A DNA stretch of 64,000 nucleotides, taken from the NCBI GenBank assembly GCA_913064945.1, contig CAJYAN010000003.1, positions 124,001 through 188,000 on the forward strand. Reading direction: 5' to 3'. The stretch is from an uncultured Gammaproteobacteria bacterium (GTDB taxonomy: Bacteria; Pseudomonadota; Gammaproteobacteria; UBA6429; Thiohalophilaceae). Numbering within the stretch: position 1 is the stretch's first letter; each line of letters begins with the position of its first letter. Shown in pieces: positions 1-64,000 of this stretch. The notes below the pieces were generated by a model. It was given only the letters and a program-made list of their open reading frames with translations. It was not told the origin of the DNA and did no database searches. The position numbers and the translations under genes are program-made.

Positions 1-465
1 CGTATCGCCAGTTCGTTAGGTACACTGCGTATACTGGCACGGGAATATATCCAGGCAAAACACCTATCCAAGACAGATCTACTTAATCGAATTGATGCAT
101 TGCAAGACGTTTTCAAAAGTAAAAAGTGGCAATACTTTGCGACAACCAGCAGAAAGCTTGCCAATCAATACCCTGCTGTACTCAACGGTCTACTGCCCGC
201 TGATGCTAAACCGAAGGATATTTCTTCAGGACGCCGTATCTATCAGCATCTCTGTATCGGCTGCCATGAAAATACGGATATGAGTCAGGCCAGTCCGGCA
301 CTCAATTTGTTTGATATAGCAAAAACACAACCCCAACCTGAATTCATTGCCCGGCTGGTTTGTGGTGTCCACGGTACGCCGGCGGTCGCCTTACATAACC
401 CTTTTAGCGATGCTGAAATCGCCGGACTGACGGCATATCTGCTGAAGGGAAAACAGCCGCACTAA
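1..465 (+). CDS. monohaem c-type cytochrome, 5' end missing
   Basis: The frame is open from base 1 to TAA at 463-465, so 154 codons are visible and the start lies outside the window. One covalent haem site, CIGCH, sits at visible codons 85-89. The C-terminal part (FSDAEIAGLTAYLLKG) is the usual last helix of class I cytochromes c. At the place where such proteins normally carry the distal Met ligand (GTPAMPAF-like), this one reads GTPAVALHNPF, so the sixth ligand may be His or absent. It probably acts in the periplasm as an electron carrier or as the tail domain of a larger protein. Partner and pathway cannot be told from the window. Confidence 0.75.
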   Translation, partial: RIASSLGTLRILAREYIQAKHLSKTDLLNRIDALQDVFKSKKWQYFATTSRKLANQYPAVLNGLLPADAKPKDISSGRRIYQHLCIGCHENTDMSQASPALNLFDIAKTQPQPEFIARLVCGVHGTPAVALHNPFSDAEIAGLTAYLLKGKQPH

Positions 466-546
466 ACCATTTTAGATAACGGGCTCTATCTTATAGCTGC
501 AAAGGAAAATTTTGACCTATCGGTCATTATCGTTACAGATTAAGCT

Positions 547-2886
547 CTAATCCTCTTTGGCGGGCAGCATACGCTCTACACTACGAAAACCCTGTGGCAA
601 CTTATGCCCGCGCTGCGCGCGTTCACCTTCGTAGTGAGCCATATCTTCCGGCTTGAGGACTTTATGACGTCTACCGGAATAGATCATCAGACTATCGTCT
701 TCGTTAATCACGGTAATGGCACTGACCAGCTCGTCACCGGATTTGAGCTTGGCGGAGGGAATGTTAATGATCTTAATGCCTTTGCCCTTTGGCATCTGTG
801 GCAGTTCGCTGATGTGGTGAAAGAGTAAATGACCCTCACTGGAGACTACGGCAACCCAGTCATGTTCCATATCAGTTACGGGTACAGGCGGCAGGACATT
901 GGCACCGGCAGGCACCTTTAACAGCGTCTTGCCTTTTTTATTGCGCGTAATACAGTCTTCCAGTTTGACAATAAAGCCATAACCATGCGTGGTCGCCAGT
1001 AAATAGAGCTGTTCGGTATCACCGGTCATGACGCCACAAAAGTGCGCGCCGGCTGGCGGTGTCAGACGACCGGTTAACGGCTCACCCTGGCCGCGGGCCG
1101 ACGGTAACGTGTGTGTTGGCAGCGCATAGGTACGGCCCGTGGAATCAATGAACACTGACAGTTGATTGGTTTTTCCCGGCTTACTATCGAGCAGGCCGTC
1201 ACCGGCTTTATAACTGAGCGCTTCGGGATCCACTTCGTGCCCCTTACCCGCACGGATCCAGCCTTTGTTCGACAACACAACGGTGACCGGTTCGGAACTA
1301 ATCAGAGCCGTTTCGTCCATGGCCTGAGCGGCCTCACGGGCGACAATAGGTGAACGACGTTTGTCACCATGCTTGACGGCAATCTCTTCCAGCTCGGTAC
1401 GTATCAAAGTCTTCATACGTTGCGCCGAACCCAGGGTCTTTTCCAGGTCTTCTTTCTCGGCCTTGAGGTCTTTTTTCTCCGCCTTGATGGTCATTTCTTC
1501 CAGCTTGGCCAGGTGGCGTAATTTCAATTCGAGGATCGCCTCGGCCTGAATATCGGAAAGCTTGAAGCTTTGCATCAAAATCGGCTTGGGCTTGTCGTTC
1601 TCACGAATAATCTTGATGACTTCATCCAGATTCAAATACGCCGTTAACAGACCATCAAGAATATGCAGTCGCGCCAGCACTTTATCCAGGCGAAACTGCA
1701 GACGACGACGCACCGTCTCGGTTCTGAAGCGTAACCATTCGGAGAGAATCTCCTGTAGATTTTTTACCCCGGGGCGGCCATTCAGACCAATCATATTCAT
1801 ATTGACGCGATAGGTGCGCTCAAGGTCGGTGGTAGCAAACAGGTGCGTCATTAATTCATCGACATCGACCTTGGTTGATTTGGGAATAATGACCAGACGT
1901 GTCGGGTTTTCATGATCGGATTCGTCGCGCAGGTCAGCCAGCATAGGCAATTTTTTCGCCAGCATCTGGTTGGCTATCTGCTCCAGCAGTTTGGCAGGTG
2001 AGGTCTGGTGCGGCAAGGCCGTAATGATAATATCACCGTCTTCTGTTTCATACTTGGCGCGCATGCGAATGCTGCCATTACCGGTTTTATAAATTTTGCG
2101 AATGTCTGCCAGCGGTGTAATGATCTCGGCATCCGTTGGATAATCCGGTCCTTTCACAAACTTGCACAGTTCACTCACCGTCGCATCAGGCTTATTCAGT
2201 AGATGTATACAGGCATGCAGAACTTCGCGCATATTGTGTGGCGGAATATCCGTCGTCATCCCCACCGCAATACCCGTGGTGCCATTGAGCAGGACATGCG
2301 GGACCCGTGCGGGCAAGACCTTGGGCTCTTCCAGTGAACCATCAAAGTTCGGTAGCCAGTCAGCCGTACCCTGCCCCAGTTCGGATAACAGCAGGTTGGC
2401 ATTTTCTGACAGGCGCGATTCGGTATAACGCATGGCGGCAAAGGACTTGGGGTCATCCGGTGAACCCCAATTACCCTGACCTTCAAGCAGAGGATAGCGA
2501 TACGAGAATGGCTGCGCCATCAGCACCATGGCTTCATAACAGGCGGAATCACCGTGCGGATGAAACTTACCTAACACGTCACCGACAGTACGCGCTGATT
2601 TCTTGAACTTGGTGCCGGCACGCAGACCCAGTTCCGACATCGCATAGACAATGCGTCGCTGAACCGGTTTGAGGCCATCACCGATATGCGGCAGGGCACG
2701 ATCCAGAATGACGTACATGGAATAATCCAGGTACGATTTTTCCGCAAAGGTCTTCAGCGGCAACTGCTCGACGCCCTGATAACTATCCTGCATGGCATCA
2801 TCTACCACCCTGGTTGTTGCCCGGGCTTTCGCTTTTGCGGACGTTTTACGCACCGACTTTTTTGCTGTCTTCTTTTTCTGTGCCAT
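547..2886 (-). CDS. parC: DNA topoisomerase IV subunit A
   Basis: Full-length 779-residue ParC; with ParE it decatenates daughter chromosomes. The DNA-cleaving tyrosine is Y154 in [11 protein letters not shown]. The quinolone-determining stretch [12 protein letters not shown] (110-121) has Ser114 and Glu118 at the positions of E. coli S80 and E84, which is the susceptible form. The C-terminal half is the DNA-wrapping beta-pinwheel. An unusual Lys/Arg/Ala-rich tail of about 28 residues precedes the conserved start, making the protein longer than E. coli ParC (about 750). ATG start at 2886. It lies 49 bp downstream of parE on the same strand, so the two are probably co-transcribed as parE-parC. 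Confidence 0.96.
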
Positions 2887-2935
2887 GTAACTTTAATCGT
2901 TCCGCTTGGTCAGTATGCTCGTATGTTTCATTATC

Positions 2936-4825
2936 TCAAACATCAGCAAGGTCGCCTTTTTCTTCCAGCCATTTTTTCCGATCCCCTGCGCGCTTCTTGG
3001 CCAGCAACATATCCATCAGTTGTGGCGTGCCATCACCACTCTCGATGGTCAATCGTGCGAGACGTCGAGTATCAGGGTCCATGGTAGTTTCACGCAATTG
3101 CAGCGGGTTCATCTCCCCCAGACCTTTAAAGCGTGTGGTTTGTATCTTACCTTTTAGGTTCTCGGCGCTAATGCGATCCAGAATGCCCTGCTGCTCGGCG
3201 GCATCGGTGGCATAAAATACATGCTTGCCGACATCGATTCGATACAGGGGCGGCATCGCCACATAAATATTCCCCGCCGCCATCAAGGCGTGATAGTGCC
3301 GACTAAACAACGCCGTTAACAGCGTGGCGATATGCGCGCCATCGGAATCCGCATCGGCCAGAATAATGATCTTGCCATAACGCAGGCCCGAGATATCGCT
3401 GGAACCGGGGTCAACACCAATCGCAACAGAGATATCGTGTACTTCCTGTGAGCCCAGGACCTCGGCAGAGTCGACTTCCCAGGTATTTAAAATCTTCCCA
3501 CGCAGCGGCATGATGGCCTGAAACTCACGGTTACGCGCCTGCTTGGCCGAGCCACCGGCCGAGTCGCCCTCCACCAGGAACAACTCTGTCGCGGTGTTAT
3601 CCTGTGAGGAACAGTCCGCCAGTTTCCCCGGTAGGGCCGGGCCCTGGGTAATTTTTTTACGAATGACCTTTTTACCGGCCTTGAGACGCGCCTGGGCACT
3701 ATTAATCGCCAGCTCGGCAATTTGCTCTCCAATGGCCACATGCTGGTTGAGCCACAGGGCAAAGGCGTCTTTCACCACACCGGAGACAAAGGCCGTACAC
3801 TCACGTGATGAGAGTCGCTCCTTGGTCTGACCGGAGAATTGCGGGTCGGCCAGTTTGACGGAGAGAATATAACTCACCCGGTCCCAGACATCCTCGGGTG
3901 AAATTTTCACTCCACGCGGTACCAGATTACGGAACTCACAGAACTCTCGTATGGCCTCGGTCAGTCCCGTACGCAAACCATTGACGTGTGTACCACCCTG
4001 CGCCGTCGGGATCAGGTTGACATAACTTTCACTAATATTGCCCGGTCCTTCCGTCACCCAGACAATGGCCCAGTCCACGGCCTCTTCGTTACCGGCAAGA
4101 CTGCCCATAAACGGCTCATCGGGGAGCAAGGTCTCTTCACTCAGGGCATCCAGCAGATAGGCCTTCAGACCATCCGCATACAACCACGCCTCATCCTCGC
4201 CGCTGTGTTCATCATGGAAGGTCACTTTCAGACCAGGACAGAGTACTGCCTTGGCGCGTAGTACATGCTTCAGTCGGCTGACGGAAAATTTGGGGGAGTC
4301 AAAAAATTTTGCGTCCGGCCAGAAACGGATGGTCGTGCCCGTAACACGCTTGGCGACACTGCCGGTGACCTTTAAGGGTGTTTTCCGATCACCATTGGCA
4401 AAGGACATGTGATATTCGTTACTATCACGCCGTATCCATATTTCCAGTTTTTTAGACAGGGCATTGACCACGGAGACGCCGACACCGTGCAGACCGCCGG
4501 AAAATTGATAATTCTTATTCGAGAACTTACCACCGGCATGCAGGCGGGTCAGAATGACCTCCACGCCTGGAATCTTCTCGCCGGGGTGCTTATCCACCGG
4601 CATACCACGACCATCATCGGCGACCTGAAGTGAGCCGTCTTTGAATAATGTGACATTAATCTCGTTGGCGTGTCCTGCAACGGCCTCGTCAACACTATTG
4701 TCAATGACTTCCTGGGCAAGGTGATTGGGCCGCTCTGTCTGGGTATACATGCCAGGGCGTTTGCGCACCGGCTCCAGACCAGTCAGAACTTCAATGGATT
4801 CAGCGTTATAACTATTCTTGCTCAT
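2936..4825 (-). CDS. parE: DNA topoisomerase IV subunit B (ATPase)
   Basis: 629-residue ParE, the usual length. The N-terminal GHKL ATPase is shown by EVIDNSVDEA, DDGRGMPV and GGLHGVGVSVVNALS. The TOPRIM part is shown by EGDSAGGSAKQARNREFQAI and DADSDGAHIATL, which hold the Mg-binding acidic residues, and the C-terminal end KGLGEMNP is typical. It provides ATP-driven strand capture for ParC, encoded directly downstream. The short spacing after PLRGKILN and the ParE-like wording of these motifs argue for ParE rather than GyrB. ATG start at 4825. Confidence 0.96.
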   Translation of the reverse strand: MSKNSYNAESIEVLTGLEPVRKRPGMYTQTERPNHLAQEVIDNSVDEAVAGHANEINVTLFKDGSLQVADDGRGMPVDKHPGEKIPGVEVILTRLHAGGKFSNKNYQFSGGLHGVGVSVVNALSKKLEIWIRRDSNEYHMSFANGDRKTPLKVTGSVAKRVTGTTIRFWPDAKFFDSPKFSVSRLKHVLRAKAVLCPGLKVTFHDEHSGEDEAWLYADGLKAYLLDALSEETLLPDEPFMGSLAGNEEAVDWAIVWVTEGPGNISESYVNLIPTAQGGTHVNGLRTGLTEAIREFCEFRNLVPRGVKISPEDVWDRVSYILSVKLADPQFSGQTKERLSSRECTAFVSGVVKDAFALWLNQHVAIGEQIAELAINSAQARLKAGKKVIRKKITQGPALPGKLADCSSQDNTATELFLVEGDSAGGSAKQARNREFQAIMPLRGKILNTWEVDSAEVLGSQEVHDISVAIGVDPGSSDISGLRYGKIIILADADSDGAHIATLLTALFSRHYHALMAAGNIYVAMPPLYRIDVGKHVFYATDAAEQQGILDRISAENLKGKIQTTRFKGLGEMNPLQLRETTMDPDTRRLARLTIESGDGTPQLMDMLLAKKRAGDRKKWLEEKGDLADV

Positions 4826-4945
4826 GCATCAGGGATATCGTTAGGTTTTCGGCATTATATCGACTCACCGACAGGAATAAACCCTGTTCATCACTCAATC
4901 GTCATGTATTTTAATATGGATGTTGAATTTTCTGAAAATAGGTGA

Positions 4946-4977
4946 ATCCCCACAGAGTCTAGAGTCTCTGTGGGGAT
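4946..4977 (-). terminator. strong hairpin downstream of the chemoreceptor gene
   Basis: A perfect 12-bp inverted repeat (ATCCCCACAGAG and its complement) with an 8-nt loop begins 7 nt after the chemoreceptor stop codon. On the minus strand it is followed by an AT-rich stretch but not by a clean T-run, so it is either a terminator or an mRNA 3'-end stabiliser. It separates the chemoreceptor from parE-parC. Confidence 0.55.
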
Positions 4978-4983
4978 AGAGAC

Positions 4984-7020
4984 TTATATTTTGAACTGAC
5001 CGACCATGCTATTAAGATTATCTGCCAAATGCGCCAGCTCAACACTGGCCTTCGCCAGTTGAACCGTACCCTCCTTGGTCTCCTCGGCCACACCGGTAAT
5101 GGTAATGACATTGGCATTTATCGATTCCACCACGGTATCCTGCTCCCGCGCAGCCTGGGCAATTTGTACCGTCAGTGAGGCAATATTGGCAACGGCAGCA
5201 GAGATCAATTCGAGTGAAGCACCGGCCTTAGCCGCCTGATCAACACTTTCCGAGGCCTTTTGACTCCCCAACTCCATAACACCAACGGCGTTGCGCGCCC
5301 CCGTCTGCAGTTGGGCGATCATTTTTTCAATTTCCTGCGTCGATTGCTGTGTCCGACTGGCCAGGTTACGCACCTCATCCGCGACCACAGCAAAACCCCG
5401 GCCCTGTTCTCCGGCGCGGGCCGCTTCAATCGCGGCATTCAATGCCAACAGGTTGGTCTGTTCGGCAATGCCACGAATCACTTCCACCACGGTGCCGATA
5501 CCTTCACTATCTTTTTCCAGCTGACTGATGACGTTTGAGGCATTTTCAACTTCAGTGGCCAGACTGTTGATCGCCGCTATCGTCTGGCTCACCACCTGTT
5601 TACCTGCCTCGGCCTGTGTATCCGCTTCACGTGTACCCTCGGCGGCATACTCCGCATTGCGCGTCACTTCCTGAGCGGATGCCTCCATTTCCTGCATGGC
5701 CGTGGCGACCTGATCAGTTTCACTCTTCTGCCGTAGCACACCATCATTGGTTTCATCCGTGACCATGGACATTTCTTCGGCAGCGGCGGCTAATTGAGAA
5801 ATCGCACCCGAGACCTGGGCAACAGTTCCCTGAATTTTTTCGATAAACTTGTTAAACCCTGTCGCCAGTTGCGCAATTTCATCTTGACCATGAACCTCCA
5901 GACGTCGCGTCAAGTCGCCTTCACCCTCGGCAATATCGTCCAGTACCTCGACCGTAGCCTTGAGTGGTTCAACGATCAAATAGACCAGGAACCAGCCACC
6001 ACCGACACTTACCAGAAAACCCAGTACCACTATCCACCAGACCACTTTTTCAGTGCCACTGATATCGTGTTTGAGTACTTCTGCTGACGTGCTTGCCAGT
6101 TTTTCCTGATGTGCCACCAGCCAGTCGACATCGTTCTGAATATTCTGTACCAGCGGCCCGATTTCACTGCGAATCAGATATGAATCGGTACGCCATTTCT
6201 CGCTGCTGTGTACCTTGATGAGTTCATCCATCAGGCTAAAATATTTTTTCTGCGCTTCCTTTATTCCCGCTATGGCATCTTCCTCTTCAAAATTGAGGCC
6301 TTTGTCTGCCCCCAGCTTGTCAACATCTTCTATAAAGCCATCGCGGTAGGTCTTAAGATTGTCGATAAAGGATTGTGTTCGAAAGGCGATATAGCCACGA
6401 TTATTGTTGAGTACATTCATCCAGAGGTTGCGTAGATTGGAAATTTTGGAAAATAACTGTTTTCGCTGCGGCGTCGCCGGCTCCGTCTCCTCGGCACTTA
6501 TCATCTGGGTCAATAGCTGCTGAATCTGCGCTGCGATGGGGCCCATCCGGGTGGCGGAGAAACCAACGCCGGGCATATTGAGGTTATCATCCACGGCCAG
6601 CTTGAGCATTTCATCCCGATACCCCGTATACCTGGTAACACTCGCCGCGATCTGTTTTACCCGACTTACTGCTTCGTCATCAGACTGAATGCCAGGCATT
6701 GCAGATAATTCTTTAAGTACCTTAGCCAAATTTTTCAGGGAATTTTCATAATCGGACTTATCACTTTCGGTCTTGCTGAGTAGATAAAAACCCAGTGCGG
6801 CATTAGAACGATCCAGGGCTTCAGCCAGTTCCATGGATTTCACTACCGTCGGCTGACTGACGTCGACCATGTGGCTAATCTGTTTGTCTGCGCTGCCCAG
6901 GCTCCGCAAGGCGGTTACCGAAACAACTACCAATAAGACCGCCATAACACCCAGCCCCGTCCAGAGCTTGGTGCTAATCTTGAAGCGGGCATAAAAATCG
7001 AGTATGAAAGTTTTATTCAT
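4984..7020 (-). CDS. methyl-accepting chemotaxis protein (HAMP, periplasmic sensor)
   Basis: About 678 residues. A short cytoplasmic N-terminus is followed by TM1 (about 20-42), a roughly 285-residue helical periplasmic sensor, TM2 (about 326-350, rich in W/V/G), a HAMP linker and the signalling domain. The hairpin tip [20 protein letters not shown] and the [15 protein letters not shown] segment are diagnostic and bind CheA/CheW. The sensor looks four-helix-like, but no ligand can be named. A GTG four codons upstream (7032) is an alternative start; I prefer ATG at 7020, which begins MNKTFI. The gene stands alone between two hairpins. Confidence 0.9.
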
Positions 7021-7060
7021 TTGATCTACCACGGGTTGAAAAACAGGTGACGAAAAATGC

Positions 7061-7082
7061 GACCGATACTTTAATATCGGTC
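7061..7082 (-). terminator. probable terminator after purC
   Basis: Perfect 8-bp stem GACCGATA/TATCGGTC with a 6-nt loop, flanked by A5 on one side and T5 on the other, so it could work in either direction. It lies about 80 nt downstream of the purC stop and just upstream of the chemoreceptor gene, closing the dapA-bamC-purC operon. Confidence 0.55.
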
Positions 7083-7161
7083 ATTTTTGTCGTTTCTTTA
7101 AGGCGTGATTTTAGGCGTACAACGGTAGAATATTAGATATGATTAATATTTAAAACTTATT

Positions 7162-7875
7162 TTAAACAAGGTCAATACCCAGGCGTTGCGCAACCTCTTC
7201 GTAGGCCTCGACGACACCACCCAGCCCCTGCCGGAAGCGGTCTTTATCGAGTTTTTTACGACTTTGTGCATCCCACAGGCGACAGCCATCGGGACTGAAT
7301 TCATCACCCAGGGTGACCTCACCATGAAAACGACCGAACTCCAGTTTATAGTCCACCAGTAACATGCCGGCCTCGGCAAATAGCGCCTTGAGAATATCAT
7401 TCACTTTAAAAGTCAGTGCCTTCATGGTGGCGACTTCTTCATCACTGGCCCAACCGAAAGCACGTATGTGGTAATCATTGATCATCGGGTCGTGCAGGGT
7501 ATCGTTCTTGAGAAAAAATTCAAAGGTAGGCGGGTTCAGTTCCAGGCCCTCTTCTACACCCAGGCGTCGGCAAATACTACCGGCGCTGATATTACGCACC
7601 ACGCACTCCACCGGTATCATGTCCATACGCTTGACCAGCACTTCATCATCAGACAGCAGGTCGATAAAATGCGTAGGTATACCGGCGGTCGCCAGTTTTT
7701 GCATAATGAAGGCATTGAACTTGTTATTGACCATGCCTTTACGATCCAGTTGTTCTTTCTTTTCACCGTCGAAGGCCGAAGTATCATTGCGAAAATGGAT
7801 CACGAGGCGATCATCATCATCGGTCGCGTAAACGGATTTAGCCTTACCTGTAACCAATAGTGCTTTTTTCTGCAT
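7162..7875 (-). CDS. purC: phosphoribosylaminoimidazole-succinocarboxamide synthase
   Basis: 237 residues, the same size as E. coli PurC. It joins aspartate to CAIR with ATP to make SAICAR in purine synthesis. Seen: the N-terminal [11 protein letters not shown] nucleotide-binding strand, [19 protein letters not shown], and [13 protein letters not shown] followed by [14 protein letters not shown], which holds substrate and Mg ligands. ATG start at 7875. It is the last gene of a minus-strand operon with dapA, bamC and a metallo-hydrolase gene, 21 nt after that gene's stop. Purine regulation by a PurR-type site was not seen. Confidence 0.97.
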
Positions 7876-7896
7876 AAGTGTTCTCTATATCTTTAT

Positions 7897-8655
7897 TTAC
7901 ACGGTTATCCAATCAAAGCCGTTGTCCTGCTCTGCAACGAGAATATCATCATCGTCACAATTCAGGGCCTCGCTTAAGATACGTGTCGCCAGGGCAGTAT
8001 CATTATTCTTTTCACTAATGTGCATAGCGATGACCCGTTGCAAACGACTCTTGTCCATTTTATCCAGCACGTCGGCTGCCTGTACGTTACTCAGGTGGCC
8101 AAAATCACCGCCGACCCGGCGTTTGAGTGCAGGTGGATAAGGTCCCTCCGCCAGCATTTCAACGTCATGGTTGCACTCCAGCATCAGAGCGTGACAGGCA
8201 TCCAGTTGCTCAATGATGTGACGCGTAATCGAACCCGTATCCGTTAACAGACCTACTTTAGCCTTACCGTCAGAAAAGACAAACTGACATGGTTCTTTGG
8301 CGTCATGTGGTACCGGAAAAGGTTCAATGCTTAATTCCTCCAGTGCCTGTGAAGTGTGTACATTGAGAATTTTGCGCCTTGGCAGATCACCCAGGCCGTC
8401 AAACTGTAACGTCCCGCTACTGGCCCACACGGGTAGTCCATACTTTCTCGCCAGGGCACCCACACCACGGATATGGTCGGCGTGTTCGTGGGTCACCAGC
8501 ACTGCCTGCAAATCCGACGGTGACAGGCCAAACCGTTTTAACCGTCGTTCGACTTCCTTTACCGAGAAACCACAATCGACCAGCACACGGGTTGAACCCG
8601 CCTCAATCAGTGTCGCGTTACCACGACTTCCGCTCCCGAGTGAAGCAAAACGCAA
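7897..8655 (-). CDS. MBL-fold metallo-hydrolase (YycJ/WalJ-like)
   Basis: 252 residues with the metallo-beta-lactamase signature THEHADH near residue 55-61, preceded by the opening strand LGSGSRGNATLIEAG. Further metal ligands are in LLTDTGS and MLECNHD. It belongs to the YycJ-type branch of single-domain MBL hydrolases; a nuclease role has been proposed for relatives, but the substrate here is unknown. The start is TTG at 8655, supported by GGAG five bases upstream. It sits between bamC (12-nt gap) and purC (21-nt gap), the position held by small genes in E. coli bamC-purC. Confidence 0.85.
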   Translation of the reverse strand: MRFASLGSGSRGNATLIEAGSTRVLVDCGFSVKEVERRLKRFGLSPSDLQAVLVTHEHADHIRGVGALARKYGLPVWASSGTLQFDGLGDLPRRKILNVHTSQALEELSIEPFPVPHDAKEPCQFVFSDGKAKVGLLTDTGSITRHIIEQLDACHALMLECNHDVEMLAEGPYPPALKRRVGGDFGHLSNVQAADVLDKMDKSRLQRVIAMHISEKNNDTALATRILSEALNCDDDDILVAEQDNGFDWITV

Positions 8656-8667
8656 GTGGACTCCTTT

Positions 8668-9744
8668 CTAAATCAGGTGTGATTTAATCTGCTCAAGAAG
8701 ACGACTGGCATCTTTGCCGCTGAGTGGCTGCCCCTGTTGATCAACGATCGTCACGTCTGTCTCATCCTGCACGGCAACCAGGTGCAAGGTATAGGGGGTT
8801 GGGCTTATCTTTTCCTTGGCCGAGAATATTTCAGCCAGAAGTCCCTTTTCATCCTTTAGCAGACGCTCCGGAAAGCGCACGAAATAAACGCCTTTGGAAC
8901 GATCTCGGTCATCGACCTGGATACCCAGGCGATCCAGTGCCAGGCCGACACGACGCCAGCCTCTGGCAAAGCCTTCATTGATCTTAAGATGGGTCGTGCC
9001 ATTCGCTTCAACGAGTGAGGCAAGCTCAGGTGCCTTCTTTTCTGCGGCAGCCTGTTTCTGAATGTCCATTTTGCCACTACCGAGGTAGATGGCGAAACGC
9101 GCCAGCATTTCTGATTCCAGCTCCGGATCAGGCTGTCGGGGTTCCCAGCCTTTGGTTGCGGCCAGGCCTTGTTCATCTTCCTCACCATAGACTTCTTTGA
9201 TGCCGCGGAGGGTAATAAACACCAGGGTATCCTGGTTATCGGCGGAACGTTCCAGACGGATTCGATAGCTATCCCGCAAGCCTGCATCGTAAAGTTTATT
9301 AAATAGTTTCGAGAACCAGTTGGTCGGCAGGTTGACGCGATTCTCCAGCCAGTCCGTCTCCATAACGCCCTGGGCCTGATCTTCTTTCACGATTTTAAAA
9401 CCAAGGTTACGGAAAAATAACTGTGCCTGATTCCAGACGTCATCTATCGGTATTGCGACTTCGAGCCAACGCAGACTGCCTTCGCGGATCAGGTGCGCTT
9501 TACCAAATTGCAGTGGCGCGATCTTGCTACCGCTAATCGCGGGATTGCCCTGCTGTGATGCCAGTTGCGGTAACTCCAGGCCTGTCTGAATTTCAGGTTG
9601 TGTTAAATCTGGAGGAACCGCCAGAGGTCGCTCCGCCGAAGTTTTTTCATAGACGCCTTTATATTCAGAGGTCGTGGAACAAGCCGTCAAGAATAGAAAC
9701 GTGACCAGCATGACAATGGAAATATTTGCAAACTTCTTCGTCAT
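8668..9744 (-). CDS. bamC: outer-membrane assembly lipoprotein BamC
   Basis: About 358 residues. A signal peptide ends in the lipobox FLTAC, so the mature protein is lipid-anchored at Cys. The unstructured N-terminal lasso contains the segment RPLAVPPDLTQP that in E. coli BamC lies across BamD. Two helix-grip domains follow (about 95-215 and 235-355). It is an accessory part of the BAM beta-barrel assembly machine; bamD is also in this window. ATG at 9744 is preferred over a TTG directly before it. Order dapA-bamC-purC is as in enterobacteria. Confidence 0.92.
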   Translation of the reverse strand: MTKKFANISIVMLVTFLFLTACSTTSEYKGVYEKTSAERPLAVPPDLTQPEIQTGLELPQLASQQGNPAISGSKIAPLQFGKAHLIREGSLRWLEVAIPIDDVWNQAQLFFRNLGFKIVKEDQAQGVMETDWLENRVNLPTNWFSKLFNKLYDAGLRDSYRIRLERSADNQDTLVFITLRGIKEVYGEEDEQGLAATKGWEPRQPDPELESEMLARFAIYLGSGKMDIQKQAAAEKKAPELASLVEANGTTHLKINEGFARGWRRVGLALDRLGIQVDDRDRSKGVYFVRFPERLLKDEKGLLAEIFSAKEKISPTPYTLHLVAVQDETDVTIVDQQGQPLSGKDASRLLEQIKSHLI

Positions 9745-9773
9745 CAATTTAACCAGAATTAGTTGAGTATCAG

Positions 9774-10649
9774 TTACAACACGCCGGCTTTTTTCAGTGC
9801 CAGGCGAACGGTGTCATGGTATTCCTCGGAGAGAGGTGTCAGGGGTAATCGAATACCTGCCGGGATCAATCCCATCGCGTAGCAGGCCCACTTCACCGGA
9901 ATAGGGTTCGCCTCGACAAAGAGATCACGATGTAAGGCTGTCAGCGTTGCATTTATCTCATTGGCACGCACGGCATCCCCGGACTGCGCGGCGACACACA
10001 TCTCGTGCATCGCTCGAGGAGCGACGTTGGCGGTCACTGAGATCACGCCGTGACCACCAAGCAGAAGAAATTCGGTTGAAGTAGCGTCATCGCCACTATA
10101 GATTTCAAAGCCCGGCGCTGCCTGAGCAAGGATCTCGCGGGCACGCTGTAAATCACCAGTAGCCTCTTTCACGCCGATGATATTTTTTATTTTCGACAGA
10201 CGAACCACTGTGCTGGTCTGCATATCCACCGCCGTGCGGCCAGGCACATTATAGAGGATCTGCGGGATATCCACGGCCTCAGCGATGGCCTTGTGATGAA
10301 GGTAGAGTCCTTCCTGGGTAGGCTTGTTATAATAAGGTGTCACCAGGAGACAGGCATCGGCACCTGCGTCACGGGCACATTGGGTCAGGTCAATGGCTTC
10401 CTGCGTGGAATTGGAGCCGGTACCGGCAATCACCGGGATACGACCATTGACCATTTCCACAACCTGACGAATGGTCTGGCAATGTTCCTGTTCATTCAGC
10501 GTCGCGGATTCACCCGTCGTACCCACCGCCACAATGGCATCAGTACCCGCCTGAATATGAAATTCTATCAGCTCAGACAATGACTTAACATCGACCTGAC
10601 CCGAGGCATCCATTGGCGTCACCAGCGCGACCATACTGCCCTGAAACAT
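9774..10649 (-). CDS. dapA: 4-hydroxy-tetrahydrodipicolinate synthase
   Basis: 291 residues. It condenses pyruvate with aspartate semialdehyde, the first committed step to diaminopimelate and lysine. The Schiff-base lysine is K161 in IIGVKEATG, the catalytic tyrosine is Y133 in [12 protein letters not shown], and Thr44/45 are in GTTGESATL. The open frame runs 22 codons further upstream, but ATG at 10649 (MFQGSM) is chosen because it matches the family start and has AGGTGGAG six bases before it. First gene of the dapA-bamC-MBL-purC operon and divergent from the GalT-like gene. Confidence 0.96.
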
Positions 10650-10819
10650 ACCGCTCCACCTATACCCAATTAAAATTAGAAGCGACATGTTACTGATGCC
10701 GCCTCGAACTGACAAGAACTTGCGTAACTGCTTTTACTATACAACAAGACAAAATGTGGTATTTTTCAACTCCGACATCCCATCTCCGTTATCTGACAAC
10801 AAATAGAAGGAAAGTATTC

Positions 10820-11905
10820 GTGTCTGAAGTAGAAGAAACCAAAACAACACGCGAGATCCGTATTAATCCTATTATTCCCAGTGAATCCGTCCTGGTCGCG
10901 ACGGCCCGTAGTATGCGTCCACGCAAGGAAGAAGCCCCGGCACCGCGCGATACCCGCCTGCATGTCGACACCTGCCCGTTTTGCCGCGGTAATGAGCATA
11001 AGACCCCACCTGAAATAGGCCGCTCACCTCAGGAAGGCGACTGGCAGGTACGCATCGTGGAGAATCTCTTCCCGGTCCTGGGTAATGAACGTACCCAACC
11101 AAATCTGAATTTTGGTCTGCAACAGGCGATCGATGGCTATGGACGTCATGAGGTCATAGTTGATCATGCCCAGCATGGCATTGCTATCCATGAAATGGAG
11201 GTGAGCCACCTGCACCGACTCTTTCGGACCTATCGTGAGCGCATGCGCCAGATCTACGAAATGGATAGCCGGCTCAAATTCGTGTTGGCCTTTAAAAACT
11301 TTGGTCCCGCCGCCGGCGCCAGCATGGCTCACACCCACAGTCAGATTATTGCCCTGCCTATTGTACCGCAGAATGTCCACGACGAGGTTGAAAATAGCAA
11401 AAAATATTATCAAAAACACCACCACTGTATATTTTGTACGCTTATTGATGAGGCGTTAACGTTTGAGACCACAATTTACGAAAGAGACTCCGGAAAAGTC
11501 GCCAGACGCATCAGTGTTGGCCAATATGTTATAGAACGTGGGAAAAAGTTCATTGCAATCAAGCCATTTGCAAGCCGCTACGAATGGGAAGTCCATATTT
11601 TGCCCTTACAACATGAAGCAGACTATCTGCATCAAAATGATGAAGACCTGGAAGACCTGGCCAATGTCATGCAGCGGACTATGAAGCGACTCGATGCCGT
11701 CATCGGAGGTGCACAGTACAACTACTTCTTGCATTCACTACCCCATGCCGACGAATTTACCAGCTGCCAGCAAAGCTACCACTGGCATTTGGAGATCTGC
11801 CCTCGCACCAGCATCCCCACCGGTTTTGAGCTGGGTTCTGGCCTGTTCGTCAACACGATTAGTCCAGAAGAGGCGGCGGAACAACTACGCGCCGTGCAGC
11901 TGTGA
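10820..11905 (+). CDS. GalT-family nucleotidyltransferase (galactose-1-phosphate uridylyltransferase-like)
   Basis: About 361 residues in the HIT superfamily. A CPFC zinc-ligand pair (near residue 54-57) is followed by ENLFPVL and GRHEVIVD, then the active-site strand AHTHSQIIALP, an H-x-H-x-Q version of the GalT nucleophile motif. A second metal site is suggested by HCIFC. No galK, galE or other Leloir genes are near, so the sugar phosphate substrate is open; related proteins act on other sugar-1-phosphates or as ADP-glucose/AMP transferases. The open frame begins 22 codons earlier, but GTG at 10820 is preferred because AAGGAAA lies six bases upstream. Confidence 0.82.
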   Translation: MSEVEETKTTREIRINPIIPSESVLVATARSMRPRKEEAPAPRDTRLHVDTCPFCRGNEHKTPPEIGRSPQEGDWQVRIVENLFPVLGNERTQPNLNFGLQQAIDGYGRHEVIVDHAQHGIAIHEMEVSHLHRLFRTYRERMRQIYEMDSRLKFVLAFKNFGPAAGASMAHTHSQIIALPIVPQNVHDEVENSKKYYQKHHHCIFCTLIDEALTFETTIYERDSGKVARRISVGQYVIERGKKFIAIKPFASRYEWEVHILPLQHEADYLHQNDEDLEDLANVMQRTMKRLDAVIGGAQYNYFLHSLPHADEFTSCQQSYHWHLEICPRTSIPTGFELGSGLFVNTISPEEAAEQLRAVQL

Positions 11906-11993
11906 TTAACGCGCAGACAGTACCTGTCTTATCCAGGCCCGCCGATGTTACACTGGTGGTCAGCTTACCATCCTGGAAAAACGTGATATCCTA

Positions 11994-12524
11994 ATGAGTA
12001 GTTATCTCATCATCTCCGCCCTGGGTAATGATCGTCCCGGTCTGATTACTAAATTGACGGATACGATTACGCAAAGCGGTTGCAATATCGAAGACAGTCG
12101 CATGAGTATTCTAGCCGGTGCCTTTGCCCTGATCATGCAGGTCTCGGGCAAGTGGAGCAATCTGGCGAAACTGGAATCGAGTCTGGAGACCCTGGGCCAG
12201 CGTACCGAGCTGACCATCACCACCCGGCGCACGGAGGGACGCTCACTGTCGGCCAGCGAAATTCCCTATCTCGTCGAAGTCATCACCATGGATCAACCAG
12301 GGATTGTGCACCAGGTAACTGATTTTTTTTCCAGTCGTGGTATTAATATCCATGATATGCAAAGCAGTTGTCATCCTGCGGCGCACACCGGCACTCCCAT
12401 GTTTACCCTGGCCATGACCATCGAGGTCCCCGGCAAGACCCACATCACCGGCCTGCGTGAACAGTTTATGGAGTTTGCCGACAGCATGAACCTCGATGCG
12501 ATTATCGAACCCCTGAAAAACTAA
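11994..12524 (+). CDS. gcvR: glycine cleavage system regulator with two ACT domains
   Basis: 176 residues made of two ACT domains (about 4-75 and 88-165). The first opens with LIISALGNDRPGLITKLTDT, the second with VEVITMDQPGIVHQVTDFF. In E. coli GcvR binds GcvA and blocks gcvTHP activation when glycine is low. The position next to bcp matches the E. coli gcvR-bcp order, which supports the name over a generic ACT protein. No gcv genes are in the window. 18 nt separate it from bcp. Confidence 0.85.
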   Translation: MSSYLIISALGNDRPGLITKLTDTITQSGCNIEDSRMSILAGAFALIMQVSGKWSNLAKLESSLETLGQRTELTITTRRTEGRSLSASEIPYLVEVITMDQPGIVHQVTDFFSSRGINIHDMQSSCHPAAHTGTPMFTLAMTIEVPGKTHITGLREQFMEFADSMNLDAIIEPLKN

Positions 12525-12542
12525 ACAACGAAGAACCTAACG

Positions 12543-13019
12543 ATGAGTATTGCAATAGTTGGAAAGAAAGTACCCGCCTTTAAGCTCCCCGCCACAGGCG
12601 AACAGGAAATTTCTCTGAATAGTCTAAAAGGCAGCCATATCGTCATCTATTTTTATCCCAGGGACAGCACGCCGGGTTGCACACGTGAAGGCCAGGATTT
12701 TCGTGATAACCATCAAAAGTTTCGCCGTCAAAACTGTGTCGTCCTCGGTGTCTCTCGTGACAGCCTCAAGTCGCACGAAAACTTCAAAGCCAGGCAGGAA
12801 TTCCCGTTTGACCTCCTGTCCGATGCCGACGAAACGCTATGCAATATTTTTGATGTCATCAAGATGAAAAATATGTATGGCAAAAAAGTACGCGGTATTG
12901 AACGTAGTACCTTTCTCATAAATGACAAAGGCGTTCTTAAACAGGAATGGCGCAAGGTCAAGGTAGACGGTCACGTCGATGAAGTCCTGGATGCAGTTCG
13001 TCAACTCAATAAAAAGTAA
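12543..13019 (+). CDS. bcp: thiol peroxidase of the Bcp/PrxQ family
   Basis: 158 residues with the peroxiredoxin motif YPRDSTPGCT; Cys46 is the peroxidatic cysteine. It reduces hydrogen and organic peroxides in the cytoplasm. E. coli Bcp has a resolving cysteine five residues later; here that position is Gln51, so the enzyme is either 1-Cys or uses Cys65 or Cys100. Cys100 lies at the place of E. coli Cys99. The gene follows gcvR and is 3 bp from the phoH-like gene, so a four-gene operon is likely. Confidence 0.93.
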   Translation: MSIAIVGKKVPAFKLPATGEQEISLNSLKGSHIVIYFYPRDSTPGCTREGQDFRDNHQKFRRQNCVVLGVSRDSLKSHENFKARQEFPFDLLSDADETLCNIFDVIKMKNMYGKKVRGIERSTFLINDKGVLKQEWRKVKVDGHVDEVLDAVRQLNKK

Positions 13020-13022
13020 TCA

Positions 13023-14450
13023 ATGACTACACAAGCTGAAGCAGTATCTTCTAAAGAAAAACGTCTTTTTGTTATCGATTCCAACGTCCTGATGCATGAT
13101 CCCACGGCGCTGTTCCGATTTCAGGAACACGACCTGTACCTGCCGATGATGGTACTGGAAGAACTCGATAACAACAAAAAGGGCCGTGAGGAAGTCTCAC
13201 GCAATGCTCGCCAAACCAGCCGCTTCGTTGATGAAATCATGTCGACCGCCAATGCGGAGCAAATTGAAGCCGGTCTGCCAATACAGCTGACACATGCCTC
13301 GAATGGCATGAGTCATTACACTACTGGCTGTCTCTTTATCCAGACACGCTCCGCCCCCGGCGAGCTACCCGATTTTTTACCCGGCAACCTGCCCGACAAT
13401 AATATTCTCGGCACCACGCTGGCCGTACAAAAGCAATTCCCACAACGCAAAGTCACGCTGGTCTCCAAAGACATCAATATGCGTATCAAGGCAGCCGTTA
13501 TCGGTATCCATGCCGAGGACTATCACAACGACCAGGTACTGGAAGATGCGCAGTTACTCTATACCGGCCACACCGAGATTGCCGCAAACTTCTGGGAACA
13601 ACACAGCAAGGACATGGATTCGTGGCAGGAAGACGGCCATACTTTTTATAAACTCAAGGGGCCGGAGGTTGAGAACTGGGCCGCCAATGAATTTCTCTAT
13701 AGCAGTAGCGATGATGGCTTTGAGGCCGTTGTGCGCCGTCGTGATGGTGATGCCGCGATTATCGAGACCACCCAAAATTTCGCCACCTCCTCCCGGAGTG
13801 TCTGGGGCATCAAGGCACGTAACCGCGAACAGAACTTTGCCCTGAATCTATTAATGGACCCCAACGTCGATTTCGTCAGCCTGCTCGGTATGGCCGGCAC
13901 CGGCAAAACCCTGCTCACCCTGGCCGCCGGTCTCGAACAGACCCTGGACAAAAATCTTTATCGTGAAATTATCATGACCCGCGTCACCATCCCGGTCGGT
14001 GAAGACATTGGCTTTCTACCCGGTACCGAAGAAGAAAAAATGACGCCGTGGATGGGCGCCTTGATGGATAATCTAGAGGTCCTCACCAATACGGAAGAAA
14101 ACGGTGACTGGGCTCGTGCCGCTACCAACGACGTGCTGACGCAGCGCATCAAGATACGCTCGGTCAACTTCATGCGTGGCCGTACTTTTTTAAATCGTTA
14201 CATCATTATCGATGAAGCACAGAACCTGACATCCAAACAGCTCAAGACGCTGGTCACCCGCGCCGGTCCCGGCACCAAGGTGGTCTGCCTGGGTAACATC
14301 GCGCAGATTGATACCCCCTACCTGACCGAGACCACTTCCGGTCTGACCTATGTCGTGGATCGTTTCAAGGGCTGGGAACACAGCGGTCACGTCACCCTCA
14401 TGCGTGGTGAGCGTTCACGCCTGGCGGATTATGCGGCGGAGTTATTGTAA
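13023..14450 (+). CDS. PIN-domain/PhoH-type ATPase (PhoH2-like)
   Basis: 475 residues. The N-terminal PIN nuclease domain (about 13-160) begins FVIDSNVLMHDP with the catalytic Asp19 and continues with EELDNNKKG. The C-terminal PhoH domain has Walker A GMAGTGKT at 289-296 and Walker B YIIIDEAQNLT. This PIN-PhoH fusion is known in other bacteria as a sequence-specific RNA helicase/RNase; that role is inferred here. It differs from the shorter phosphate-starvation PhoH. Spacing of 3 bp from bcp and 15 bp to the next gene suggests co-transcription. Confidence 0.9.
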   Translation: MTTQAEAVSSKEKRLFVIDSNVLMHDPTALFRFQEHDLYLPMMVLEELDNNKKGREEVSRNARQTSRFVDEIMSTANAEQIEAGLPIQLTHASNGMSHYTTGCLFIQTRSAPGELPDFLPGNLPDNNILGTTLAVQKQFPQRKVTLVSKDINMRIKAAVIGIHAEDYHNDQVLEDAQLLYTGHTEIAANFWEQHSKDMDSWQEDGHTFYKLKGPEVENWAANEFLYSSSDDGFEAVVRRRDGDAAIIETTQNFATSSRSVWGIKARNREQNFALNLLMDPNVDFVSLLGMAGTGKTLLTLAAGLEQTLDKNLYREIIMTRVTIPVGEDIGFLPGTEEEKMTPWMGALMDNLEVLTNTEENGDWARAATNDVLTQRIKIRSVNFMRGRTFLNRYIIIDEAQNLTSKQLKTLVTRAGPGTKVVCLGNIAQIDTPYLTETTSGLTYVVDRFKGWEHSGHVTLMRGERSRLADYAAELL

Positions 14451-14465
14451 ATTGGGGCAACCAAC

Positions 14466-14858
14466 TTGAACACCGACCGATACAAACAAGGTTTGGAGAA
14501 GCTCAGGGAAATTGATGGCCATGCCGGTGAGAAGGTTATCGAGGCACTGAAAGATATCGCCCCCGATCTGGCGCGTTATACCATTGAATTCCCTTTCGGG
14601 GATGTTTATTCACGTGGCGTGCTGACGTTAAAAGAGCGTGAAATAGCTACCGTCGCGGCCCTGGCTGCACTCGGCAATGCACAACCACAACTCAAAGTGC
14701 ATATCCATGGCGCACTCAATGTCGGCTGCACACGCCAGGAAATTGTCGAAATCATGATTCAGATGGCCGTGTATGCCGGTTTTCCTGCCGCCCTCAATGG
14801 TACCTTTGCGGCAAAGGAAGTCTTTGCCGAGCGTGATGCTGATGGCCAGGAAAATTAG
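14466..14858 (+). CDS. carboxymuconolactone decarboxylase-family protein
   Basis: 130 residues, an all-helical CMD-family protein. It resembles the PcaC branch (FGDVYSRGVLTLKERE near residue 40, then GCTRQEIVEIMIQMAVYAGF near 80-99) and lacks the AhpD CxxC pair, so a peroxidase role is unlikely. No protocatechuate pathway genes are near, so decarboxylation of carboxymuconolactone is not supported; the function is unknown. The start is TTG at 14466, with GGGG about 8 bases upstream. Last gene of the gcvR-bcp-phoH-like run. Confidence 0.8.
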   Translation: MNTDRYKQGLEKLREIDGHAGEKVIEALKDIAPDLARYTIEFPFGDVYSRGVLTLKEREIATVAALAALGNAQPQLKVHIHGALNVGCTRQEIVEIMIQMAVYAGFPAALNGTFAAKEVFAERDADGQEN

Positions 14859-14923
14859 GCCTTTGCAAACCTCAAACAAAAATTATCCGCGATACTTTCG
14901 TAGTAGCGATCCTCAATAACACG

Positions 14924-15199
14924 CTATTTCAAATATGAACGCAATATTCGAATGACCTGCTTAAGGTCCTCTTCGCGTTGCTGCGTGTCGCTTATCTCCG
15001 ATCCAAGATGTTCTCGCATATGGCCTTCGAGGACTTCGACCATCAGGCCATTAATCGCACCACGGATGGCGGCAATTTGCTGCAAAACGGCGCCGCACTC
15101 TACCGCCTGATCCACGGCACGTTCCAGCGCCGCACTTTGCCCCTTGATGCGGCGAATCCGTGCCAGCAACGCCTTCTTATTTTTAGCAATATGCGCCAA
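14924..15199 (-). CDS. dmeR: RcnR/CsoR-family metal-sensing repressor (DmeR-like)
   Basis: 91 residues, all-helical CsoR/RcnR fold: AHIAKNKKALLARIRRIKGQ at the N-terminus, Cys35 in AVECGAV and His60/His64 in EGHMREHLG. The N-terminal His3 and Cys35 are the RcnR/FrmR-type ligands. It should repress the divergent dmeF gene and release DNA on Co(II) or Ni(II). The start is TTG at 15199 with AGGAAG about six bases upstream. A G-tract operator lies in the 88-bp gap to dmeF. FrmR (formaldehyde) is the alternative, but the neighbour argues for metal. Confidence 0.85.
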   Translation of the reverse strand: MAHIAKNKKALLARIRRIKGQSAALERAVDQAVECGAVLQQIAAIRGAINGLMVEVLEGHMREHLGSEISDTQQREEDLKQVIRILRSYLK

Positions 15200-15225
15200 G
15201 GTTTCTTCCTGTAGACATCAGATAA

Positions 15226-15244
15226 TATACTGGGGTATAGTATA
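15226..15244. promoter_or_regulatory. DmeR/RcnR-type operator with overlapping -10 box
   Basis: TATACTGGGGTATAGTATA: 6-bp inverted arms TATACT/AGTATA around a 7-nt GGGGTAT spacer. This is the TACT-G-tract-AGTA layout known for RcnR and DmeR sites. The right arm overlaps a perfect TATAAT at 15241-15246, the likely -10 box of dmeF, about 40 nt before its ATG. Repressor binding would block RNA polymerase and could also control the divergent regulator gene. Confidence 0.8.
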
Positions 15245-15287
15245 ATCTGCTGTTATCAAAAGCAATACCAATACCTGAGGAAACACA

Positions 15288-16247
15288 ATGCACCCCCACG
15301 ATCTCTCTGCATGGACACACGATCACATTTTCGATACCGGCAACCAGGCCGCCGAACGCGGTACTCGCCTGGTCATGTGGATCACGGCGGTGATGATGGT
15401 CGTCGAGATTTTTTCAGGCTGGTGGTATAACTCAATGGCCCTGCTCGCTGATGGCTGGCATATGAGCTCACATGCAGTCGCGATTGGTTTGAGTGCCTTT
15501 GCCTACGCCGCCGCCCGTCGCTATGCCCATGACCCGCGCTTTGCCTTTGGTACCTGGAAAATCGAAATCCTGGGGGGATTTGCCAGTGCCATTTTCCTCC
15601 TCGGCGTGGCGGCGCTGATGGTTTTTGGTTCTGTTGAACGCATTTTTTTACCACAGCCCATCCACTATCAGGAGGCGATCATCATTGCCGCCATCGGCCT
15701 GATCGTTAATATCGTTTGCGCGCTCATCCTTGGACAGGCCCATGAACATCATGCTCATGATCACCACCATCACCAGCATCATGCCGGCCATGATCATGCA
15801 CACGACCTGAATCTAAAATCAGCCTATATTCATGTCATCGCCGATGCGGCGACATCTGTTTTAGCCATTATCGCGCTAATCGGCGGTTGGCTATACGGTT
15901 GGTCATGGCTCGACCCCATGATGGGAATTGTCGGAGCGATCCTCGTTGGACTCTGGGCCAAGCGTCTTATCATTGATACCAGTAAGATTTTACTTGACCG
16001 GGAAATGGACCACCCCGTCGTTAACGAGATTCGCGATGTTGTTGAGACTGGCCCTAATGACACACACATTACCGACCTCCATGTCTGGCGTGTTGGCAAG
16101 GCGGCCTATTCCTGCGCCCTTAGTGTCGTGACTCATGATGAGCAACTCACCCCGGCAAAAATTAGACAGCGACTCTCCATACATGATGAGATAGTGCATA
16201 CCACGATTGAAATTCAGCCATACCCGGGAAACAGACCTCTGAACTGA
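15288..16247 (+). CDS. dmeF: Co/Ni efflux protein of the cation diffusion facilitator family
   Basis: 319 residues. Six membrane segments with the CDF metal site: DGWHMSSH (Asp55, His62 region) in TM2 and HVIADAATS (His182, Asp186) in TM5. A His-rich cytoplasmic loop at about 152-172 separates TM4 and TM5, and the N-terminus carries WTHDHIFD, both features of DmeF. A C-terminal ferredoxin-like domain follows. It exports Co(II)/Ni(II) from the cytoplasm in exchange for protons. Divergent from the RcnR-family gene, as in known dmeR-dmeF pairs. Confidence 0.92.
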   Translation: MHPHDLSAWTHDHIFDTGNQAAERGTRLVMWITAVMMVVEIFSGWWYNSMALLADGWHMSSHAVAIGLSAFAYAAARRYAHDPRFAFGTWKIEILGGFASAIFLLGVAALMVFGSVERIFLPQPIHYQEAIIIAAIGLIVNIVCALILGQAHEHHAHDHHHHQHHAGHDHAHDLNLKSAYIHVIADAATSVLAIIALIGGWLYGWSWLDPMMGIVGAILVGLWAKRLIIDTSKILLDREMDHPVVNEIRDVVETGPNDTHITDLHVWRVGKAAYSCALSVVTHDEQLTPAKIRQRLSIHDEIVHTTIEIQPYPGNRPLN

Positions 16248-16265
16248 TGTATGGCCGAGCCGCTT

Positions 16266-16310
16266 CTCGAAACTTGCCCCGGCCTGCACATCCTCACTGG
16301 CAAGTTCGAG
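16266..16310. terminator. long hairpin between convergent genes
   Basis: CTCGAAACTTGCC pairs with GGCAAGTTCGAG with one bulged base; the loop is 20 nt. It fills the gap between dmeF and the AI-2E-type gene, which converge here. There is no T-run on either side, so a terminator role is only likely by position. Confidence 0.4.
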
Positions 16311-17381
16311 CTAGGAGTTAGCAACAGGCACGTCCGGTAACGTGATGCGTAACGCCCGCAACGTCGCATTCACCAGCGTCGCCAACGGAATCGCAAAAAA
16401 CACGCCCCAGAAACCCCACAGGCCACCAAAGACCAGAATACTGACAATGATCGCAACCGGGTGCAGATTGACGACCCCGGAGAAAAGTAACGGTACTAAA
16501 ACATTACCGTCCAGCCCCTGAATAATGCCGTAAACGATCATGAGATAGGCAAACTCCGAGGTCCAGCCCCATTGGGCATAGGCAACGAAGGCGACCGGAA
16601 GTGTGACCACTGTCGCGCCAATGTAGGGCACCAGCACTGACAGGCCGACCAGTACCGCTAGTAGAAAGGCATACTTGAGCCCCATGAGACTAAAGGCGAT
16701 CAGACAGACACTACCAACGGCAAGTATTTCCCAAAACTTGCCCCGCACATAATTTCCCAGCTGTTGATCCATCTCATCCCACACCTGTGAAGCCATACCG
16801 CGTTCACTGGGTAAAAAACTGGCAAACCAGTTCAGGATCACTTTTTTGTCTTTCATGAAAAAGAAAACCAAAAGCGGTAGTAGGACCAGATAGACCGCCA
16901 GGGTCAACAGGCCAGGAATGGAGGAAAGCGAGACACTTAATAGGCGCTGCCCCGTACTGGCAAGCTCCTTATTCATTAAAGTGGAAATTTCCTTTACCTG
17001 CGCCTCTGAAATAAATTGATAATGTTGAGGTAACTGCAATAGCGCTTGCTGTGCCTTATTGATATAAACCGGTAACTCTCGTACAAAATCCGTCAGTTGC
17101 GTTGATAACAGGGGCACCATACCAAACAACATTAACAACAGGAAAAGGACAAACAGAATATTGACAATAATCACGCCAGTCAGACGATTCAAGCTTCGCT
17201 TTTCAAATTGACCAACAATACTTTCGAGTAAGAAGGCGATCACCAGCGATGCAAACACGGGGACCAGCATCTTACCCAGCGTCAGAATAACGGTAAAACC
17301 TACAAGCAAAATAAGTATCAGCAGCACGGCCTGCGGATCTGACAGGTATTTTTGATACCACTCACGTAAAATCTTGATCAT
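16311..17381 (-). CDS. AI-2E family transporter
   Basis: 356 residues with about eight predicted membrane segments. The pattern of the AI-2E exporter family (PF01594, as in PerM, TqsA, YdiK) is visible: an N-terminal pair of helices, a long amphipathic extracytoplasmic region (about 85-155), then SVLVPYIGATVVTLPVAFVA and IQGLDGNVLVPLLFSGVVNLHP, and FWGVFFAIPLATLVNA near the end. The substrate is unknown; the family name does not prove autoinducer transport. ATG at 17381 overlaps the stop of the upstream gene by 4 bp, so the two are translationally coupled. Confidence 0.88.
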   Translation of the reverse strand: MIKILREWYQKYLSDPQAVLLILILLVGFTVILTLGKMLVPVFASLVIAFLLESIVGQFEKRSLNRLTGVIIVNILFVLFLLLMLFGMVPLLSTQLTDFVRELPVYINKAQQALLQLPQHYQFISEAQVKEISTLMNKELASTGQRLLSVSLSSIPGLLTLAVYLVLLPLLVFFFMKDKKVILNWFASFLPSERGMASQVWDEMDQQLGNYVRGKFWEILAVGSVCLIAFSLMGLKYAFLLAVLVGLSVLVPYIGATVVTLPVAFVAYAQWGWTSEFAYLMIVYGIIQGLDGNVLVPLLFSGVVNLHPVAIIVSILVFGGLWGFWGVFFAIPLATLVNATLRALRITLPDVPVANS

Positions 17382-17731
17382 AGCTCATCCCTGTCATTCA
17401 AAAAGCCAGTGTATTCCCCTGCAAATAAGTCCTCTAGCTCATCAATCACTTCGATTGCTTCTCGACCCTGAATAATATGCTGCGACATGAGGCTCGAGGT
17501 TTCATTGAATATCTTGCCTTTATCCAGCATCGGATAAGTCGCGGAGAGACGTTTGATGGCGGCAATGACACTCTCTTTTTCCGGACGGGGGATAGGCTGA
17601 ACCTCTGCAGGTGTTTCATCGACCCGGCCATAACGCTCGGCGATAAACTCGGCATAGGTCAACAGCGTCTCGGCCTGATCTGGCGGCAGGCGCCGATAAT
17701 ATTCGAGAAGTTTTTGTTCTTTCTTGTTCAT
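17378..17731 (-). CDS. hypothetical protein coupled to the AI-2E-type permease gene
   Basis: 117 residues from ATG at 17731 (MNKKEQK); a frame extension to 17761 exists but reads into the gap before the LysR gene. No membrane segment or signal. The start KLLEYYRRLPPDQAETLLTY is strongly helical, a Pro-rich linker follows (VQPIPRPEKES), and the rest is acidic and helical. I do not recognise a named family. The 4-bp overlap with the permease gene suggests a shared mRNA and perhaps a shared task. Confidence 0.7.
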   Translation of the reverse strand: MNKKEQKLLEYYRRLPPDQAETLLTYAEFIAERYGRVDETPAEVQPIPRPEKESVIAAIKRLSATYPMLDKGKIFNETSSLMSQHIIQGREAIEVIDELEDLFAGEYTGFLNDRDEL

Positions 17732-17775
17732 GCTGTTACGTGAAGTTGATCGACCACACAACGAGCGTATGCGAG

Positions 17776-18684
17776 TTATTGCGTATTTTTATGTGATTCA
17801 CAATACTGACGGGCAAATGACAGCAACTCTTCCATGGCACGGACACGAAACTTCTGCTTTTGATGCACGAATGAAAAGGGTCGCATCATCGGTGGGTCCA
17901 GATTAACGGCGACCAGCGTTCCCAGTTTTAGTTCTTTACTCAATGTTGCCTTGGACAAAACCGAGACCCCCATTCCGGCTTCGACCGCCCCCTTGATGGC
18001 CTCAAGACTGCCTAATTCCATCGCCAGATTCAGATCCGCATTATTAACTCCAGCAACATTCATGGCTTCGATCATCACTTCACGTGTACCGGAACCTTCT
18101 TCACGACAAATAAAGGGGTAGTCCACCAGACGCTGTATGGGCACGCTCGTTTCACTGGCCAATTCATGCCCCGGCGGCACAATCAGCACCAGTTGATCCG
18201 TGCGGCAGACCTCAACGACCAGATTCTTATTATTGACTGGCGCCTCAACCACACCGAGGTCAATTTCATTATTCTCCACCATGGAGACAATACCATCAGT
18301 ATTGGCAACCTTGAGTCGGATAGTGACATCGGGGTGTGTTTCTTTGAAGTCACCCAGCAGTACCGGCAGCATATACTCGGCAATGGTCGTACTGGCACCC
18401 AGGATCAGGACACCGCTAACATCTCCGGTAAGTTCACGCACCGAGTTGTCCATTTCCGAGTAGAGGACAAAAATTTTCTCGGCACATTCATAGACTCGAC
18501 GCCCGGCGTCAGTGAGGCTGATGCGGTTGTGTGTGCGGTCGAATAGACGCGTATTGAACTGTTCTTCGAGCTGTCGAACCTGGAACGTGACCGCCGGTTG
18601 CGTCATGTGTAACTCTTCGGCCGCCTTGGTAAAACTCAATAACCGGGCAACGGTGTGGAATACCTGTAGTCTTCGATCAGCCAT
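17776..18684 (-). CDS. LysR-family transcriptional regulator (CysB/CysL-like)
   Basis: 302 residues. The winged-helix DNA-binding domain (1-60) has FTKAAEELHMTQPAVTFQVR as the recognition helix region. The effector domain (about 90-290) reads LILGASTTIAEYMLPVLL, typical of regulators that recognise small anions or sulfur compounds such as CysL. Ligand and targets are not known; with soxB in the window a sulfur-related role is possible but only inferred. ATG start at 18684. It is upstream of the hypothetical/AI-2E pair on the same strand and may regulate or be co-transcribed with it. Confidence 0.88.
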   Translation of the reverse strand: MADRRLQVFHTVARLLSFTKAAEELHMTQPAVTFQVRQLEEQFNTRLFDRTHNRISLTDAGRRVYECAEKIFVLYSEMDNSVRELTGDVSGVLILGASTTIAEYMLPVLLGDFKETHPDVTIRLKVANTDGIVSMVENNEIDLGVVEAPVNNKNLVVEVCRTDQLVLIVPPGHELASETSVPIQRLVDYPFICREEGSGTREVMIEAMNVAGVNNADLNLAMELGSLEAIKGAVEAGMGVSVLSKATLSKELKLGTLVAVNLDPPMMRPFSFVHQKQKFRVRAMEELLSFARQYCESHKNTQ

Positions 18685-18817
18685 AGTCTTTTGTTTTTTA
18701 AGGTTTTTTTATAAATAATAATATGAATCTATGCCACCATTGGCAAAACTAAGGGCGGAATACTACCAAGTATTGATGCAAACTTGAATAGAAATACTCC
18801 AAAAGCCGCGACTATAT

Positions 18818-21800
18818 TTAGTCACCGTCGGTAAAGCGTTTACGCATGAAGGCATAATACATGACCGGGATGACCACCAGCGTCAGCACCGTGGAGACCA
18901 GGATGCCAAAAATCAGTGAGAGAGCCAGACCATTAAAAATAGGGTCATCGAGGATAAAGAATGCCCCCAGCATGGCCGCCAGGCCTGTCAGGATAATCGG
19001 CTTGGCCCGCACCGCACCGGAGCGGATCACCGCCTCTTCAAACTCGACACCGTTTTTGACCTGCTCGTTAATAAAATCGACCAATAATATGGAGTTACGC
19101 ACAATAATCCCCGCCAGTGCAATCATGCCAATCATGGAGGTCGCGGTGAATTGCGAACCCCACAGGGCATGCCCTGGCATAACACCTATCAAGGTCAGTG
19201 GTATCGGCGCCATGATGATAACCGGCACCAGATAGGAACGAAATTGCGCGACCACCAGCAGATAGATCAGAATCAGACCAACGCCATAGGCAATCCCCAT
19301 GTCGCGGAAGGTCTCATAGGTCACCTGCCATTCACCATCCCACTTCATACTGTATTTGTACGGGTTTTCAGGTTGGTCAATAAAGTTCTGCTCTAATGGC
19401 TTGCCATATTTCATCGGGGTCTCGGCAATCTTTGAAACCAGGGTGGCCATACCATAGAGCGGGCTATCGATCTTGCCGGCCACATCCGCCGTGACATAGG
19501 CCATCCGCATCAGGTCTTTGTGATAGATGGCATGATCTCGCTGGACATCCACAACCGTCACTACATCCGACAAAGGTATCAGCCCACCATGGTCACTACG
19601 CACGCGGGTATTCAGAATCACACCGAGGTCGTTTTTGGCGCGTACGGTCAATTCAGCACGAATGGGCATTGGGTATTTTTTATGTCCGCTGTGCAGATAG
19701 CTCATATCTTCACCGCTCATCAGTGTACTTAGTGTGTTGACCACGGTTTTTTGTGATACCCCCAGCAAGGCGGCCTTTTGCTGGTCGACTTTCAACAGAT
19801 ATTTCTTCGCCGGGGCCTCGATACTGTCATCCACATCGACGATGTCTTTTGTATGGTCAAATATCTGGCGAATTTTACGCACCACATCCAGCTGGCCGTC
19901 ATAATCCAGTCCATAGACCTCGGCCATCAACGGCGCAAATACCGGTGGACCGGGTGGCACTTCAACAATTTTGACATTGGCATTATAGCGTTTGGCAATC
20001 GCCTGTAGTGGTGCCCTTACCGACAGGGCAATTTCATGGCTCTGACGATGACGTTCGTGTTTATCGGTAAGATTGACCTGTAAATCCGCCATGTTGGATT
20101 CTTGGCGCAGATAGTATTGCCTGACCAGACCATTGAAGTTAATCGGCGCCGCGGTACCGACATAGGCCTGAAAATCGGTCACTTCCGGCACTCTGGTCAG
20201 ATAGTCACCCAGTTCGTGAGTGACACTTGCCGTCTGTTCCAGTGTCGTCCCCTCGGGCATATCGATCACGACCTGGAACTCGGATTTATTATCGAAGGGC
20301 AGCATTTTCAGAATCACGGCCTTGAATGGCAGTACCAGCATAGCGGAAACCATCAGCAACAGCATGATCGTTACAAACAGTAACCAGCGTTTTTTCCTGC
20401 CCGCCCTGTTTTGCAGGAAGGGACCGACATAACGCTTGAAGAAACGATACCAGCGATTATTGGTCTGCGATTCCTCTGTGTGATGTACATGCGGCTGATT
20501 TTTTAACAGTTTATATGACAACCAGGGCGTGACGACAAAGGCGACGACTAATGAGATCAGCATGCCAATAGAGGCGTTAATAGGGATAGGACTCATATAC
20601 GGTCCCATCAGTCCTGTGACAAAGGCCATGGGTAACAGTGCGGCGATCACCGTGAAGGTCGCCAGGATCGTCGGGCCCCCGACCTCATCGACGGCCAGCG
20701 GAATTGCCTCTAATAATTTTTTATCGCCCAGTTGCATATGACGGTGAATATTCTCCACCACCACAATGGCGTCATCCACCAGAATACCTATCGAAAATAT
20801 CAGCGCAAACAGCGAGACACGGTTCAACGTAAACCCCCAGGCCCAGGAGGCAAACAGGGTGATGGCGAGCGTAATAATGACGGCCATACCAACAATCACG
20901 GCCTCTCGGCGGCCGAGCGCAAACAGGACCAGCAGGACCACGAAGGTGGTAGCAAAAATCAACTTGCCGATCAGTTTCTGGGCTTTGGCATTGGCAGTCT
21001 CACCATAGTTGCGCGTCACCGTGACGTGCACATCATGTGGAATGAAGACCCCTTTTAATTGATCGACTCGTTGAATGACTTGTTTGGCGATCTCAACCGC
21101 ATTCGTCCCCGGTTGTTTGGCAACCGCAACCGTCACGGAAGGAAATTCTCCCCTGACTTTGATGCCCTTGGTCGTCGCAGCCGGGCCTGTGCCCAACCAG
21201 GTATATTGTTTCGTCTGATCAACTTCCTGGCGCACAGTGGCGACGTCACGCAGATACACTGGCTTACCATCATGCACCGCCACGATCAGGCTGGCGACTT
21301 CCTCGGGCGTCGAGAGAAACTGCCCTGCCTGAACCTCGACCTCCTGATTATTGTCGACCAGTGTGCCCGAGGGCCGCGTGACATTGGTGCGCTGTAGCGC
21401 GGAACGTAAATCATCCACCGACAGGTTATAGGCAGTCATCGCCGCCGGTTTGAGCAGGACATGCACCACCTTCTCGGCACCACCAATGGTGTAGATATCC
21501 CGCGTCCCCTTGACGCGTTTGAGCTCAACTTCGATGGCATGCGCCACGTCCAGCAGATCGTTAGTCGACTTATTGGCCTGTGGACTCCACAGTGTCAGGC
21601 TGACAATTGGCACATCATCAATGCCCTTGGGTTTGATAATTGGCTGGCTAACACCCAGTCCCGGCGGCAGCCAGTCCTGTCGGGAATACACCGCATTATA
21701 TAAGCGCACAATCGATTGTGTACGATCCTGACCGACCTTGAATTGCACCGTCAGGACACTCATACCTGGCCGCGAGACGGAGTAGATATGCTTCACCCCT

Positions 21801-22045
21801 TCCAGTTGAGAGAGGATCTGTTCCGCCGGCGTCGTGACCAGCTCTTCCACTTCCTTGGCCGAGGCACCGTTAAAGGCGATAAAGACATTCGCAAAGGTGA
21901 CATTGATTTGTGGCTCTTCTTCGCGTGGCGTCACCATAACGGCAAACACGCCCAGCAGAAAACCCACCAGCGCCAGTAGCGGAGTAATCTCGGAGGTTAA
22001 AAAGGCCTTGGCAATACGGCCGGAAATTCCCATCGGTGCCGACAT
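18818..22045 (-). CDS. RND-family efflux permease
   Basis: About 1075 residues, the size and 12-helix layout of AcrB-like RND pumps, with two large periplasmic loops. Seen: TM1 TPLLALVGFLLGVFAVMV, porter-domain entry EELVTTPAEQILSQLEGVKH, and TM4 SIGILVDDAIVVVENIHRHM, which holds the proton-relay Asp pair. The open frame starts at 22132, but ATG at 22045 (MSAPMG) has GGGAGAGG in the 13-bp gap after the adaptor gene and is preferred. It works with the upstream adaptor; no outer-membrane channel gene is present. The substrate is unknown. Confidence 0.92.
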   Translation of the reverse strand: MSAPMGISGRIAKAFLTSEITPLLALVGFLLGVFAVMVTPREEEPQINVTFANVFIAFNGASAKEVEELVTTPAEQILSQLEGVKHIYSVSRPGMSVLTVQFKVGQDRTQSIVRLYNAVYSRQDWLPPGLGVSQPIIKPKGIDDVPIVSLTLWSPQANKSTNDLLDVAHAIEVELKRVKGTRDIYTIGGAEKVVHVLLKPAAMTAYNLSVDDLRSALQRTNVTRPSGTLVDNNQEVEVQAGQFLSTPEEVASLIVAVHDGKPVYLRDVATVRQEVDQTKQYTWLGTGPAATTKGIKVRGEFPSVTVAVAKQPGTNAVEIAKQVIQRVDQLKGVFIPHDVHVTVTRNYGETANAKAQKLIGKLIFATTFVVLLVLFALGRREAVIVGMAVIITLAITLFASWAWGFTLNRVSLFALIFSIGILVDDAIVVVENIHRHMQLGDKKLLEAIPLAVDEVGGPTILATFTVIAALLPMAFVTGLMGPYMSPIPINASIGMLISLVVAFVVTPWLSYKLLKNQPHVHHTEESQTNNRWYRFFKRYVGPFLQNRAGRKKRWLLFVTIMLLLMVSAMLVLPFKAVILKMLPFDNKSEFQVVIDMPEGTTLEQTASVTHELGDYLTRVPEVTDFQAYVGTAAPINFNGLVRQYYLRQESNMADLQVNLTDKHERHRQSHEIALSVRAPLQAIAKRYNANVKIVEVPPGPPVFAPLMAEVYGLDYDGQLDVVRKIRQIFDHTKDIVDVDDSIEAPAKKYLLKVDQQKAALLGVSQKTVVNTLSTLMSGEDMSYLHSGHKKYPMPIRAELTVRAKNDLGVILNTRVRSDHGGLIPLSDVVTVVDVQRDHAIYHKDLMRMAYVTADVAGKIDSPLYGMATLVSKIAETPMKYGKPLEQNFIDQPENPYKYSMKWDGEWQVTYETFRDMGIAYGVGLILIYLLVVAQFRSYLVPVIIMAPIPLTLIGVMPGHALWGSQFTATSMIGMIALAGIIVRNSILLVDFINEQVKNGVEFEEAVIRSGAVRAKPIILTGLAAMLGAFFILDDPIFNGLALSLIFGILVSTVLTLVVIPVMYYAFMRKRFTDGD

Positions 22046-22058
22046 GTTCCTCTCCCTG

Positions 22059-23069
22059 TTACTTGTCTGTGCGAGCCGATTTAATCTGTACGGCGGCCTG
22101 TACAGGGTCCAGTGCCACCTGCATCCCCTCACTCAAGCCCGCCAGCACGACGATATCATTTCCGACCTGACGACCCAGCACAACCTGTTGCAAACGCAGG
22201 CGGTCATCGGCCGCCTTGACATAGACGGCGCTCACTTCACCTCGGTAGGCCACCGCCTGTTTGGGGATTAGTAACTGTTCTTCCTGCCCGACAACAAAGG
22301 CGACTTTGGTAAACATACCGGGATAGACGTGATGATCCCCTTCCGGTAAATCGACACGCACCGTAAAGGTGTGACTCAGGGGCGATGCCTGTGGGCTGAT
22401 GGTCATCTTACCCGCCACTAAGGAACGACCATCCGGTAACAAAATACGGGCCAGCTTATGCTCGCGAATGGACTGGATAATGCTCTGCGGGACCTCGACC
22501 TGGGTACGCAGTGACTCCAGTGACAAGCCGGTAATCAGCTTCTGGCCAACGTTGGCCAGCTCACCGGGTTCGATATGGCGCTTCACCACAATGCCACTAT
22601 AGGGGGCTCGCACGACGGTATTCTGTAGCGCCTCATTCGCCTGATCCAGAGTCGCCTTGGCTGACTTTAAACGTGCATCGGCCTTATCCAGGACGGACCT
22701 GGCGACCAGCTTGCGGGCATAGACTTCCTTGGTACGGGTGTAATCCGCAAGCGCCTCTGCATAACCGGCCTTGGCCGCATCGAGTCGTGCCTGCTGGTCT
22801 TTGGCGCGAAACTGGATCAGCGTTTCACCCTTGCTGACATAGTCCCCGACGTCGACATTAATTTTCACCACCCGGCCATTGATTTGAGATGAAACGGTTG
22901 CCTGATTAACCGCCTCCAACTGGCCATCCAGTATCCGTTCAACCGGCAATTGCTGCTTCACTACGCGGGCCAACGGTAGAGACTCCGCCTGCAGTAGTGG
23001 CTGCCAGCTCAGAAAAATAAAACTGAGCAACGTCATCTTGGATAAAGCCTTGGTGAGAAACCGGGTCAT
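22059..23069 (-). CDS. periplasmic adaptor of an RND efflux pump
   Basis: 336 residues. A signal peptide ends near LQAES, then come the barrel-sandwich halves (INGRVVKINVDVGDYVSKGE near residue 64 and NTVVRAPYSGIVVKRHIEPG near 152), a short alpha-hairpin between them, and a beta-barrel/membrane-proximal part. It links the RND permease to an outer-membrane channel. GGAG lies eight bases before ATG at 23069. First gene of a two-gene operon; a 28-bp palindrome lies 44-71 bp upstream. Confidence 0.9.
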   Translation of the reverse strand: MTRFLTKALSKMTLLSFIFLSWQPLLQAESLPLARVVKQQLPVERILDGQLEAVNQATVSSQINGRVVKINVDVGDYVSKGETLIQFRAKDQQARLDAAKAGYAEALADYTRTKEVYARKLVARSVLDKADARLKSAKATLDQANEALQNTVVRAPYSGIVVKRHIEPGELANVGQKLITGLSLESLRTQVEVPQSIIQSIREHKLARILLPDGRSLVAGKMTISPQASPLSHTFTVRVDLPEGDHHVYPGMFTKVAFVVGQEEQLLIPKQAVAYRGEVSAVYVKAADDRLRLQQVVLGRQVGNDIVVLAGLSEGMQVALDPVQAAVQIKSARTDK

Positions 23070-23112
23070 GTCACAGACTCCTTGTTACTGGAATATTGAA
23101 CTTGGTCAAGCA

Positions 23113-23140
23113 TAGCAAACATTTATATTAGTGTTTGCTA
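23113..23140. promoter_or_regulatory. 28-bp palindromic operator upstream of the RND pump operon
   Basis: Perfect 9-bp arms TAGCAAACA/TGTTTGCTA around 10 AT-rich bases. Length and symmetry fit a TetR-family operator (AcrR, MexR-like pumps are often controlled so). On the minus strand the spacer holds TATAAA/TAATAT, which could be the -10 region of the operon. No TetR-family gene lies next to it, so the regulator would be encoded elsewhere. Confidence 0.55.
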
Positions 23141-23179
23141 ATATACCGACATACAACCTCTTTTTCAATGCGCTTCTAC

Positions 23180-23204
23180 GAAAAAGCCCTCCGAATGGAG
23201 GGCT
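23180..23204 (-). terminator. rho-independent terminator after the PAS chemoreceptor gene
   Basis: Perfect 8-bp stem AGCCCTCC/GGAGGGCT with a GAAT/ATTC loop, followed on the minus strand by T5. It begins 30 nt past the chemoreceptor stop and isolates that gene from the RND operon. Confidence 0.75.
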
Positions 23205-23233
23205 TACAGGTGAAAACCGAGGTAAGTGATACC

Positions 23234-24814
23234 TCAGAGCTTTTGTTCTTCAAACTGCTCTACCAGGACACGTAAATCACCTGCCGTCTTGGCCAGTTCA
23301 TGGCCAACGATAGTGGCATGATTAATCTGCGAGACCGTATTCTGAGAGGCACCACTGATAGCCTGAACATTAGTATTCACCTCACTAGCAACCTGTGCCT
23401 GCTCCTGCGTTGCCACCTGTATTTGCATCGTCATCGTACTTATCGACTGAACCGTTCCTGCAATCTCACCCAGCGTCTCTGCCGATACCTCAACCTGCTC
23501 AATACAATCATTGGCTCGCTTGCGGACATTGCCCATCTGGTTCACGGCATCGCCGACGCCGTGCTGAAGTTTCTCAATAATCTCCTGTATCTCTTTGGTC
23601 GAATCCTGAGTGCGGCTGGCCAGAGTACGGACTTCATCGGCAACCACCGCGAACCCCCGGCCCTGTTCACCAGCCCGAGCGGCCTCTATTGCCGCATTCA
23701 ACGCTAACAGGTTTGTCTGCTCAGCAATCGCCTTAATGACGTTCAACACCTCACCAATTGTCTCACTGTCCACCGACAGTGTCTGAATGGAAGCCTCCGC
23801 ATTGTCGACATCAGAAGATAATGATTCAATAATTCCCAACGCCTCCGTCACGGTTAGGGCACCATGCTGGGTTTGTTCAGCCGCTTCTTTACTTTTCTCG
23901 GCGGCACCCTTCGCACTGGTGGCAACCTCTGACACAGAGGATGCCATTTCATTAATCGCCGCTGCTACCTGATCCGTCTTCTCCTGTTGACCCGATAACT
24001 CTTCGTTAGAGCAATCCATGGCCTTCGCCAGTGTAATGGTCTCTTCCATCAATGAATGTGATTCCTGTTCGATACGTTTCAGCACGGTACGCACACGCGC
24101 CTGCAGCATTTCATTCACCAGCTGTATCTGCCCGATTTCATCGTTACGCCCGGTATAGACATACTGCATAATGGGGTTATCCACAATCGATTTGGATTCA
24201 CGGGCCGCCCGTGTCAGAGGTCGTCCCAGCCAGCGGACTACCCCACCACTAATGATGCCCGTTACAATCAATAGACCCGCCACCGCCATACCCATCATAC
24301 CGGTGGCCTCGCCAGCCAGCGCGACCGCCAGAGGGATCAGGGCCGCCGCCAGGGCCAGACGTGTGACAAAGCCAATCTTTTTAAGCCAGGCAAACCAGTC
24401 CTTTTTGCCTGCCCAAACACGTTTGTAAAACGTCTCCGCGCGCGCCTTTACAATTTCATCGGGTTTGATACGTGTGGACTCATGACCGGCGATTTGACCA
24501 TTTTTCAGCATGGGTGTGACATAGGCATCGACCCAGTAAAAATCGCCATTTTTACAGCGGTTTTTGACAAGCCCCATCCACTGCTTACCCGACTTAAGCG
24601 TTTCCCACAGATCACTAAAGGCCGCTGGCGGCATATCCGGGTGACGAACGATATTGTGATTTTTACCCACCAGCTCGTCTTCACTAAAACCGCTAATCTT
24701 GAGGAAATCATCATTAATATAGACGATCGCTCCTTTCGGGTTGGTCGACGAAGTGATAACGTCACTAGTGTTAAGTACGATCTCTTTATCCGTAACTGGC
24801 AAATTTTTTTTCAT
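23234..24814 (-). CDS. PAS-containing methyl-accepting chemotaxis protein (Aer-like)
   Basis: About 526 residues. An N-terminal PAS domain (about 15-110) reads [20 protein letters not shown] and [15 protein letters not shown], the form found in the FAD-binding aerotaxis receptor Aer. Two closely spaced membrane helices follow (about 145-190), with no periplasmic sensor, then a HAMP-like linker and the signalling domain with [20 protein letters not shown]. It probably senses redox state or oxygen from the cytoplasm. The frame is open to 24907, but ATG at 24814 ([11 protein letters not shown]) matches relatives and is preferred; the SD is weak (GAGAG). Confidence 0.9.
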
Positions 24815-25057
24815 TCTAGCGACTCTCGACAGGGCTAATAAACAGAAACAACGTGAAAATAATAACCAAGTATTTTGCTCACATTCCTTACCACTATTAT
24901 TCCGCATGAATAATAGTGTTTATCGGCGAGGCTCGACTATTCTTGAGGTTGGAAAATATATTTTTTACCGCTCGCTACAACAAATCCCCATTTCACCCCG
25001 GCTGACTTTCTGCGTAGAATTACGCTTTTAATTTCAAACCACTTTTAACAGGCACTT

Positions 25058-26725
25058 ATGGCGCAATATATCTACACCATGAATCGGGTCGGCAAGATTG
25101 TCCCACCCAAACGTAAAATTCTGGAGAATATCTCCCTGTCCTTCTTTCCCGGTGCCAAGATTGGCGTGCTGGGTCTGAACGGTTCCGGTAAGTCGACCTT
25201 ACTGCGCATCATGGCGGGGGTCGATAACGAGATTGAAGGTGAGGCGCGCCCCCAGCCAGGCATAAATATCGGCTATCTGTCGCAGGAACCCCACTTGGAC
25301 CCGGACAAAGATGTACGCGGTAATGTGGAAGAGGCCCTGGGTGATATTACCGCGGCACAGAAACGCCTCGATGAAGTCTATGCCGCCTATGCCGAACCTG
25401 ATGCCGACTTTGATGCCCTGGCCGCCGAACAGGCCAAGCTGGAAAACCTGTTGCAGGCCAGTGACGGTCATAATATTGAACGCACTCTCGAAATCGCTGC
25501 CGAAGCCCTGCGTCTGCCGCCCTGGGATGCCGATGTCAGCAAGCTCTCCGGCGGCGAACGCCGTCGTGTCGCCCTGTGTAAGTTGTTACTCTCCAAACCG
25601 GACATGCTGTTACTGGATGAACCCACCAACCACCTGGACGCCGAGTCCGTAGGCTGGCTGGAGCGTTTCCTGCACGACTATTCCGGTACCGTGGTCGCCG
25701 TAACCCATGACCGCTACTTCCTTGATAACGTCGCCGGCTGGATCCTGGAGCTGGACCGTGGCCACGGCATTCCCTGGGAGGGCAACTATTCCTCCTGGCT
25801 GGAGCAAAAAGAGAAGCGTCTGGAAATGGAAGAGAAAAAGGAAGGCGCCCGCATCAAGGCCATGAAGGAGGAACTCGAGTGGGTGCGTGCCAACCCCAAG
25901 GGTCGCCAGGCCAAGTCCAAGGCCCGACTGCAACGCTTTGATGAGCTCTCGTCACAGGACTTCCAGTCCCGAAATGAGACCAATGAGATTTATATTCCAC
26001 CCGGTCCGCGTCTGGGTGAGCTGGTCATCGAGGCCAGGGGCCTACGCAAGAGTTTTGGCGATCGACTGCTCGTCGAAGACCTTAGTTTTAACCTGCCCCA
26101 GGGTGGCATTGTCGGCATTATCGGCCCCAATGGTGCGGGTAAGACAACACTGTTTCGCATGCTGGTCGGCCAGGAACAACCGGACCAGGGTGAACTACGC
26201 ATCGGCGAGACCGTCAAACTGGCCTATGTGGATCAGAGCCGCGATGCCCTCGATCCGGACAAAACCGTCTGGGAAGAAATCTCCGATGGTCTGGATATTA
26301 TTCATGTCGATAAATACCAAACCCAGTCCCGCGCCTATGTGAGTCGCTTTAACTTCAAGGGTAGCGATCAGCAAAAACGTGTCGGTGACCTCTCCGGCGG
26401 AGAACGCAACCGTGTACACCTGGCAAAACTACTAAAAAGTGGCGGCAACTTATTACTACTGGATGAACCGACCAACGACCTCGATGTGGAAACCCTACGC
26501 GCCCTCGAAGAGGCCCTGCTCGACTTTCCCGGTTGCGCCATTGTCATCTCGCATGACCGCTGGTTTCTCGACCGCATCGCTACGCATATCCTTGCCTTCG
26601 AAGGTGACAGTCAGGTGGTCTGGTTCCAGGGTAACTATGCCGATTACGAGGCGGATCGTAAACGCCGTCTCGGTGATAACAGCGATCAACCCACACGCAT
26701 CAAATACAAACCAATCACTCGCTGA
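25058..26725 (+). CDS. ettA: energy-dependent translational throttle protein EttA (ABC-F)
   Basis: 555 residues, the length of E. coli EttA. Two ABC domains: Walker [13 protein letters not shown] and signature [13 protein letters not shown] in the first, [11 protein letters not shown] and [13 protein letters not shown] in the second. The arm domain and the charged linker ([20 protein letters not shown]) lie between them. It binds the ribosomal E site and gates the first peptide bond according to ATP/ADP level. ATG at 25058; a rho-independent terminator follows 14 nt after the stop. Confidence 0.97.
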
Positions 26726-26739
26726 GAGGCCCTGTACAT

Positions 26740-26767
26740 AAAAAAGCCCCACAACGGGGCTTTTTTT
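26740..26767. terminator. bidirectional terminator between ettA and the DUF2914 gene
   Basis: GCCCC/GGGGC stem with a 5-nt loop, preceded by A6 and followed by T7, so it can stop both convergent transcripts. It lies 14 nt after ettA. Confidence 0.88.
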
Positions 26768-26782
26768 ACGCCTTTACTAAAG

Positions 26783-26807
26783 CACCCTTCCCCCTCAAGG
26801 GGAGAGG
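26783..26807. repeat. short GC-rich palindrome, REP-like (third copy)
   Basis: CACCCTTCCCCCTCAAGGGG followed by AGAGG. Its reverse complement aligns with the pair of palindromes at 34430-34529 (CTCTCCC..GAGGGAGAAGG form). It sits in the short gap between ettA and the DUF2914 gene, 9 nt before that gene's stop, a usual place for extragenic palindromes. Confidence 0.5.
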
Positions 26808-26815
26808 CAAAGTAC

Positions 26816-27367
26816 TTATTGTACGGTGGGTGTTGCAGGTACTGCTGGTTCCGCTGGCATTGGCGCCGGCGTGGCGGCGGGGGCTGCCTGCTGGTACTTG
26901 AAGACATCCTCGGCGATGACCTCACCGGCGCCATTAATGACCGAGACCTTCCAGTCACCTGTCCAGCCGGGCAGCATGGTCTTACTCGACCACACCCGCC
27001 AGCGTGGGCCACGCACATTAAATTTGACCTCGGCCTTCACTTCACCGTTAAATTCCCAACGATGGGTGGCAATCTGCCCTGACATATCACGCAGCTCTGT
27101 ATAGTAATAGACTTTCGGTTCATCGGTACTGATGGTTTTCAGGTCGCTAACGGGCTGGTGATCTTTAATTCCTGTCGTAAAGGCAGAACGTACCACACTG
27201 CCCCGTGAGAAACCGCTTTTATCCACCGCCGTCGCTACCGGGGCAGCAGGCGGTGTGGCCTGTTCCATTGGCGGTGTATTAGCCACAGGGCTGTCAGCGA
27301 CGTCGGCAGCCCACAAGGGGGTACCCAGAAACACCAGACCGACACCCAGTAGTAATTGATTTTTCAT
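26816..27367 (-). CDS. secreted DUF2914-domain protein
   Basis: 183 residues. The signal peptide (MKNQLLLGVGLVFLGTPLWA) predicts export. A Pro/Ala-rich stretch precedes a DUF2914 domain (about 85-165), marked by YYYTELRDMSGQIATHRWEF, VRGPRWRVWSSKTM and GWTGDWKVSVI. The tail is again Ala/Pro-rich. The domain is beta-rich and is often found in periplasmic or membrane-anchored proteins; its function is not known. Convergent with ettA, which shares the terminator. Confidence 0.82.
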   Translation of the reverse strand: MKNQLLLGVGLVFLGTPLWAADVADSPVANTPPMEQATPPAAPVATAVDKSGFSRGSVVRSAFTTGIKDHQPVSDLKTISTDEPKVYYYTELRDMSGQIATHRWEFNGEVKAEVKFNVRGPRWRVWSSKTMLPGWTGDWKVSVINGAGEVIAEDVFKYQQAAPAATPAPMPAEPAVPATPTVQ

Positions 27368-27536
27368 CTTTTTATCTCCCTCTCAAATTCGATCCTAATA
27401 GGACGTTGTCCCGGATATCGCAGGCACAGCGTCAAGCATAGCGCGTTACAAAAGCAGATCGATGCCTTTTTTTACTTTGACCTGTCAGGAATGTGAAGGT
27501 AATCACATTGCACCATCAGACTTTCGCCCTGGAACT

Positions 27537-28496
27537 TTAGGGCGTCACCTGATTCTGTGCCAAACCCTTTTTAAAGGCAATAATGTTGTCTGCCACCTGA
27601 TCGAGTAAACGCTGGCGCGCGGCACGACTGGCCCAGGCGATATGCGGGGTGATCATCAGATTGGGCAAATCCGAGGCCAGCAATGGATTTTCCTGCGGCG
27701 GTTCCACCGACAACACATCGATCCCGGCCCCGCCAATCTGGCCCTGCCGTAGCGCCGCCGCCAACGCGGCCTCATCGACAATTCCACCACGCGCCGTATT
27801 AATCAGTAGCGCATCGGGCTTCATCAACTGTAGCTCCGCTTGACCAATAAGATTGCGGGTGCTGGCCGATAGCGGACAGTGTAGCGTGAGGATATCGACC
27901 CGGGGCAACAGCTCAGACAGGGGAAGACGGTCCGCTCGGACATCATCACTGCCAGGGCGCTGTGCCACCCGCACCTGCATACCAAAACATTCCGCTGCTT
28001 TGGCCACTGCCTGACCCAGTTCGCCATAACCAACAATGCCCAGCACCTTTTCCTGTAGCTCGGCAATGGGGTAATCCAGCAGGCAAAACTGGTCGCTTTG
28101 CTGCCAACGCCCTTCTTGTACGGCCCGCTGATAGTCTGGAATACGCCGCAGCAGATTCAGTATCAGGGCAAATACATGCTGCACCACAGAAGGCGTGGCA
28201 TAAGCCCTGACATTGCACACGGTGATGCCCTGCTCTTGTGCGGCGCGCAGATCAACATTATTGGTACCCGTGGCTGCAACACAAACCAGCCTGAGCTTTT
28301 TAGCCTGCGCCAGATGCGCGGCTGTCAGCACGACTTTATTCGTGACGACGACCTCGGCATCACGGATCCTCGCCTCTACCTGTTCTTCAAGACTGACCGC
28401 ATGGATTTGCCAGTCAACAAGGCTTGACTGTAAATGGGTAAAATTCAAATCTCCCTGATCGAGACTATCTTTATCGAGAAAAACACCTGTAGGCAT
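27537..28496 (-). CDS. D-2-hydroxyacid dehydrogenase (HprA-like)
   Basis: About 319 residues of the D-isomer-specific 2-hydroxyacid dehydrogenase family. The Rossmann motif is LGIVGYGELGQAVAKAAECF near residue 150, and the catalytic Arg-Glu-His set is in NTARGGIVDE, GGAGIDVLSVEPPQ and MITPHIAWASRAAR. The sequence is closest in style to glycerate/hydroxypyruvate reductase (HprA), interconverting hydroxypyruvate and D-glycerate with NAD(P)H. ATG at 28496 is preferred over TTG at 28508. Divergent from hemH. Confidence 0.88.
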   Translation of the reverse strand: MPTGVFLDKDSLDQGDLNFTHLQSSLVDWQIHAVSLEEQVEARIRDAEVVVTNKVVLTAAHLAQAKKLRLVCVAATGTNNVDLRAAQEQGITVCNVRAYATPSVVQHVFALILNLLRRIPDYQRAVQEGRWQQSDQFCLLDYPIAELQEKVLGIVGYGELGQAVAKAAECFGMQVRVAQRPGSDDVRADRLPLSELLPRVDILTLHCPLSASTRNLIGQAELQLMKPDALLINTARGGIVDEAALAAALRQGQIGGAGIDVLSVEPPQENPLLASDLPNLMITPHIAWASRAARQRLLDQVADNIIAFKKGLAQNQVTP

Positions 28497-28573
28497 AGTA
28501 ATGCTCAACCTCTTAATGAATTCGTGCTATGTTGCAATCCTGCATTAGACTAAGACTTGCGAAAGAATTGCCG

Positions 28574-29596
28574 ATGTCACACTACCAAAATACAGAACAC
28601 TTTGACCATAACGAACCATCCCGCACGGGCATATTACTGGTCAATCTGGGAACGCCGGACGCACCAACACCGGCGGCGGTTCGCCGCTATCTGGCCGAAT
28701 TTCTGTCTGACCCACGCGTCGTCGAATCACCCCGCTGGTTGTGGTGGCTGGCGCTGCACGGGGTCATTTTACGTATCCGTCCGCCGCGAGTCGCAAAATC
28801 CTATCAATCCGTATGGACGGTTGAGGGTTCACCGCTGTTGGCGATTAACAAAAAATTACACCATGCCGTACAACAGGCAGTAAGGTCACAACATGGCGAT
28901 CAGGTTGTCACCACGCTGGCCATGACCTACGGTAACCCCTCCATCGCCGCCGGCCTGGAGGCACTACGCCAGCAAAATGTCCAGCGCCTTATTGTCCTGC
29001 CGTTATACCCGCAATACTCCGCCACCACCACGGCCGCCGTTTTTGATGCCGTGACCTCGATACTCCGGCAATGGCGCTGGATACCTGAGACGCGCTTTAT
29101 TAATCAATATCATGATGTTCCCGCCTATATCAAGGCACTGGCGGAATCCGTTAAGGCCCATTGGCAGGCGCAGGGCCGGGCGGAAAAATTACTCTTCTCC
29201 TTTCACGGTATTCCACAGCGCTACCATGACGCCGGTGATCCCTATTATTGCCACTGTCAAAAGACCGCCCGTCTGCTGGCTGAAAAACTTGAACTCAAAG
29301 AAGGAGAGTGGCAAACCGCCTTTCAATCCCGTTTCGGTCGCGAAGCCTGGTTACAACCCTATACCAGTGAGACCCTAAAAGGCTGGGGAAGCGCTGGCAT
29401 CAAGCGGGTGCAGGTCATCTGCCCTGGATTTTCGATCGACTGCCTGGAGACACTGGAAGAAATTGCCCATGAAAATCGCCAGTACTTTATCGAGGCCGGT
29501 GGCACAGACTACGAATACATTCCCGCCTTAAATGACACGGCGGCCCACACTGAGGCATTACTTCAACTCATCCAGCAACACACCCAGGGCTGGTAA
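28574..29596 (+). CDS. hemH: ferrochelatase
   Basis: About 340 residues. It inserts Fe(II) into protoporphyrin IX, the last step of haem synthesis. Seen: GILLVNLGTPDAPTP at the N-terminus, LPLYPQYSATTTAAVFD, the active-site His in LLFSFHGIPQRYHDAGDPY, SRFGREAWLQPYT, and the Glu of CPGFSIDCLETLEEI. The open frame begins at 28529, but ATG at 28574 (MSHYQ) is the family-like start. It converges on soxB and shares a terminator with it. Haem supply fits the cytochrome and MsrQ genes nearby, but co-regulation is not shown. Confidence 0.95.
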   Translation: MSHYQNTEHFDHNEPSRTGILLVNLGTPDAPTPAAVRRYLAEFLSDPRVVESPRWLWWLALHGVILRIRPPRVAKSYQSVWTVEGSPLLAINKKLHHAVQQAVRSQHGDQVVTTLAMTYGNPSIAAGLEALRQQNVQRLIVLPLYPQYSATTTAAVFDAVTSILRQWRWIPETRFINQYHDVPAYIKALAESVKAHWQAQGRAEKLLFSFHGIPQRYHDAGDPYYCHCQKTARLLAEKLELKEGEWQTAFQSRFGREAWLQPYTSETLKGWGSAGIKRVQVICPGFSIDCLETLEEIAHENRQYFIEAGGTDYEYIPALNDTAAHTEALLQLIQQHTQGW

Positions 29597-29626
29597 ATCA
29601 ACGCAACAGAACAGAGTAATACCAGT

Positions 29627-29659
29627 AATAAAAAAGGAGGCCAGAGCCTCCTTTTTATT
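29627..29659. terminator. bidirectional terminator between hemH and soxB
   Basis: AAAAAGGAGGC pairs with GCCTCCTTTTT around a 4-nt loop. Flanking A- and T-runs let it work for both converging genes. It starts about 30 nt after hemH. Confidence 0.88.
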
Positions 29660-29678
29660 GGCATGGCGCTGTGACTGA

Positions 29679-31493
29679 CTAGGCCATTTCACCCAGGTAT
29701 TCGGCAATGCCCGGATTCCCCTTGGCGCCGAGCAGTTTCGGCGTATTGAGCTTCTTGACCTTGGCAATCTTTTCATCACGCAGGTATTCCGCCACCACCT
29801 CCCAGATCGGACGACCCGGCGCCTTGGAACCCACCGTCGCCCAACCGGAGACGGTATACTTTTTGTCAGCCTCAACAAGCGTGCCATCATCCAGACGCAT
29901 CTCACTAACACGGCCACCAATCTTGGCATTAACATCCATCGTATAGTCCATGCCACCGACACGGACCATGTCGCCACCCTGCTGGTAGTAAGGATCGGCA
30001 TTGAATAGATTATCTGCGACGTCTTCCAGAATCGCCTTGATGTCCGACCCCGTCATTTCACGCACATAAGTTTCCGGATAGGTAATACAGGTCTGGTCCA
30101 TGACGTTATCCATGGTAATCGCCTGACCCGGCAGGACCGAGGTCCCCCAACGGAAACCCGGCGACAGCGAAATTTGCGCGCCACCGACGACACGCAGGGC
30201 ATCGCAAATGATCTGATCAAACGTCCCGTTGAAGTTGCCACGTCGATACAGGGTCTCTTCGGCGATGGCCAGTTCTTCATTCAACGTCTTCAGATAAGGC
30301 TTACGGACATCATCAATATACGTGGCCATTTCCTTGTCGGCTTCGAGCAGGTTGGAGAAGACCGGGATCAATTTATAGCGATAGTCCTGGATCTTGCCAT
30401 TGCGAACATCGAATTGCATAAAGCCAAGGAACTTGCCATTGGAACCGGCATTGGTCACCAGAGTCTGTCCACCCGGGTTCTTCACTACGGTTGGCTTTGG
30501 CACGCCATCGTGCGTATGCCCGCCAAAGATGGCATCAATACCGCTGACACGTGAGGCCATTTTGAGATCCACATCCATACCATTATGGGAAATGACCACA
30601 ACCACATCCGGTTTTTCCGTTGCCCGTACCTTATCGACGATGTCCTGCATTTCAGAGTCACGAATACCAAATGTCCAGTCCGGGATAAAGCGCGAGGGAT
30701 TCGCAATAGGCGTATAGGGGAACGCCTGGCCGATCACGGCGACACGGGTGCCATCTCCCATGGTTTTGATGGAGTACGGTTTGAAGGCACGCAGGCTGTT
30801 TTCATTAAAGCCCGCAAAATCGGCGAAGCGATAATCAAATGAGGCGGCATCTTTGACGAAAACATTCTGACAGACAAATTCACCCTGAAAGTCCTTTACA
30901 TTGGAAATCACCTCTTTATCCAGATAGGTAAATTCCCAGTGACCTGTCATCACATCAACACCCAGACGGTTACAGGCACCAACCATATCCTTACCGCGCG
31001 TCCAATACGCCGTGCCCGAACCCTGCCAGGTATCACCACCATCCAGTAACAGTGTGTTTGTCGGGCCATGATCGGCGCGCAGTTTCTTCACCAGCGTTTG
31101 CAGATGGGCAAAGCCACCGACCTTACCATAGGTCTTGGCCGCCTCAGCAAAATTCAGGTAGGTATAGGCATAGGCATCAGCGGAGTTGGGTTTGACACCA
31201 AAATATTCCAATAACTTGTCACCAACAATATGGGGAGGCTGACCGAAGGCCTTGCCAACACCCAGGTTGACATTGGGTTCACGAAAATAAATCGGATTCA
31301 ATTGTGCATGGCAGTCGGTCATGTGCATCAATGTCACGTTGCCGAATTTGGGAATGTCATAAATTTTTTCGGGAGATTGCATGGCAGCGGTCTTGCCGAC
31401 ACCTGAAGTGCTTGTTCTATCGCAGCCCGGTAACATGCCACCAGCGGCAGCTGCACTCATTAGTTGGATAAATTCGCGGCGGTTCATGGACAT
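29679..31493 (-). CDS. soxB: thiosulfohydrolase SoxB
   Basis: 604 residues, the usual SoxB size. A twin-arginine signal (NRREFIQLMSAAAAGG) sends the folded protein to the periplasm; LPGC follows it. The dimetal site is visible as HMTDCHAQ (Asp60, His62), DGGDTWQGSG (Asp154), TGHWEFTYLD (the SoxB form of the GNHEF motif), VVISHNGMD and FGGHTHDG. SoxB hydrolyses sulfate from the SoxY-bound thiosulfate adduct. GGAGA lies six bases before ATG at 31493. No soxXA, soxYZ or soxCD genes are adjacent, so it is a detached sox gene, common in sulfur-storing gammaproteobacteria. Confidence 0.96.
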   Translation of the reverse strand: MSMNRREFIQLMSAAAAGGMLPGCDRTSTSGVGKTAAMQSPEKIYDIPKFGNVTLMHMTDCHAQLNPIYFREPNVNLGVGKAFGQPPHIVGDKLLEYFGVKPNSADAYAYTYLNFAEAAKTYGKVGGFAHLQTLVKKLRADHGPTNTLLLDGGDTWQGSGTAYWTRGKDMVGACNRLGVDVMTGHWEFTYLDKEVISNVKDFQGEFVCQNVFVKDAASFDYRFADFAGFNENSLRAFKPYSIKTMGDGTRVAVIGQAFPYTPIANPSRFIPDWTFGIRDSEMQDIVDKVRATEKPDVVVVISHNGMDVDLKMASRVSGIDAIFGGHTHDGVPKPTVVKNPGGQTLVTNAGSNGKFLGFMQFDVRNGKIQDYRYKLIPVFSNLLEADKEMATYIDDVRKPYLKTLNEELAIAEETLYRRGNFNGTFDQIICDALRVVGGAQISLSPGFRWGTSVLPGQAITMDNVMDQTCITYPETYVREMTGSDIKAILEDVADNLFNADPYYQQGGDMVRVGGMDYTMDVNAKIGGRVSEMRLDDGTLVEADKKYTVSGWATVGSKAPGRPIWEVVAEYLRDEKIAKVKKLNTPKLLGAKGNPGIAEYLGEMA

Positions 31494-31708
31494 TCCGTCT
31501 CTCCTGATTATGAGTCTGAATCTATAGCGATATCAATATTAATAAACCTGATATGGCCTATGGTTTGAAGGTCGCAATTATGCCACAGCCAAGACTTCGA
31601 CCAAAAGGAAATCAAAATCCGAGAAGCACCCAATAGGGGGGTATTCACTGCTTTTACTAATCATTTTGCAATCAAGATTGCAGACTGCAACGAAAAGCCC
31701 CCTTATCA

Positions 31709-32335
31709 CTACACAGGGGATTGGACAACGGCTGATTTGCGACGATACGACAACCTGCGCTGCCAGACCAGAATCATACGAAAGCCAAGTAACACCACGA
31801 GAATTAACAGATAAACGGTCGGCATGGTTAAATCTTTTTTCACCAACCAGAAAAAATGCAAGACCCCTAAGCCGCCGATGAGATAAACCAGCTGGTGGAG
31901 CCGCTTCCAGTACCGGCCCAGTTTACGCATCATGCGCTGATTCGACGTAATCGCCAACGGGACTAAGAGTAGAAATGCCAGCATACCGACCAGGATAAAG
32001 GGGCGCTTGATGATATCCCTTAGAATATCGCCCCAGGCAAAAAACTGATCCAGCCAGACATAAGTCAGTAGGTGCAGGCTGGCATAAAAAAAGGTAAATA
32101 AACCCAACATACGCCGCAACTTAATTGGCCACGACTGTTTAAACAGTTTCTGCACGGGCGTCATGCACAAGGTAATCATTAGAAAACGCAGCGTCCACTC
32201 ACCACTACGACGGGTTAATTCCTCGATGGGATTCGCACCCAGGGCATCCTGTAATAGCGCCCAGCTTAGATACAACAACGGCGTAAGGCAGGCAGCGAAG
32301 ACAAATACTTTTAACCAGACAATCTTTTTCATCAA
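31709..32335 (-). CDS. msrQ: haem-binding membrane subunit of the MsrPQ system
   Basis: 208 residues with about six membrane helices, the ferric-reductase-like core of MsrQ. Haem-ligand histidines fit FFYASLHLLTYVWLD and YWKRLHQLVYLIGGLGVLHF. It takes electrons from the respiratory chain and passes them to MsrP, which repairs methionine sulfoxide in periplasmic proteins. Located 51 bp downstream of msrP on the same strand, the normal operon order. The start may be at the first or second of two adjacent start codons. Confidence 0.93.
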   Translation of the reverse strand: MMKKIVWLKVFVFAACLTPLLYLSWALLQDALGANPIEELTRRSGEWTLRFLMITLCMTPVQKLFKQSWPIKLRRMLGLFTFFYASLHLLTYVWLDQFFAWGDILRDIIKRPFILVGMLAFLLLVPLAITSNQRMMRKLGRYWKRLHQLVYLIGGLGVLHFFWLVKKDLTMPTVYLLILVVLLGFRMILVWQRRLSYRRKSAVVQSPV

Positions 32336-32386
32336 CTTTACATCGGATTAACAGGACACCAAATCCGGTATCCCATTCATTTATGA

Positions 32387-33337
32387 TTAAAAATATTTTC
32401 GCAGGTCCATGCCGGAATAGAGTTGTGCCACCTGATCACTGTAGCCATTAAACATCAACGTCTTGCGCTTGAGAAACTCACCAATACGTCGCTCACGCTG
32501 CTGACTCCAACGGGGATGAGCAACCTGTGGATTTACATTGGAATAGAAACCATATTCACTGGGTACCGCCTGCATCCAGGTGGAAACAGGTTGCTTTTCG
32601 ATGAAACGAATTTTGACAATCGATTTACTATTTTTAAAACCATACTTCCATGGCACGACCAGCCGCATCGGTGCGCCATTTTGATTTGGCAAGGCGCGCC
32701 CATACAGTCCGACGGCCATAATGGTTAATGGATGCATCGCTTCATCGATACGCAGTCCTTCAACATAGGGCCAGTTCAATATGCTTCGATTCTGGCCAAT
32801 CATTTCTGCGGGACGCTCCAGCGTAGTGAACTCAACATACCTGGCGCGTGACGTCGGTTGAAAACGCTTAATCAGGTCACCCAGGGGGAAACCGACCCAC
32901 GGGATCACCATGGACCAGCCTTCGACACAACGAAAACGATATATACGTTCCTGCAGGGGATGCGGCCTGAGAATATCTTCCAGGGTATAGGTTCCCGGTT
33001 TTTCCACTTCCCCTTCAATGGACACCGACCAGGGCGAGGTCTTCAGACGATAGGCCTCTTCTGATGGATCGGATTTGCTCGTGCCAAATTCGTAAAAGTT
33101 ATTATAGGTCGTGACATCCTTGTAAGGTGTCAGTTTTTCATCGATGGCAAACTTTGTATTTTTACTAAAATTCAGTTTGGCATAATCGTTAATTGCCGCC
33201 TGGCTATCCAGCGGCATCCCCAGCAGCGGTGCCAGCGCCAGTCCGGCAGACACCTTCATAAACTCCCGCCGTTTCAGGTAGACAGATTCATCAGTAATTT
33301 CTGATATCGCAATGTCGTTCTTTGTCTTAATCAACAT
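32387..33337 (-). CDS. msrP: periplasmic protein-methionine-sulfoxide reductase, catalytic subunit
   Basis: 316 residues. A Tat signal with [18 protein letters not shown] at 22-39 predicts export of the folded molybdoenzyme. The sulfite-oxidase fold is shown by [20 protein letters not shown], where Cys137 ligates molybdenum, and by [20 protein letters not shown]. It reduces both Met-sulfoxide isomers in oxidatively damaged envelope proteins, including under hypochlorite stress in E. coli. Pairs with msrQ downstream. Confidence 0.94.
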
Positions 33338-33506
33338 AGGTGTTTACCTGCCTGCGCCATGCTCGGTTATTAGTTGACTATAAAATGCCAGGAAAGTGCC
33401 TTTCAATGTCTTTTTCCTTGCCAAGGGTCTATAGTGACTCGTAATCCACCGCCAAAATAGCCTATTATGTCGTCACAATTAAAACGATAGCAGCCAAAGT
33501 TCACAA

Positions 33507-34178
33507 ATGTATAACGCGACCGAATCTGGAAATAACCGACCTGATATTGAGGAAATCCTCCATATCACGGATCGCGTCCTGTACCAGCGACATCAGGCAA
33601 CCGGGGTCGAACAGACGTTTGAGATATTCAATAAAAAACACCTGAAAATCCAGCAACGACACCTGCTAAGCAATAAGACTTACCAGATTAATCTTAGCCT
33701 GCTGGAACCGTGGCCTGCCCAGCAGCGTCGCATTGCCTGGCGCTGGTTATTAAGTACGGTGTACTTTGCAATAACCACCATCGTCTTTAGTCTCTACCTT
33801 TTTCAACACCCCAGCACGACATACATTGGGCGGATTATGCCCTTTGTCTTTATTTTTCTACTCATGAGCCTGGCTTCACTGCTGATGTTTTTCCTGCGGT
33901 CACCGCACGTCACCATCTTTCGCAGCCGCTACTGTGGCACCGTGCTGGTCAGCCTGTTTCAGGACAATCCAGATAAACAACAGTTTCAGGACTTTGTCGA
34001 TGAATTAAAGAATCGTATCCTGATGGCCAGTCAATCCGTCAAAACTGATAAACACAAAATGCTGTTATTCGAATTTAAAACCCTGCGCCGTCTCATGGAT
34101 GAAGGCATCCTGCCGGCGTCTGAACTGGAAAAGGCCAAGCATCGAATTCCGAATATGAAGGCGATCATTCAAAGTTAG
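33507..34178 (+). CDS. hypothetical two-helix membrane protein
   Basis: 223 residues, no family recognised. The N-terminal 75 residues are soluble (likely a small alpha/beta domain), two membrane helices follow (about 79-99 and 110-130), and the rest is a basic cytoplasmic domain. The C-terminal segment RRLMDEGILPASELEKAKHRI looks like a short SHOCT-type helix pair, which is often found at the end of membrane-linked proteins. Single gene, divergent from msrP, with its own AT-rich upstream region. Function unknown. Confidence 0.7.
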   Translation: MYNATESGNNRPDIEEILHITDRVLYQRHQATGVEQTFEIFNKKHLKIQQRHLLSNKTYQINLSLLEPWPAQQRRIAWRWLLSTVYFAITTIVFSLYLFQHPSTTYIGRIMPFVFIFLLMSLASLLMFFLRSPHVTIFRSRYCGTVLVSLFQDNPDKQQFQDFVDELKNRILMASQSVKTDKHKMLLFEFKTLRRLMDEGILPASELEKAKHRIPNMKAIIQS

Positions 34179-34429
34179 CGGTCCTGCTTCAGCCGTGTTG
34201 GCTGCCGACACAACGACGCTACGGCGCAGAGAACACTGCATAAAAAGAACTTACCAGGTTCGTTTCTTCAACCTAGACTCAGCGTCTTTGTGCCGTTCTG
34301 CTAAATATTTTTTCACCATTGCCCATTAACATCTTTGTACTACATGCTAAGCCTCTGACGGTGTAAGTGCTTAACCTAATCGAAGACATTCAAGACATGC
34401 AACACACGGTTTCAGAATCGAGGCCATGT

Positions 34430-34462
34430 CTTCTCCCTGAGGGAGAAGGCCGGGATGAGAGG
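34430..34462 (+). repeat. REP-like palindrome, copy 1
   Basis: The palindrome CTTCTCCCTGAGGGAGAAG is followed by GCCGGGATGAGAGG. Copy 2 has the same two-part layout on the other strand. A palindrome plus a conserved GGGATGAGG-like tail is typical of repetitive extragenic palindromes in gammaproteobacteria. Confidence 0.65.
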
Positions 34463-34495
34463 ATGATAAAACAAGCAGTTAACTAATTATGCTTC

Positions 34496-34529
34496 CCACA
34501 CCCCAACCCTCTCCCGGAGGGAGAGGGAG
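34496..34529 (-). repeat. REP-like palindrome, copy 2 (inverted)
   Basis: Read on the minus strand it gives CCCTCTCCCTCCGGGAGAGG followed by GTTGGGGTGTGGG, which aligns with copy 1. The two copies face each other over 33 nt, a REPIN-like arrangement that could fold as one long hairpin. Confidence 0.65.
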
Positions 34530-34586
34530 ATAACGGGACCGCAGTGAGATTTTTATTATTAACCACTAAGATTTTCATAACCACAA

Positions 34587-34623
34587 AAAACAAAACCCCG
34601 CTGACTAAGCGGGGTTTTGTTTT
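34587..34623. terminator. terminator downstream of clpB
   Basis: Perfect 15-bp stem (AAAACAAAACCCCGC and complement) with a 7-nt loop; the outer stem doubles as A- and T-run, so it works both ways. It begins 23 nt after the clpB stop. Confidence 0.9.
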
Positions 34624-34646
34624 TACATCACCGTCATACGTCTTTG

Positions 34647-37244
34647 CTATGCCGCAGACGCCTTGCGTGATGCCTTGCTAAAACTAAAGCCTTCATCGGA
34701 GACATCCACCACAATGACGTCCCCCGGAATAAACCTGCCGGAGAGGATATCCTGTGCCAGACCATTTTCGATCTGCTGCTGTATTGCCCGTTTCAGTGGC
34801 CGTGCGCCATAAACCGGGTCAAAGCCTGCCTCGCCAATCTTGTCCAGCGCCGCCTCGGTAATCTCAATATCCATTTGGCGATCACGCAGACGGTTGTGCA
34901 GGTATTCAAACTGCATACCAGCAATGGCACGAATTTGTGCTTTACCCAACGGATGAAAGACCACGACCTCATCAATACGGTTAATAAATTCAGGACGAAA
35001 GTGCCCGCCGACGACCTCCATGACCGACGCTTTCATGGCGTCATAATTATGCTCACCACTCAGTTCCTGGATCTGTTGTGAACCCAGGTTTGAAGTCATG
35101 ATAATGACAGTATTGCGAAAATCGACAGTACGACCCTGACCATCGGTGAGACGACCATCATCCAGCACCTGCAATAGAATATTAAACACGTCAGGATGTG
35201 CCTTTTCGATTTCATCCAGCAGGATAACGGAATAGGGTTTGCGGCGTACGGCCTCGGTAAGATAACCACCCTCTTCGTAACCGACATATCCGGGAGGGGC
35301 ACCGACCAGACGTGCGACGGAGTGTTTCTCCATAAACTCGGACATATCAATACGTACCATGGCCTCGTCGGTATCAAATAAAAATTCGGCCAGTGCCTTG
35401 GTCAACTCGGTTTTGCCGACACCGGTTGGGCCGAGAAACAGGAAGGAACCGTTGGGGCGATTCGGGTCGGACAGGCCGGCGCGTGAACGGCGAATCGCAT
35501 CTGATACCGCCTTGACTGCCTCGGCCTGGCCGATGACACGACTGTGCAGTGATTCTTCCATGCGCAGTAGCTTGTCGCGTTCGCCTTCGAGCATCTTCGA
35601 GACCGGGATACCAGTCCACTTGGAAACGACTTCGGCTATTTCCTCTTCAGTAACCGAGTTACGCAGCAGCGTGGTTTCCTGCATCTCGACCTGCGATGCC
35701 ATGTCGAGTTGTTTTTCCAGTTCCGGAATACGGCCGTATTGCAACTCTGACATACGAGTCAGGTCACCAGCGCGACGCGCAGTTTCCAGGTCCTGGCGAG
35801 CGCGTTCCAGTTCTTCCTTAATATGTTGGGTGCCCTGCAGTGCGGCTTTTTCGGCCTTCCAGACTTCTTCCAGCTCACTGTATTCCAGTTCGAGCCGTGC
35901 AATCTCTTCCTGTAGTTTTTCCAGACGCAGCTTCGAGGCCTGGTCGGATTCCTTGCCCATGGCTTCACGTTCGATCTTTAACTGAATCAGTTTTCGATCC
36001 ATTTTATCCATGGACTCGGGTTTGGAGTCGATCTCCATACGAATACGACTGGCGGCTTCGTCGATAAGGTCGATCGCCTTATCCGGTAATTGCCGGTCGG
36101 TAATATAACGATGTGACAACATCGCCGCCGAGACAATCGCCGGGTCGGTAATATCAACGCCATGATGGACTTCATACTTTTCTTTCAGACCACGCAGGAT
36201 CGCAATGGTATCTTCGACACTGGGCTCGTCGACCTGCACTTTTTGAAAGCGACGTTCCAGGGCGGCATCTTTTTCAATGTACTTACGATATTCATCCAGC
36301 GTCGTCGCACCGACACAGTGGAGTTCACCACGCGCCAGCGCCGGTTTGAGCATATTGCCCGCGTCCATCGCGCCCTCGGCCTTACCCGCACCGACCATGG
36401 TATGGATTTCGTCTATAAATAAAATAACCTGGCCTTCCTGCTTGGCCAGATCATTCAGCACGGCCTTGAGGCGTTCTTCGAACTCACCACGAAACTTGGC
36501 GCCGGCCAGTAAGGCACCGAGATCCAGAGACAACACACGCTTATGGCGCATGCCCTCAGGTACTTCACCATTAATGATACGCTGTGCCAGACCTTCAAGA
36601 ATGGCGGTCTTACCAACGCCGGGCTCGCCGATCAGAACCGGGTTGTTTTTAGTCCGGCGTTGCAGGACCTGAATGGTGCGACGAATTTCATCATCACGGC
36701 CAATGACCGGGTCAAGCTTGCCCTGCTCGGCGCGCTCGGTCAGGTCAATGGTATATTTTTCCAGGGCCTGGCGTTGTTCCTCAGCATTAGGGTCATCGAT
36801 TTTCTGACCACCACGGACATTATCAATGGCCTTTTCGATCGCCGCTTTGGTCGCTCCGGCCTTACGCAGGAGGTCACCCACCGCTCCCTTATCATCGATA
36901 ATGGCGAGTGCAAATAATTCACTGGAGATGTATTGGTCCTTACGCTGTTGCGCCAGTTTGTCAGTCAGATTCAGCAGGCGCGCCAGGTCATTGGAGATAT
37001 GCAGGTCCCCCGTGGCATTGTCGATTTGCGGCATGTGATCCAGTGCATCACCCAATTGCGATCGCAACAGATTGACATTAACGCCCGCCTGAACAAACAG
37101 GTGTCTTACCGTACCACCATCCTGATCCAGCAAGGCCACCATCAGGTGTAGCGGCTCGACCATTTGATGATCACGCCCTACGGCCAGGCTCTGCGCATCG
37201 GACAGCGCCATTTGAAATTTGCTGGTGAGTTTATCCATTCGCAT
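34647..37244 (-). CDS. clpB: ATP-dependent disaggregase ClpB
   Basis: 865 residues (E. coli 857). N-terminal Clp_N repeats (about 1-150), AAA1 with Walker [11 protein letters not shown] and Walker [16 protein letters not shown], the coiled-coil M-domain (about 400-530, rich in Glu/Lys/Leu), and AAA2 with [14 protein letters not shown] and [14 protein letters not shown]. It rescues aggregated proteins with DnaK. ATG at 37244 has GGGGAAGG five bases upstream; a second ATG two codons later is possible. A sigma-32 promoter lies 47-73 bp upstream. In E. coli clpB follows rluD-pgeF; here two other genes are inserted. Confidence 0.97.
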
Positions 37245-37290
37245 TGGAACCTTCCCCTGTTAATCACAATAATCTTTAGATAACCCTTAA

Positions 37291-37317
37291 GATAGGGGTT
37301 TATTTCGTGACTTCAAG
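37291..37317 (-). promoter_or_regulatory. sigma-32 heat-shock promoter of clpB
   Basis: On the minus strand CTTGAA (37317-37312) and CCCCTATC (37298-37291) are 13 nt apart, matching the sigma-32 consensus CTTGAA-N13/14-CCCCATNT with one mismatch. It lies 47 nt before the clpB ATG, the place expected for heat-shock control of this gene. Confidence 0.85.
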
Positions 37318-37470
37318 CTTAAAGGCTAGTATTGGGGGAAAAGGTTCGAGGGTTGAGCTGAGTGATAGCCTATCGATTGCACCTTGTTTTATTGCTCAAT
37401 CATTATGACCTGCTTCTGGTGAGAGGCCAAAATATTCAGTGCATTACGGCTTATGCCTCGAAACCCGCCA

Positions 37471-38952
37471 CTAATCACTCTCTTTTCTTGAGTACAGGTC
37501 ACTCATGGACATGCTCACCCCGGCATGCTGAACGATACGGGCATAGTCACGATTGAACTCCCTGGCATTGTGCAGACCACAGGAATGGGCAATGACATTG
37601 ACCTCATGATTGACCCAGTGGGCATAGGTCGCCACGCGTTCGGCCTTGTCTTTGACCACGAGGCCTTTTTGCAGACGTTTGTTATGTGTGGTGATGCCGG
37701 TGGGACAGGTATCCTGATGACATTGCAGTGACTGGATACACCCCAAGGCAAACATAAAGCCACGTGCACTAACGGCATAGTCGGCACCCATGCAGAGCGC
37801 CCAGGCGACATTGGCCGAGGTCACCATTTTGCCAGAGGCAATAATGCGAATACGATGGCGTAGCCCCGCCAGGTCCAGGATGTCCACGACCATGGGCAGT
37901 GATTCGGTCAACGGCAGACCCACATGATCGATCAAGACTTGTGGCGCAGCACCGGTACCGCCTTCGCCACCGTCGATAGTAATAAAGTCCGGCGCACTCT
38001 CCAGACCACGCTTCAGAATCTCATCGCAGAGTTCACGCACAAAGCGCTCCGAACCCATCACGGCCTTAAAACCTACCGGTCGACCCGTCACATTACGGAC
38101 ACGGCCAATCACATCGAGCAACTCGCCGACATTGCCGATGTCATGATGACGATTGGGACTACTGGATATCTGTCCCACCGGGATACCGCGAATGTTGGCT
38201 ACTTCGGCCGTAACTTTTTTTCCCGGTAACACGCCGCCCTTACCCGGCTTGGCACCCTGTGACAGTTTAATCTCGAAGGCCTTGACGTAACCGGCAAGCT
38301 CACGCAGTTTCTGATCGTCCAGCTGGCCATTGGCATCCCGCACGCCATATTTGGCAGTGCCAATCTGATATATGAGATCGCCGCCCCCTTCCAGGTGATA
38401 CGGTGACAGGCCACCCTCACCGGTATTCATCCAGATACCGGCCTTGGCGGCACCTCTTGACAGGGCACGCACCGCGGGTCTGGAGATGGCGCCATAACTC
38501 ATACCGGAGAGATTAAAAATATTATTGGTGATAAAGGGTTGCTCACAGTCGGGGCCAATGGTCATTGGCGCCACGTTGGTACACTCCTCCTCCAGTAAAG
38601 GAAAAGAGGCATTGACAAAAATCACCGAACCCGGCTCGCGCAGATCATTCGTCGAGCCAAAGGCCACCATGCCACCAAGCCCCTTGGCGGTCCGATAGAT
38701 CCAGGCGCGGGTAGCACGATTAAAGGGCTGTTCCTCACGATCGTGAGCGAAGAAATATTGACGAAAATACTCGCCCAGGCGCTCCATGCCATAGCGCATA
38801 CGACCAATCAGCGGAAAGTTACGGCGTACCGCGTGCGTCGTCTGGAAGCGGTCATAGACATACATCCAGGACAATAAGAGGACAAGCAGCACCGCCACAC
38901 TGCCAAAGAAAATGACAATCCCGTTCGCGGTAAGCGACATATCAAATGACAT
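37471..38952 (-). CDS. FMN-binding glutamate synthase-family protein
   Basis: 493 residues. One N-terminal membrane helix (about 8-30: NGIVIFFGSVAVLLVLLLSW) anchors a glutamate-synthase-like TIM barrel. Seen: MSYGAISRPAVRALSRGAAK, NTGEGGLSPYH, GAKPGKGGVLPGKKV, TIDGGEGGTGAAPQV and GCIQSLQCHQDTCPTGI with the cysteines that bind the 3Fe-4S cluster in GltB. No glutaminase domain and no GltD partner, so true glutamate synthesis is doubtful; it may be an FMN/Fe-S oxidoreductase. It sits upstream of clpB on the same strand but clpB has its own promoter. Confidence 0.87.
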   Translation of the reverse strand: MSFDMSLTANGIVIFFGSVAVLLVLLLSWMYVYDRFQTTHAVRRNFPLIGRMRYGMERLGEYFRQYFFAHDREEQPFNRATRAWIYRTAKGLGGMVAFGSTNDLREPGSVIFVNASFPLLEEECTNVAPMTIGPDCEQPFITNNIFNLSGMSYGAISRPAVRALSRGAAKAGIWMNTGEGGLSPYHLEGGGDLIYQIGTAKYGVRDANGQLDDQKLRELAGYVKAFEIKLSQGAKPGKGGVLPGKKVTAEVANIRGIPVGQISSSPNRHHDIGNVGELLDVIGRVRNVTGRPVGFKAVMGSERFVRELCDEILKRGLESAPDFITIDGGEGGTGAAPQVLIDHVGLPLTESLPMVVDILDLAGLRHRIRIIASGKMVTSANVAWALCMGADYAVSARGFMFALGCIQSLQCHQDTCPTGITTHNKRLQKGLVVKDKAERVATYAHWVNHEVNVIAHSCGLHNAREFNRDYARIVQHAGVSMSMSDLYSRKESD

Positions 38953-39400
38953 AGAGCGTGTTTCCTTGTCTCAAATGACATAGCTAACATCGGCCTGTAC
39001 CGATATTAGTTTAGCCAGCCCGCATTGACTAAAGATTGACTTAATGGCCCTGTGTTGCGCGAGGTCATTACGATGGCTGTCCAGACGCTCGAAAAAGCGT
39101 CGTCGTATGCAGTAAACGCGCTGGTGCTGCAAAATTCTGACGCTGCGATTCATGGAGGCTAACCTCTGCATCTCTTGCCAGCAGACCACCATTTTGTCGC
39201 TTAATATTGCCCGCTTACCGTACCGGACAGGCAAGCTTCACGGCCCTTTGCCTGTCCTGCCGGTTCCCGATCGCTGGCTGAAGCGGCACCCCATGAGCAT
39301 GACTTATTAACCCAGCCTGGTCCGATGGGACAACAATGATATCAATCGCCCCGGGCCGGTCCGCCTGGCCCATCCCCAGGCCCATGCTTTTCACTATGGA
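38953..39400. other. 448-bp intergenic region with a strong inverted repeat
   Basis: Between two minus-strand genes. A TTG-started frame of 87 codons (38971-39234) exists but has no ribosome site or recognisable domain and is not called. The clear structure is the inverted repeat at 39225-39257. The rest shows nothing I can assign. Confidence 0.5.
39225..39257. repeat. 10-bp perfect inverted repeat, possible hairpin or leader structure
   Basis: GGACAGGCAA and TTGCCTGTCC flank a 13-nt loop. No T-run follows on either strand. It lies 144 nt downstream of the ZIP gene and about 270 nt upstream of the glutamate-synthase-like gene, so it could be a 3'-end structure or part of a leader. Confidence 0.45.
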
Positions 39401-40189
39401 TTATTGATGCAAGGTCGCGTGCACGACATAGATGACCACAACACCCGCAATGATGAGTGTCATTTGTTGCAGTGTCGCCCCCAGGTGTGGACGTTTATGC
39501 AGGCCGGGGATTAAGTCCGCCACGGCAATATAAATAAAACTCGACGCGGCAATGGCCAGAACATACGGTAATAATGACTCTAATCCCCGCAAACCGTAGT
39601 AAGCCGCCAGGGCACCAATAATGGTTGTAATGCTGGAGATGATATTAAAGACAAAGGCCTTACCACGGGCGAAGCCACTGTGGAGCAGAATGGCAAAGTC
39701 ACCGACCTCTTGTGGGATCTCATGGGCGGCGACTGCCAGGCTGGTGACAATACCGAGATGAATATCTGTCATAAAGGCCGCCGCGATCAGTACACCATCT
39801 ACCATGTTATGCAGGCCATCGCCGATAAGGATAAAAATACCCGCCGCCTGGTCCGACTTGTCATGGTGGTGTTCTGGCGTATGTACCTCGCAGTGGCTTG
39901 AGTGACAATGCCGCCACAGGACCAGTTTCTCCAGCATGAAAAATACCAGAATACCAATCAGGACAGTCAAACCAATATTGTGGACATCAATATTCGGGTT
40001 CGCGGTAATTGCATGCGGTAACAGGCCGAGAAAGGCTACCCCCAGTAGAGAGCCAATGGCGAAGCTGACAAAGTGTGGTAACAATTGTGTGCGCAGGCGT
40101 TCCGGGAATAATAAAAAACTCCCCGCGGCAATCACACTCAGGACACCACCTAAAAGGCTAAAAAGAATGATCCAGAGCAATAGCGGCAT
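39401..40189 (-). CDS. ZIP-family divalent metal transporter
   Basis: 262 residues with about eight membrane helices. The metal-transport helices are diagnostic: DGLHNMVDGVLIAAAF in TM4 and AVAAHEIPQEVGDFAILL in TM5. A His-rich cytoplasmic loop between TM3 and TM4 (HCHSSHCEVHTPEHHHD) is typical of ZIP proteins. It imports Zn(II) or a similar ion. Regulator and exact metal are unknown; no Zur box was recognised upstream. Confidence 0.92.
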   Translation of the reverse strand: MPLLLWIILFSLLGGVLSVIAAGSFLLFPERLRTQLLPHFVSFAIGSLLGVAFLGLLPHAITANPNIDVHNIGLTVLIGILVFFMLEKLVLWRHCHSSHCEVHTPEHHHDKSDQAAGIFILIGDGLHNMVDGVLIAAAFMTDIHLGIVTSLAVAAHEIPQEVGDFAILLHSGFARGKAFVFNIISSITTIIGALAAYYGLRGLESLLPYVLAIAASSFIYIAVADLIPGLHKRPHLGATLQQMTLIIAGVVVIYVVHATLHQ

Positions 40190-40257
40190 AACAGTGACGT
40201 CCAGTGGTGTTAAATAAAAGAGCTAGGCATGATACCTGAACCTTGTCGGCAGTCTAG

Positions 40258-41004
40258 TCAGTCCTGCAACCAGATCAGACTGGCCATACGACCGGTGACA
40301 CCGTCACGACGATAGGAATAAAAACGTTCGCGTTCAGTATAGCTACAGAACTCACCACCATATATAGCCTTCACGCCACTGACCTGCAGGCGCAGGCGTG
40401 CCAGTCGGTACATATCCATCAGCCAGTGCGCCTTGCGTGTCGCCACAAAGGCCGACTCAGAGGCAGGCATTTGCTGGACAAAGGTATCGCGCACCTCGGC
40501 ACCGACTTCATAGGCCTGCGCGCCGATGGCTGGCCCCAACCAGGCCATGACGTCGCCAGCATCGACCTGCATGGCCTTGAGAGTGGCCTCGAGAATGCCG
40601 TCCGCCAGCCCCCGCCAGCCGGCATGGGCGGCAGCCACGACACGGCCCTGGCGGTCACAAAACAGCACCGGCAGGCAGTCCGCCGTCATCACCACACAGA
40701 CCGCGTGTGGTCGGCGACTGACACAGGCATCGGCCTCAGTCACCTCTGTCGAGGCCTGCGCCTCGATTACCCGATTGCTGTGGACCTGTTGCAACCAGCA
40801 AGGTGCCGCCTGGAGTCCCAGCTGCATCGCCAACTGTTGTCGGTTCGCGGCTACCGCTTCCGCCTGATCACCCACATGCAGCGCCAGATTAAAACTGTCA
40901 TACGGTGGCAGGCTTACCCCCCCGCGACGCGTGGTGGAGACGGCCTGTACCTTTTCCGGTGCCGGCCAGTCAGGGTGCAGCAGATGATCGAAATTTATAC
41001 TCAA
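40258..41004 (-). CDS. pgeF: peptidoglycan editing factor PgeF (YfiH/laccase-domain protein)
   Basis: 248 residues from TTG at 41004, which is preceded by AGGA at a spacing of six and overlaps the rluD stop codon; longer frames read back into rluD. Motifs of the multicopper-polyphenol-oxidase-like family: STTRRGGVSLPPYDSFNLAL, VMTADCLPVLFCD, VAAAHAGWRGLADGI and RRDGVTGRMASLIWL, with the Cys/His zinc site. In E. coli it removes L-Ser wrongly built into peptidoglycan precursors. Order rluD-pgeF is conserved. Confidence 0.93.
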   Translation of the reverse strand: MSINFDHLLHPDWPAPEKVQAVSTTRRGGVSLPPYDSFNLALHVGDQAEAVAANRQQLAMQLGLQAAPCWLQQVHSNRVIEAQASTEVTEADACVSRRPHAVCVVMTADCLPVLFCDRQGRVVAAAHAGWRGLADGILEATLKAMQVDAGDVMAWLGPAIGAQAYEVGAEVRDTFVQQMPASESAFVATRKAHWLMDMYRLARLRLQVSGVKAIYGGEFCSYTERERFYSYRRDGVTGRMASLIWLQD

Positions 41005-41981
41005 GTCTTGTCCTGGTGGTTGAGTAAATCCTGTTGCAGGGCGGCAATTAACAATTGCATATCTGCGGGAACCGCTTGTTCCCACTCCAGCCACTCACCG
41101 GATTCAGGGTGTTCCAGACCCAGCCGCGTTGCATGCAGTGCCTGTCGTTTGAAGCCACGCAATACCGCAATAAGACTTTCATCACAATCCCGTGGCAGAC
41201 GCAGGCGCCCCCCGTACTCGGGGTCGCCAAACACCGGATAGCGAATGTGTGCCATATGGACACGGATCTGATGGGTGCGGCCGGTCTCCAGCTTAACGCT
41301 GGCCAGGGTATGGGCGCGAAAACGTTGTTTTACCCGATAATGGGTGATCGCCTCTTTGCCGCCGTGGGTCACCACGGCCATGCGTTTTCGGTTGACCGGG
41401 TGCCGCCCCATCTCCGTTTCAATACGGCCACCCGCCGTCATGACGTCGTTGACCACGGTTAGATACTCACGCGCAAAGGCCCGCGCCTGGAGCTGTTCGA
41501 CCAGATATTTCTGCGCTGTGATGGTCTTGGCGATCACCAGCAGGCCGGAGGTCTGCTTGTCGAGGCGGTGGACAATCCCGGCTCGCGGCACACCGGCCAG
41601 CGCCGGGGCATGGTGCAGCAGGGCATTCAACAGTGTACCGGCGCGGTTGCCCACGGCCGGATGTACCACCAGGCCAGCCGGTTTATTCAGTACCAGGATA
41701 CTGTCATCCTCGAAGAGAATATCCAGCGGGATATCCTCCGCCTGCCAGTGCTCTTCAGCCACCACCTCGGCATCGACCGCAATCGATTCCCCGCCCAGTA
41801 CCTTGTCACGCGGGCGCCAGACCTTGCCATCCACCAACACCTCACCACGTTTGATCCACTGTTGCCAGCGACTGCGTGAATAATCCGGCTGTAATTCCGC
41901 CAGGGCCTGGTCAAGCCGCAGACCCGACATTTCGTCTGGAATATCAAGGTGTAACTCAATTTGTTGAATACTGTCGGACAT
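41001..41981 (-). CDS. rluD: 23S rRNA pseudouridine synthase RluD
   Basis: 326 residues from ATG at 41981 (GTG directly before it is possible). An N-terminal S4 RNA-binding domain (about 15-75: LRLDQALAELQPDYSRSRWQ) is followed by the catalytic domain with GIVHRLDKQTSGLLVIAK, where the Asp attacks the uracil, and HQIRVHMAHIRYPVFGD. In E. coli RluD makes pseudouridines 1911, 1915 and 1917 in helix 69. Divergent from bamD, as in E. coli. Confidence 0.95.
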   Translation of the reverse strand: MSDSIQQIELHLDIPDEMSGLRLDQALAELQPDYSRSRWQQWIKRGEVLVDGKVWRPRDKVLGGESIAVDAEVVAEEHWQAEDIPLDILFEDDSILVLNKPAGLVVHPAVGNRAGTLLNALLHHAPALAGVPRAGIVHRLDKQTSGLLVIAKTITAQKYLVEQLQARAFAREYLTVVNDVMTAGGRIETEMGRHPVNRKRMAVVTHGGKEAITHYRVKQRFRAHTLASVKLETGRTHQIRVHMAHIRYPVFGDPEYGGRLRLPRDCDESLIAVLRGFKRQALHATRLGLEHPESGEWLEWEQAVPADMQLLIAALQQDLLNHQDKT

Positions 41982-42077
41982 CACCTAAAACCTGCTGGGG
42001 AATCAATTTATTAACGGCTGGAGTCGGAGTATACTTGCATCCCACTTATATTGAGAGAGCCTCCGAGGATTGTTGTC

Positions 42078-42857
42078 TTGAAAAATTTGCTAGTCAGGTT
42101 TCTGTTTATTTCACTTCTACTCGGCAGCCTCATCGGTTGCGCCAGTTCACCGGATGCTGACGACCCCTATGCCAAGTCCAGCGTCGAAGATATCTACAAG
42201 GACGCCAAGGCGGCATTAGACGATGGCAACTATGAATCTGCCATTAAACTCTACGAGAAGCTGGAGTCACGTTTTCCGTATGGCCGCTATGCCGAGCGGG
42301 CGCAAATGGAGATCATCTATGCCTATTACAAAGATATGGATGAAGACACCGCGATTATCGCCGCCGATCGCTTTATCAAGCTTCACCCCAATCATCCACT
42401 GGTCGATTATGCCTACTACATGCGTGGTCTGGCATCTTTTAACCTGAGTCGTTCCTTTTTTGAAAAGCTGTTTGGTCAGGATAAATCCGAGCGTGACCCG
42501 AAAATGGCCCGACAGTCTTTTGATTATTTCACCCAGCTCGTGAAGCGTTATCCGCACAGTAAATATGTCCCGGACGCAGTCAATCGCATGAAGACACTGC
42601 GCGATAATCTCGCCCAGTATGAAATCCATGTCGCCTCGTATTATCTCCGCCGTGGTGCCTACCTGGCCGCCGCTAACCGTGGCAAATATATTATCGAAAA
42701 TTATCAGGCAACGCCCGCCGTTTCACAGGCCCTGGCCTTGATGGTACGGGCTTATCGCAAGCTGGATATGCCTAAACTGGCCGATGACACCTACCGGATA
42801 CTGGCACTCAATTACCCTGATGACCCTGAGACTGAAAAACTGAAGCCGGCCAAATAG
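42078..42857 (+). CDS. bamD: outer-membrane assembly lipoprotein BamD
   Basis: About 259 residues. A signal peptide ends in the lipobox SLIGC, so Cys is lipidated. Five TPR repeats follow (KDAKAALDDGNYESAIKLYE is the first; KLEPWFPYG-like LESRFPYGRYAERAQ next). It is the essential partner of BamA in barrel insertion. The frame is open from 42051 (TTG), but TTG at 42078 with GAGG nine bases upstream gives a normal signal peptide and is preferred. Divergent from rluD-pgeF. Confidence 0.94.
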   Translation: MKNLLVRFLFISLLLGSLIGCASSPDADDPYAKSSVEDIYKDAKAALDDGNYESAIKLYEKLESRFPYGRYAERAQMEIIYAYYKDMDEDTAIIAADRFIKLHPNHPLVDYAYYMRGLASFNLSRSFFEKLFGQDKSERDPKMARQSFDYFTQLVKRYPHSKYVPDAVNRMKTLRDNLAQYEIHVASYYLRRGAYLAAANRGKYIIENYQATPAVSQALALMVRAYRKLDMPKLADDTYRILALNYPDDPETEKLKPAK

Positions 42858-42989
42858 GGTTAACGATTAAGTTGGTAAGGCATTGAATACTTTCCGTGCC
42901 AGTCACCTTACCCATAATACTAACGCGGATCTGAGTTCAGGGTAAGGCAGGCAAAGACGCTTAGCTCACAGGGATAACCATAGTACCTT

Positions 42990-43017
42990 GGCGAACGCCG
43001 CGACCACGGCATTCGCC
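42990..43017. terminator. hairpin between bamD and the GT39 gene
   Basis: GGCGAACGCCG and CGGCATTCGCC pair with one mismatch around a 6-nt loop. It lies 10 nt past the stop of the minus-strand glycosyltransferase gene. No T-run, so the terminator role is tentative. Confidence 0.4.
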
Positions 43018-43026
43018 CCGCCCCTG

Positions 43027-44550
43027 CTAACGCTCTAACAGCGCCGGAAAATATCGCTCATAAAAATAGCACTGACCGACCGGCCATTCTTTGGGTATGT
43101 GGTAATAGCGCTTCAACACATCTTTCAAAACCTTTTCACGGTACAGCGCATATCGAAAACCTTTACCCAGGCCTAGATAGAACGTGGTCCCCGCGACGGG
43201 TACCGGCCTGATCTCAAATTCGTCAAAAAACTCGGCGTAGTTTTTCACATCCCTGGTATAGGTCATGATCATAATATTGCGCCCGGCATAGTCCCGCATA
43301 TCAATAATCTGTTCATCCTGACGCGCATGGTAGGAACCATAGCCAAACACCATCACGTGTTGGCGACCAGCGTAGGATAACAGGGCTGACTCGACATAAC
43401 TGTCGGTCGCCAGCGCATAGTCTTTTGCATAAGGCGAGGTCGCCTTCAGCAGCTGATGCGTTCGCATGGAATACAACAGGTCTTTATAGGTGTTGTCGTT
43501 ATGACGAAACATCTCCGGCACCTGTGTTAACAGAAAACCCACCAGCAACAGATGAATCAGCGCATAACCCAACATGAATTTCAGTGCCGTGCGTAATTGT
43601 TTCTCCGTGATGAATAACCCCAGGGCAATAATACCGAAGGGATAAAAACTCATCAGCCAGTGCAGACCAATATCCTTCCAGGTCGAGAGCAGTAGAAATA
43701 AAAACAGCGGCACCAGTAACAACGCCATAAAGACACCCAGGCCACCCTGCCTGAGTGAGGCAACCGCCAGCCGACGTTGTTTGACAAAATAAAACATGAC
43801 CGGCGGTGTAAACAGGTACAGCAGTAAGACACAATATTTCACCACGGTACTGAATGAAAACGTATCGCCCTCGGTGCGATTCACCAGATTAAACAGGTAA
43901 TTGTTCCAGCAATGGGTATAGTTCCAGTACAGGTTCAGACCAATAAACGGCAACGTGCCGAGAATAATCAGTAGCAGACCGATTAACGGCCTGCGTTGTC
44001 GACTGGCAAAAAAGAGTAGATACGCGGCATAGGCTATGCCCAGCAGGCCCGCGAAAAATTTGGAAAAAAAGGCCGCGCCTAACAACACACCACAGAGCAG
44101 ATACCAGCGTCGGCTGGCACGATGGACGGCGACATAAAAAGCGACCGCGGAGAAGAAGGACCACATGACCAGCGGCGTGTCGGTCGTCATGAGCATAAAA
44201 ATCAGATTGACCGGCGTCAGCAGAAACAGGCTGCCTGCACCATAGGCGACAGCAGGGTGATCGGTGCGTAACAGTCGCACAATACCAAGGCCAATTATGC
44301 TGGTGGTCAACACCATCGGCAGGCGCAGCCACCAGGCGGCATCGCTCACCGATAACAATGCCGTCAGAAACCACCCCACCATGGGGGGATGATCATAAAA
44401 ACCAAAATCCGGGTGCTTACCCCATTGAATAAAATAGGCCTCGTCACCGGTCATCGGAATCACCGCCGCGAACGCCAGTTTGATAATGAGGGTAACGACA
44501 AAGAGTGCGGTAAATCCGCGCGGTGTGCAGAGACTATTGATTAAGCGCAT
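43027..44550 (-). CDS. membrane glycosyltransferase, GT39/ArnT-like
   Basis: 507 residues with about 11-12 membrane helices and a C-terminal soluble tail. The first periplasmic loop has the GT39/GT83 acidic motif GDEAYFIQWGKHPDFGFYDH, which holds the catalytic Asp/Glu, and DHPPMVGW follows. Such enzymes move a sugar from a polyprenyl phosphate donor to lipid A, protein or a glycan in the periplasm. Acceptor and donor are unknown. It stands alone; 252 bp separate it from valS. Confidence 0.85.
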   Translation of the reverse strand: MRLINSLCTPRGFTALFVVTLIIKLAFAAVIPMTGDEAYFIQWGKHPDFGFYDHPPMVGWFLTALLSVSDAAWWLRLPMVLTTSIIGLGIVRLLRTDHPAVAYGAGSLFLLTPVNLIFMLMTTDTPLVMWSFFSAVAFYVAVHRASRRWYLLCGVLLGAAFFSKFFAGLLGIAYAAYLLFFASRQRRPLIGLLLIILGTLPFIGLNLYWNYTHCWNNYLFNLVNRTEGDTFSFSTVVKYCVLLLYLFTPPVMFYFVKQRRLAVASLRQGGLGVFMALLLVPLFLFLLLSTWKDIGLHWLMSFYPFGIIALGLFITEKQLRTALKFMLGYALIHLLLVGFLLTQVPEMFRHNDNTYKDLLYSMRTHQLLKATSPYAKDYALATDSYVESALLSYAGRQHVMVFGYGSYHARQDEQIIDMRDYAGRNIMIMTYTRDVKNYAEFFDEFEIRPVPVAGTTFYLGLGKGFRYALYREKVLKDVLKRYYHIPKEWPVGQCYFYERYFPALLER

Positions 44551-44756
44551 GAATTGTCTTTTCTAGAGTTGGTTGTCATTAATAATGTGATGGCCGCAAA
44601 ATCCGGCATTTTTTCAGGACGACGGGCTGTCGATAAGGCCCGCCAAAGCACCATTAGTTCCTGTTAAATTGACCGCACTATACAACAAGTAGCGTAAAAC
44701 GGGGTATTCACCTTAGGAGACAAGCACTTGCAGGCGATTTTCCTGTCGCGAGCCGC

Positions 44757-44762
44757 TATAAT
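44757..44762 (+). promoter_or_regulatory. possible -10 box of valS
   Basis: A perfect TATAAT lies 41 nt before the valS ATG. No convincing -35 box sits 16-18 bp upstream, so the assignment rests on position and the -10 alone. Confidence 0.35.
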
Positions 44763-44802
44763 GCCGCCTCGGAGATTAACCACTGCAGGCCAATAGATAA
44801 GC

Positions 44803-47589
44803 ATGGACAAGACCTACAACCCCCACGACATCGAGCAACGCTGGTACCAGACCTGGGAAGAAAGCGGCTATTTCAAACCACAGGTAAGTAGTGCAACCGC
44901 CCCACAGGGTGGAAACGAGGCCTTCAGCATTATGATCCCGCCGCCCAATGTCACCGGCAGCCTGCACATGGGACACGGTTTTAATAACACGGTCATGGAT
45001 ACCCTTGTCCGCTACCACCGCATGAAGGGTCACAACACCCTGTGGCAGCCGGGTACCGACCACGCCGGTATCGCCACGCAAATGGTGGTCGAACGCCAGC
45101 TCAATGCTGAAGACAAGACCCGACACGACCTGGGACGCGAGGACTTTATCAAGCGTATCTGGGAATGGCGTGATGAATCCGGCGGCAATATCACCCGCCA
45201 GCTGCGTCGCCTCGGTTCCTCGCTGGACTGGTCGCGCGAACGCTTCACCATGGACGATGGCCTGTCAGATGCGGTCAAGGAAGTCTTCGTCCGTCTGCAC
45301 GAGGAAGGCCTGATCTATCGTGGCAAGCGTCTGGTCAACTGGGACCCGGTGCTGCACACCGCCGTCTCGGACCTGGAAGTCATCAGCGAAGAGGAAAACG
45401 GTCACCTCTGGCACCTGCGTTATCCGTTATCCGACGGCAGTGGCTATCTGATCGTCGCCACCACCCGTCCCGAGACCATGCTCGGTGATAGCGCCGTCGC
45501 CGTCCACCCCGATGACGAGCGTTACCAGTCGATGATCGGCAAGACCGTTACCCTGCCGCTAGTGGGTCGTGAGATCCCCATCATTGCCGACGACTATGTC
45601 GACCCTGAATTCGGTACCGGTTGCGTCAAGATTACCCCGGCACATGACTTTAATGACTATGAGATGGGCAAGCGCCACGACCTGCCACTGATCAATATTC
45701 TGACCATCGATGCCTGTATTAACGATGACGCCCCGGCCGCCTATCGCGGCCTGGACCGCTACGCTGCGCGCAAGAAGATCCTCGCCGAGCTAGAGGCACA
45801 GGGCCTGCTGGAAAAAGTCGATGACCACAAGCTCATGGTACCGCGCGGTGACCGCTCCGGTGCCGTTGTTGAACCCTTTCTCACTGATCAATGGTATGTG
45901 AAGATCGCACCACTGGCCGAACCGGCCATCAAGGCTGTCGAAGATGGCGACATCAAGTTCATCCCTGACAACTGGAAGAACACCTATTACGAATGGATGC
46001 GCAACATCCAGGACTGGTGTATCTCGCGACAGATCTGGTGGGGCCACCGCATCCCGGCCTGGTATGACGACGCCGGGAATATCTATGTGGCTCGCAATGA
46101 ACAGGAGGTACGCGAGAAACATAAGCTTGGTGATATCGCCCTGCGCCAGGATGAAGACGTGCTCGACACCTGGTTTTCTTCTGCGCTGTGGCCCTTCTCC
46201 ACCTTAGGCTGGCCGGAGAACACCGAGGCCCTGAAAACGTTTTATCCGACTGCGGTGCTGGTCACCGGCTTTGACATTATCTTTTTCTGGGTCGCCCGTA
46301 TGATCATGATGGGCCTCAAGTTTATGGATGATGTGCCCTTCAAGGAGATCTACATCCACGGCCTGGTGCGCGACTCGCACGGTCAGAAAATGTCAAAGTC
46401 CAAGGGTAACGTCCTCGACCCGATTGATTTGATCGACGGTATCGATCTACAAACGCTGATGCAGAAACGCACCAGTGGCATGATGCAACCGCACCTGAAA
46501 GACAAGATCGCCAGGCAGACCAAAAAGGACTTCCCCGACGGCATCCCCGCCTTCGGCACCGATGCATTGCGCTTTACCTTCGCCGCCCTTGCCTCCACCG
46601 GTCGTGATGTCAATTTTGACATGGGACGAATCGAAGGTTATCGCAACTTCTGTAACAAGTTATGGAACGCGGCGCGTTATGTCTTGATGAATACCGAAGG
46701 CCAGGACTGCGGCACCACGATTGGTGATATTGAACTCTCCACTGCCGACAAATGGATCACTTCACGCCTGCAACAGATCAGCCAAGGCATTGAAGAGAAT
46801 ATCAAACTCTATCGCTTTGACCACATGGCGCAGACGATTTATGAATTCACCTGGAACGAATACTGCGACTGGTATCTGGAACTCTCCAAGTCCGTACTCA
46901 TGAACGACAATGCCAGCGTCGCACAAAAACGTGGCACCCGCCGTACCCTGATACGCGTACTGGAAGCCATTCTGCGCCTGGCCCATCCGATCATTCCGTA
47001 TATCACCGAAGAGATCTGGCAGCGCGTCGCGCCTTTGGCGGGTATTAAAGCAGATACCATCATGACACAGCCTTATCCAGAGTTCGATGCGGCACTGATG
47101 GATCAAAACGCCATTGATGAACTGGAGTGGGTCAAGAGCTTTATTGTCGGCGTCCGCCAGATCCGCTCCGGCATGGACATCAAACCCGGTAAGCCGTTAG
47201 CGATCCTGTTGCAGGATGGTAAAGAACAGGATAAACAACGCCTCAACGCCAATCAGCACTACATCGAAAACCTGGCCAGGATCGAATCCACGACCTGGTT
47301 GAATCCTGGAGAGGAAGCGCCTGAATCCGCAACGGCATTAGTCGGCGAGATGAAGATCCTGATCCCTATGGCTGGTTTGATTGATAAGGATGCCGAGCTA
47401 ACGCGCCTGACCAAAGAGATCGGCAAACTGCAAGGTGATATCGAACGCACCAAGGGTAAGCTGTCGAATGAGAGCTTTGTCAGCAAGGCGCCCGAGGCCG
47501 TAGTACAGAAAGAAAAAGATCGTATCGTCGAGCTGGAAACCGCGTTGAATAACTTGAGTGAACAAAAGAAAAAGATCGAAGCGCTCTAA
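44803..47589 (+). CDS. valS: valyl-tRNA synthetase
   Basis: 928 residues, class Ia synthetase. The HIGH motif is [14 protein letters not shown] (HMGH at 55-58), and KMSKS is exact in [15 protein letters not shown]. The CP1 editing domain (about 150-350) carries [11 protein letters not shown]. An anticodon-binding domain and a C-terminal coiled coil (about 865-928, rich in Glu/Lys) complete it. It charges tRNA-Val and clears mischarged Thr. Codon use is GC-rich, in sharp contrast to the AT-rich gene that follows 67 bp later. Confidence 0.97.
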
Positions 47590-47656
47590 CATATAATTTT
47601 ATTTATGACAGGCGATATATCTTGTATTTAACTAAAGAAATCAAGCGATGCACTAA

Positions 47657-48964
47657 TTGGCTAAACCAATAAAATCGCATAGCGGACTGCTCAAACTACT
47701 CCAGAAAAAAGAAAAGTCTGGTGGGACAATTACGCTGGAAGAAATATTAGATGCCAGCGGTTGGAAAGAAGTTTCCTTCAAAACATATTTAAAAAAAGGT
47801 CAATTAAGCGAATTCTTACAAGAAATTGGTAGTAATATTTTTCAATCTACTAATACCATCGGACTTTCAGTAAGCGATTTTTCGAGTCTACTATCACAAA
47901 GCAAACATCGAAGAGAACTTGGGTATCTATTTAAGTCTGGCTTAGCTAAAGCTCTCCTCCGAAAATCACGTGACAATATGCTTCTAGCAATGGAGTTATA
48001 TAATAGGCCATCACTAGAAAACAGGCTGGATGGTTTTGTATTATGCTTTTGTGTTGCATGGGAGCAGTTACTAAAAGCGGTCTTAATCGAAGGAGAAGGT
48101 GAAGAATCAATATATAAAACCAAACAGAAAAATTACGACATGCGTGAAACCATATCACTACGTGACTGCCTAAAGCATCTTATGCCCGAAGACAGCTTAA
48201 CAAGAAAAAATATTGAAAAAATTACTTTTTACAGAGATCAGGCAGTTCACTTATTGATGCCCGAGGTTCAAAGTATCATTTCGCGCTTATTTCAATCTGG
48301 AATTATTAATTATGGAAAATTTTTCCAAGAACACACGGGGTCTACATTTCTTGGAAGTAGCCAAAGTGGAATGATCTCTTTGGTTGGCGACTTATCAGAA
48401 CCGTCAATTCCAATACTTAGAAATAAATATGGAAAAAATACTGGAGATGAAGTCATCAATCTTATAGATGACCTTAAGAATGATGCTATAAATACAAATA
48501 ATATTGAGTTTTCAATACCCATCAATGTCAAACTAACCTTTGCCAAAAAAGATGACTCAGGCAACCTAATAACATTATCAAAAGCAGATGATGGAATAGA
48601 TGGGCTACAGAGAGCTTTGATTGTTGAAAAGCCAGTAGACCGACATAACACTCACCCATTTCGCGAACATGTTGCAATAGAACAGATTAACCGAAGACTA
48701 TTGGATAGGTACACACAAGAAAAACTAAAAGAATACTTGATTGCAAAAAATAAAGAAACCAACTTTCCACGCATAACCACGCATGACTTCCGTGCAATCA
48801 TTCATAAACTCAAATGGAAAAAAAGTAACAACAAACATCATTATTTAAATAAAGATCCAGTAGTGCATTACTACTCAGATACAGCTATTGAAGAAATCAT
48901 CCAAAAGATAATGGACAAGAAAAATTTTCTACGAAACACAAGAGAAAGCTATAAAAATAGGTGA
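47657..48964 (+). CDS. DUF3644-type protein with HEPN-like motif, AT-rich
   Basis: 435 residues. An N-terminal segment (1-65) looks like a winged-helix unit (TITLEEILDASGWKEVSFKT). The middle (about 95-215) matches DUF3644: SRDNMLLAMELYNRPSLENR, CVAWEQLLKAVLIEG, then FYRDQAVHLLMPE with R193-x4-H198, the pattern of HEPN ribonucleases. The C-terminal part (370-435) is another small basic helical unit (RITTHDFRAIIHKLKWKK). The gene is strikingly AT-rich beside valS and starts at TTG right after an in-frame TAA with no good ribosome site, which points to horizontal transfer. An abortive-infection or RNA-cleavage role is inferred only. Confidence 0.75.
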   Translation: MAKPIKSHSGLLKLLQKKEKSGGTITLEEILDASGWKEVSFKTYLKKGQLSEFLQEIGSNIFQSTNTIGLSVSDFSSLLSQSKHRRELGYLFKSGLAKALLRKSRDNMLLAMELYNRPSLENRLDGFVLCFCVAWEQLLKAVLIEGEGEESIYKTKQKNYDMRETISLRDCLKHLMPEDSLTRKNIEKITFYRDQAVHLLMPEVQSIISRLFQSGIINYGKFFQEHTGSTFLGSSQSGMISLVGDLSEPSIPILRNKYGKNTGDEVINLIDDLKNDAINTNNIEFSIPINVKLTFAKKDDSGNLITLSKADDGIDGLQRALIVEKPVDRHNTHPFREHVAIEQINRRLLDRYTQEKLKEYLIAKNKETNFPRITTHDFRAIIHKLKWKKSNNKHHYLNKDPVVHYYSDTAIEEIIQKIMDKKNFLRNTRESYKNR

Positions 48965-49122
48965 AATAGCTAGCCCGGAGGGTTGGGTTGAAGCACGGGA
49001 TCCAACAGAGCATGAACAAATGATGCCAATATAATTGAAACATACTTCATAAAGAGCCAGGGTATCTCTACACTTGATAAGACATATCTTTAACAGCTTT
49101 AGTTCGTAATTAGGTTTACAAA

Positions 49123-49737
49123 ATGAGTGGTTGTTGTGAAAATAATTGTGCTGTAGATGCTCTTCGCGAGAAGCAGCGAGGTACACTGCAAATTGTTCTC
49201 GGCATTAATGCCATTATGTTCTTGGTTATTGTGCTGGCCGCATTCTATGGCAAGTCAACTTCCCTGCTTGCTGACAGCCTTGATAACCTTGGCGATGCGA
49301 TTACCTATAGCCTGAGCCTGTACGCTGTTTCCAGGGGCGCCTCCGCAAAGGCCAGGGTTGCGCTATTCAAAGGCGGTTTAATTTTTCTCGCGGCATGTGC
49401 GGTAATTGCCCAGATTGTTTACAAGCTCTTCGTTCCAAGCATCCCGGTATTTGAAGTCATGGGTGCATTCAGCCTCCTTGGCCTCGTGGCCAACTCACTC
49501 TGTCTTTACCTGCTTTGGCGCCATCGTCATGAAGATGTCAATATGAGCTCAGTGTGGGAGTGCTCACGAAACGACATCGCCACAAATCTTTCTGTGTTTG
49601 TGGCGGCGGGAGCCGTCTGGTTCACAGGTTCGGGTTGGCCCGATATAGCCGTTGCGCTTGGTCTCGTGTGGTTGTTGATACGTTCTTCGATTCGTGTCAT
49701 TTCATCAGCCATGGCAGAACTCCGTGCAGCAAGCTGA
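49123..49737 (+). CDS. cation diffusion facilitator family protein, short form
   Basis: 204 residues. A Cys-rich start (SGCCENNC) may bind metal. About six helices follow with the CDF site in LLADSLDNLGDAITYSLSLY (TM2) and CSRNDIATNLSVF (TM5), so both Asp pairs are present. There is no C-terminal ferredoxin-like domain and no His-rich loop, so it is a minimal CDF protein. It probably exports Zn, Cd, Co or Fe. ATG at 49123. The neighbouring LysE-type gene is 60 bp downstream. Confidence 0.85.
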   Translation: MSGCCENNCAVDALREKQRGTLQIVLGINAIMFLVIVLAAFYGKSTSLLADSLDNLGDAITYSLSLYAVSRGASAKARVALFKGGLIFLAACAVIAQIVYKLFVPSIPVFEVMGAFSLLGLVANSLCLYLLWRHRHEDVNMSSVWECSRNDIATNLSVFVAAGAVWFTGSGWPDIAVALGLVWLLIRSSIRVISSAMAELRAAS

Positions 49738-49797
49738 CGACACCATCAACCTCAACAGATCAAAGTGAATCTCCATTTACTTTGAAGGTCATTATCA

Positions 49798-50418
49798 ATG
49801 ACGACTGGAACTTATCTACTCTATATCGTGATTGCGGCGGCTTTGATTGTTGTCCCTGGCTCCAATGTCTTACTGATAATTGCCAACATTGTTAAACATG
49901 GTACGCGTGCTGGTTTACTCACGGTGGCTGGCACCAGCGCCGCCATGGCGCTGCAACTGGCTATCGACACGCTTGGTATCAGTTCTGTACTACTCATCGT
50001 GACTAACTGGTTTCACTGGTTACGCCTGGCCGGTGCGGTGTATTTGATCTACCTGGGCATTAAAAGTCTACGATTACGCAATAGGTCATCAGCTATTCCT
50101 ACAGTGACAAAGGCCCATCGCTTGTTTCTCTAGGGATTCCTGGTTTCGATCGTCAATCCCAAGACACTGTTGTTCTTTTCTGCCTTTCTGCCGCAGTTTG
50201 TCACAACAGCATCACCGGCCTTGCCACAACTACTGATATTGTCGGCGACCTTCCTGCTATTGGCCGTTATGTTCGATAGTGGTTATGCACTGCTTAGCGG
50301 TAAACTATTCTGCAGGATAAGCACTTCGGCACAGACCATGTTACAACGCCTGACAGGCTGGTTACTTATTTGTGCTGGTGTGTTGCTGGGATCGAGCCAC
50401 CTGGACACGAAGCCATAG
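49798..50418 (+). pseudogene. LysE/RhtB-family amino-acid exporter interrupted by one amber codon
   Basis: Reading one frame from ATG at 49798 to TAG at 50416-50418 gives a normal-length exporter (about 206 codons) with a single TAG at 50131-50133. Before it: LIVVPGSNVLLIIANIVKHG and RLAGAVYLIYLGIKSLR; after it: GFLVSIVNPKTLLFFSAFLP, the hallmark of LysE proteins, then two more helices. No frameshift is needed. It is either a recent nonsense mutation, a sequencing error, or (less likely) a decoded stop. If functional it would export amino acids such as homoserine, threonine or lysine. Confidence 0.85.
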
Positions 50419-50521
50419 GTGTTTCTACTTAGCCTAAGAATCCATTCTTGTGATGACTGTGCGCGACATTTCTGAAAGAATCTTCCATACTGGATTAACT
50501 AAATTCAAGTCGAGGTGCATC

Positions 50522-51097
50522 ATGAGACGCATAGTGTTTCTAACCTTAGTCCTGTTTTCAACACCCGTCTTTGCCGGTGAACATATCCTCAATCCGATGC
50601 TCGGCGTCACCGACTGGTCGCGCAATAGTGGGCACACTGCGGCGGGTAGTAGTCTGGCCTTTAATAACGATAACGCGTTGAGCCTTGGCTTTAAATACCT
50701 GTACCGCTTTGATAATGGCCTGGCGCTTGGCGGCAGCATTATGGGCTACCGCAAGACAGTTACCACTTCCACGCTGGCGCATAAGGCTTACATTGTTAAT
50801 ACCAATGCTCTGCTTGAGTATTATTTTAATAGCCAGGCAAATACCAGTCCCTATTTAGGTTTTGGTCTCGGCGGCATGGGGATTGGTTTCGACGGAGGTA
50901 CGCTTGATGCTGATTCCACAGCAGGACACTCGTTGCAATTGAATGCCGGTCTGCTGCACAAATTCTCCGAGCGCTTTGGTATGCAGGTGGAGTATCAATA
51001 CAATACCTTTGATGTGAATGACGATATTCATAGCGGCATCACGAAAATTGACACCTATTCACACTCGCTGGTGATCGGCCTCACGATCCATCTTTAG
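50522..51097 (+). CDS. outer-membrane beta-barrel protein
   Basis: 191 residues from ATG at 50522, which has GAGG about seven bases upstream; a longer frame from 50450 would put residues before the signal peptide. Signal peptide RRIVFLTLVLFSTPVFA, then about eight amphipathic strands (ALSLGFKYLYRFDNGLALGG, YLGFGLGGMGIGFDGG, FGMQVEYQYNTFDVND) ending in HSLVIGLTIHL, the C-terminal strand form recognised by BAM. OmpA-like or OmpW-like eight-stranded barrel; function unknown. Confidence 0.78.
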   Translation: MRRIVFLTLVLFSTPVFAGEHILNPMLGVTDWSRNSGHTAAGSSLAFNNDNALSLGFKYLYRFDNGLALGGSIMGYRKTVTTSTLAHKAYIVNTNALLEYYFNSQANTSPYLGFGLGGMGIGFDGGTLDADSTAGHSLQLNAGLLHKFSERFGMQVEYQYNTFDVNDDIHSGITKIDTYSHSLVIGLTIHL

Positions 51098-51285
51098 TCG
51101 CAAACCGGATCGAAAAAAACAGGCACGACTCACCCATCGCACTCACACCTATCAGGGCGAGCCCTCTGCCTGTTACTTAAATTGCAGCCAGGTCGTATAC
51201 AGGCCCGGTCTGCGCTTGTATAGTGACCTCAATCCCCCCATTTTCGTCTTATAATAAAATTGCAATACACCGCCGGGGGAGGGCC

Positions 51286-52167
51286 ATGAAACAACACCTT
51301 CATCTGTATCTATTGCTGGGTTTTAGTTTATCGTTGGTAGCCTGTGGTGGCGGTGGAGGTGGCAGCAGTACTAGCTCATCATCCTCAATCAATTACACCG
51401 GTTCATCCTCCGCAGCTAACATCGACAGCAATAATGCTCAAAATATTACCGGTGACTCTACCACCAGTGGTGCCGTCGGGGGTACTGCCAGCTCGGTCGC
51501 GACAGTGAACGCTGATGGCCAGACGAAAAAAACCGGGACATCCATTATCAGCCAGGCCGTGGTCAATGCCGTGGAAAACAGGATCGATGCTACCGATTCA
51601 GGCACTCTGGCGGCGACGGTCAGCAGCAATACCGTTGCCGGTTCCTGCGGGGGTAGCGAGACATTTACTATCAATGTTGACTCGACCACAAACGCCTTTA
51701 ATGGCTCGATGAGTTTCGCTAATTATTGCGATACGGACGTCATTATTTCTGGCAGCGCAACGCTGAGCGGCACCATCGACACCTCGACTACTCGCATTTC
51801 AATCAACATGACCTTCAACAGCTTGCTGATAGAGAACAAGACCAGAAAGCGAATCTTTAAGGCTGAAAATTATAAGATTGTCATTAGTGATAATTATTCG
51901 ACATCTTCGTTCAGCGTCAGCCTCTCCGGTAAGTTTTACCATCCAGATTATGGCTACGTGATGCTCAGCACCATCACTCCGTTACAATATAGCGGTTCCA
52001 GCGAGTGGCCCTCATCGGGCAAACTCAAGGTTACCGAGGATGGCACTGCCCCGGTGGATAGTGCCACCCTGTCCGTTATAGACACAACCCAGTATCAGGT
52101 CGATGTCGATATCAGTAACGATGGCAGCATCGACTCAACCAACCTGTATAACTGGGCTGACTTGTAG
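51286..52167 (+). CDS. Gly/Ser-rich lipoprotein of unknown function
   Basis: 293 residues from ATG at 51286, with GGGGGAGGG just upstream. Signal peptide ending LSLVAC, then six glycines and a run of serines as a flexible tether; lipidation at Cys is likely. The rest is Ser/Thr-rich and beta-strand-rich, with SCGGSETFTINVDSTTNAF near residue 120 and strands that alternate polar and hydrophobic residues to the end. No domain recognised. A terminator follows. It could be a surface lipoprotein. Confidence 0.75.
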   Translation: MKQHLHLYLLLGFSLSLVACGGGGGGSSTSSSSSINYTGSSSAANIDSNNAQNITGDSTTSGAVGGTASSVATVNADGQTKKTGTSIISQAVVNAVENRIDATDSGTLAATVSSNTVAGSCGGSETFTINVDSTTNAFNGSMSFANYCDTDVIISGSATLSGTIDTSTTRISINMTFNSLLIENKTRKRIFKAENYKIVISDNYSTSSFSVSLSGKFYHPDYGYVMLSTITPLQYSGSSEWPSSGKLKVTEDGTAPVDSATLSVIDTTQYQVDVDISNDGSIDSTNLYNWADL

Positions 52168-52186
52168 ACTGGCCTTCCGCACATTC

Positions 52187-52215
52187 AAAAGCGCACACCC
52201 GGTGCGCTTTTTTTT
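52187..52215 (+). terminator. rho-independent terminator after the lipoprotein gene
   Basis: GCGCAC/GTGCGC stem with a short loop, preceded by A4 and followed by T8. It begins 20 nt after the stop codon and ends 10 nt before the next promoter. Confidence 0.92.
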
Positions 52216-52225
52216 GTCTTACTGG

Positions 52226-52257
52226 TTGACTCTGGAGTCCACTCCAATGATTTGATA
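52226..52257 (+). promoter_or_regulatory. MerR-family (ZntR-like) metal-responsive promoter
   Basis: A -35 TTGACT is followed by the inverted repeat TGGAGT-CC-ACTCCA (52233-52246) and a -10-like TTGATA at a 20-bp spacing. The first 20 bases, TTGACTCTGGAGTCCACTCC, differ by one base from my memory of the E. coli zntA promoter. The over-long spacer with a central palindrome is the hallmark of promoters twisted open by MerR-type activators. The start ATG is 19 nt downstream. No merR-type gene lies nearby. Confidence 0.8.
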
Positions 52258-52275
52258 CGGTCATTGGAGGTGTCC

Positions 52276-52725
52276 ATGGCATCATGTTGTTCTACCGAGA
52301 ATCATAACCCTGTAAAAAATCCTTGCCCCGTCTGTGGTACGGCAGGCAAAGCAGTCGCCATATCGAGTCTGTATCACCAGATACGCTTTCCGGACAACCT
52401 GACAGTCCCCGCTGCGGATTATTACTTATGTGCTAAACCGGATTGCGCGCTCGGCTACTATAGCGACACGGGGTTATGCTTTAAAAAATCCCAGTTGCGC
52501 GAAGCAGAGCATATCGCGGCGGGCTGGTTATGTTATTGCTTTGATATCTCCAAGGCTGATTACCGAGCCGCACTAGACAATCGCAATGCCGATGAGATCA
52601 AAAAATTCGTCATTGAGCAAACCAGGATTGGCAGCTGTGCCTGCAGTAGCCGCAACCCATCCGGCCAGTGTTGCCTGGCAGATTTCAAACGTGTAGAAAA
52701 GGTGTACGCCAATGAACCGCAGTAA
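52276..52725 (+). CDS. Cys-rich BFD-like/CopZ-N-like metal or [2Fe-2S] protein
   Basis: 149 residues from ATG at 52276, with GGAGG five bases upstream. N-terminal half: ASCCST, CPVCG and YLCAKPDCALGYYS, a zinc-ribbon-like set as in the N-terminal domain of Archaeoglobus CopZ. C-terminal half: CYCFDISKADY and RIGSCACSSRNPSGQCC, a BFD-like [2Fe-2S] domain. Fourteen cysteines in all. Likely a metal-handling or metal-reducing chaperone. It sits directly behind a MerR-type promoter and overlaps the next gene by 14 bp, so the two are one metal-induced unit. Confidence 0.78.
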   Translation: MASCCSTENHNPVKNPCPVCGTAGKAVAISSLYHQIRFPDNLTVPAADYYLCAKPDCALGYYSDTGLCFKKSQLREAEHIAAGWLCYCFDISKADYRAALDNRNADEIKKFVIEQTRIGSCACSSRNPSGQCCLADFKRVEKVYANEPQ

Positions 52726-53089
52726 GACATCGTTATCAACCCTTGGTACTGTCCTGCTTGCCCTCCTACCACAGGTCTTCTGCCCGGCCTGCTGGCCGGC
52801 CTATACCGGTGTCCTCAGTTCGCTTGGCCTGGGCTTTATTGACTACTCGCCCTACCTGTTACCCCTGATGAGCGTCTTTATGCTTATTGCGCTATGGGGA
52901 CTGTTTCACAAAGCGGCTACACGCAAAGGCTACCGACCATTTATACTGGGCTGTCTCGCGGCCAGTGCTATCCTCCTGGGTAAGTTTGCCTTTCAGCTCG
53001 ACAGCATGCTGTATGCCGGTGTGGTCCTATTCGTCATCGCCTCAATATGGAATGCCTGGCCCGAGCGCAATGCCGTCTGTTCGGTCTGA
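52712..53089 (+). CDS. MerC-like membrane protein
   Basis: 125 residues, about four membrane helices. TM1 ends in QVFCPACWPAYTGVLSSLGL, a CxxC pair in the membrane entrance as in MerC, and the four-helix layout with an Arg/Lys-rich loop (HKAATRKGYRP) also fits. MerC-type proteins carry Hg(II) inward in mer operons; some relatives may carry other soft metals. No merA, merP or merT is present. The start overlaps the upstream Cys-rich gene by 14 bp. A GTG/ATG choice is not an issue; ATG at 52712 has AAGG upstream. Confidence 0.75.
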   Translation: MNRSKTSLSTLGTVLLALLPQVFCPACWPAYTGVLSSLGLGFIDYSPYLLPLMSVFMLIALWGLFHKAATRKGYRPFILGCLAASAILLGKFAFQLDSMLYAGVVLFVIASIWNAWPERNAVCSV

Positions 53090-53100
53090 ACAGGGTCGAA

Positions 53101-53128
53101 GCAAGAGAATAATTTTCAATTCTCTTGC
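53101..53128 (+). terminator. hairpin after the MerC-like gene
   Basis: Perfect 10-bp stem GCAAGAGAAT/ATTCTCTTGC with an AATTTTCA loop, 11 nt after the stop. No T-run follows, so it may be a weak terminator or a 3'-end stabiliser. Confidence 0.5.
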
Positions 53129-53152
53129 AGCCTGATTCAAAGCGTCTATACT
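53125..53152 (+). promoter_or_regulatory. possible sigma-70 promoter of the GNAT-C39/RimK/RMD1 operon
   Basis: TTGCAG (53125-53130) and TATACT (53147-53152) are 16 bp apart, about 70 nt before the likely start codon. The -10 matches well (5 of 6), the -35 only partly (3 of 6). Confidence 0.35.
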
Positions 53153-53220
53153 CGCGCCCATACCACTTGGAGCACGGTTAACTGTTGACCTTTCCAGGGG
53201 AGTGTATGACTGAGGGGGCA

Positions 53221-54345
53221 ATGCCCCGGGATGGCAACATGATGCGTCACGCCTCTCTCCAGGACCTTGATACCCTGGTAGAGATTGAAAACAAAGCCTT
53301 CGCTACTGACCGTTTTTCACGACGCAGTTTCCGCTACCTGTTGACCCGCGCCAAGGCCGAGACACTGGTCTATATTCTTAATGACAAAATGATTGGCTAT
53401 GTCATGCTGCTATTCCACTCCGGGATATCCATGGCACGACTCTATTCACTCGCCCTCGACCCGGATTCCCGTGGCAAGGGGATTGGCCGCGAACTCATGC
53501 AGGCGGCGGAACAGACCGCTCTCAGCCATGACTGCATTATCCTGCGGCTTGAAGTTCGGGCGGATAACACATCAGCCATCCGTCTATATCAGCAACAGGG
53601 TTATCGCCAGTTTGATAAAACCCCTGACTACTATGAGGACCACATGGAGGCGCTCCGGTTTGAAAAACGCCTACAGCCCTCTCTCAAACCGGACCTGAAA
53701 CGTGTGCCCTATTACCGGCAAACGCTGGATTTCACCTGTGGTCCGGCCACACTGATGATGGCCATGAAGGCCCTCGACCCGGCGGTGGCGCTGGATCGCA
53801 AACTGGAACTGCGACTTTGGCGGGAATCGACTACCATTTACATGACCTCCGGCCATGGTGGCTGTGGTCCGTATGGTCTGGCGCTGGCCGCCTATCGCCA
53901 TGGCTTTGATGTAGAGATCTACGTTAACGAAGAAGGGGTAATGTTTATCGATTCCGTGCGCAATCAGGATAAAAAAGAAGTCATGCGCCTGGTACAGGAA
54001 GATTTTACCGAATCGCTGCAGCAACTCCCCGTCGACCTGCACTATGGTGCACTCGATGTGACTGACTTACAGGAAAAATTTAACGCCGGTGGTATCCCGA
54101 TTGTACTAATCAGCTCCTACCGAATTTATCATGAAAAATTTCCTCATTGGGTTGTCGTCACAGGCTTTGACGAAAAGTACATTTATGTCCATGATTCCTA
54201 TATTGACAGTAAGGGTGATAAGACTGAACTCGACACCAGCGATATGCCTATCTTAAAAAAAGATTTTGAGTTAATGGCACGCTACGGTAAGGCCGGTCAG
54301 CGTGCTGTGCTCATACTTAAAAAACGATCTAACACTAAACAATAA
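53221..54345 (+). CDS. GNAT acetyltransferase fused to a C39-like cysteine peptidase (DUF3335)
   Basis: 374 residues from ATG at 53221 (GAGG five bases upstream; ATG at 53206 and TTG at 53185 are alternatives). Residues 8-150 are a RimI-like GNAT domain: YSLALDPDSRGKGIGRELM binds acetyl-CoA and NTSAIRLYQQQGYRQ is the C-terminal hallmark. Residues 163-360 are papain-like C39: QTLDFTCGPATLMMA (Cys173), KFPHWVVVTGF (His309) and YVHDSY (Asp325) give a full catalytic triad. No export signal, so it should act in the cytoplasm. First of three tightly spaced genes with a RimK-type ligase. Substrate unknown. Confidence 0.87.
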   Translation: MPRDGNMMRHASLQDLDTLVEIENKAFATDRFSRRSFRYLLTRAKAETLVYILNDKMIGYVMLLFHSGISMARLYSLALDPDSRGKGIGRELMQAAEQTALSHDCIILRLEVRADNTSAIRLYQQQGYRQFDKTPDYYEDHMEALRFEKRLQPSLKPDLKRVPYYRQTLDFTCGPATLMMAMKALDPAVALDRKLELRLWRESTTIYMTSGHGGCGPYGLALAAYRHGFDVEIYVNEEGVMFIDSVRNQDKKEVMRLVQEDFTESLQQLPVDLHYGALDVTDLQEKFNAGGIPIVLISSYRIYHEKFPHWVVVTGFDEKYIYVHDSYIDSKGDKTELDTSDMPILKKDFELMARYGKAGQRAVLILKKRSNTKQ

Positions 54346-54363
54346 GACTGGAATACCAAACCC

Positions 54364-55833
54364 ATGCCTCACATTATTATTGTTGACCAACTCAGTGACT
54401 GGCTTAGCGATTATCCCGTCGCCAATCTGGTGACGGCAAAAGATTATCTCTCCCGACCCGAACAATTCCGAAGCAAAGGAACACACATCATTAATCTGTG
54501 TCGCAGCTACCGCTATCTAAAGAGTGGTTATTACTGTTCGTTGCTTGCCGAGGCGCGTAGCCACAAGATCATCCCTAGCGTGCGTACCATCACTGACCTG
54601 AGTAAAAAATCGATTTATCAGCTCAATGTGGAAGACCTGGACGATGTCCTGCAGCGTGTCCTCAAAAAACGACCTACCAACAAAGATCAGGATCATCTGA
54701 GTATTGATATCTTTTTTGGTCAGAGCGAGGACAAGGAAATACAGGAAATCGCCCGGCAGATTTTTGAGCTATTCCGCGCCCCGCTGATGATGGTGGAATT
54801 TCGCCGCCAGCAAAAATGGACGATTAAACAAATCAAACCCCTGCACATCAATACGCTCACTTCAGAGCAGCAGATATTTTTTGCTGGTTGCTTAAATGCC
54901 TACTTAACTAGTCGCTGGCGTGCACCACGCGCCAAAGCCGTGGCCCGTTATGACCTGGCCATACTCTACGACCCGGAAGAGAAACTACCTCCTTCAAGCA
55001 TGGGCGCTCTAAAAAAATTTATGGCAGAGGGAAAAAAGCTCGGCGTTGATGTCGACCTGATAACGCGCAAGGACTATAACCGTCTGGCCGAATATGATGC
55101 GCTGTTTATTCGAGAAACTACCGCAATCAGTCACTACACCTATCGCTTTGCTAAAAAGGCCGAGGCCGAAGGCATGGTAGTGATGGACGACCCCGATTCT
55201 ATTTTGAAATGCACCAACAAGGTGTATCTGGCTGAATTGTTGGCAAACCACCAGGTACCGGCCCCGCGCAGTATGATCCTGCCCAGGGAAGATGCGATCC
55301 AGGCACTCGATGGTTTCGGTTATCCCGTGGTTCTGAAAATTCCCGATGGCTCCTTTTCCCGTGGCGTCTTCAAGGCCACGACCCCGGCCGAGGCTATGAG
55401 TATTACGCAAAATCTTTTTAAAGAGTCCGATTTGATTCTTGCCCAGGAGTTTCTCTATACCCAGTTTGACTGGCGCATTGGCGTACTCAATCGGAAGCCC
55501 ATTTTCGCCTGCCAGTACCACATGTCACGCGCCCACTGGCAGATCGTCAAACATGAACCCGGCGGTAAACCACGGCATGGCGAACACCTGACACTGGCGC
55601 TGGATCAGGTACCCGAGAATGTGCTGAAAATTGCCGAGAAAGCGGCGGGCTTAATTGGTAATGGTCTCTATGGTGTCGATATCAAAGAAAACGAAGGTAA
55701 CGTCTATGTCATTGAAGTGAACGATAATCCTAATATTGATAATGGTGTCGAGGACCAGGTGCTTGGTAACTCACTCTACCAACTCATTATTAATGAATTT
55801 ATTAGTCGTATTGAACAACGACGCAACCATTAA
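54364..55833 (+). CDS. RimK-family ATP-grasp ligase with RLAN-type N-terminal domain
   Basis: 489 residues. The first 200 residues match the RimK-like ATP-grasp N-terminal (RLAN) type: VDQLSDWLSDYPVANLVTAK, INLCRSYRYLKSGYYCSLLA. The ATP-grasp core (about 285-485) shows KVYLAELLANHQVPAPRSMI, YPVVLKIPDGSFSRGVFKA, LAQEFLYTQFDWRIGVLN, and the Mg site EVNDNPNIDNGVED. It should form an amide bond, likely adding an amino acid to a protein or peptide C-terminus or side chain. It follows the GNAT-C39 gene by 18 nt and precedes the RMD1 gene by 14 nt. It is not canonical RimK (about 300 residues). Confidence 0.87.
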   Translation: MPHIIIVDQLSDWLSDYPVANLVTAKDYLSRPEQFRSKGTHIINLCRSYRYLKSGYYCSLLAEARSHKIIPSVRTITDLSKKSIYQLNVEDLDDVLQRVLKKRPTNKDQDHLSIDIFFGQSEDKEIQEIARQIFELFRAPLMMVEFRRQQKWTIKQIKPLHINTLTSEQQIFFAGCLNAYLTSRWRAPRAKAVARYDLAILYDPEEKLPPSSMGALKKFMAEGKKLGVDVDLITRKDYNRLAEYDALFIRETTAISHYTYRFAKKAEAEGMVVMDDPDSILKCTNKVYLAELLANHQVPAPRSMILPREDAIQALDGFGYPVVLKIPDGSFSRGVFKATTPAEAMSITQNLFKESDLILAQEFLYTQFDWRIGVLNRKPIFACQYHMSRAHWQIVKHEPGGKPRHGEHLTLALDQVPENVLKIAEKAAGLIGNGLYGVDIKENEGNVYVIEVNDNPNIDNGVEDQVLGNSLYQLIINEFISRIEQRRNH

Positions 55834-55847
55834 AACCGAGAATAATT

Positions 55848-56639
55848 ATGTTGAAATTTGACACTAGTAAGCCCCTCACCGCTCGCGCCATGTATCTTGG
55901 TCAACGCCTCGACCTACGTGCTCTGGAGAAGACACAGCCACTGGAGACCAACCCGCTAACCATAACGGCGGGGAATAATGGTATTGTCGTTCTGTTCCGT
56001 TATGGTGTAACGGTTTTTTTTGGCATGCACTCCAGTGAAATCATGTCATTCATTAATGATATCAGGACTTGCATCATACTGCCCTATGCCGAACCTGAAG
56101 CGGAAGACGAAGAATTATATGTCAGCACAGGTGAAGTTGAAGGCATCCACAATGAACGTATACGCTTACATGGCTTTGACGTACAACGCTTGCAAATTAT
56201 CGCCGACGTACTGGCTAAAAATGTCGTTCTAGCTCATTACGAAACCGACCTGAATTACTATATTGATGAAATCGAACCCCTCGCCGCCAAGCTGGGTAAG
56301 CAACACACGATTGGCAAAGGCAGTAAGGAGTTATTACGCTTTATCGGTGATGCGTTACTGATTGAAGGAAAAATGATTGGCCGCGTCGAAGCGACGGAGA
56401 AACCGGAACTGATCTGGGATTACCCTGAATACGAACGACTCTACATGCGTCTGGAAGATGAATATGAACTCTCTGAACGTCAGAGTGCGCTGGAACGAAA
56501 ACTCTCCCTCATCTCCAAAACCGCAGAGACTTTGCTTGGCATTCTACAGAATCAACGTTCATTGCGGGTTGAGTGGTATATTGTGATTTTAATCGTTGTT
56601 GAAATTGTTATTACCCTGACTGAAAAACTGGTGCATTAA
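55848..56639 (+). CDS. RMD1/DUF155-family protein
   Basis: 263 residues. DUF155 core (about 45-215): NNGIVVLFRYGVTVFFGMHS at 44-63, then ELLRFIGDALLIEGKMIGRV and LIWDYPEYERLYMRLEDEYE. A single C-terminal membrane helix (about 241-259, WYIVILIVVEIVITLTE) anchors it. Yeast relatives Rmd1/Rmd8/Rrg-type act at mitochondrial ribosomes or vesicles; the bacterial role is unknown. Third gene of the GNAT-C39/RimK operon, so it may tether that activity to the membrane. Its stop overlaps the stop of the decayed ATPase gene on the other strand. Confidence 0.85.
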   Translation: MLKFDTSKPLTARAMYLGQRLDLRALEKTQPLETNPLTITAGNNGIVVLFRYGVTVFFGMHSSEIMSFINDIRTCIILPYAEPEAEDEELYVSTGEVEGIHNERIRLHGFDVQRLQIIADVLAKNVVLAHYETDLNYYIDEIEPLAAKLGKQHTIGKGSKELLRFIGDALLIEGKMIGRVEATEKPELIWDYPEYERLYMRLEDEYELSERQSALERKLSLISKTAETLLGILQNQRSLRVEWYIVILIVVEIVITLTEKLVH

Positions 56640-57410
56640 TTTGGCGAGCGATGACGTCGACGCCAGTATATTTTGTGGGCCTCTGAGGCCAGTAATGCCA
56701 GAAGCGCCAGCAAAATAAGTCCTCCCCAAAAACTGAGCGTAATCGGCTGCACCCCAAGGACCCCGCTCAGACCCAGAGACTACACCGCGCCGATATGGAA
56801 TAACTGCGCTGCCAGCGTACCGAACAATAAAAAAAGATTACGCAAAGGATAATGCCTAAAGACCGAACGTGTTTCCGAACGACTGTTGACGACATAGACG
56901 TTTTCGAACGGGACCATCAGAAACAATACACCATTGCGCGCCGCCCCGATGCTACGCCCCTGTGACAGCATCCAGTCAAACGCCAAGTAGGCCACCACAC
57001 CCATCACGACCGAGATCACCCGTATGCGCTCAACATCAGCCGGTTAAACACCGCTTCCTGCGACGGGCGTGGTGGACGTTGCTATTCCTTGCCTTCTCCC
57101 GGTTCAAACGCCAGGGCCACATCCTGAATGCCACTCGTCACCAGATTGAGTCTGGTCAATTGCCCCGCGGTTAAAGGCAGCGGTAATCCTGTCGCCAATC
57201 ACAGGGAAAATAAAATGAGTTGTTCGGCCCCCGTGGTCCGGATTGGAATAGGCAATCCGTCCTTCGTCAATACCGGCCACGAGCGAGGCAAAGGTATCAG
57301 GAGTACGGACGTAAAAGGATCTGGTATGGATGTCTTGCCGCCGTTTCAGGTAACACGTTTCGGCCGAAATATTTCTGTCGCCCGGGTATCTCTGTTGGCA
57401 TTAAACTCTG
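56636..57410 (-). pseudogene. decayed P-type cation ATPase (C-terminal part, internal deletion)
   Basis: Pieces of a type-II cation-transporting P-type ATPase can be read on the minus strand. The C-terminal membrane part is clear: RNGVLFLMVPFENVYVVNS, RSETRSVFRHYPLRNLFLLF, then HIGAV, an in-frame TAG, and SLGLSGVLGVQPITLSFWG. Further 5': LPLTAGQLTRLNLVTSGIQD and ALAFEPGEGKE, a TAG, then RPPRPSQEAVFNRLML with a frameshift after it, and a TGA in front of LATGLPLPLT. TFASLVAGIDEGRIAYSN marks the hinge. Upstream a fragment KYFGRNVLPETAARHPY looks like the N-terminus, so some 500 residues between are lost. The gene is dead by at least three stops, one frameshift and a deletion. The C-terminal part is sure; the N-terminal fragment is tentative. 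Confidence 0.8.
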
Positions 57411-57545
57411 AAGTTCAACTTGCACTGTTTAACGGACATCCGTTCCTGCCAAAAGGTAAGGCTTTTCCGGAATTTGTATCCTGTCCGTTGCTGATGCAAC
57501 CAAAGAAATATACTCTCAGTAAATTAAGTGAGCGGCTATGATAAC

Positions 57546-57890
57546 TCATTGAAAGTCAGGTATCGAAATGCTTTCCGCCGCATCTCCCCTCCAGGTATCA
57601 ACCTGGCAGACTGGATCTCCCTTGCCTGCCAGCACCCCCTTGATGTCGGGATTATTTTGTAGCTGATGGAGTATGGCACTGTAAACACGATCCGGCATAT
57701 TACGTGCAAAGGTGATGTCGACAAAACCATCATCATTGACGCTGTACGTTGCAAATTGGTCGGCCCCATCGAAATCGAAAAGGATATTTGCCACCGCCGC
57801 GCTTGCCTTATCCATTTCATCAGCCCACAGAGAACCTGATAACATTAGCATTAGCATTAACAGTAAGAAAATGAGATGCCTGGATGACAT
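57546..57890 (-). CDS. small secreted protein of unknown function
   Basis: 114 residues. A signal peptide (HLIFLLLMLMLMLSGSLWA) is followed by a short mature domain with DFDGADQFATYSVNDDGFVD and ILHQLQNNPDIKGVLAGKGD, and one cysteine (PVCQVD). AAGGAG lies four to five bases before ATG at 57890, which supports a real gene. Not recognised; likely periplasmic. It lies between the decayed ATPase and a DUF2970 gene, on the same strand. Confidence 0.75.
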   Translation of the reverse strand: MSSRHLIFLLLMLMLMLSGSLWADEMDKASAAVANILFDFDGADQFATYSVNDDGFVDITFARNMPDRVYSAILHQLQNNPDIKGVLAGKGDPVCQVDTWRGDAAESISIPDFQ

Positions 57891-57919
57891 GTTACTCCTT
57901 CGGACTGCCCATTAAATCA

Positions 57920-58135
57920 TTATACACCCGTCGAATGTAACACTATTCTCACCACGGTAATAATCGTACCAATAAAAAGGCCTACCGCAACCAACCCAAT
58001 CACTATGTATTGCCACGGCTTGCCATAGGTAAAATCTCGCTCGTAATTCGCGGATTTTTGCACCCCTAACATGGCCCACATGACACTTTTAGTGACATCC
58101 AGCAGGGTAGGTGCTTTGTTATTTTCATCGTTCAT
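57920..58135 (-). CDS. DUF2970-domain membrane protein
   Basis: 71 residues from ATG at 58135, with GGAG six bases upstream; the frame is open to 58189 but that would overlap the MFS gene. The domain reads LLDVTKSVMWAMLGVQKSAN and DFTYGKPWQYIVIGLVAVGL, with one membrane helix at about 43-65. DUF2970 proteins are small proteobacterial inner-membrane proteins of unknown role. Confidence 0.8.
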   Translation of the reverse strand: MNDENNKAPTLLDVTKSVMWAMLGVQKSANYERDFTYGKPWQYIVIGLVAVGLFIGTIITVVRIVLHSTGV

Positions 58136-58163
58136 GTTCATCTCCATTTTAAAATATAATTTC

Positions 58164-59420
58164 TCAACTAACTTTATCATCTCTGACATAGAACAATATT
58201 ATTGCGCCGCTAACAAAGAGTACAAGAATTGACAGTATCGACAATCGCGTACTCCCTGTCCACAGGGCAACCACCCCCATCAACAATGGTCCAATGACCG
58301 CGGCAAACTTGCCAAGCATATTATAAAAACCGAAAAATTCCGCTTCATGTCCAAGGGGAATCAAGCGCGCATAAAACGAGCGACTCAGGGATTGTACGCC
58401 GCCCTGCACCAGACCGATGACCACGGCCAGATAATAAAATTCACTGACCTGATTCATCCAGTAAGACATGATGGTAACTAATATATAGACAAACAGACCA
58501 ATAAAAATACTCAGCCGCGTGCCTATACGCTCGCCCAGCCAACCAAAGGCGATCGCAGCAGGAAAACCCACAAACTGGGTAATCAATAAAGCGGTAATCA
58601 GGTGGCCGGCATTGAAGCCCAGCGCCATACCATAATCCACCGCCATACGGACAATCGTATCCACGCCATCAATATAAAGCCAATAGGCCACCAGGAACAG
58701 CAGTACCTGTCGATAGCCTCGAATATGTTTCAGGGTTATCAATAACTGCTGGAGTCCCGCCGAGATCATTTTCCTGCCACGAACAGACTTGCCATTCGCG
58801 GCAGGCTCACGCACATAGAACAGTAGAGGTAACGAAAACACCGCCCACCAGATGGCCACCGTAATAAAACCGGTACGGATGGCCATCGCACTATCGAAAA
58901 AACCAAACCAGCCCGGCTTTTGAAACATCAACACGTTAAAGGCCATTAAGAGTCCACCACCCAGATAACCGAGGGCATAACCGAGGGCCGAGACAGTATC
59001 CAGTCGATTGGCAGGGGCAACACTTTTTAGCAAGGCATCATAGAAGATATTCGCACCTGAAAAACCAATAATACTAAAGACAAAAAACATCGCCGCTAAC
59101 CACCAGCCGTTTTTTTCGACGGTAAAGAGCCCCGCCGTCATTAGCATACCCAGTAGTGCAAAGCTGAACAGAAACAGTTTTCGACGGGCACCGGCATCGG
59201 CAATCGCCCCCAGCACCGGCGCCAGTAATACGACAATCATACTGGCCAGTGAATTGGCTACCCCCAGCTGGAATGTCGAAGTGGTCGCATCATTTGCGGC
59301 ACTCCAGTATTGCTTGAAAAACAAGGGAAAGAATCCCGCCAGGACGACCGTAGCATAGGCAGAGTTGGCCCAGTCATACAGAGCCCAGCTGATCACACGC
59401 TTATTCATTAATGAGCTCAT
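58164..59420 (-). CDS. MFS transporter, UMF1/Atg22-like
   Basis: 418 residues with 12 predicted helices. The UMF1 hallmark is the start ISWALYDWANSAYATVVLAG. Other seen parts: LAPVLGAIADAGARRKLFLF (MFS loop 2-3 motif) and GLVQGGVQSLSRSFYARLIP. Substrate unknown; relatives are annotated as permeases for sugars or amino acids. It lies 53 bp downstream of prfC on the same strand. Confidence 0.88.
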   Translation of the reverse strand: MSSLMNKRVISWALYDWANSAYATVVLAGFFPLFFKQYWSAANDATTSTFQLGVANSLASMIVVLLAPVLGAIADAGARRKLFLFSFALLGMLMTAGLFTVEKNGWWLAAMFFVFSIIGFSGANIFYDALLKSVAPANRLDTVSALGYALGYLGGGLLMAFNVLMFQKPGWFGFFDSAMAIRTGFITVAIWWAVFSLPLLFYVREPAANGKSVRGRKMISAGLQQLLITLKHIRGYRQVLLFLVAYWLYIDGVDTIVRMAVDYGMALGFNAGHLITALLITQFVGFPAAIAFGWLGERIGTRLSIFIGLFVYILVTIMSYWMNQVSEFYYLAVVIGLVQGGVQSLSRSFYARLIPLGHEAEFFGFYNMLGKFAAVIGPLLMGVVALWTGSTRLSILSILVLFVSGAIILFYVRDDKVS

Positions 59421-59473
59421 GCCTGAATACCTTTTCAGGTTCGAGGACCCAGGTCCTAGTTGCTATTTTTTTA

Positions 59474-61051
59474 TTAATGTTCTCTCGTCGAGAAAAATTT
59501 CAAATCCGGCCAGCGTTCAACGGTCAAGTCAAGATTGACACGTGTCGGCGCCAGGTAGGTCAGACTACCTGCGGCATCCATGGCCAGGTTGTCTGAAGCC
59601 TTCTTTTTAAATTCTTCCAGCTTTTTACTGTCATCACCCTCTACCCAGCGCGCCGTACTGACATTAACCGCTTCAAAGCCACAGTCAACACTGTATTCAC
59701 TCTTGAGGCGAAAGGCGACCACATCAAACTGTAATACACCGACGGCACCGACGATGACATCATTATTGTTCAGGGGACGAAATACCTGTGAGGCACCTTC
59801 TTCACTCAATTGGTCCAGACCTTTTTGCAGGGCCTTCATCTTGAGCGGGTCACGCAGGCGTACTCGCCGAAATAATTCCGGGGCAAAGTTCGGGATGCCG
59901 GTAAACTTCAGGTCTTCACCCTGAGTAAAGGTATCACCAATTTTTATAGTCCCGTGATTATGTAGTCCAATAATGTCACCGGGAAAGGCATTTTCAACAT
60001 GCTCGCGTTCACTGGCAAGAAACGTGATCGCGTTACTAATCTTGATATCCTTGCCCAGACGGACATGGCGCATTTTCATACCATCGGCGAACTGACCGGA
60101 ACAGACGCGCATAAACGCCACCCGATCGCGGTGCTGTGGGTCCATGTTGGCCTGGATCTTAAACACAAAACCGGAGAATTTCTCTTCCTCGGGTTGGACA
60201 GGGCGTGTCTCCGTCGCCCGTGATTGTGGTTTCGGTGCATACAGGGCGAAGTAGTCCAGCAACTCCTGAATACCAAAATTATTAATCGCCGAGCCAAAAA
60301 ACACCGGCGTCAGTTTGCCTTCAAGGAAGGCCTGTTCATCAAATTCATGACTGGCACCCTGTACCAGCTCAATGGACTCGCGCAGTTCTGTCGCCTGGTG
60401 TCCTAAGACTTCATCCAGGCGTGGATTATCAAGGCCTTCGATGACCTCACCCTGTTTGATCTTGCCGCCATGGGTGGCGCTATAGAGATGCACCTTGTTT
60501 TCATATAAATGGTATACGCCTTTAAACTGTTTACCCATGCCAATCGGCCAGGTGATGGGGGCGCACTGGATTTTGAGAATATTCTCCACTTCATCCATGA
60601 CTTCAATGGGGTCACGGCCTTCACGATCGAGCTTGTTCATAAAGGTCAGGATGGGCGTACTACGCAGACGGCATACCTCCATTAATTTAATGGTACGGTC
60701 TTCGACACCTTTGGCGGTGTCGATGACCATCAGTGCCGAGTCCACAGCCGTCAGGGTACGATAGGTATCTTCCGAGAAGTCTTCATGCCCGGGGGTATCG
60801 AGCAGATTGATCATGCAATCCTTATACGGAAACTGCATCACGGCCGATGTCACCGAGATACCGCGTTGCTGCTCCAGCTCCATCCAGTCGGACGTGGCAT
60901 GGCGCGCGGCCTTACGACCCTTGACGGTTCCCGCAAGCTGAATGGCACCACCGAACAGGAGTAACTTTTCAGTCAGGGTGGTCTTACCGGCATCGGGATG
61001 CGAGATAATGGCAAAGGTACGGCGCCGATGTAATTCTTCAAGAAAACTCAT
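59474..61051 (-). CDS. prfC: peptide chain release factor 3
   Basis: 525 residues (E. coli 529). GTPase motifs: [18 protein letters not shown] (G1), [16 protein letters not shown] (G3) and [12 protein letters not shown] (G4). Domain II follows from about 290 ([20 protein letters not shown]), and the C-terminal part ends [18 protein letters not shown] and beyond. It removes RF1/RF2 from the ribosome after peptide release. AGGA precedes ATG at 61051 by nine bases. Confidence 0.97.
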
Positions 61052-61110
61052 TCAAATCTATCCTGCTGGAACTAAAGGTTTGCTATTCTACACGCCCACT
61101 GGTGATGCGG

Positions 61111-61914
61111 CTATTTCGCCGGAGGTTTTACCCCTAACCATGCCGACCATTTCTGATAGAGGCCTTCATCCAGGGCGGCGATGGCCGAACGGGGGGCTAG
61201 ACTATTGTTAAAGACTGCTTCCGCCTCGAACGTCTGTGCAAAACCACCCGCCTCCATAAATACCAACAGACCCGCAGCGTAGTCCCACAGATTTTGGCTG
61301 CCGTGCAAATAAATATGTCCCCGACCTGCGGCCAGCCAGCACCAGTCAAGCGCAACGGAACCAAAACTCCGTTGTGACTTATACGGCTGCTCGTCGATAA
61401 GACGGTGGCATAGCTCTGGACTCAGGCGCTTGTAATCCACAATTGCAATCCCTGCATTTTCAGGTGCCGCATGATGAAAGGATTGTATCGGTTCATCATT
61501 GAGCCAGGCGCCCGCGCCACGCTGAGCACAAAAACATTCATCACGCATCGGGTCGTAGACGATACCCATGACGATTTCGGCATTAACGATCAGCGCCAGC
61601 GAAACTGAAAAACAGGGAATACCCAGGGAAAAATTGCTGGTGCCATCCAGTGGGTCAAGACACCAGAGTCCGGTTTGCGGTAAAACAAATTGCTGGTGTT
61701 GCTCGGACTTGGTCATTTCCTCGCCGAGGAAGGCATAGGAGGGATAGGCCTGTTTTAACGCCTTCTGCAGGCGTGCCTGCATGATCAGATCGGCTTCGGT
61801 TATGACGGAACCATCGAGTTTGAAACTATGACTGACCTTGTTAAAGCGCGGCAGCAGTTCCTCGCGAGCGGCTTCAATCACCAGGGTTTTGATTCGGACG
61901 AGTTCGGGGTGCAT
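61111..61914 (-). CDS. inositol monophosphatase-family phosphatase (CysQ/SuhB-like)
   Basis: 267 residues. The lithium-sensitive phosphatase metal site is complete: FLGEEMTKS (Glu), LDPLDGTSNFSLGIPCFSV (DPLDGT) and NLWDYAAGLLVFMEAGG (WDYAAG). It removes phosphate from inositol phosphates or from 3'-phosphoadenosine 5'-phosphate (CysQ activity). In a sulfur oxidiser the CysQ role is attractive, but the sequence does not decide. It starts 9 bp after rimI on the same strand. Confidence 0.88.
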   Translation of the reverse strand: MHPELVRIKTLVIEAAREELLPRFNKVSHSFKLDGSVITEADLIMQARLQKALKQAYPSYAFLGEEMTKSEQHQQFVLPQTGLWCLDPLDGTSNFSLGIPCFSVSLALIVNAEIVMGIVYDPMRDECFCAQRGAGAWLNDEPIQSFHHAAPENAGIAIVDYKRLSPELCHRLIDEQPYKSQRSFGSVALDWCWLAAGRGHIYLHGSQNLWDYAAGLLVFMEAGGFAQTFEAEAVFNNSLAPRSAIAALDEGLYQKWSAWLGVKPPAK

Positions 61915-61923
61915 ACGAAACCT

Positions 61924-62400
61924 TTAATTCAATTCTGGCAGATCCTGCGCCATGACAATGGCGTCTTCTCTGCCATGCGATGCGGGATAATAATCGGGTC
62001 GCCGACCAATAGGACTGAAACCCGCCTTTTTGTACAGGGCGATAGCGGCATGGTTGGATGGTCGTACTTCGAGAAACATTTTTTCCACCTGCTGGCGCCT
62101 GGCGATTTGAAGTAAATGTAGCAGAAGCATATTGCCAATGCCCTGGCCCTGTCTCTCCGGCTGTACGACGATAGTCAGGATATGCCCCTCCCTCGCGGCG
62201 ATCGACATTATCCCATAGGCCAATATCTTACCCGTCTCCTGATAAACCCAACAGCTATACCCCACCTGCATGCAGTCACTAAAGATGCCACCGGTCCAGG
62301 GGAAATCATAGACCGCCGTTTCGATAGCCATGACCGCCGCAATGTCTTCTTCGAACATCGGTCGCAGGCCATCTTTTGCCGTATTCAACATGGCACTCAT
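61924..62400 (-). CDS. rimI: ribosomal protein S18-alanine N-acetyltransferase
   Basis: 158 residues, GNAT fold. Acetyl-CoA site: GHILTIVVQPERQGQGIGNM near residue 72, and the C-terminal hallmark NHAAIALYKKAGFSPIGRRP with DYYP following, both typical of RimI. It acetylates the N-terminal Ala of ribosomal protein S18. Start ATG at 62400 overlaps the stop of the uracil-DNA glycosylase gene by 4 bp (ATGA), so translation is coupled. Confidence 0.92.
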   Translation of the reverse strand: MSAMLNTAKDGLRPMFEEDIAAVMAIETAVYDFPWTGGIFSDCMQVGYSCWVYQETGKILAYGIMSIAAREGHILTIVVQPERQGQGIGNMLLLHLLQIARRQQVEKMFLEVRPSNHAAIALYKKAGFSPIGRRPDYYPASHGREDAIVMAQDLPELN

Positions 62401-63122
62401 ACGCCAGCCTTTGCCTGCAACATTTTTTTGGCGACGAGTAAATCCAGCCAGACAGCAGCTTTCTCAGCCGGGGACTTCAACAAATAGTCAGGATGATACG
62501 TTACCAGCAAGGGAATGCCGCTTTGCGGTTCAGTCAGGCGCTGCCCACGTAACGCGGCCAACGGTGTGTCGATATGCAACACGTGGTGGACGGCATGCTG
62601 GCCTAACACCAGAATCAACTTCGGCTGCACTAAAGCAATCTGGCGAGAAAGGTAGCCCTGGCACTGCCTTGCTTCCTCTGCGCTCGGCACGTGCTGTCTG
62701 GGCGGTAGGCACTTGAGGCTGTTGGTAATATAGACCTGTCTACGTTGTAGACCTATCGCCTGCAACATGGCATTGAGGAGCTGTCCAGTCAGCCCCACAA
62801 ACGGTTCTCCCTGTTGATCATCATCGACACCTGGTGCCTCACCAATAATGAAGAGCTCTGCCTGGCGATCGCCGACACCAAATACTGACTGGGTACGCGT
62901 CTGCGCCAGGCCACAGAGTTGACATTGCGCCACGCGTTGTTCGAGTGCCGGCCAATCGAGTAAACCGAAATCGCTATCAGTCATGGCACCGCTGGATAAG
63001 GGGATCGTCTTTTCCAATGGAGTAAATGCTTGTAGTGACACTGACTCAACCTGTCGATCGCGCTGCTGCCAGACGGGAATCCCCATGGCATGCAGATACT
63101 CATATCGTCGATTGTCGATCAC
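62397..63122 (-). CDS. uracil-DNA glycosylase, family 4 (Fe-S)
   Basis: 241 residues. Motif A is IIGEAPGVDDDQQGEPFVG and motif B is LLVTYHPDYLL. Four cysteines fit a 4Fe-4S cluster: CQLC near residue 69 plus KCLPPRQHVPSAEEARQC. It removes uracil from DNA. The first 60 residues, before the core, are poorly conserved. Start GTG at 63122 follows AGGAGCGAGGGG. The UDG-rimI pair is common in gammaproteobacteria outside the enterics. Confidence 0.92.
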   Translation of the reverse strand: MIDNRRYEYLHAMGIPVWQQRDRQVESVSLQAFTPLEKTIPLSSGAMTDSDFGLLDWPALEQRVAQCQLCGLAQTRTQSVFGVGDRQAELFIIGEAPGVDDDQQGEPFVGLTGQLLNAMLQAIGLQRRQVYITNSLKCLPPRQHVPSAEEARQCQGYLSRQIALVQPKLILVLGQHAVHHVLHIDTPLAALRGQRLTEPQSGIPLLVTYHPDYLLKSPAEKAAVWLDLLVAKKMLQAKAGV

Positions 63123-63159
63123 TCGCCCCTCGCTCCTGGAACCTCGGTCCTGTACCGAT

Positions 63160-64000
63160 TTATACCTGGCTACCCTGTGGATGCGCCCGTTCTACCCGGG
63201 CAAACACCTTGTTCAGGGCGTTAATGTAGGCCTTGGCCGAGGCAATGACGATATCGGTATCGGCACCCTGACCATTGACGACATGCCCCCCCTTCTCCAG
63301 ACGAACGGTGACTTCACCCTGGGCATCCGTACCACTGGTAATATTGTTGACGGAGTATAATTGTAAGGTGCAACCACTTTGCATCATGGATTCAATGGCG
63401 CGAAAGGCGGCATCGACCGGACCGCCACCATCGGCGGTAGCTGACCGTTCTTCACCCTGCACCCGCACGGTGATATCGGCCACCGGGGTTTCACCTGTTT
63501 CGGAACATACTCTCAGGGCGACCAATTGTAGTGATTCATTCTCTGCCTCAAGATTGGTCTCTGTCACCAGGGCCTGCAAATCTTCATCGTAAATTTCGTG
63601 TTTTTTGTCGGCCAGGTCTTTAAAGCGCGAAAAGGCCTCGTTCAATTCAGCCTCGGAGGCAAAGTCCACGCCCAGTTCTTTCAGGTGCGTCTTGAAGGCA
63701 TTGCGTCCCGAGTGTTTGCCCAACACCATGCGATTAGTGGACCAGCCCACATCTTCGGCACGCATGATTTCGTAAGTCTCACGACTCTTTAATACCCCAT
63801 CCTGATGAATGCCCGACTCGTGGGCAAAGGCATTGGCTCCGACAATGGCCTTGTTTGGCTGTACGGCAAAACCGGTGATCCCCGAGACCAGTTTGGAACA
63901 GGTGACGATCTGCGTGGTATCCAGATGATCAACATTACAGGGAAAAATGTCACGCCGTGTTTTTACCGCCATGACCACTTCTTCCAAGGCCGCATTCCCG
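63160..64000 (-). CDS. leuA: 2-isopropylmalate synthase, 5' end beyond the window
   Basis: About 280 C-terminal residues are visible; the frame stays open to base 64000 ([12 protein letters not shown] at the edge), so the N-terminal barrel start is missing. Seen: [35 protein letters not shown], and the C-terminal leucine-sensing domain (about the last 130 residues) with [17 protein letters not shown]. It makes 2-isopropylmalate from acetyl-CoA and 2-oxoisovalerate, the first step of leucine synthesis. The regulatory domain suggests feedback inhibition by leucine. Confidence 0.95.

Follow-up and report, generated by a model that had tools for sequence, protein, structure and literature searches.

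A CopZ-like and a MerC-like gene behind a MerR/ZntR-type promoter: a probable two-gene unit for mercury or a similar soft metal

Which metal does a MerR-type promoter serve when it drives a cysteine-rich protein and a MerC-like membrane protein, and which regulator acts on it when none is encoded alongside? The question was raised by a pair of genes in the window, the whole 64,000-nucleotide stretch of DNA analysed here, which the original prediction had described as a compact soft-metal unit behind an orphan promoter. Our analysis indicated that the pair is probably a two-gene unit for mercury or a similar soft metal. The word "compact" needs correction: the unit seems to belong to a regulon with dispersed members, since two promoters associated with MerR genes, both away from the window contig, have the same operator core, and a merR-T-P-A operon is encoded on another contig.

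Promoter, gene layout and neighbours

The copZ-merC unit is set apart from the upstream gene, which ends at a strong intrinsic-terminator-like hairpin on the forward strand (52187-52211; 10-bp perfect stem, 5-nt loop and T-run). The MerR/ZntR-type promoter behind it (52226-52256, forward strand) was compared with the Escherichia coli zntA promoter and with promoters of its own genome. The operator sequence, TTGACTCTGGAGTCCACTCCAATGATTTGATAC, has its first base at 52226, begins with the -35 element TTGACT (52226-52231) and contains the perfect 6-bp dyad TGGAGT-CC-ACTCCA (52233-52246, forward strand); the genome has three sites of this type. None of 200 mononucleotide shuffles of the 64-kb window contained the tighter operator motif. 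The first 21 bases of the ZntR-controlled zntA promoter, TTGACTCTGGAGTCGACTCCAGAGTGTATCCT, were identical to those of the 52226 promoter at 20 positions, and the dyad occupied the same position in both; the right outer arm (CCAGAG) and the TATCCT -10 element of zntA were not kept. These comparisons bore out the predicted ZntR/MerR-type operator with a central palindrome. The 20-bp spacer predicted with it is arguable: it is obtained with TTGATA as the -10 element (52252-52257, 2/6 bases), but the best match, TTTGAT (52251-52256, 4/6 bases), gives a spacer of 19 bp, which fits better. With either element, the promoter combines a 19-20-bp spacer with a central dyad.

A 9-bp perfect inverted repeat, CTCCAATGA/TCATTGGAG (52242-52269, forward strand), overlaps the operator, the -10 element and the leader; it surrounds the -10, and its left arm is common to the operator. 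This repeat is a possible but weak candidate for a second binding site, and was set aside: perfect repeats of at least 9 bp are not rare, being found in 38 of 2131 90-nt windows across the 64 kb, and there was no close relative for comparison.

The copZ-like ORF1 (52276-52725, forward strand) starts with an ATG at 52276 behind GGAGG and encodes 149 aa with 13 cysteines, where 14 had been counted previously. The merC-like ORF2 (52712-53089, forward strand; 125 aa), assigned by PF03203, hydropathy and alignment, overlaps ORF1 by 14 nt, in agreement with the overlap described at the outset. A repeat scan revealed a 10-bp perfect inverted repeat 3' of the unit without a T-run (53101-53128, forward strand). 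Beside the pair, neither MerR nor MerA nor a P-type ATPase could be identified, with translations inspected by eye and family models applied to the nearest genes only, which matches the lack of an adjacent regulator, reductase or P-type ATPase reported before. A cluster holding both merR and merA was not found here; both genes are on another contig.

Other genes of the window were annotated in passing. A CDF-family cation transporter with an N-terminal CCENNC (49123-49737; PF01545, 51.9 bits) shares 67% identity with the CDF protein from the L223 cluster (MerR-Trx-MerC-Grx-CDF), in which the window MerC likewise has a relative. Neither a regulator nor an operator was seen before the CDF gene, and the idea of an operator at this site was dropped. 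A LysE/RhtB-like transporter gene, identified by eye (49798-50418), contains one in-frame TAG (50131-50133). A DUF3644 protein (47657-48964, 152 bits), which also resembles restriction endonucleases weakly and below threshold, is encoded in a stretch of ~35-44% GC that has a valS-like gene on one side and the CDF gene on the other and is possibly an acquired defence island. On the other side of the unit, the 53209-56639 region encodes a RimI-type acetyltransferase fused to a C39-like peptidase (DUF3335), then RimK-like ATP-grasp and DUF155 proteins, and may be a peptide-modifying cluster.

The CopZ-like and MerC-like proteins

ORF1 matched the NCBIfam model NF047645 (CopZ_Nterm_CC) with 129.3 bits (cut-off 100) over model positions 1-138 of 138 and Pfam zf_CopZ (PF18423) with 46.2 bits (cut-off 28.4); the score against Pfam Fer2_BFD was under the cut-off (14.8 vs 26 bits). 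On the evidence of the two former models, ORF1 is a CopZ N-terminal-domain protein and a member of NF047645, and the initial CopZ/BFD-like assignment was upheld. The conserved zinc and Fe-S cysteines of the family are present as a predicted Zn site (C17/C20/C52/C57) and a predicted [2Fe-2S] region (C86/C88/C121 and CC132-133). Cysteines C17, C52, C57, C86, C88, C121, C123, C132 and C133 were invariant in 40/40 aligned NF047645 members (44 tried, the window and 43 loci, 4 of these loci giving no row), CC132-133 being part of the selection pattern for 39 of the 40. A filter-free alignment of 6 sequences displayed the same cysteine conservation (6/6). Searching the PDB with phmmer returned 2hu9 as the sole match (E 1e-4). 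Similarly, when an AlphaFold2 model of ORF1 built from six sequences (mean pLDDT 78.9, pTM 0.55) was submitted to Foldseek, both 2hu9 chains were the only matches under E 0.001 (best E 3e-5, TM ~0.42-0.49).

ORF2 scored 34.9 bits against Pfam MerC (PF03203, cut-off 27.6) and 34.2 bits against the MerC equivalog NF033784, far under the cut-off of 140. Judged by the Pfam model, it is a MerC-superfamily membrane protein, as the earlier MerC-like call had it. The membrane CxxC ascribed to this protein was also recovered: the CPAC motif lies within the first hydrophobic segment (TM1) and aligns with the CASC of MerC proteins from mer clusters. The C-terminal CxxC of MerC relatives is represented by a single cysteine in ORF2, and a sequence search of the PDB with ORF2 gave no match. 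The nine closest intact relatives of ORF2 in 369 class genomes (E <=2.1e-28) all come from the C-terminal portion of Trx-like–MerC fusion proteins, and a MerR gene adjoins or lies close to every one of them. ORF2 has no Trx part, and the CopZ gene occupies the place of this part in the window. The Trx-like–MerC fusions near MerR genes (L169-L177) apparently form a distinct MerC subfamily.

CopZ contexts and a shared operator core

NF047645 was found over its cut-off in 24/369 class genomes and in 9/40 relatives, the window's own genome being counted in each case. We surveyed the contexts of 32 other over-cut-off CopZ loci, with flanks of up to ~6 kb where the contig allowed. Mer-type genes adjoined or were fused to CopZ at 16 of the 32 loci; with the seeds used, none was found at the other 16. 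Arrangements with MerT/P were MerR-T-P-A–CopZ, MerR-T-P-A–MerC–CopZ, MerR-T-P–CopZ and MerT-P–CopZ; further contexts were MerP–CopZ–MerF, MerF–CopZ, MerR–CopZ, MerR–MerC–CopZ, MerC–CopZ and Trx–DsbD–CopZ–MerR. MerC was located beside CopZ in three other genomes. Two MerB/CopZ fusions (PF03243 + PF18423) were identified, one in the order MerB-CopZ (L087, 5393-6457) and one in the order CopZ-MerB (L089, 5350-6483), with MerB domains of 77 and 101 bits (cut-off 27). The MerC-CopZ neighbours and the MerB fusions fit a CopZ-like protein that would exchange metal with MerC. As Rosetta-type evidence, the Trx–MerC and MerB–CopZ fusions support pairings between a thiol domain and MerC and between CopZ and MerB, and not directly one between the present CopZ and MerC. 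At another locus (L088, 5599-6025), the merR upstream of CopZ is split into two overlapping frames, likely by a frameshift.

A search of genome contigs with CopZ gave six matches, four of which were MerR-T-P–CopZ or MerR–MerF–CopZ, in one case followed by merB. The plasmid relatives comprised 21 records in all, which are not 21 independent cases because several are near-identical: MerR was upstream in 16 (one by our own ORF call on an unannotated record), merA/merB close by in 2, ArsR with a P-type ATPase in 2 and nothing in 1; merB followed CopZ in 2 of the 21, and several relatives were near copper-type genes. The portions of the literature covered, including PMC8261052, PMC9312934, PMC13188914 and PMC12195606, gave no account of a CopZ gene within a mer operon; coverage of subscription journals was incomplete, and this is hence no proof of novelty.

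The genome (22 contigs, 3.2 Mb) holds five MerR_1 genes. The promoter is therefore an orphan locally but not genome-wide, and the proposed metal-responsive unit, which depended on a MerR-family gene elsewhere in the genome, stands in this respect. Scanning the genome with the operator core pattern TTGAN{0,4}TGGAGTNNNCTCNA gave exactly three matches (one with the reversed control): the window site at 52226, a site upstream of trx-dsbD-merR (L002), divergent from and adjoining merR-T-P-A, and a site upstream of a solitary merR on contig 4 (L005). The merR-T-P-A operon is on contig 1, separate from the window contig, and encodes a TIGR02051-type MerR (155 bits vs cut-off 151). This MerR is a less likely regulator of the window pair, as the operator of its own operon has GTAC half-sites.

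The operator survey was extended to loci fetched from 58 searched genomes (own included), with 1-3 spacer bases, and 27 matches were scored. Eighteen preceded Trx/DsbD genes and two directly preceded a MerR of this clade; the remaining seven did neither (two contig-end run-offs, one divergent from such an operon, three unexplained and the window itself). The gene order Trx–DsbD–CopZ–MerR was found behind the operator core in L101, L206 and L207, and the same order was present in L100. The DsbD–MerR pair of the window's genome has no CopZ in between, and the single CopZ gene of this genome is ORF1. A search of relatives for both promoter and gene pair had been suggested: the operator core does recur, before Trx–DsbD–(CopZ)–MerR operons, but no close relative with the exact CopZ-MerC pair and order was found. 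Compared with the clade consensus, the 52226 operator has one extra base after the -35 and a weak -10. We also observed that an operon made of the GGAGT operator, Trx, a DsbD_TM protein, (CopZ) and MerR is widespread in relatives (L198-L217, L101, L104); these operons optionally include an HMA protein, MerT-like and outer-membrane-like genes, and are often beside mer genes.

These data are best read as control in trans, because the operator core mostly precedes Trx–DsbD–(CopZ)–MerR operons in relatives and because, in the window's genome, this core is shared, the DsbD–MerR pair is devoid of CopZ and the sole CopZ gene lies in the window. The window pair would thus be under one of the two MerR-clade regulators, L005 or L002. 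Among MerR proteins, the equivalent of Cys82 marks divalent-metal sensors; CueR is devoid of this residue. L005 is a three-Cys MerR and has the Cys82 equivalent, which L002 does not have. The residue is present in the CopZ-adjacent clade MerRs of L100, L101, L206 and L207, and in 32/34 MerR proteins of CopZ clusters, the exceptions being one fragment and one protein not adjacent to CopZ. L005 may therefore be preferred over L002; the preference is suggestive only, since the MerRs of L100, L101, L206 and L207 are related to each other. Neither candidate reached any cut-off of the ZntR, CueR, CadR/PbrR and MerR models; scores against the ZntR model TIGR02043 were 86 bits for L005 and 103 bits for L002 (cut-off 168), and neither qualifies as ZntR.

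A proposed mercury-type regulon, its rivals and known systems

We propose, with a probability of roughly 0.55, that the window pair is a dispersed member of a soft-metal regulon, most likely for Hg(II), in which MerC imports the metal, the CopZ-like protein accepts it and a MerR protein acts in trans. A metal-bound MerR-clade activator encoded elsewhere, most likely L005 and in second place L002, would activate copZ-merC from the GGAGT operator (52226). MerC would carry the ion across the inner membrane via the CPAC of TM1. The cytosolic CopZ-like protein, with its predicted Zn and [2Fe-2S] sites and many thiols, would take the ion thiol to thiol, buffer it and then hand it to MerA, encoded here on contig 1; in MerA-less genomes it would be the end acceptor, where the metal stays.

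The mercury reading is favoured by the 20/27 operator matches before a Trx/DsbD operon or a clade MerR, the mer-type context of 16/32 CopZ loci with two MerB–CopZ fusions, the merR-T-P-A operon on another contig, the MerR gene upstream in 16/21 plasmid relatives and the Cys82 equivalent in 32/34 cluster MerRs. Several observations argue against it: GGAGT half-sites belong to the Zn/Cd/Pb class (ZntR) in E. coli, whereas the mer operon of this genome uses GTAC; 16/32 CopZ loci are without mer genes; 2/21 plasmid relatives follow ArsR and a P-type ATPase; the operator shows a one-base deviation from the clade form and its -10 is weak; and CopZ and MerA do not co-occur above chance.

The main rival is the handling of copper (or silver), in which a CueR-like regulator would control a CopZ-like Cu reductase/chaperone and a MerC-type pore. 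The only solved relative of ORF1 is indeed the CopZ of Archaeoglobus fulgidus, the cluster of which reduces Cu(II), some plasmid relatives are near multicopper oxidase, CopC, cupredoxin or P-type ATPase genes, and the contig 1 candidate L002 resembles CueR in having no Cys82 equivalent. We nevertheless consider copper unlikely: the neighbours of the window pair included none recognised as a copper gene, MerC does not belong to the copper families, CopZ relatives are fused to MerB and found in mer operons, the Cys82 equivalent is present in 32/34 of the MerRs from CopZ clusters, and CueR operators have a different half-site. Less probable again is a ZntR-class unit against Zn/Cd/Pb stress that would act together with the CDF transporter (49123-49737). 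The CDF gene lies 3 kb upstream and its 67% relative belongs to a MerR-Trx-MerC-Grx-CDF cluster, but no such operator precedes it; the near identity of the 52226 operator to zntA is likewise offset by candidate regulators that both stay under the ZntR cut-off, by the missing P-type ATPase next to the pair and by CopZ-family contexts that, where present, are mostly mer-type. That the locus is a relic, in which rearrangement left fragments of a broken mer-type cluster and a promoter that is weak or dead, is very improbable, since both overlapping ORFs are intact with all invariant cysteines kept and the RBS, terminator and operator are in place, despite the weak -10, the in-frame stop of the nearby LysE-like gene, the single cysteine left of the C-terminal MerC CxxC and the separation in the window of CDF and MerC genes whose relatives share one cluster elsewhere.

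Under the mercury reading, MerA would receive the ion where it is encoded. MerA was over its cut-off in 73/369 class genomes, namely in 4/28 CopZ-positive and 69/341 other genomes (Fisher p 0.62); this co-occurrence is no more than chance and failed as support for a MerA partner. MerA over the cut-off was absent in 10/12 class-sampled genomes with a mer-context CopZ, a count that may miss divergent reductases below the cut-off; these include G132 and G249, assembled in one and two contigs and given as 100% complete. The window's genome, which encodes MerA, is an exception. In the text covered, a survey of mer genes reports that merA is absent from 906/1795 merB-bearing genomes, asks how MerB catalysis proceeds when there is no MerA to receive the Hg(II), and makes no mention of CopZ (PMC8261052). 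The MerA-less CopZ clusters bear on this published question, and one candidate Hg(II) acceptor is now visible in MerR–MerT–MerP–CopZ, MerR–MerF–CopZ–MerB and MerR–CopZ–MerB arrangements and in MerB–CopZ fusions. We tentatively suggest, as a rather doubtful proposal, that CopZ N-terminal-domain proteins could serve as an end point for mercury detoxification that does not depend on MerA: as Zn/[2Fe-2S] proteins, they would take Hg(II) from importers (MerT/P, MerF, MerC) and from MerB and store or reduce it. If true, this would explain MerB activity in many MerA-less genomes, and the window pair would be a MerC-linked, trans-regulated form of this end point. The question of MerB without MerA becomes testable with a single purified CopZ-like protein.

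Collectively, the locus is made of known parts in a new arrangement. Its wider value lies in the association of CopZ with mer genes and in a putative soft-metal regulon whose members, on three contigs, can be recognised by a single operator core. ORF1 shares the fold family of the A. fulgidus CopZ N-terminal domain (PDB 2HU9) and keeps its cysteine pattern (CPxC / CxxxxC / CYC / NPSGxCC), with an identity of only ~24%. Unlike full A. fulgidus CopZ, which has a C-terminal HMA (Atx1-like) domain, ORF1 gave no HMA match in Pfam across its 149 aa; its setting is that of MerC and mer genes and not of CopA. The NF047645 label, putative iron-sulfur cluster-binding metallochaperone, comes from family descriptions, without a tested function there. 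ORF2 has PF03203 and the CxxC in TM1 in common with the Tn21-type MerC of mer operons, but is far under the equivalog cut-off, and its nearest relatives are Trx-like–MerC fusions. The window gene order is CopZ-MerC, whereas the three other MerC-CopZ pairs run in reverse. A thioredoxin and a CcdA/DsbD-type membrane protein are also tied to mercury genes in the CcdA/TrxA-containing mer operons of actinobacteria, according to the part of a review that was covered (PMC12195606); compared with these, the Trx-DsbD operon of the present genome has its own MerR and a GGAGT operator, and lies on a contig other than that of the window.
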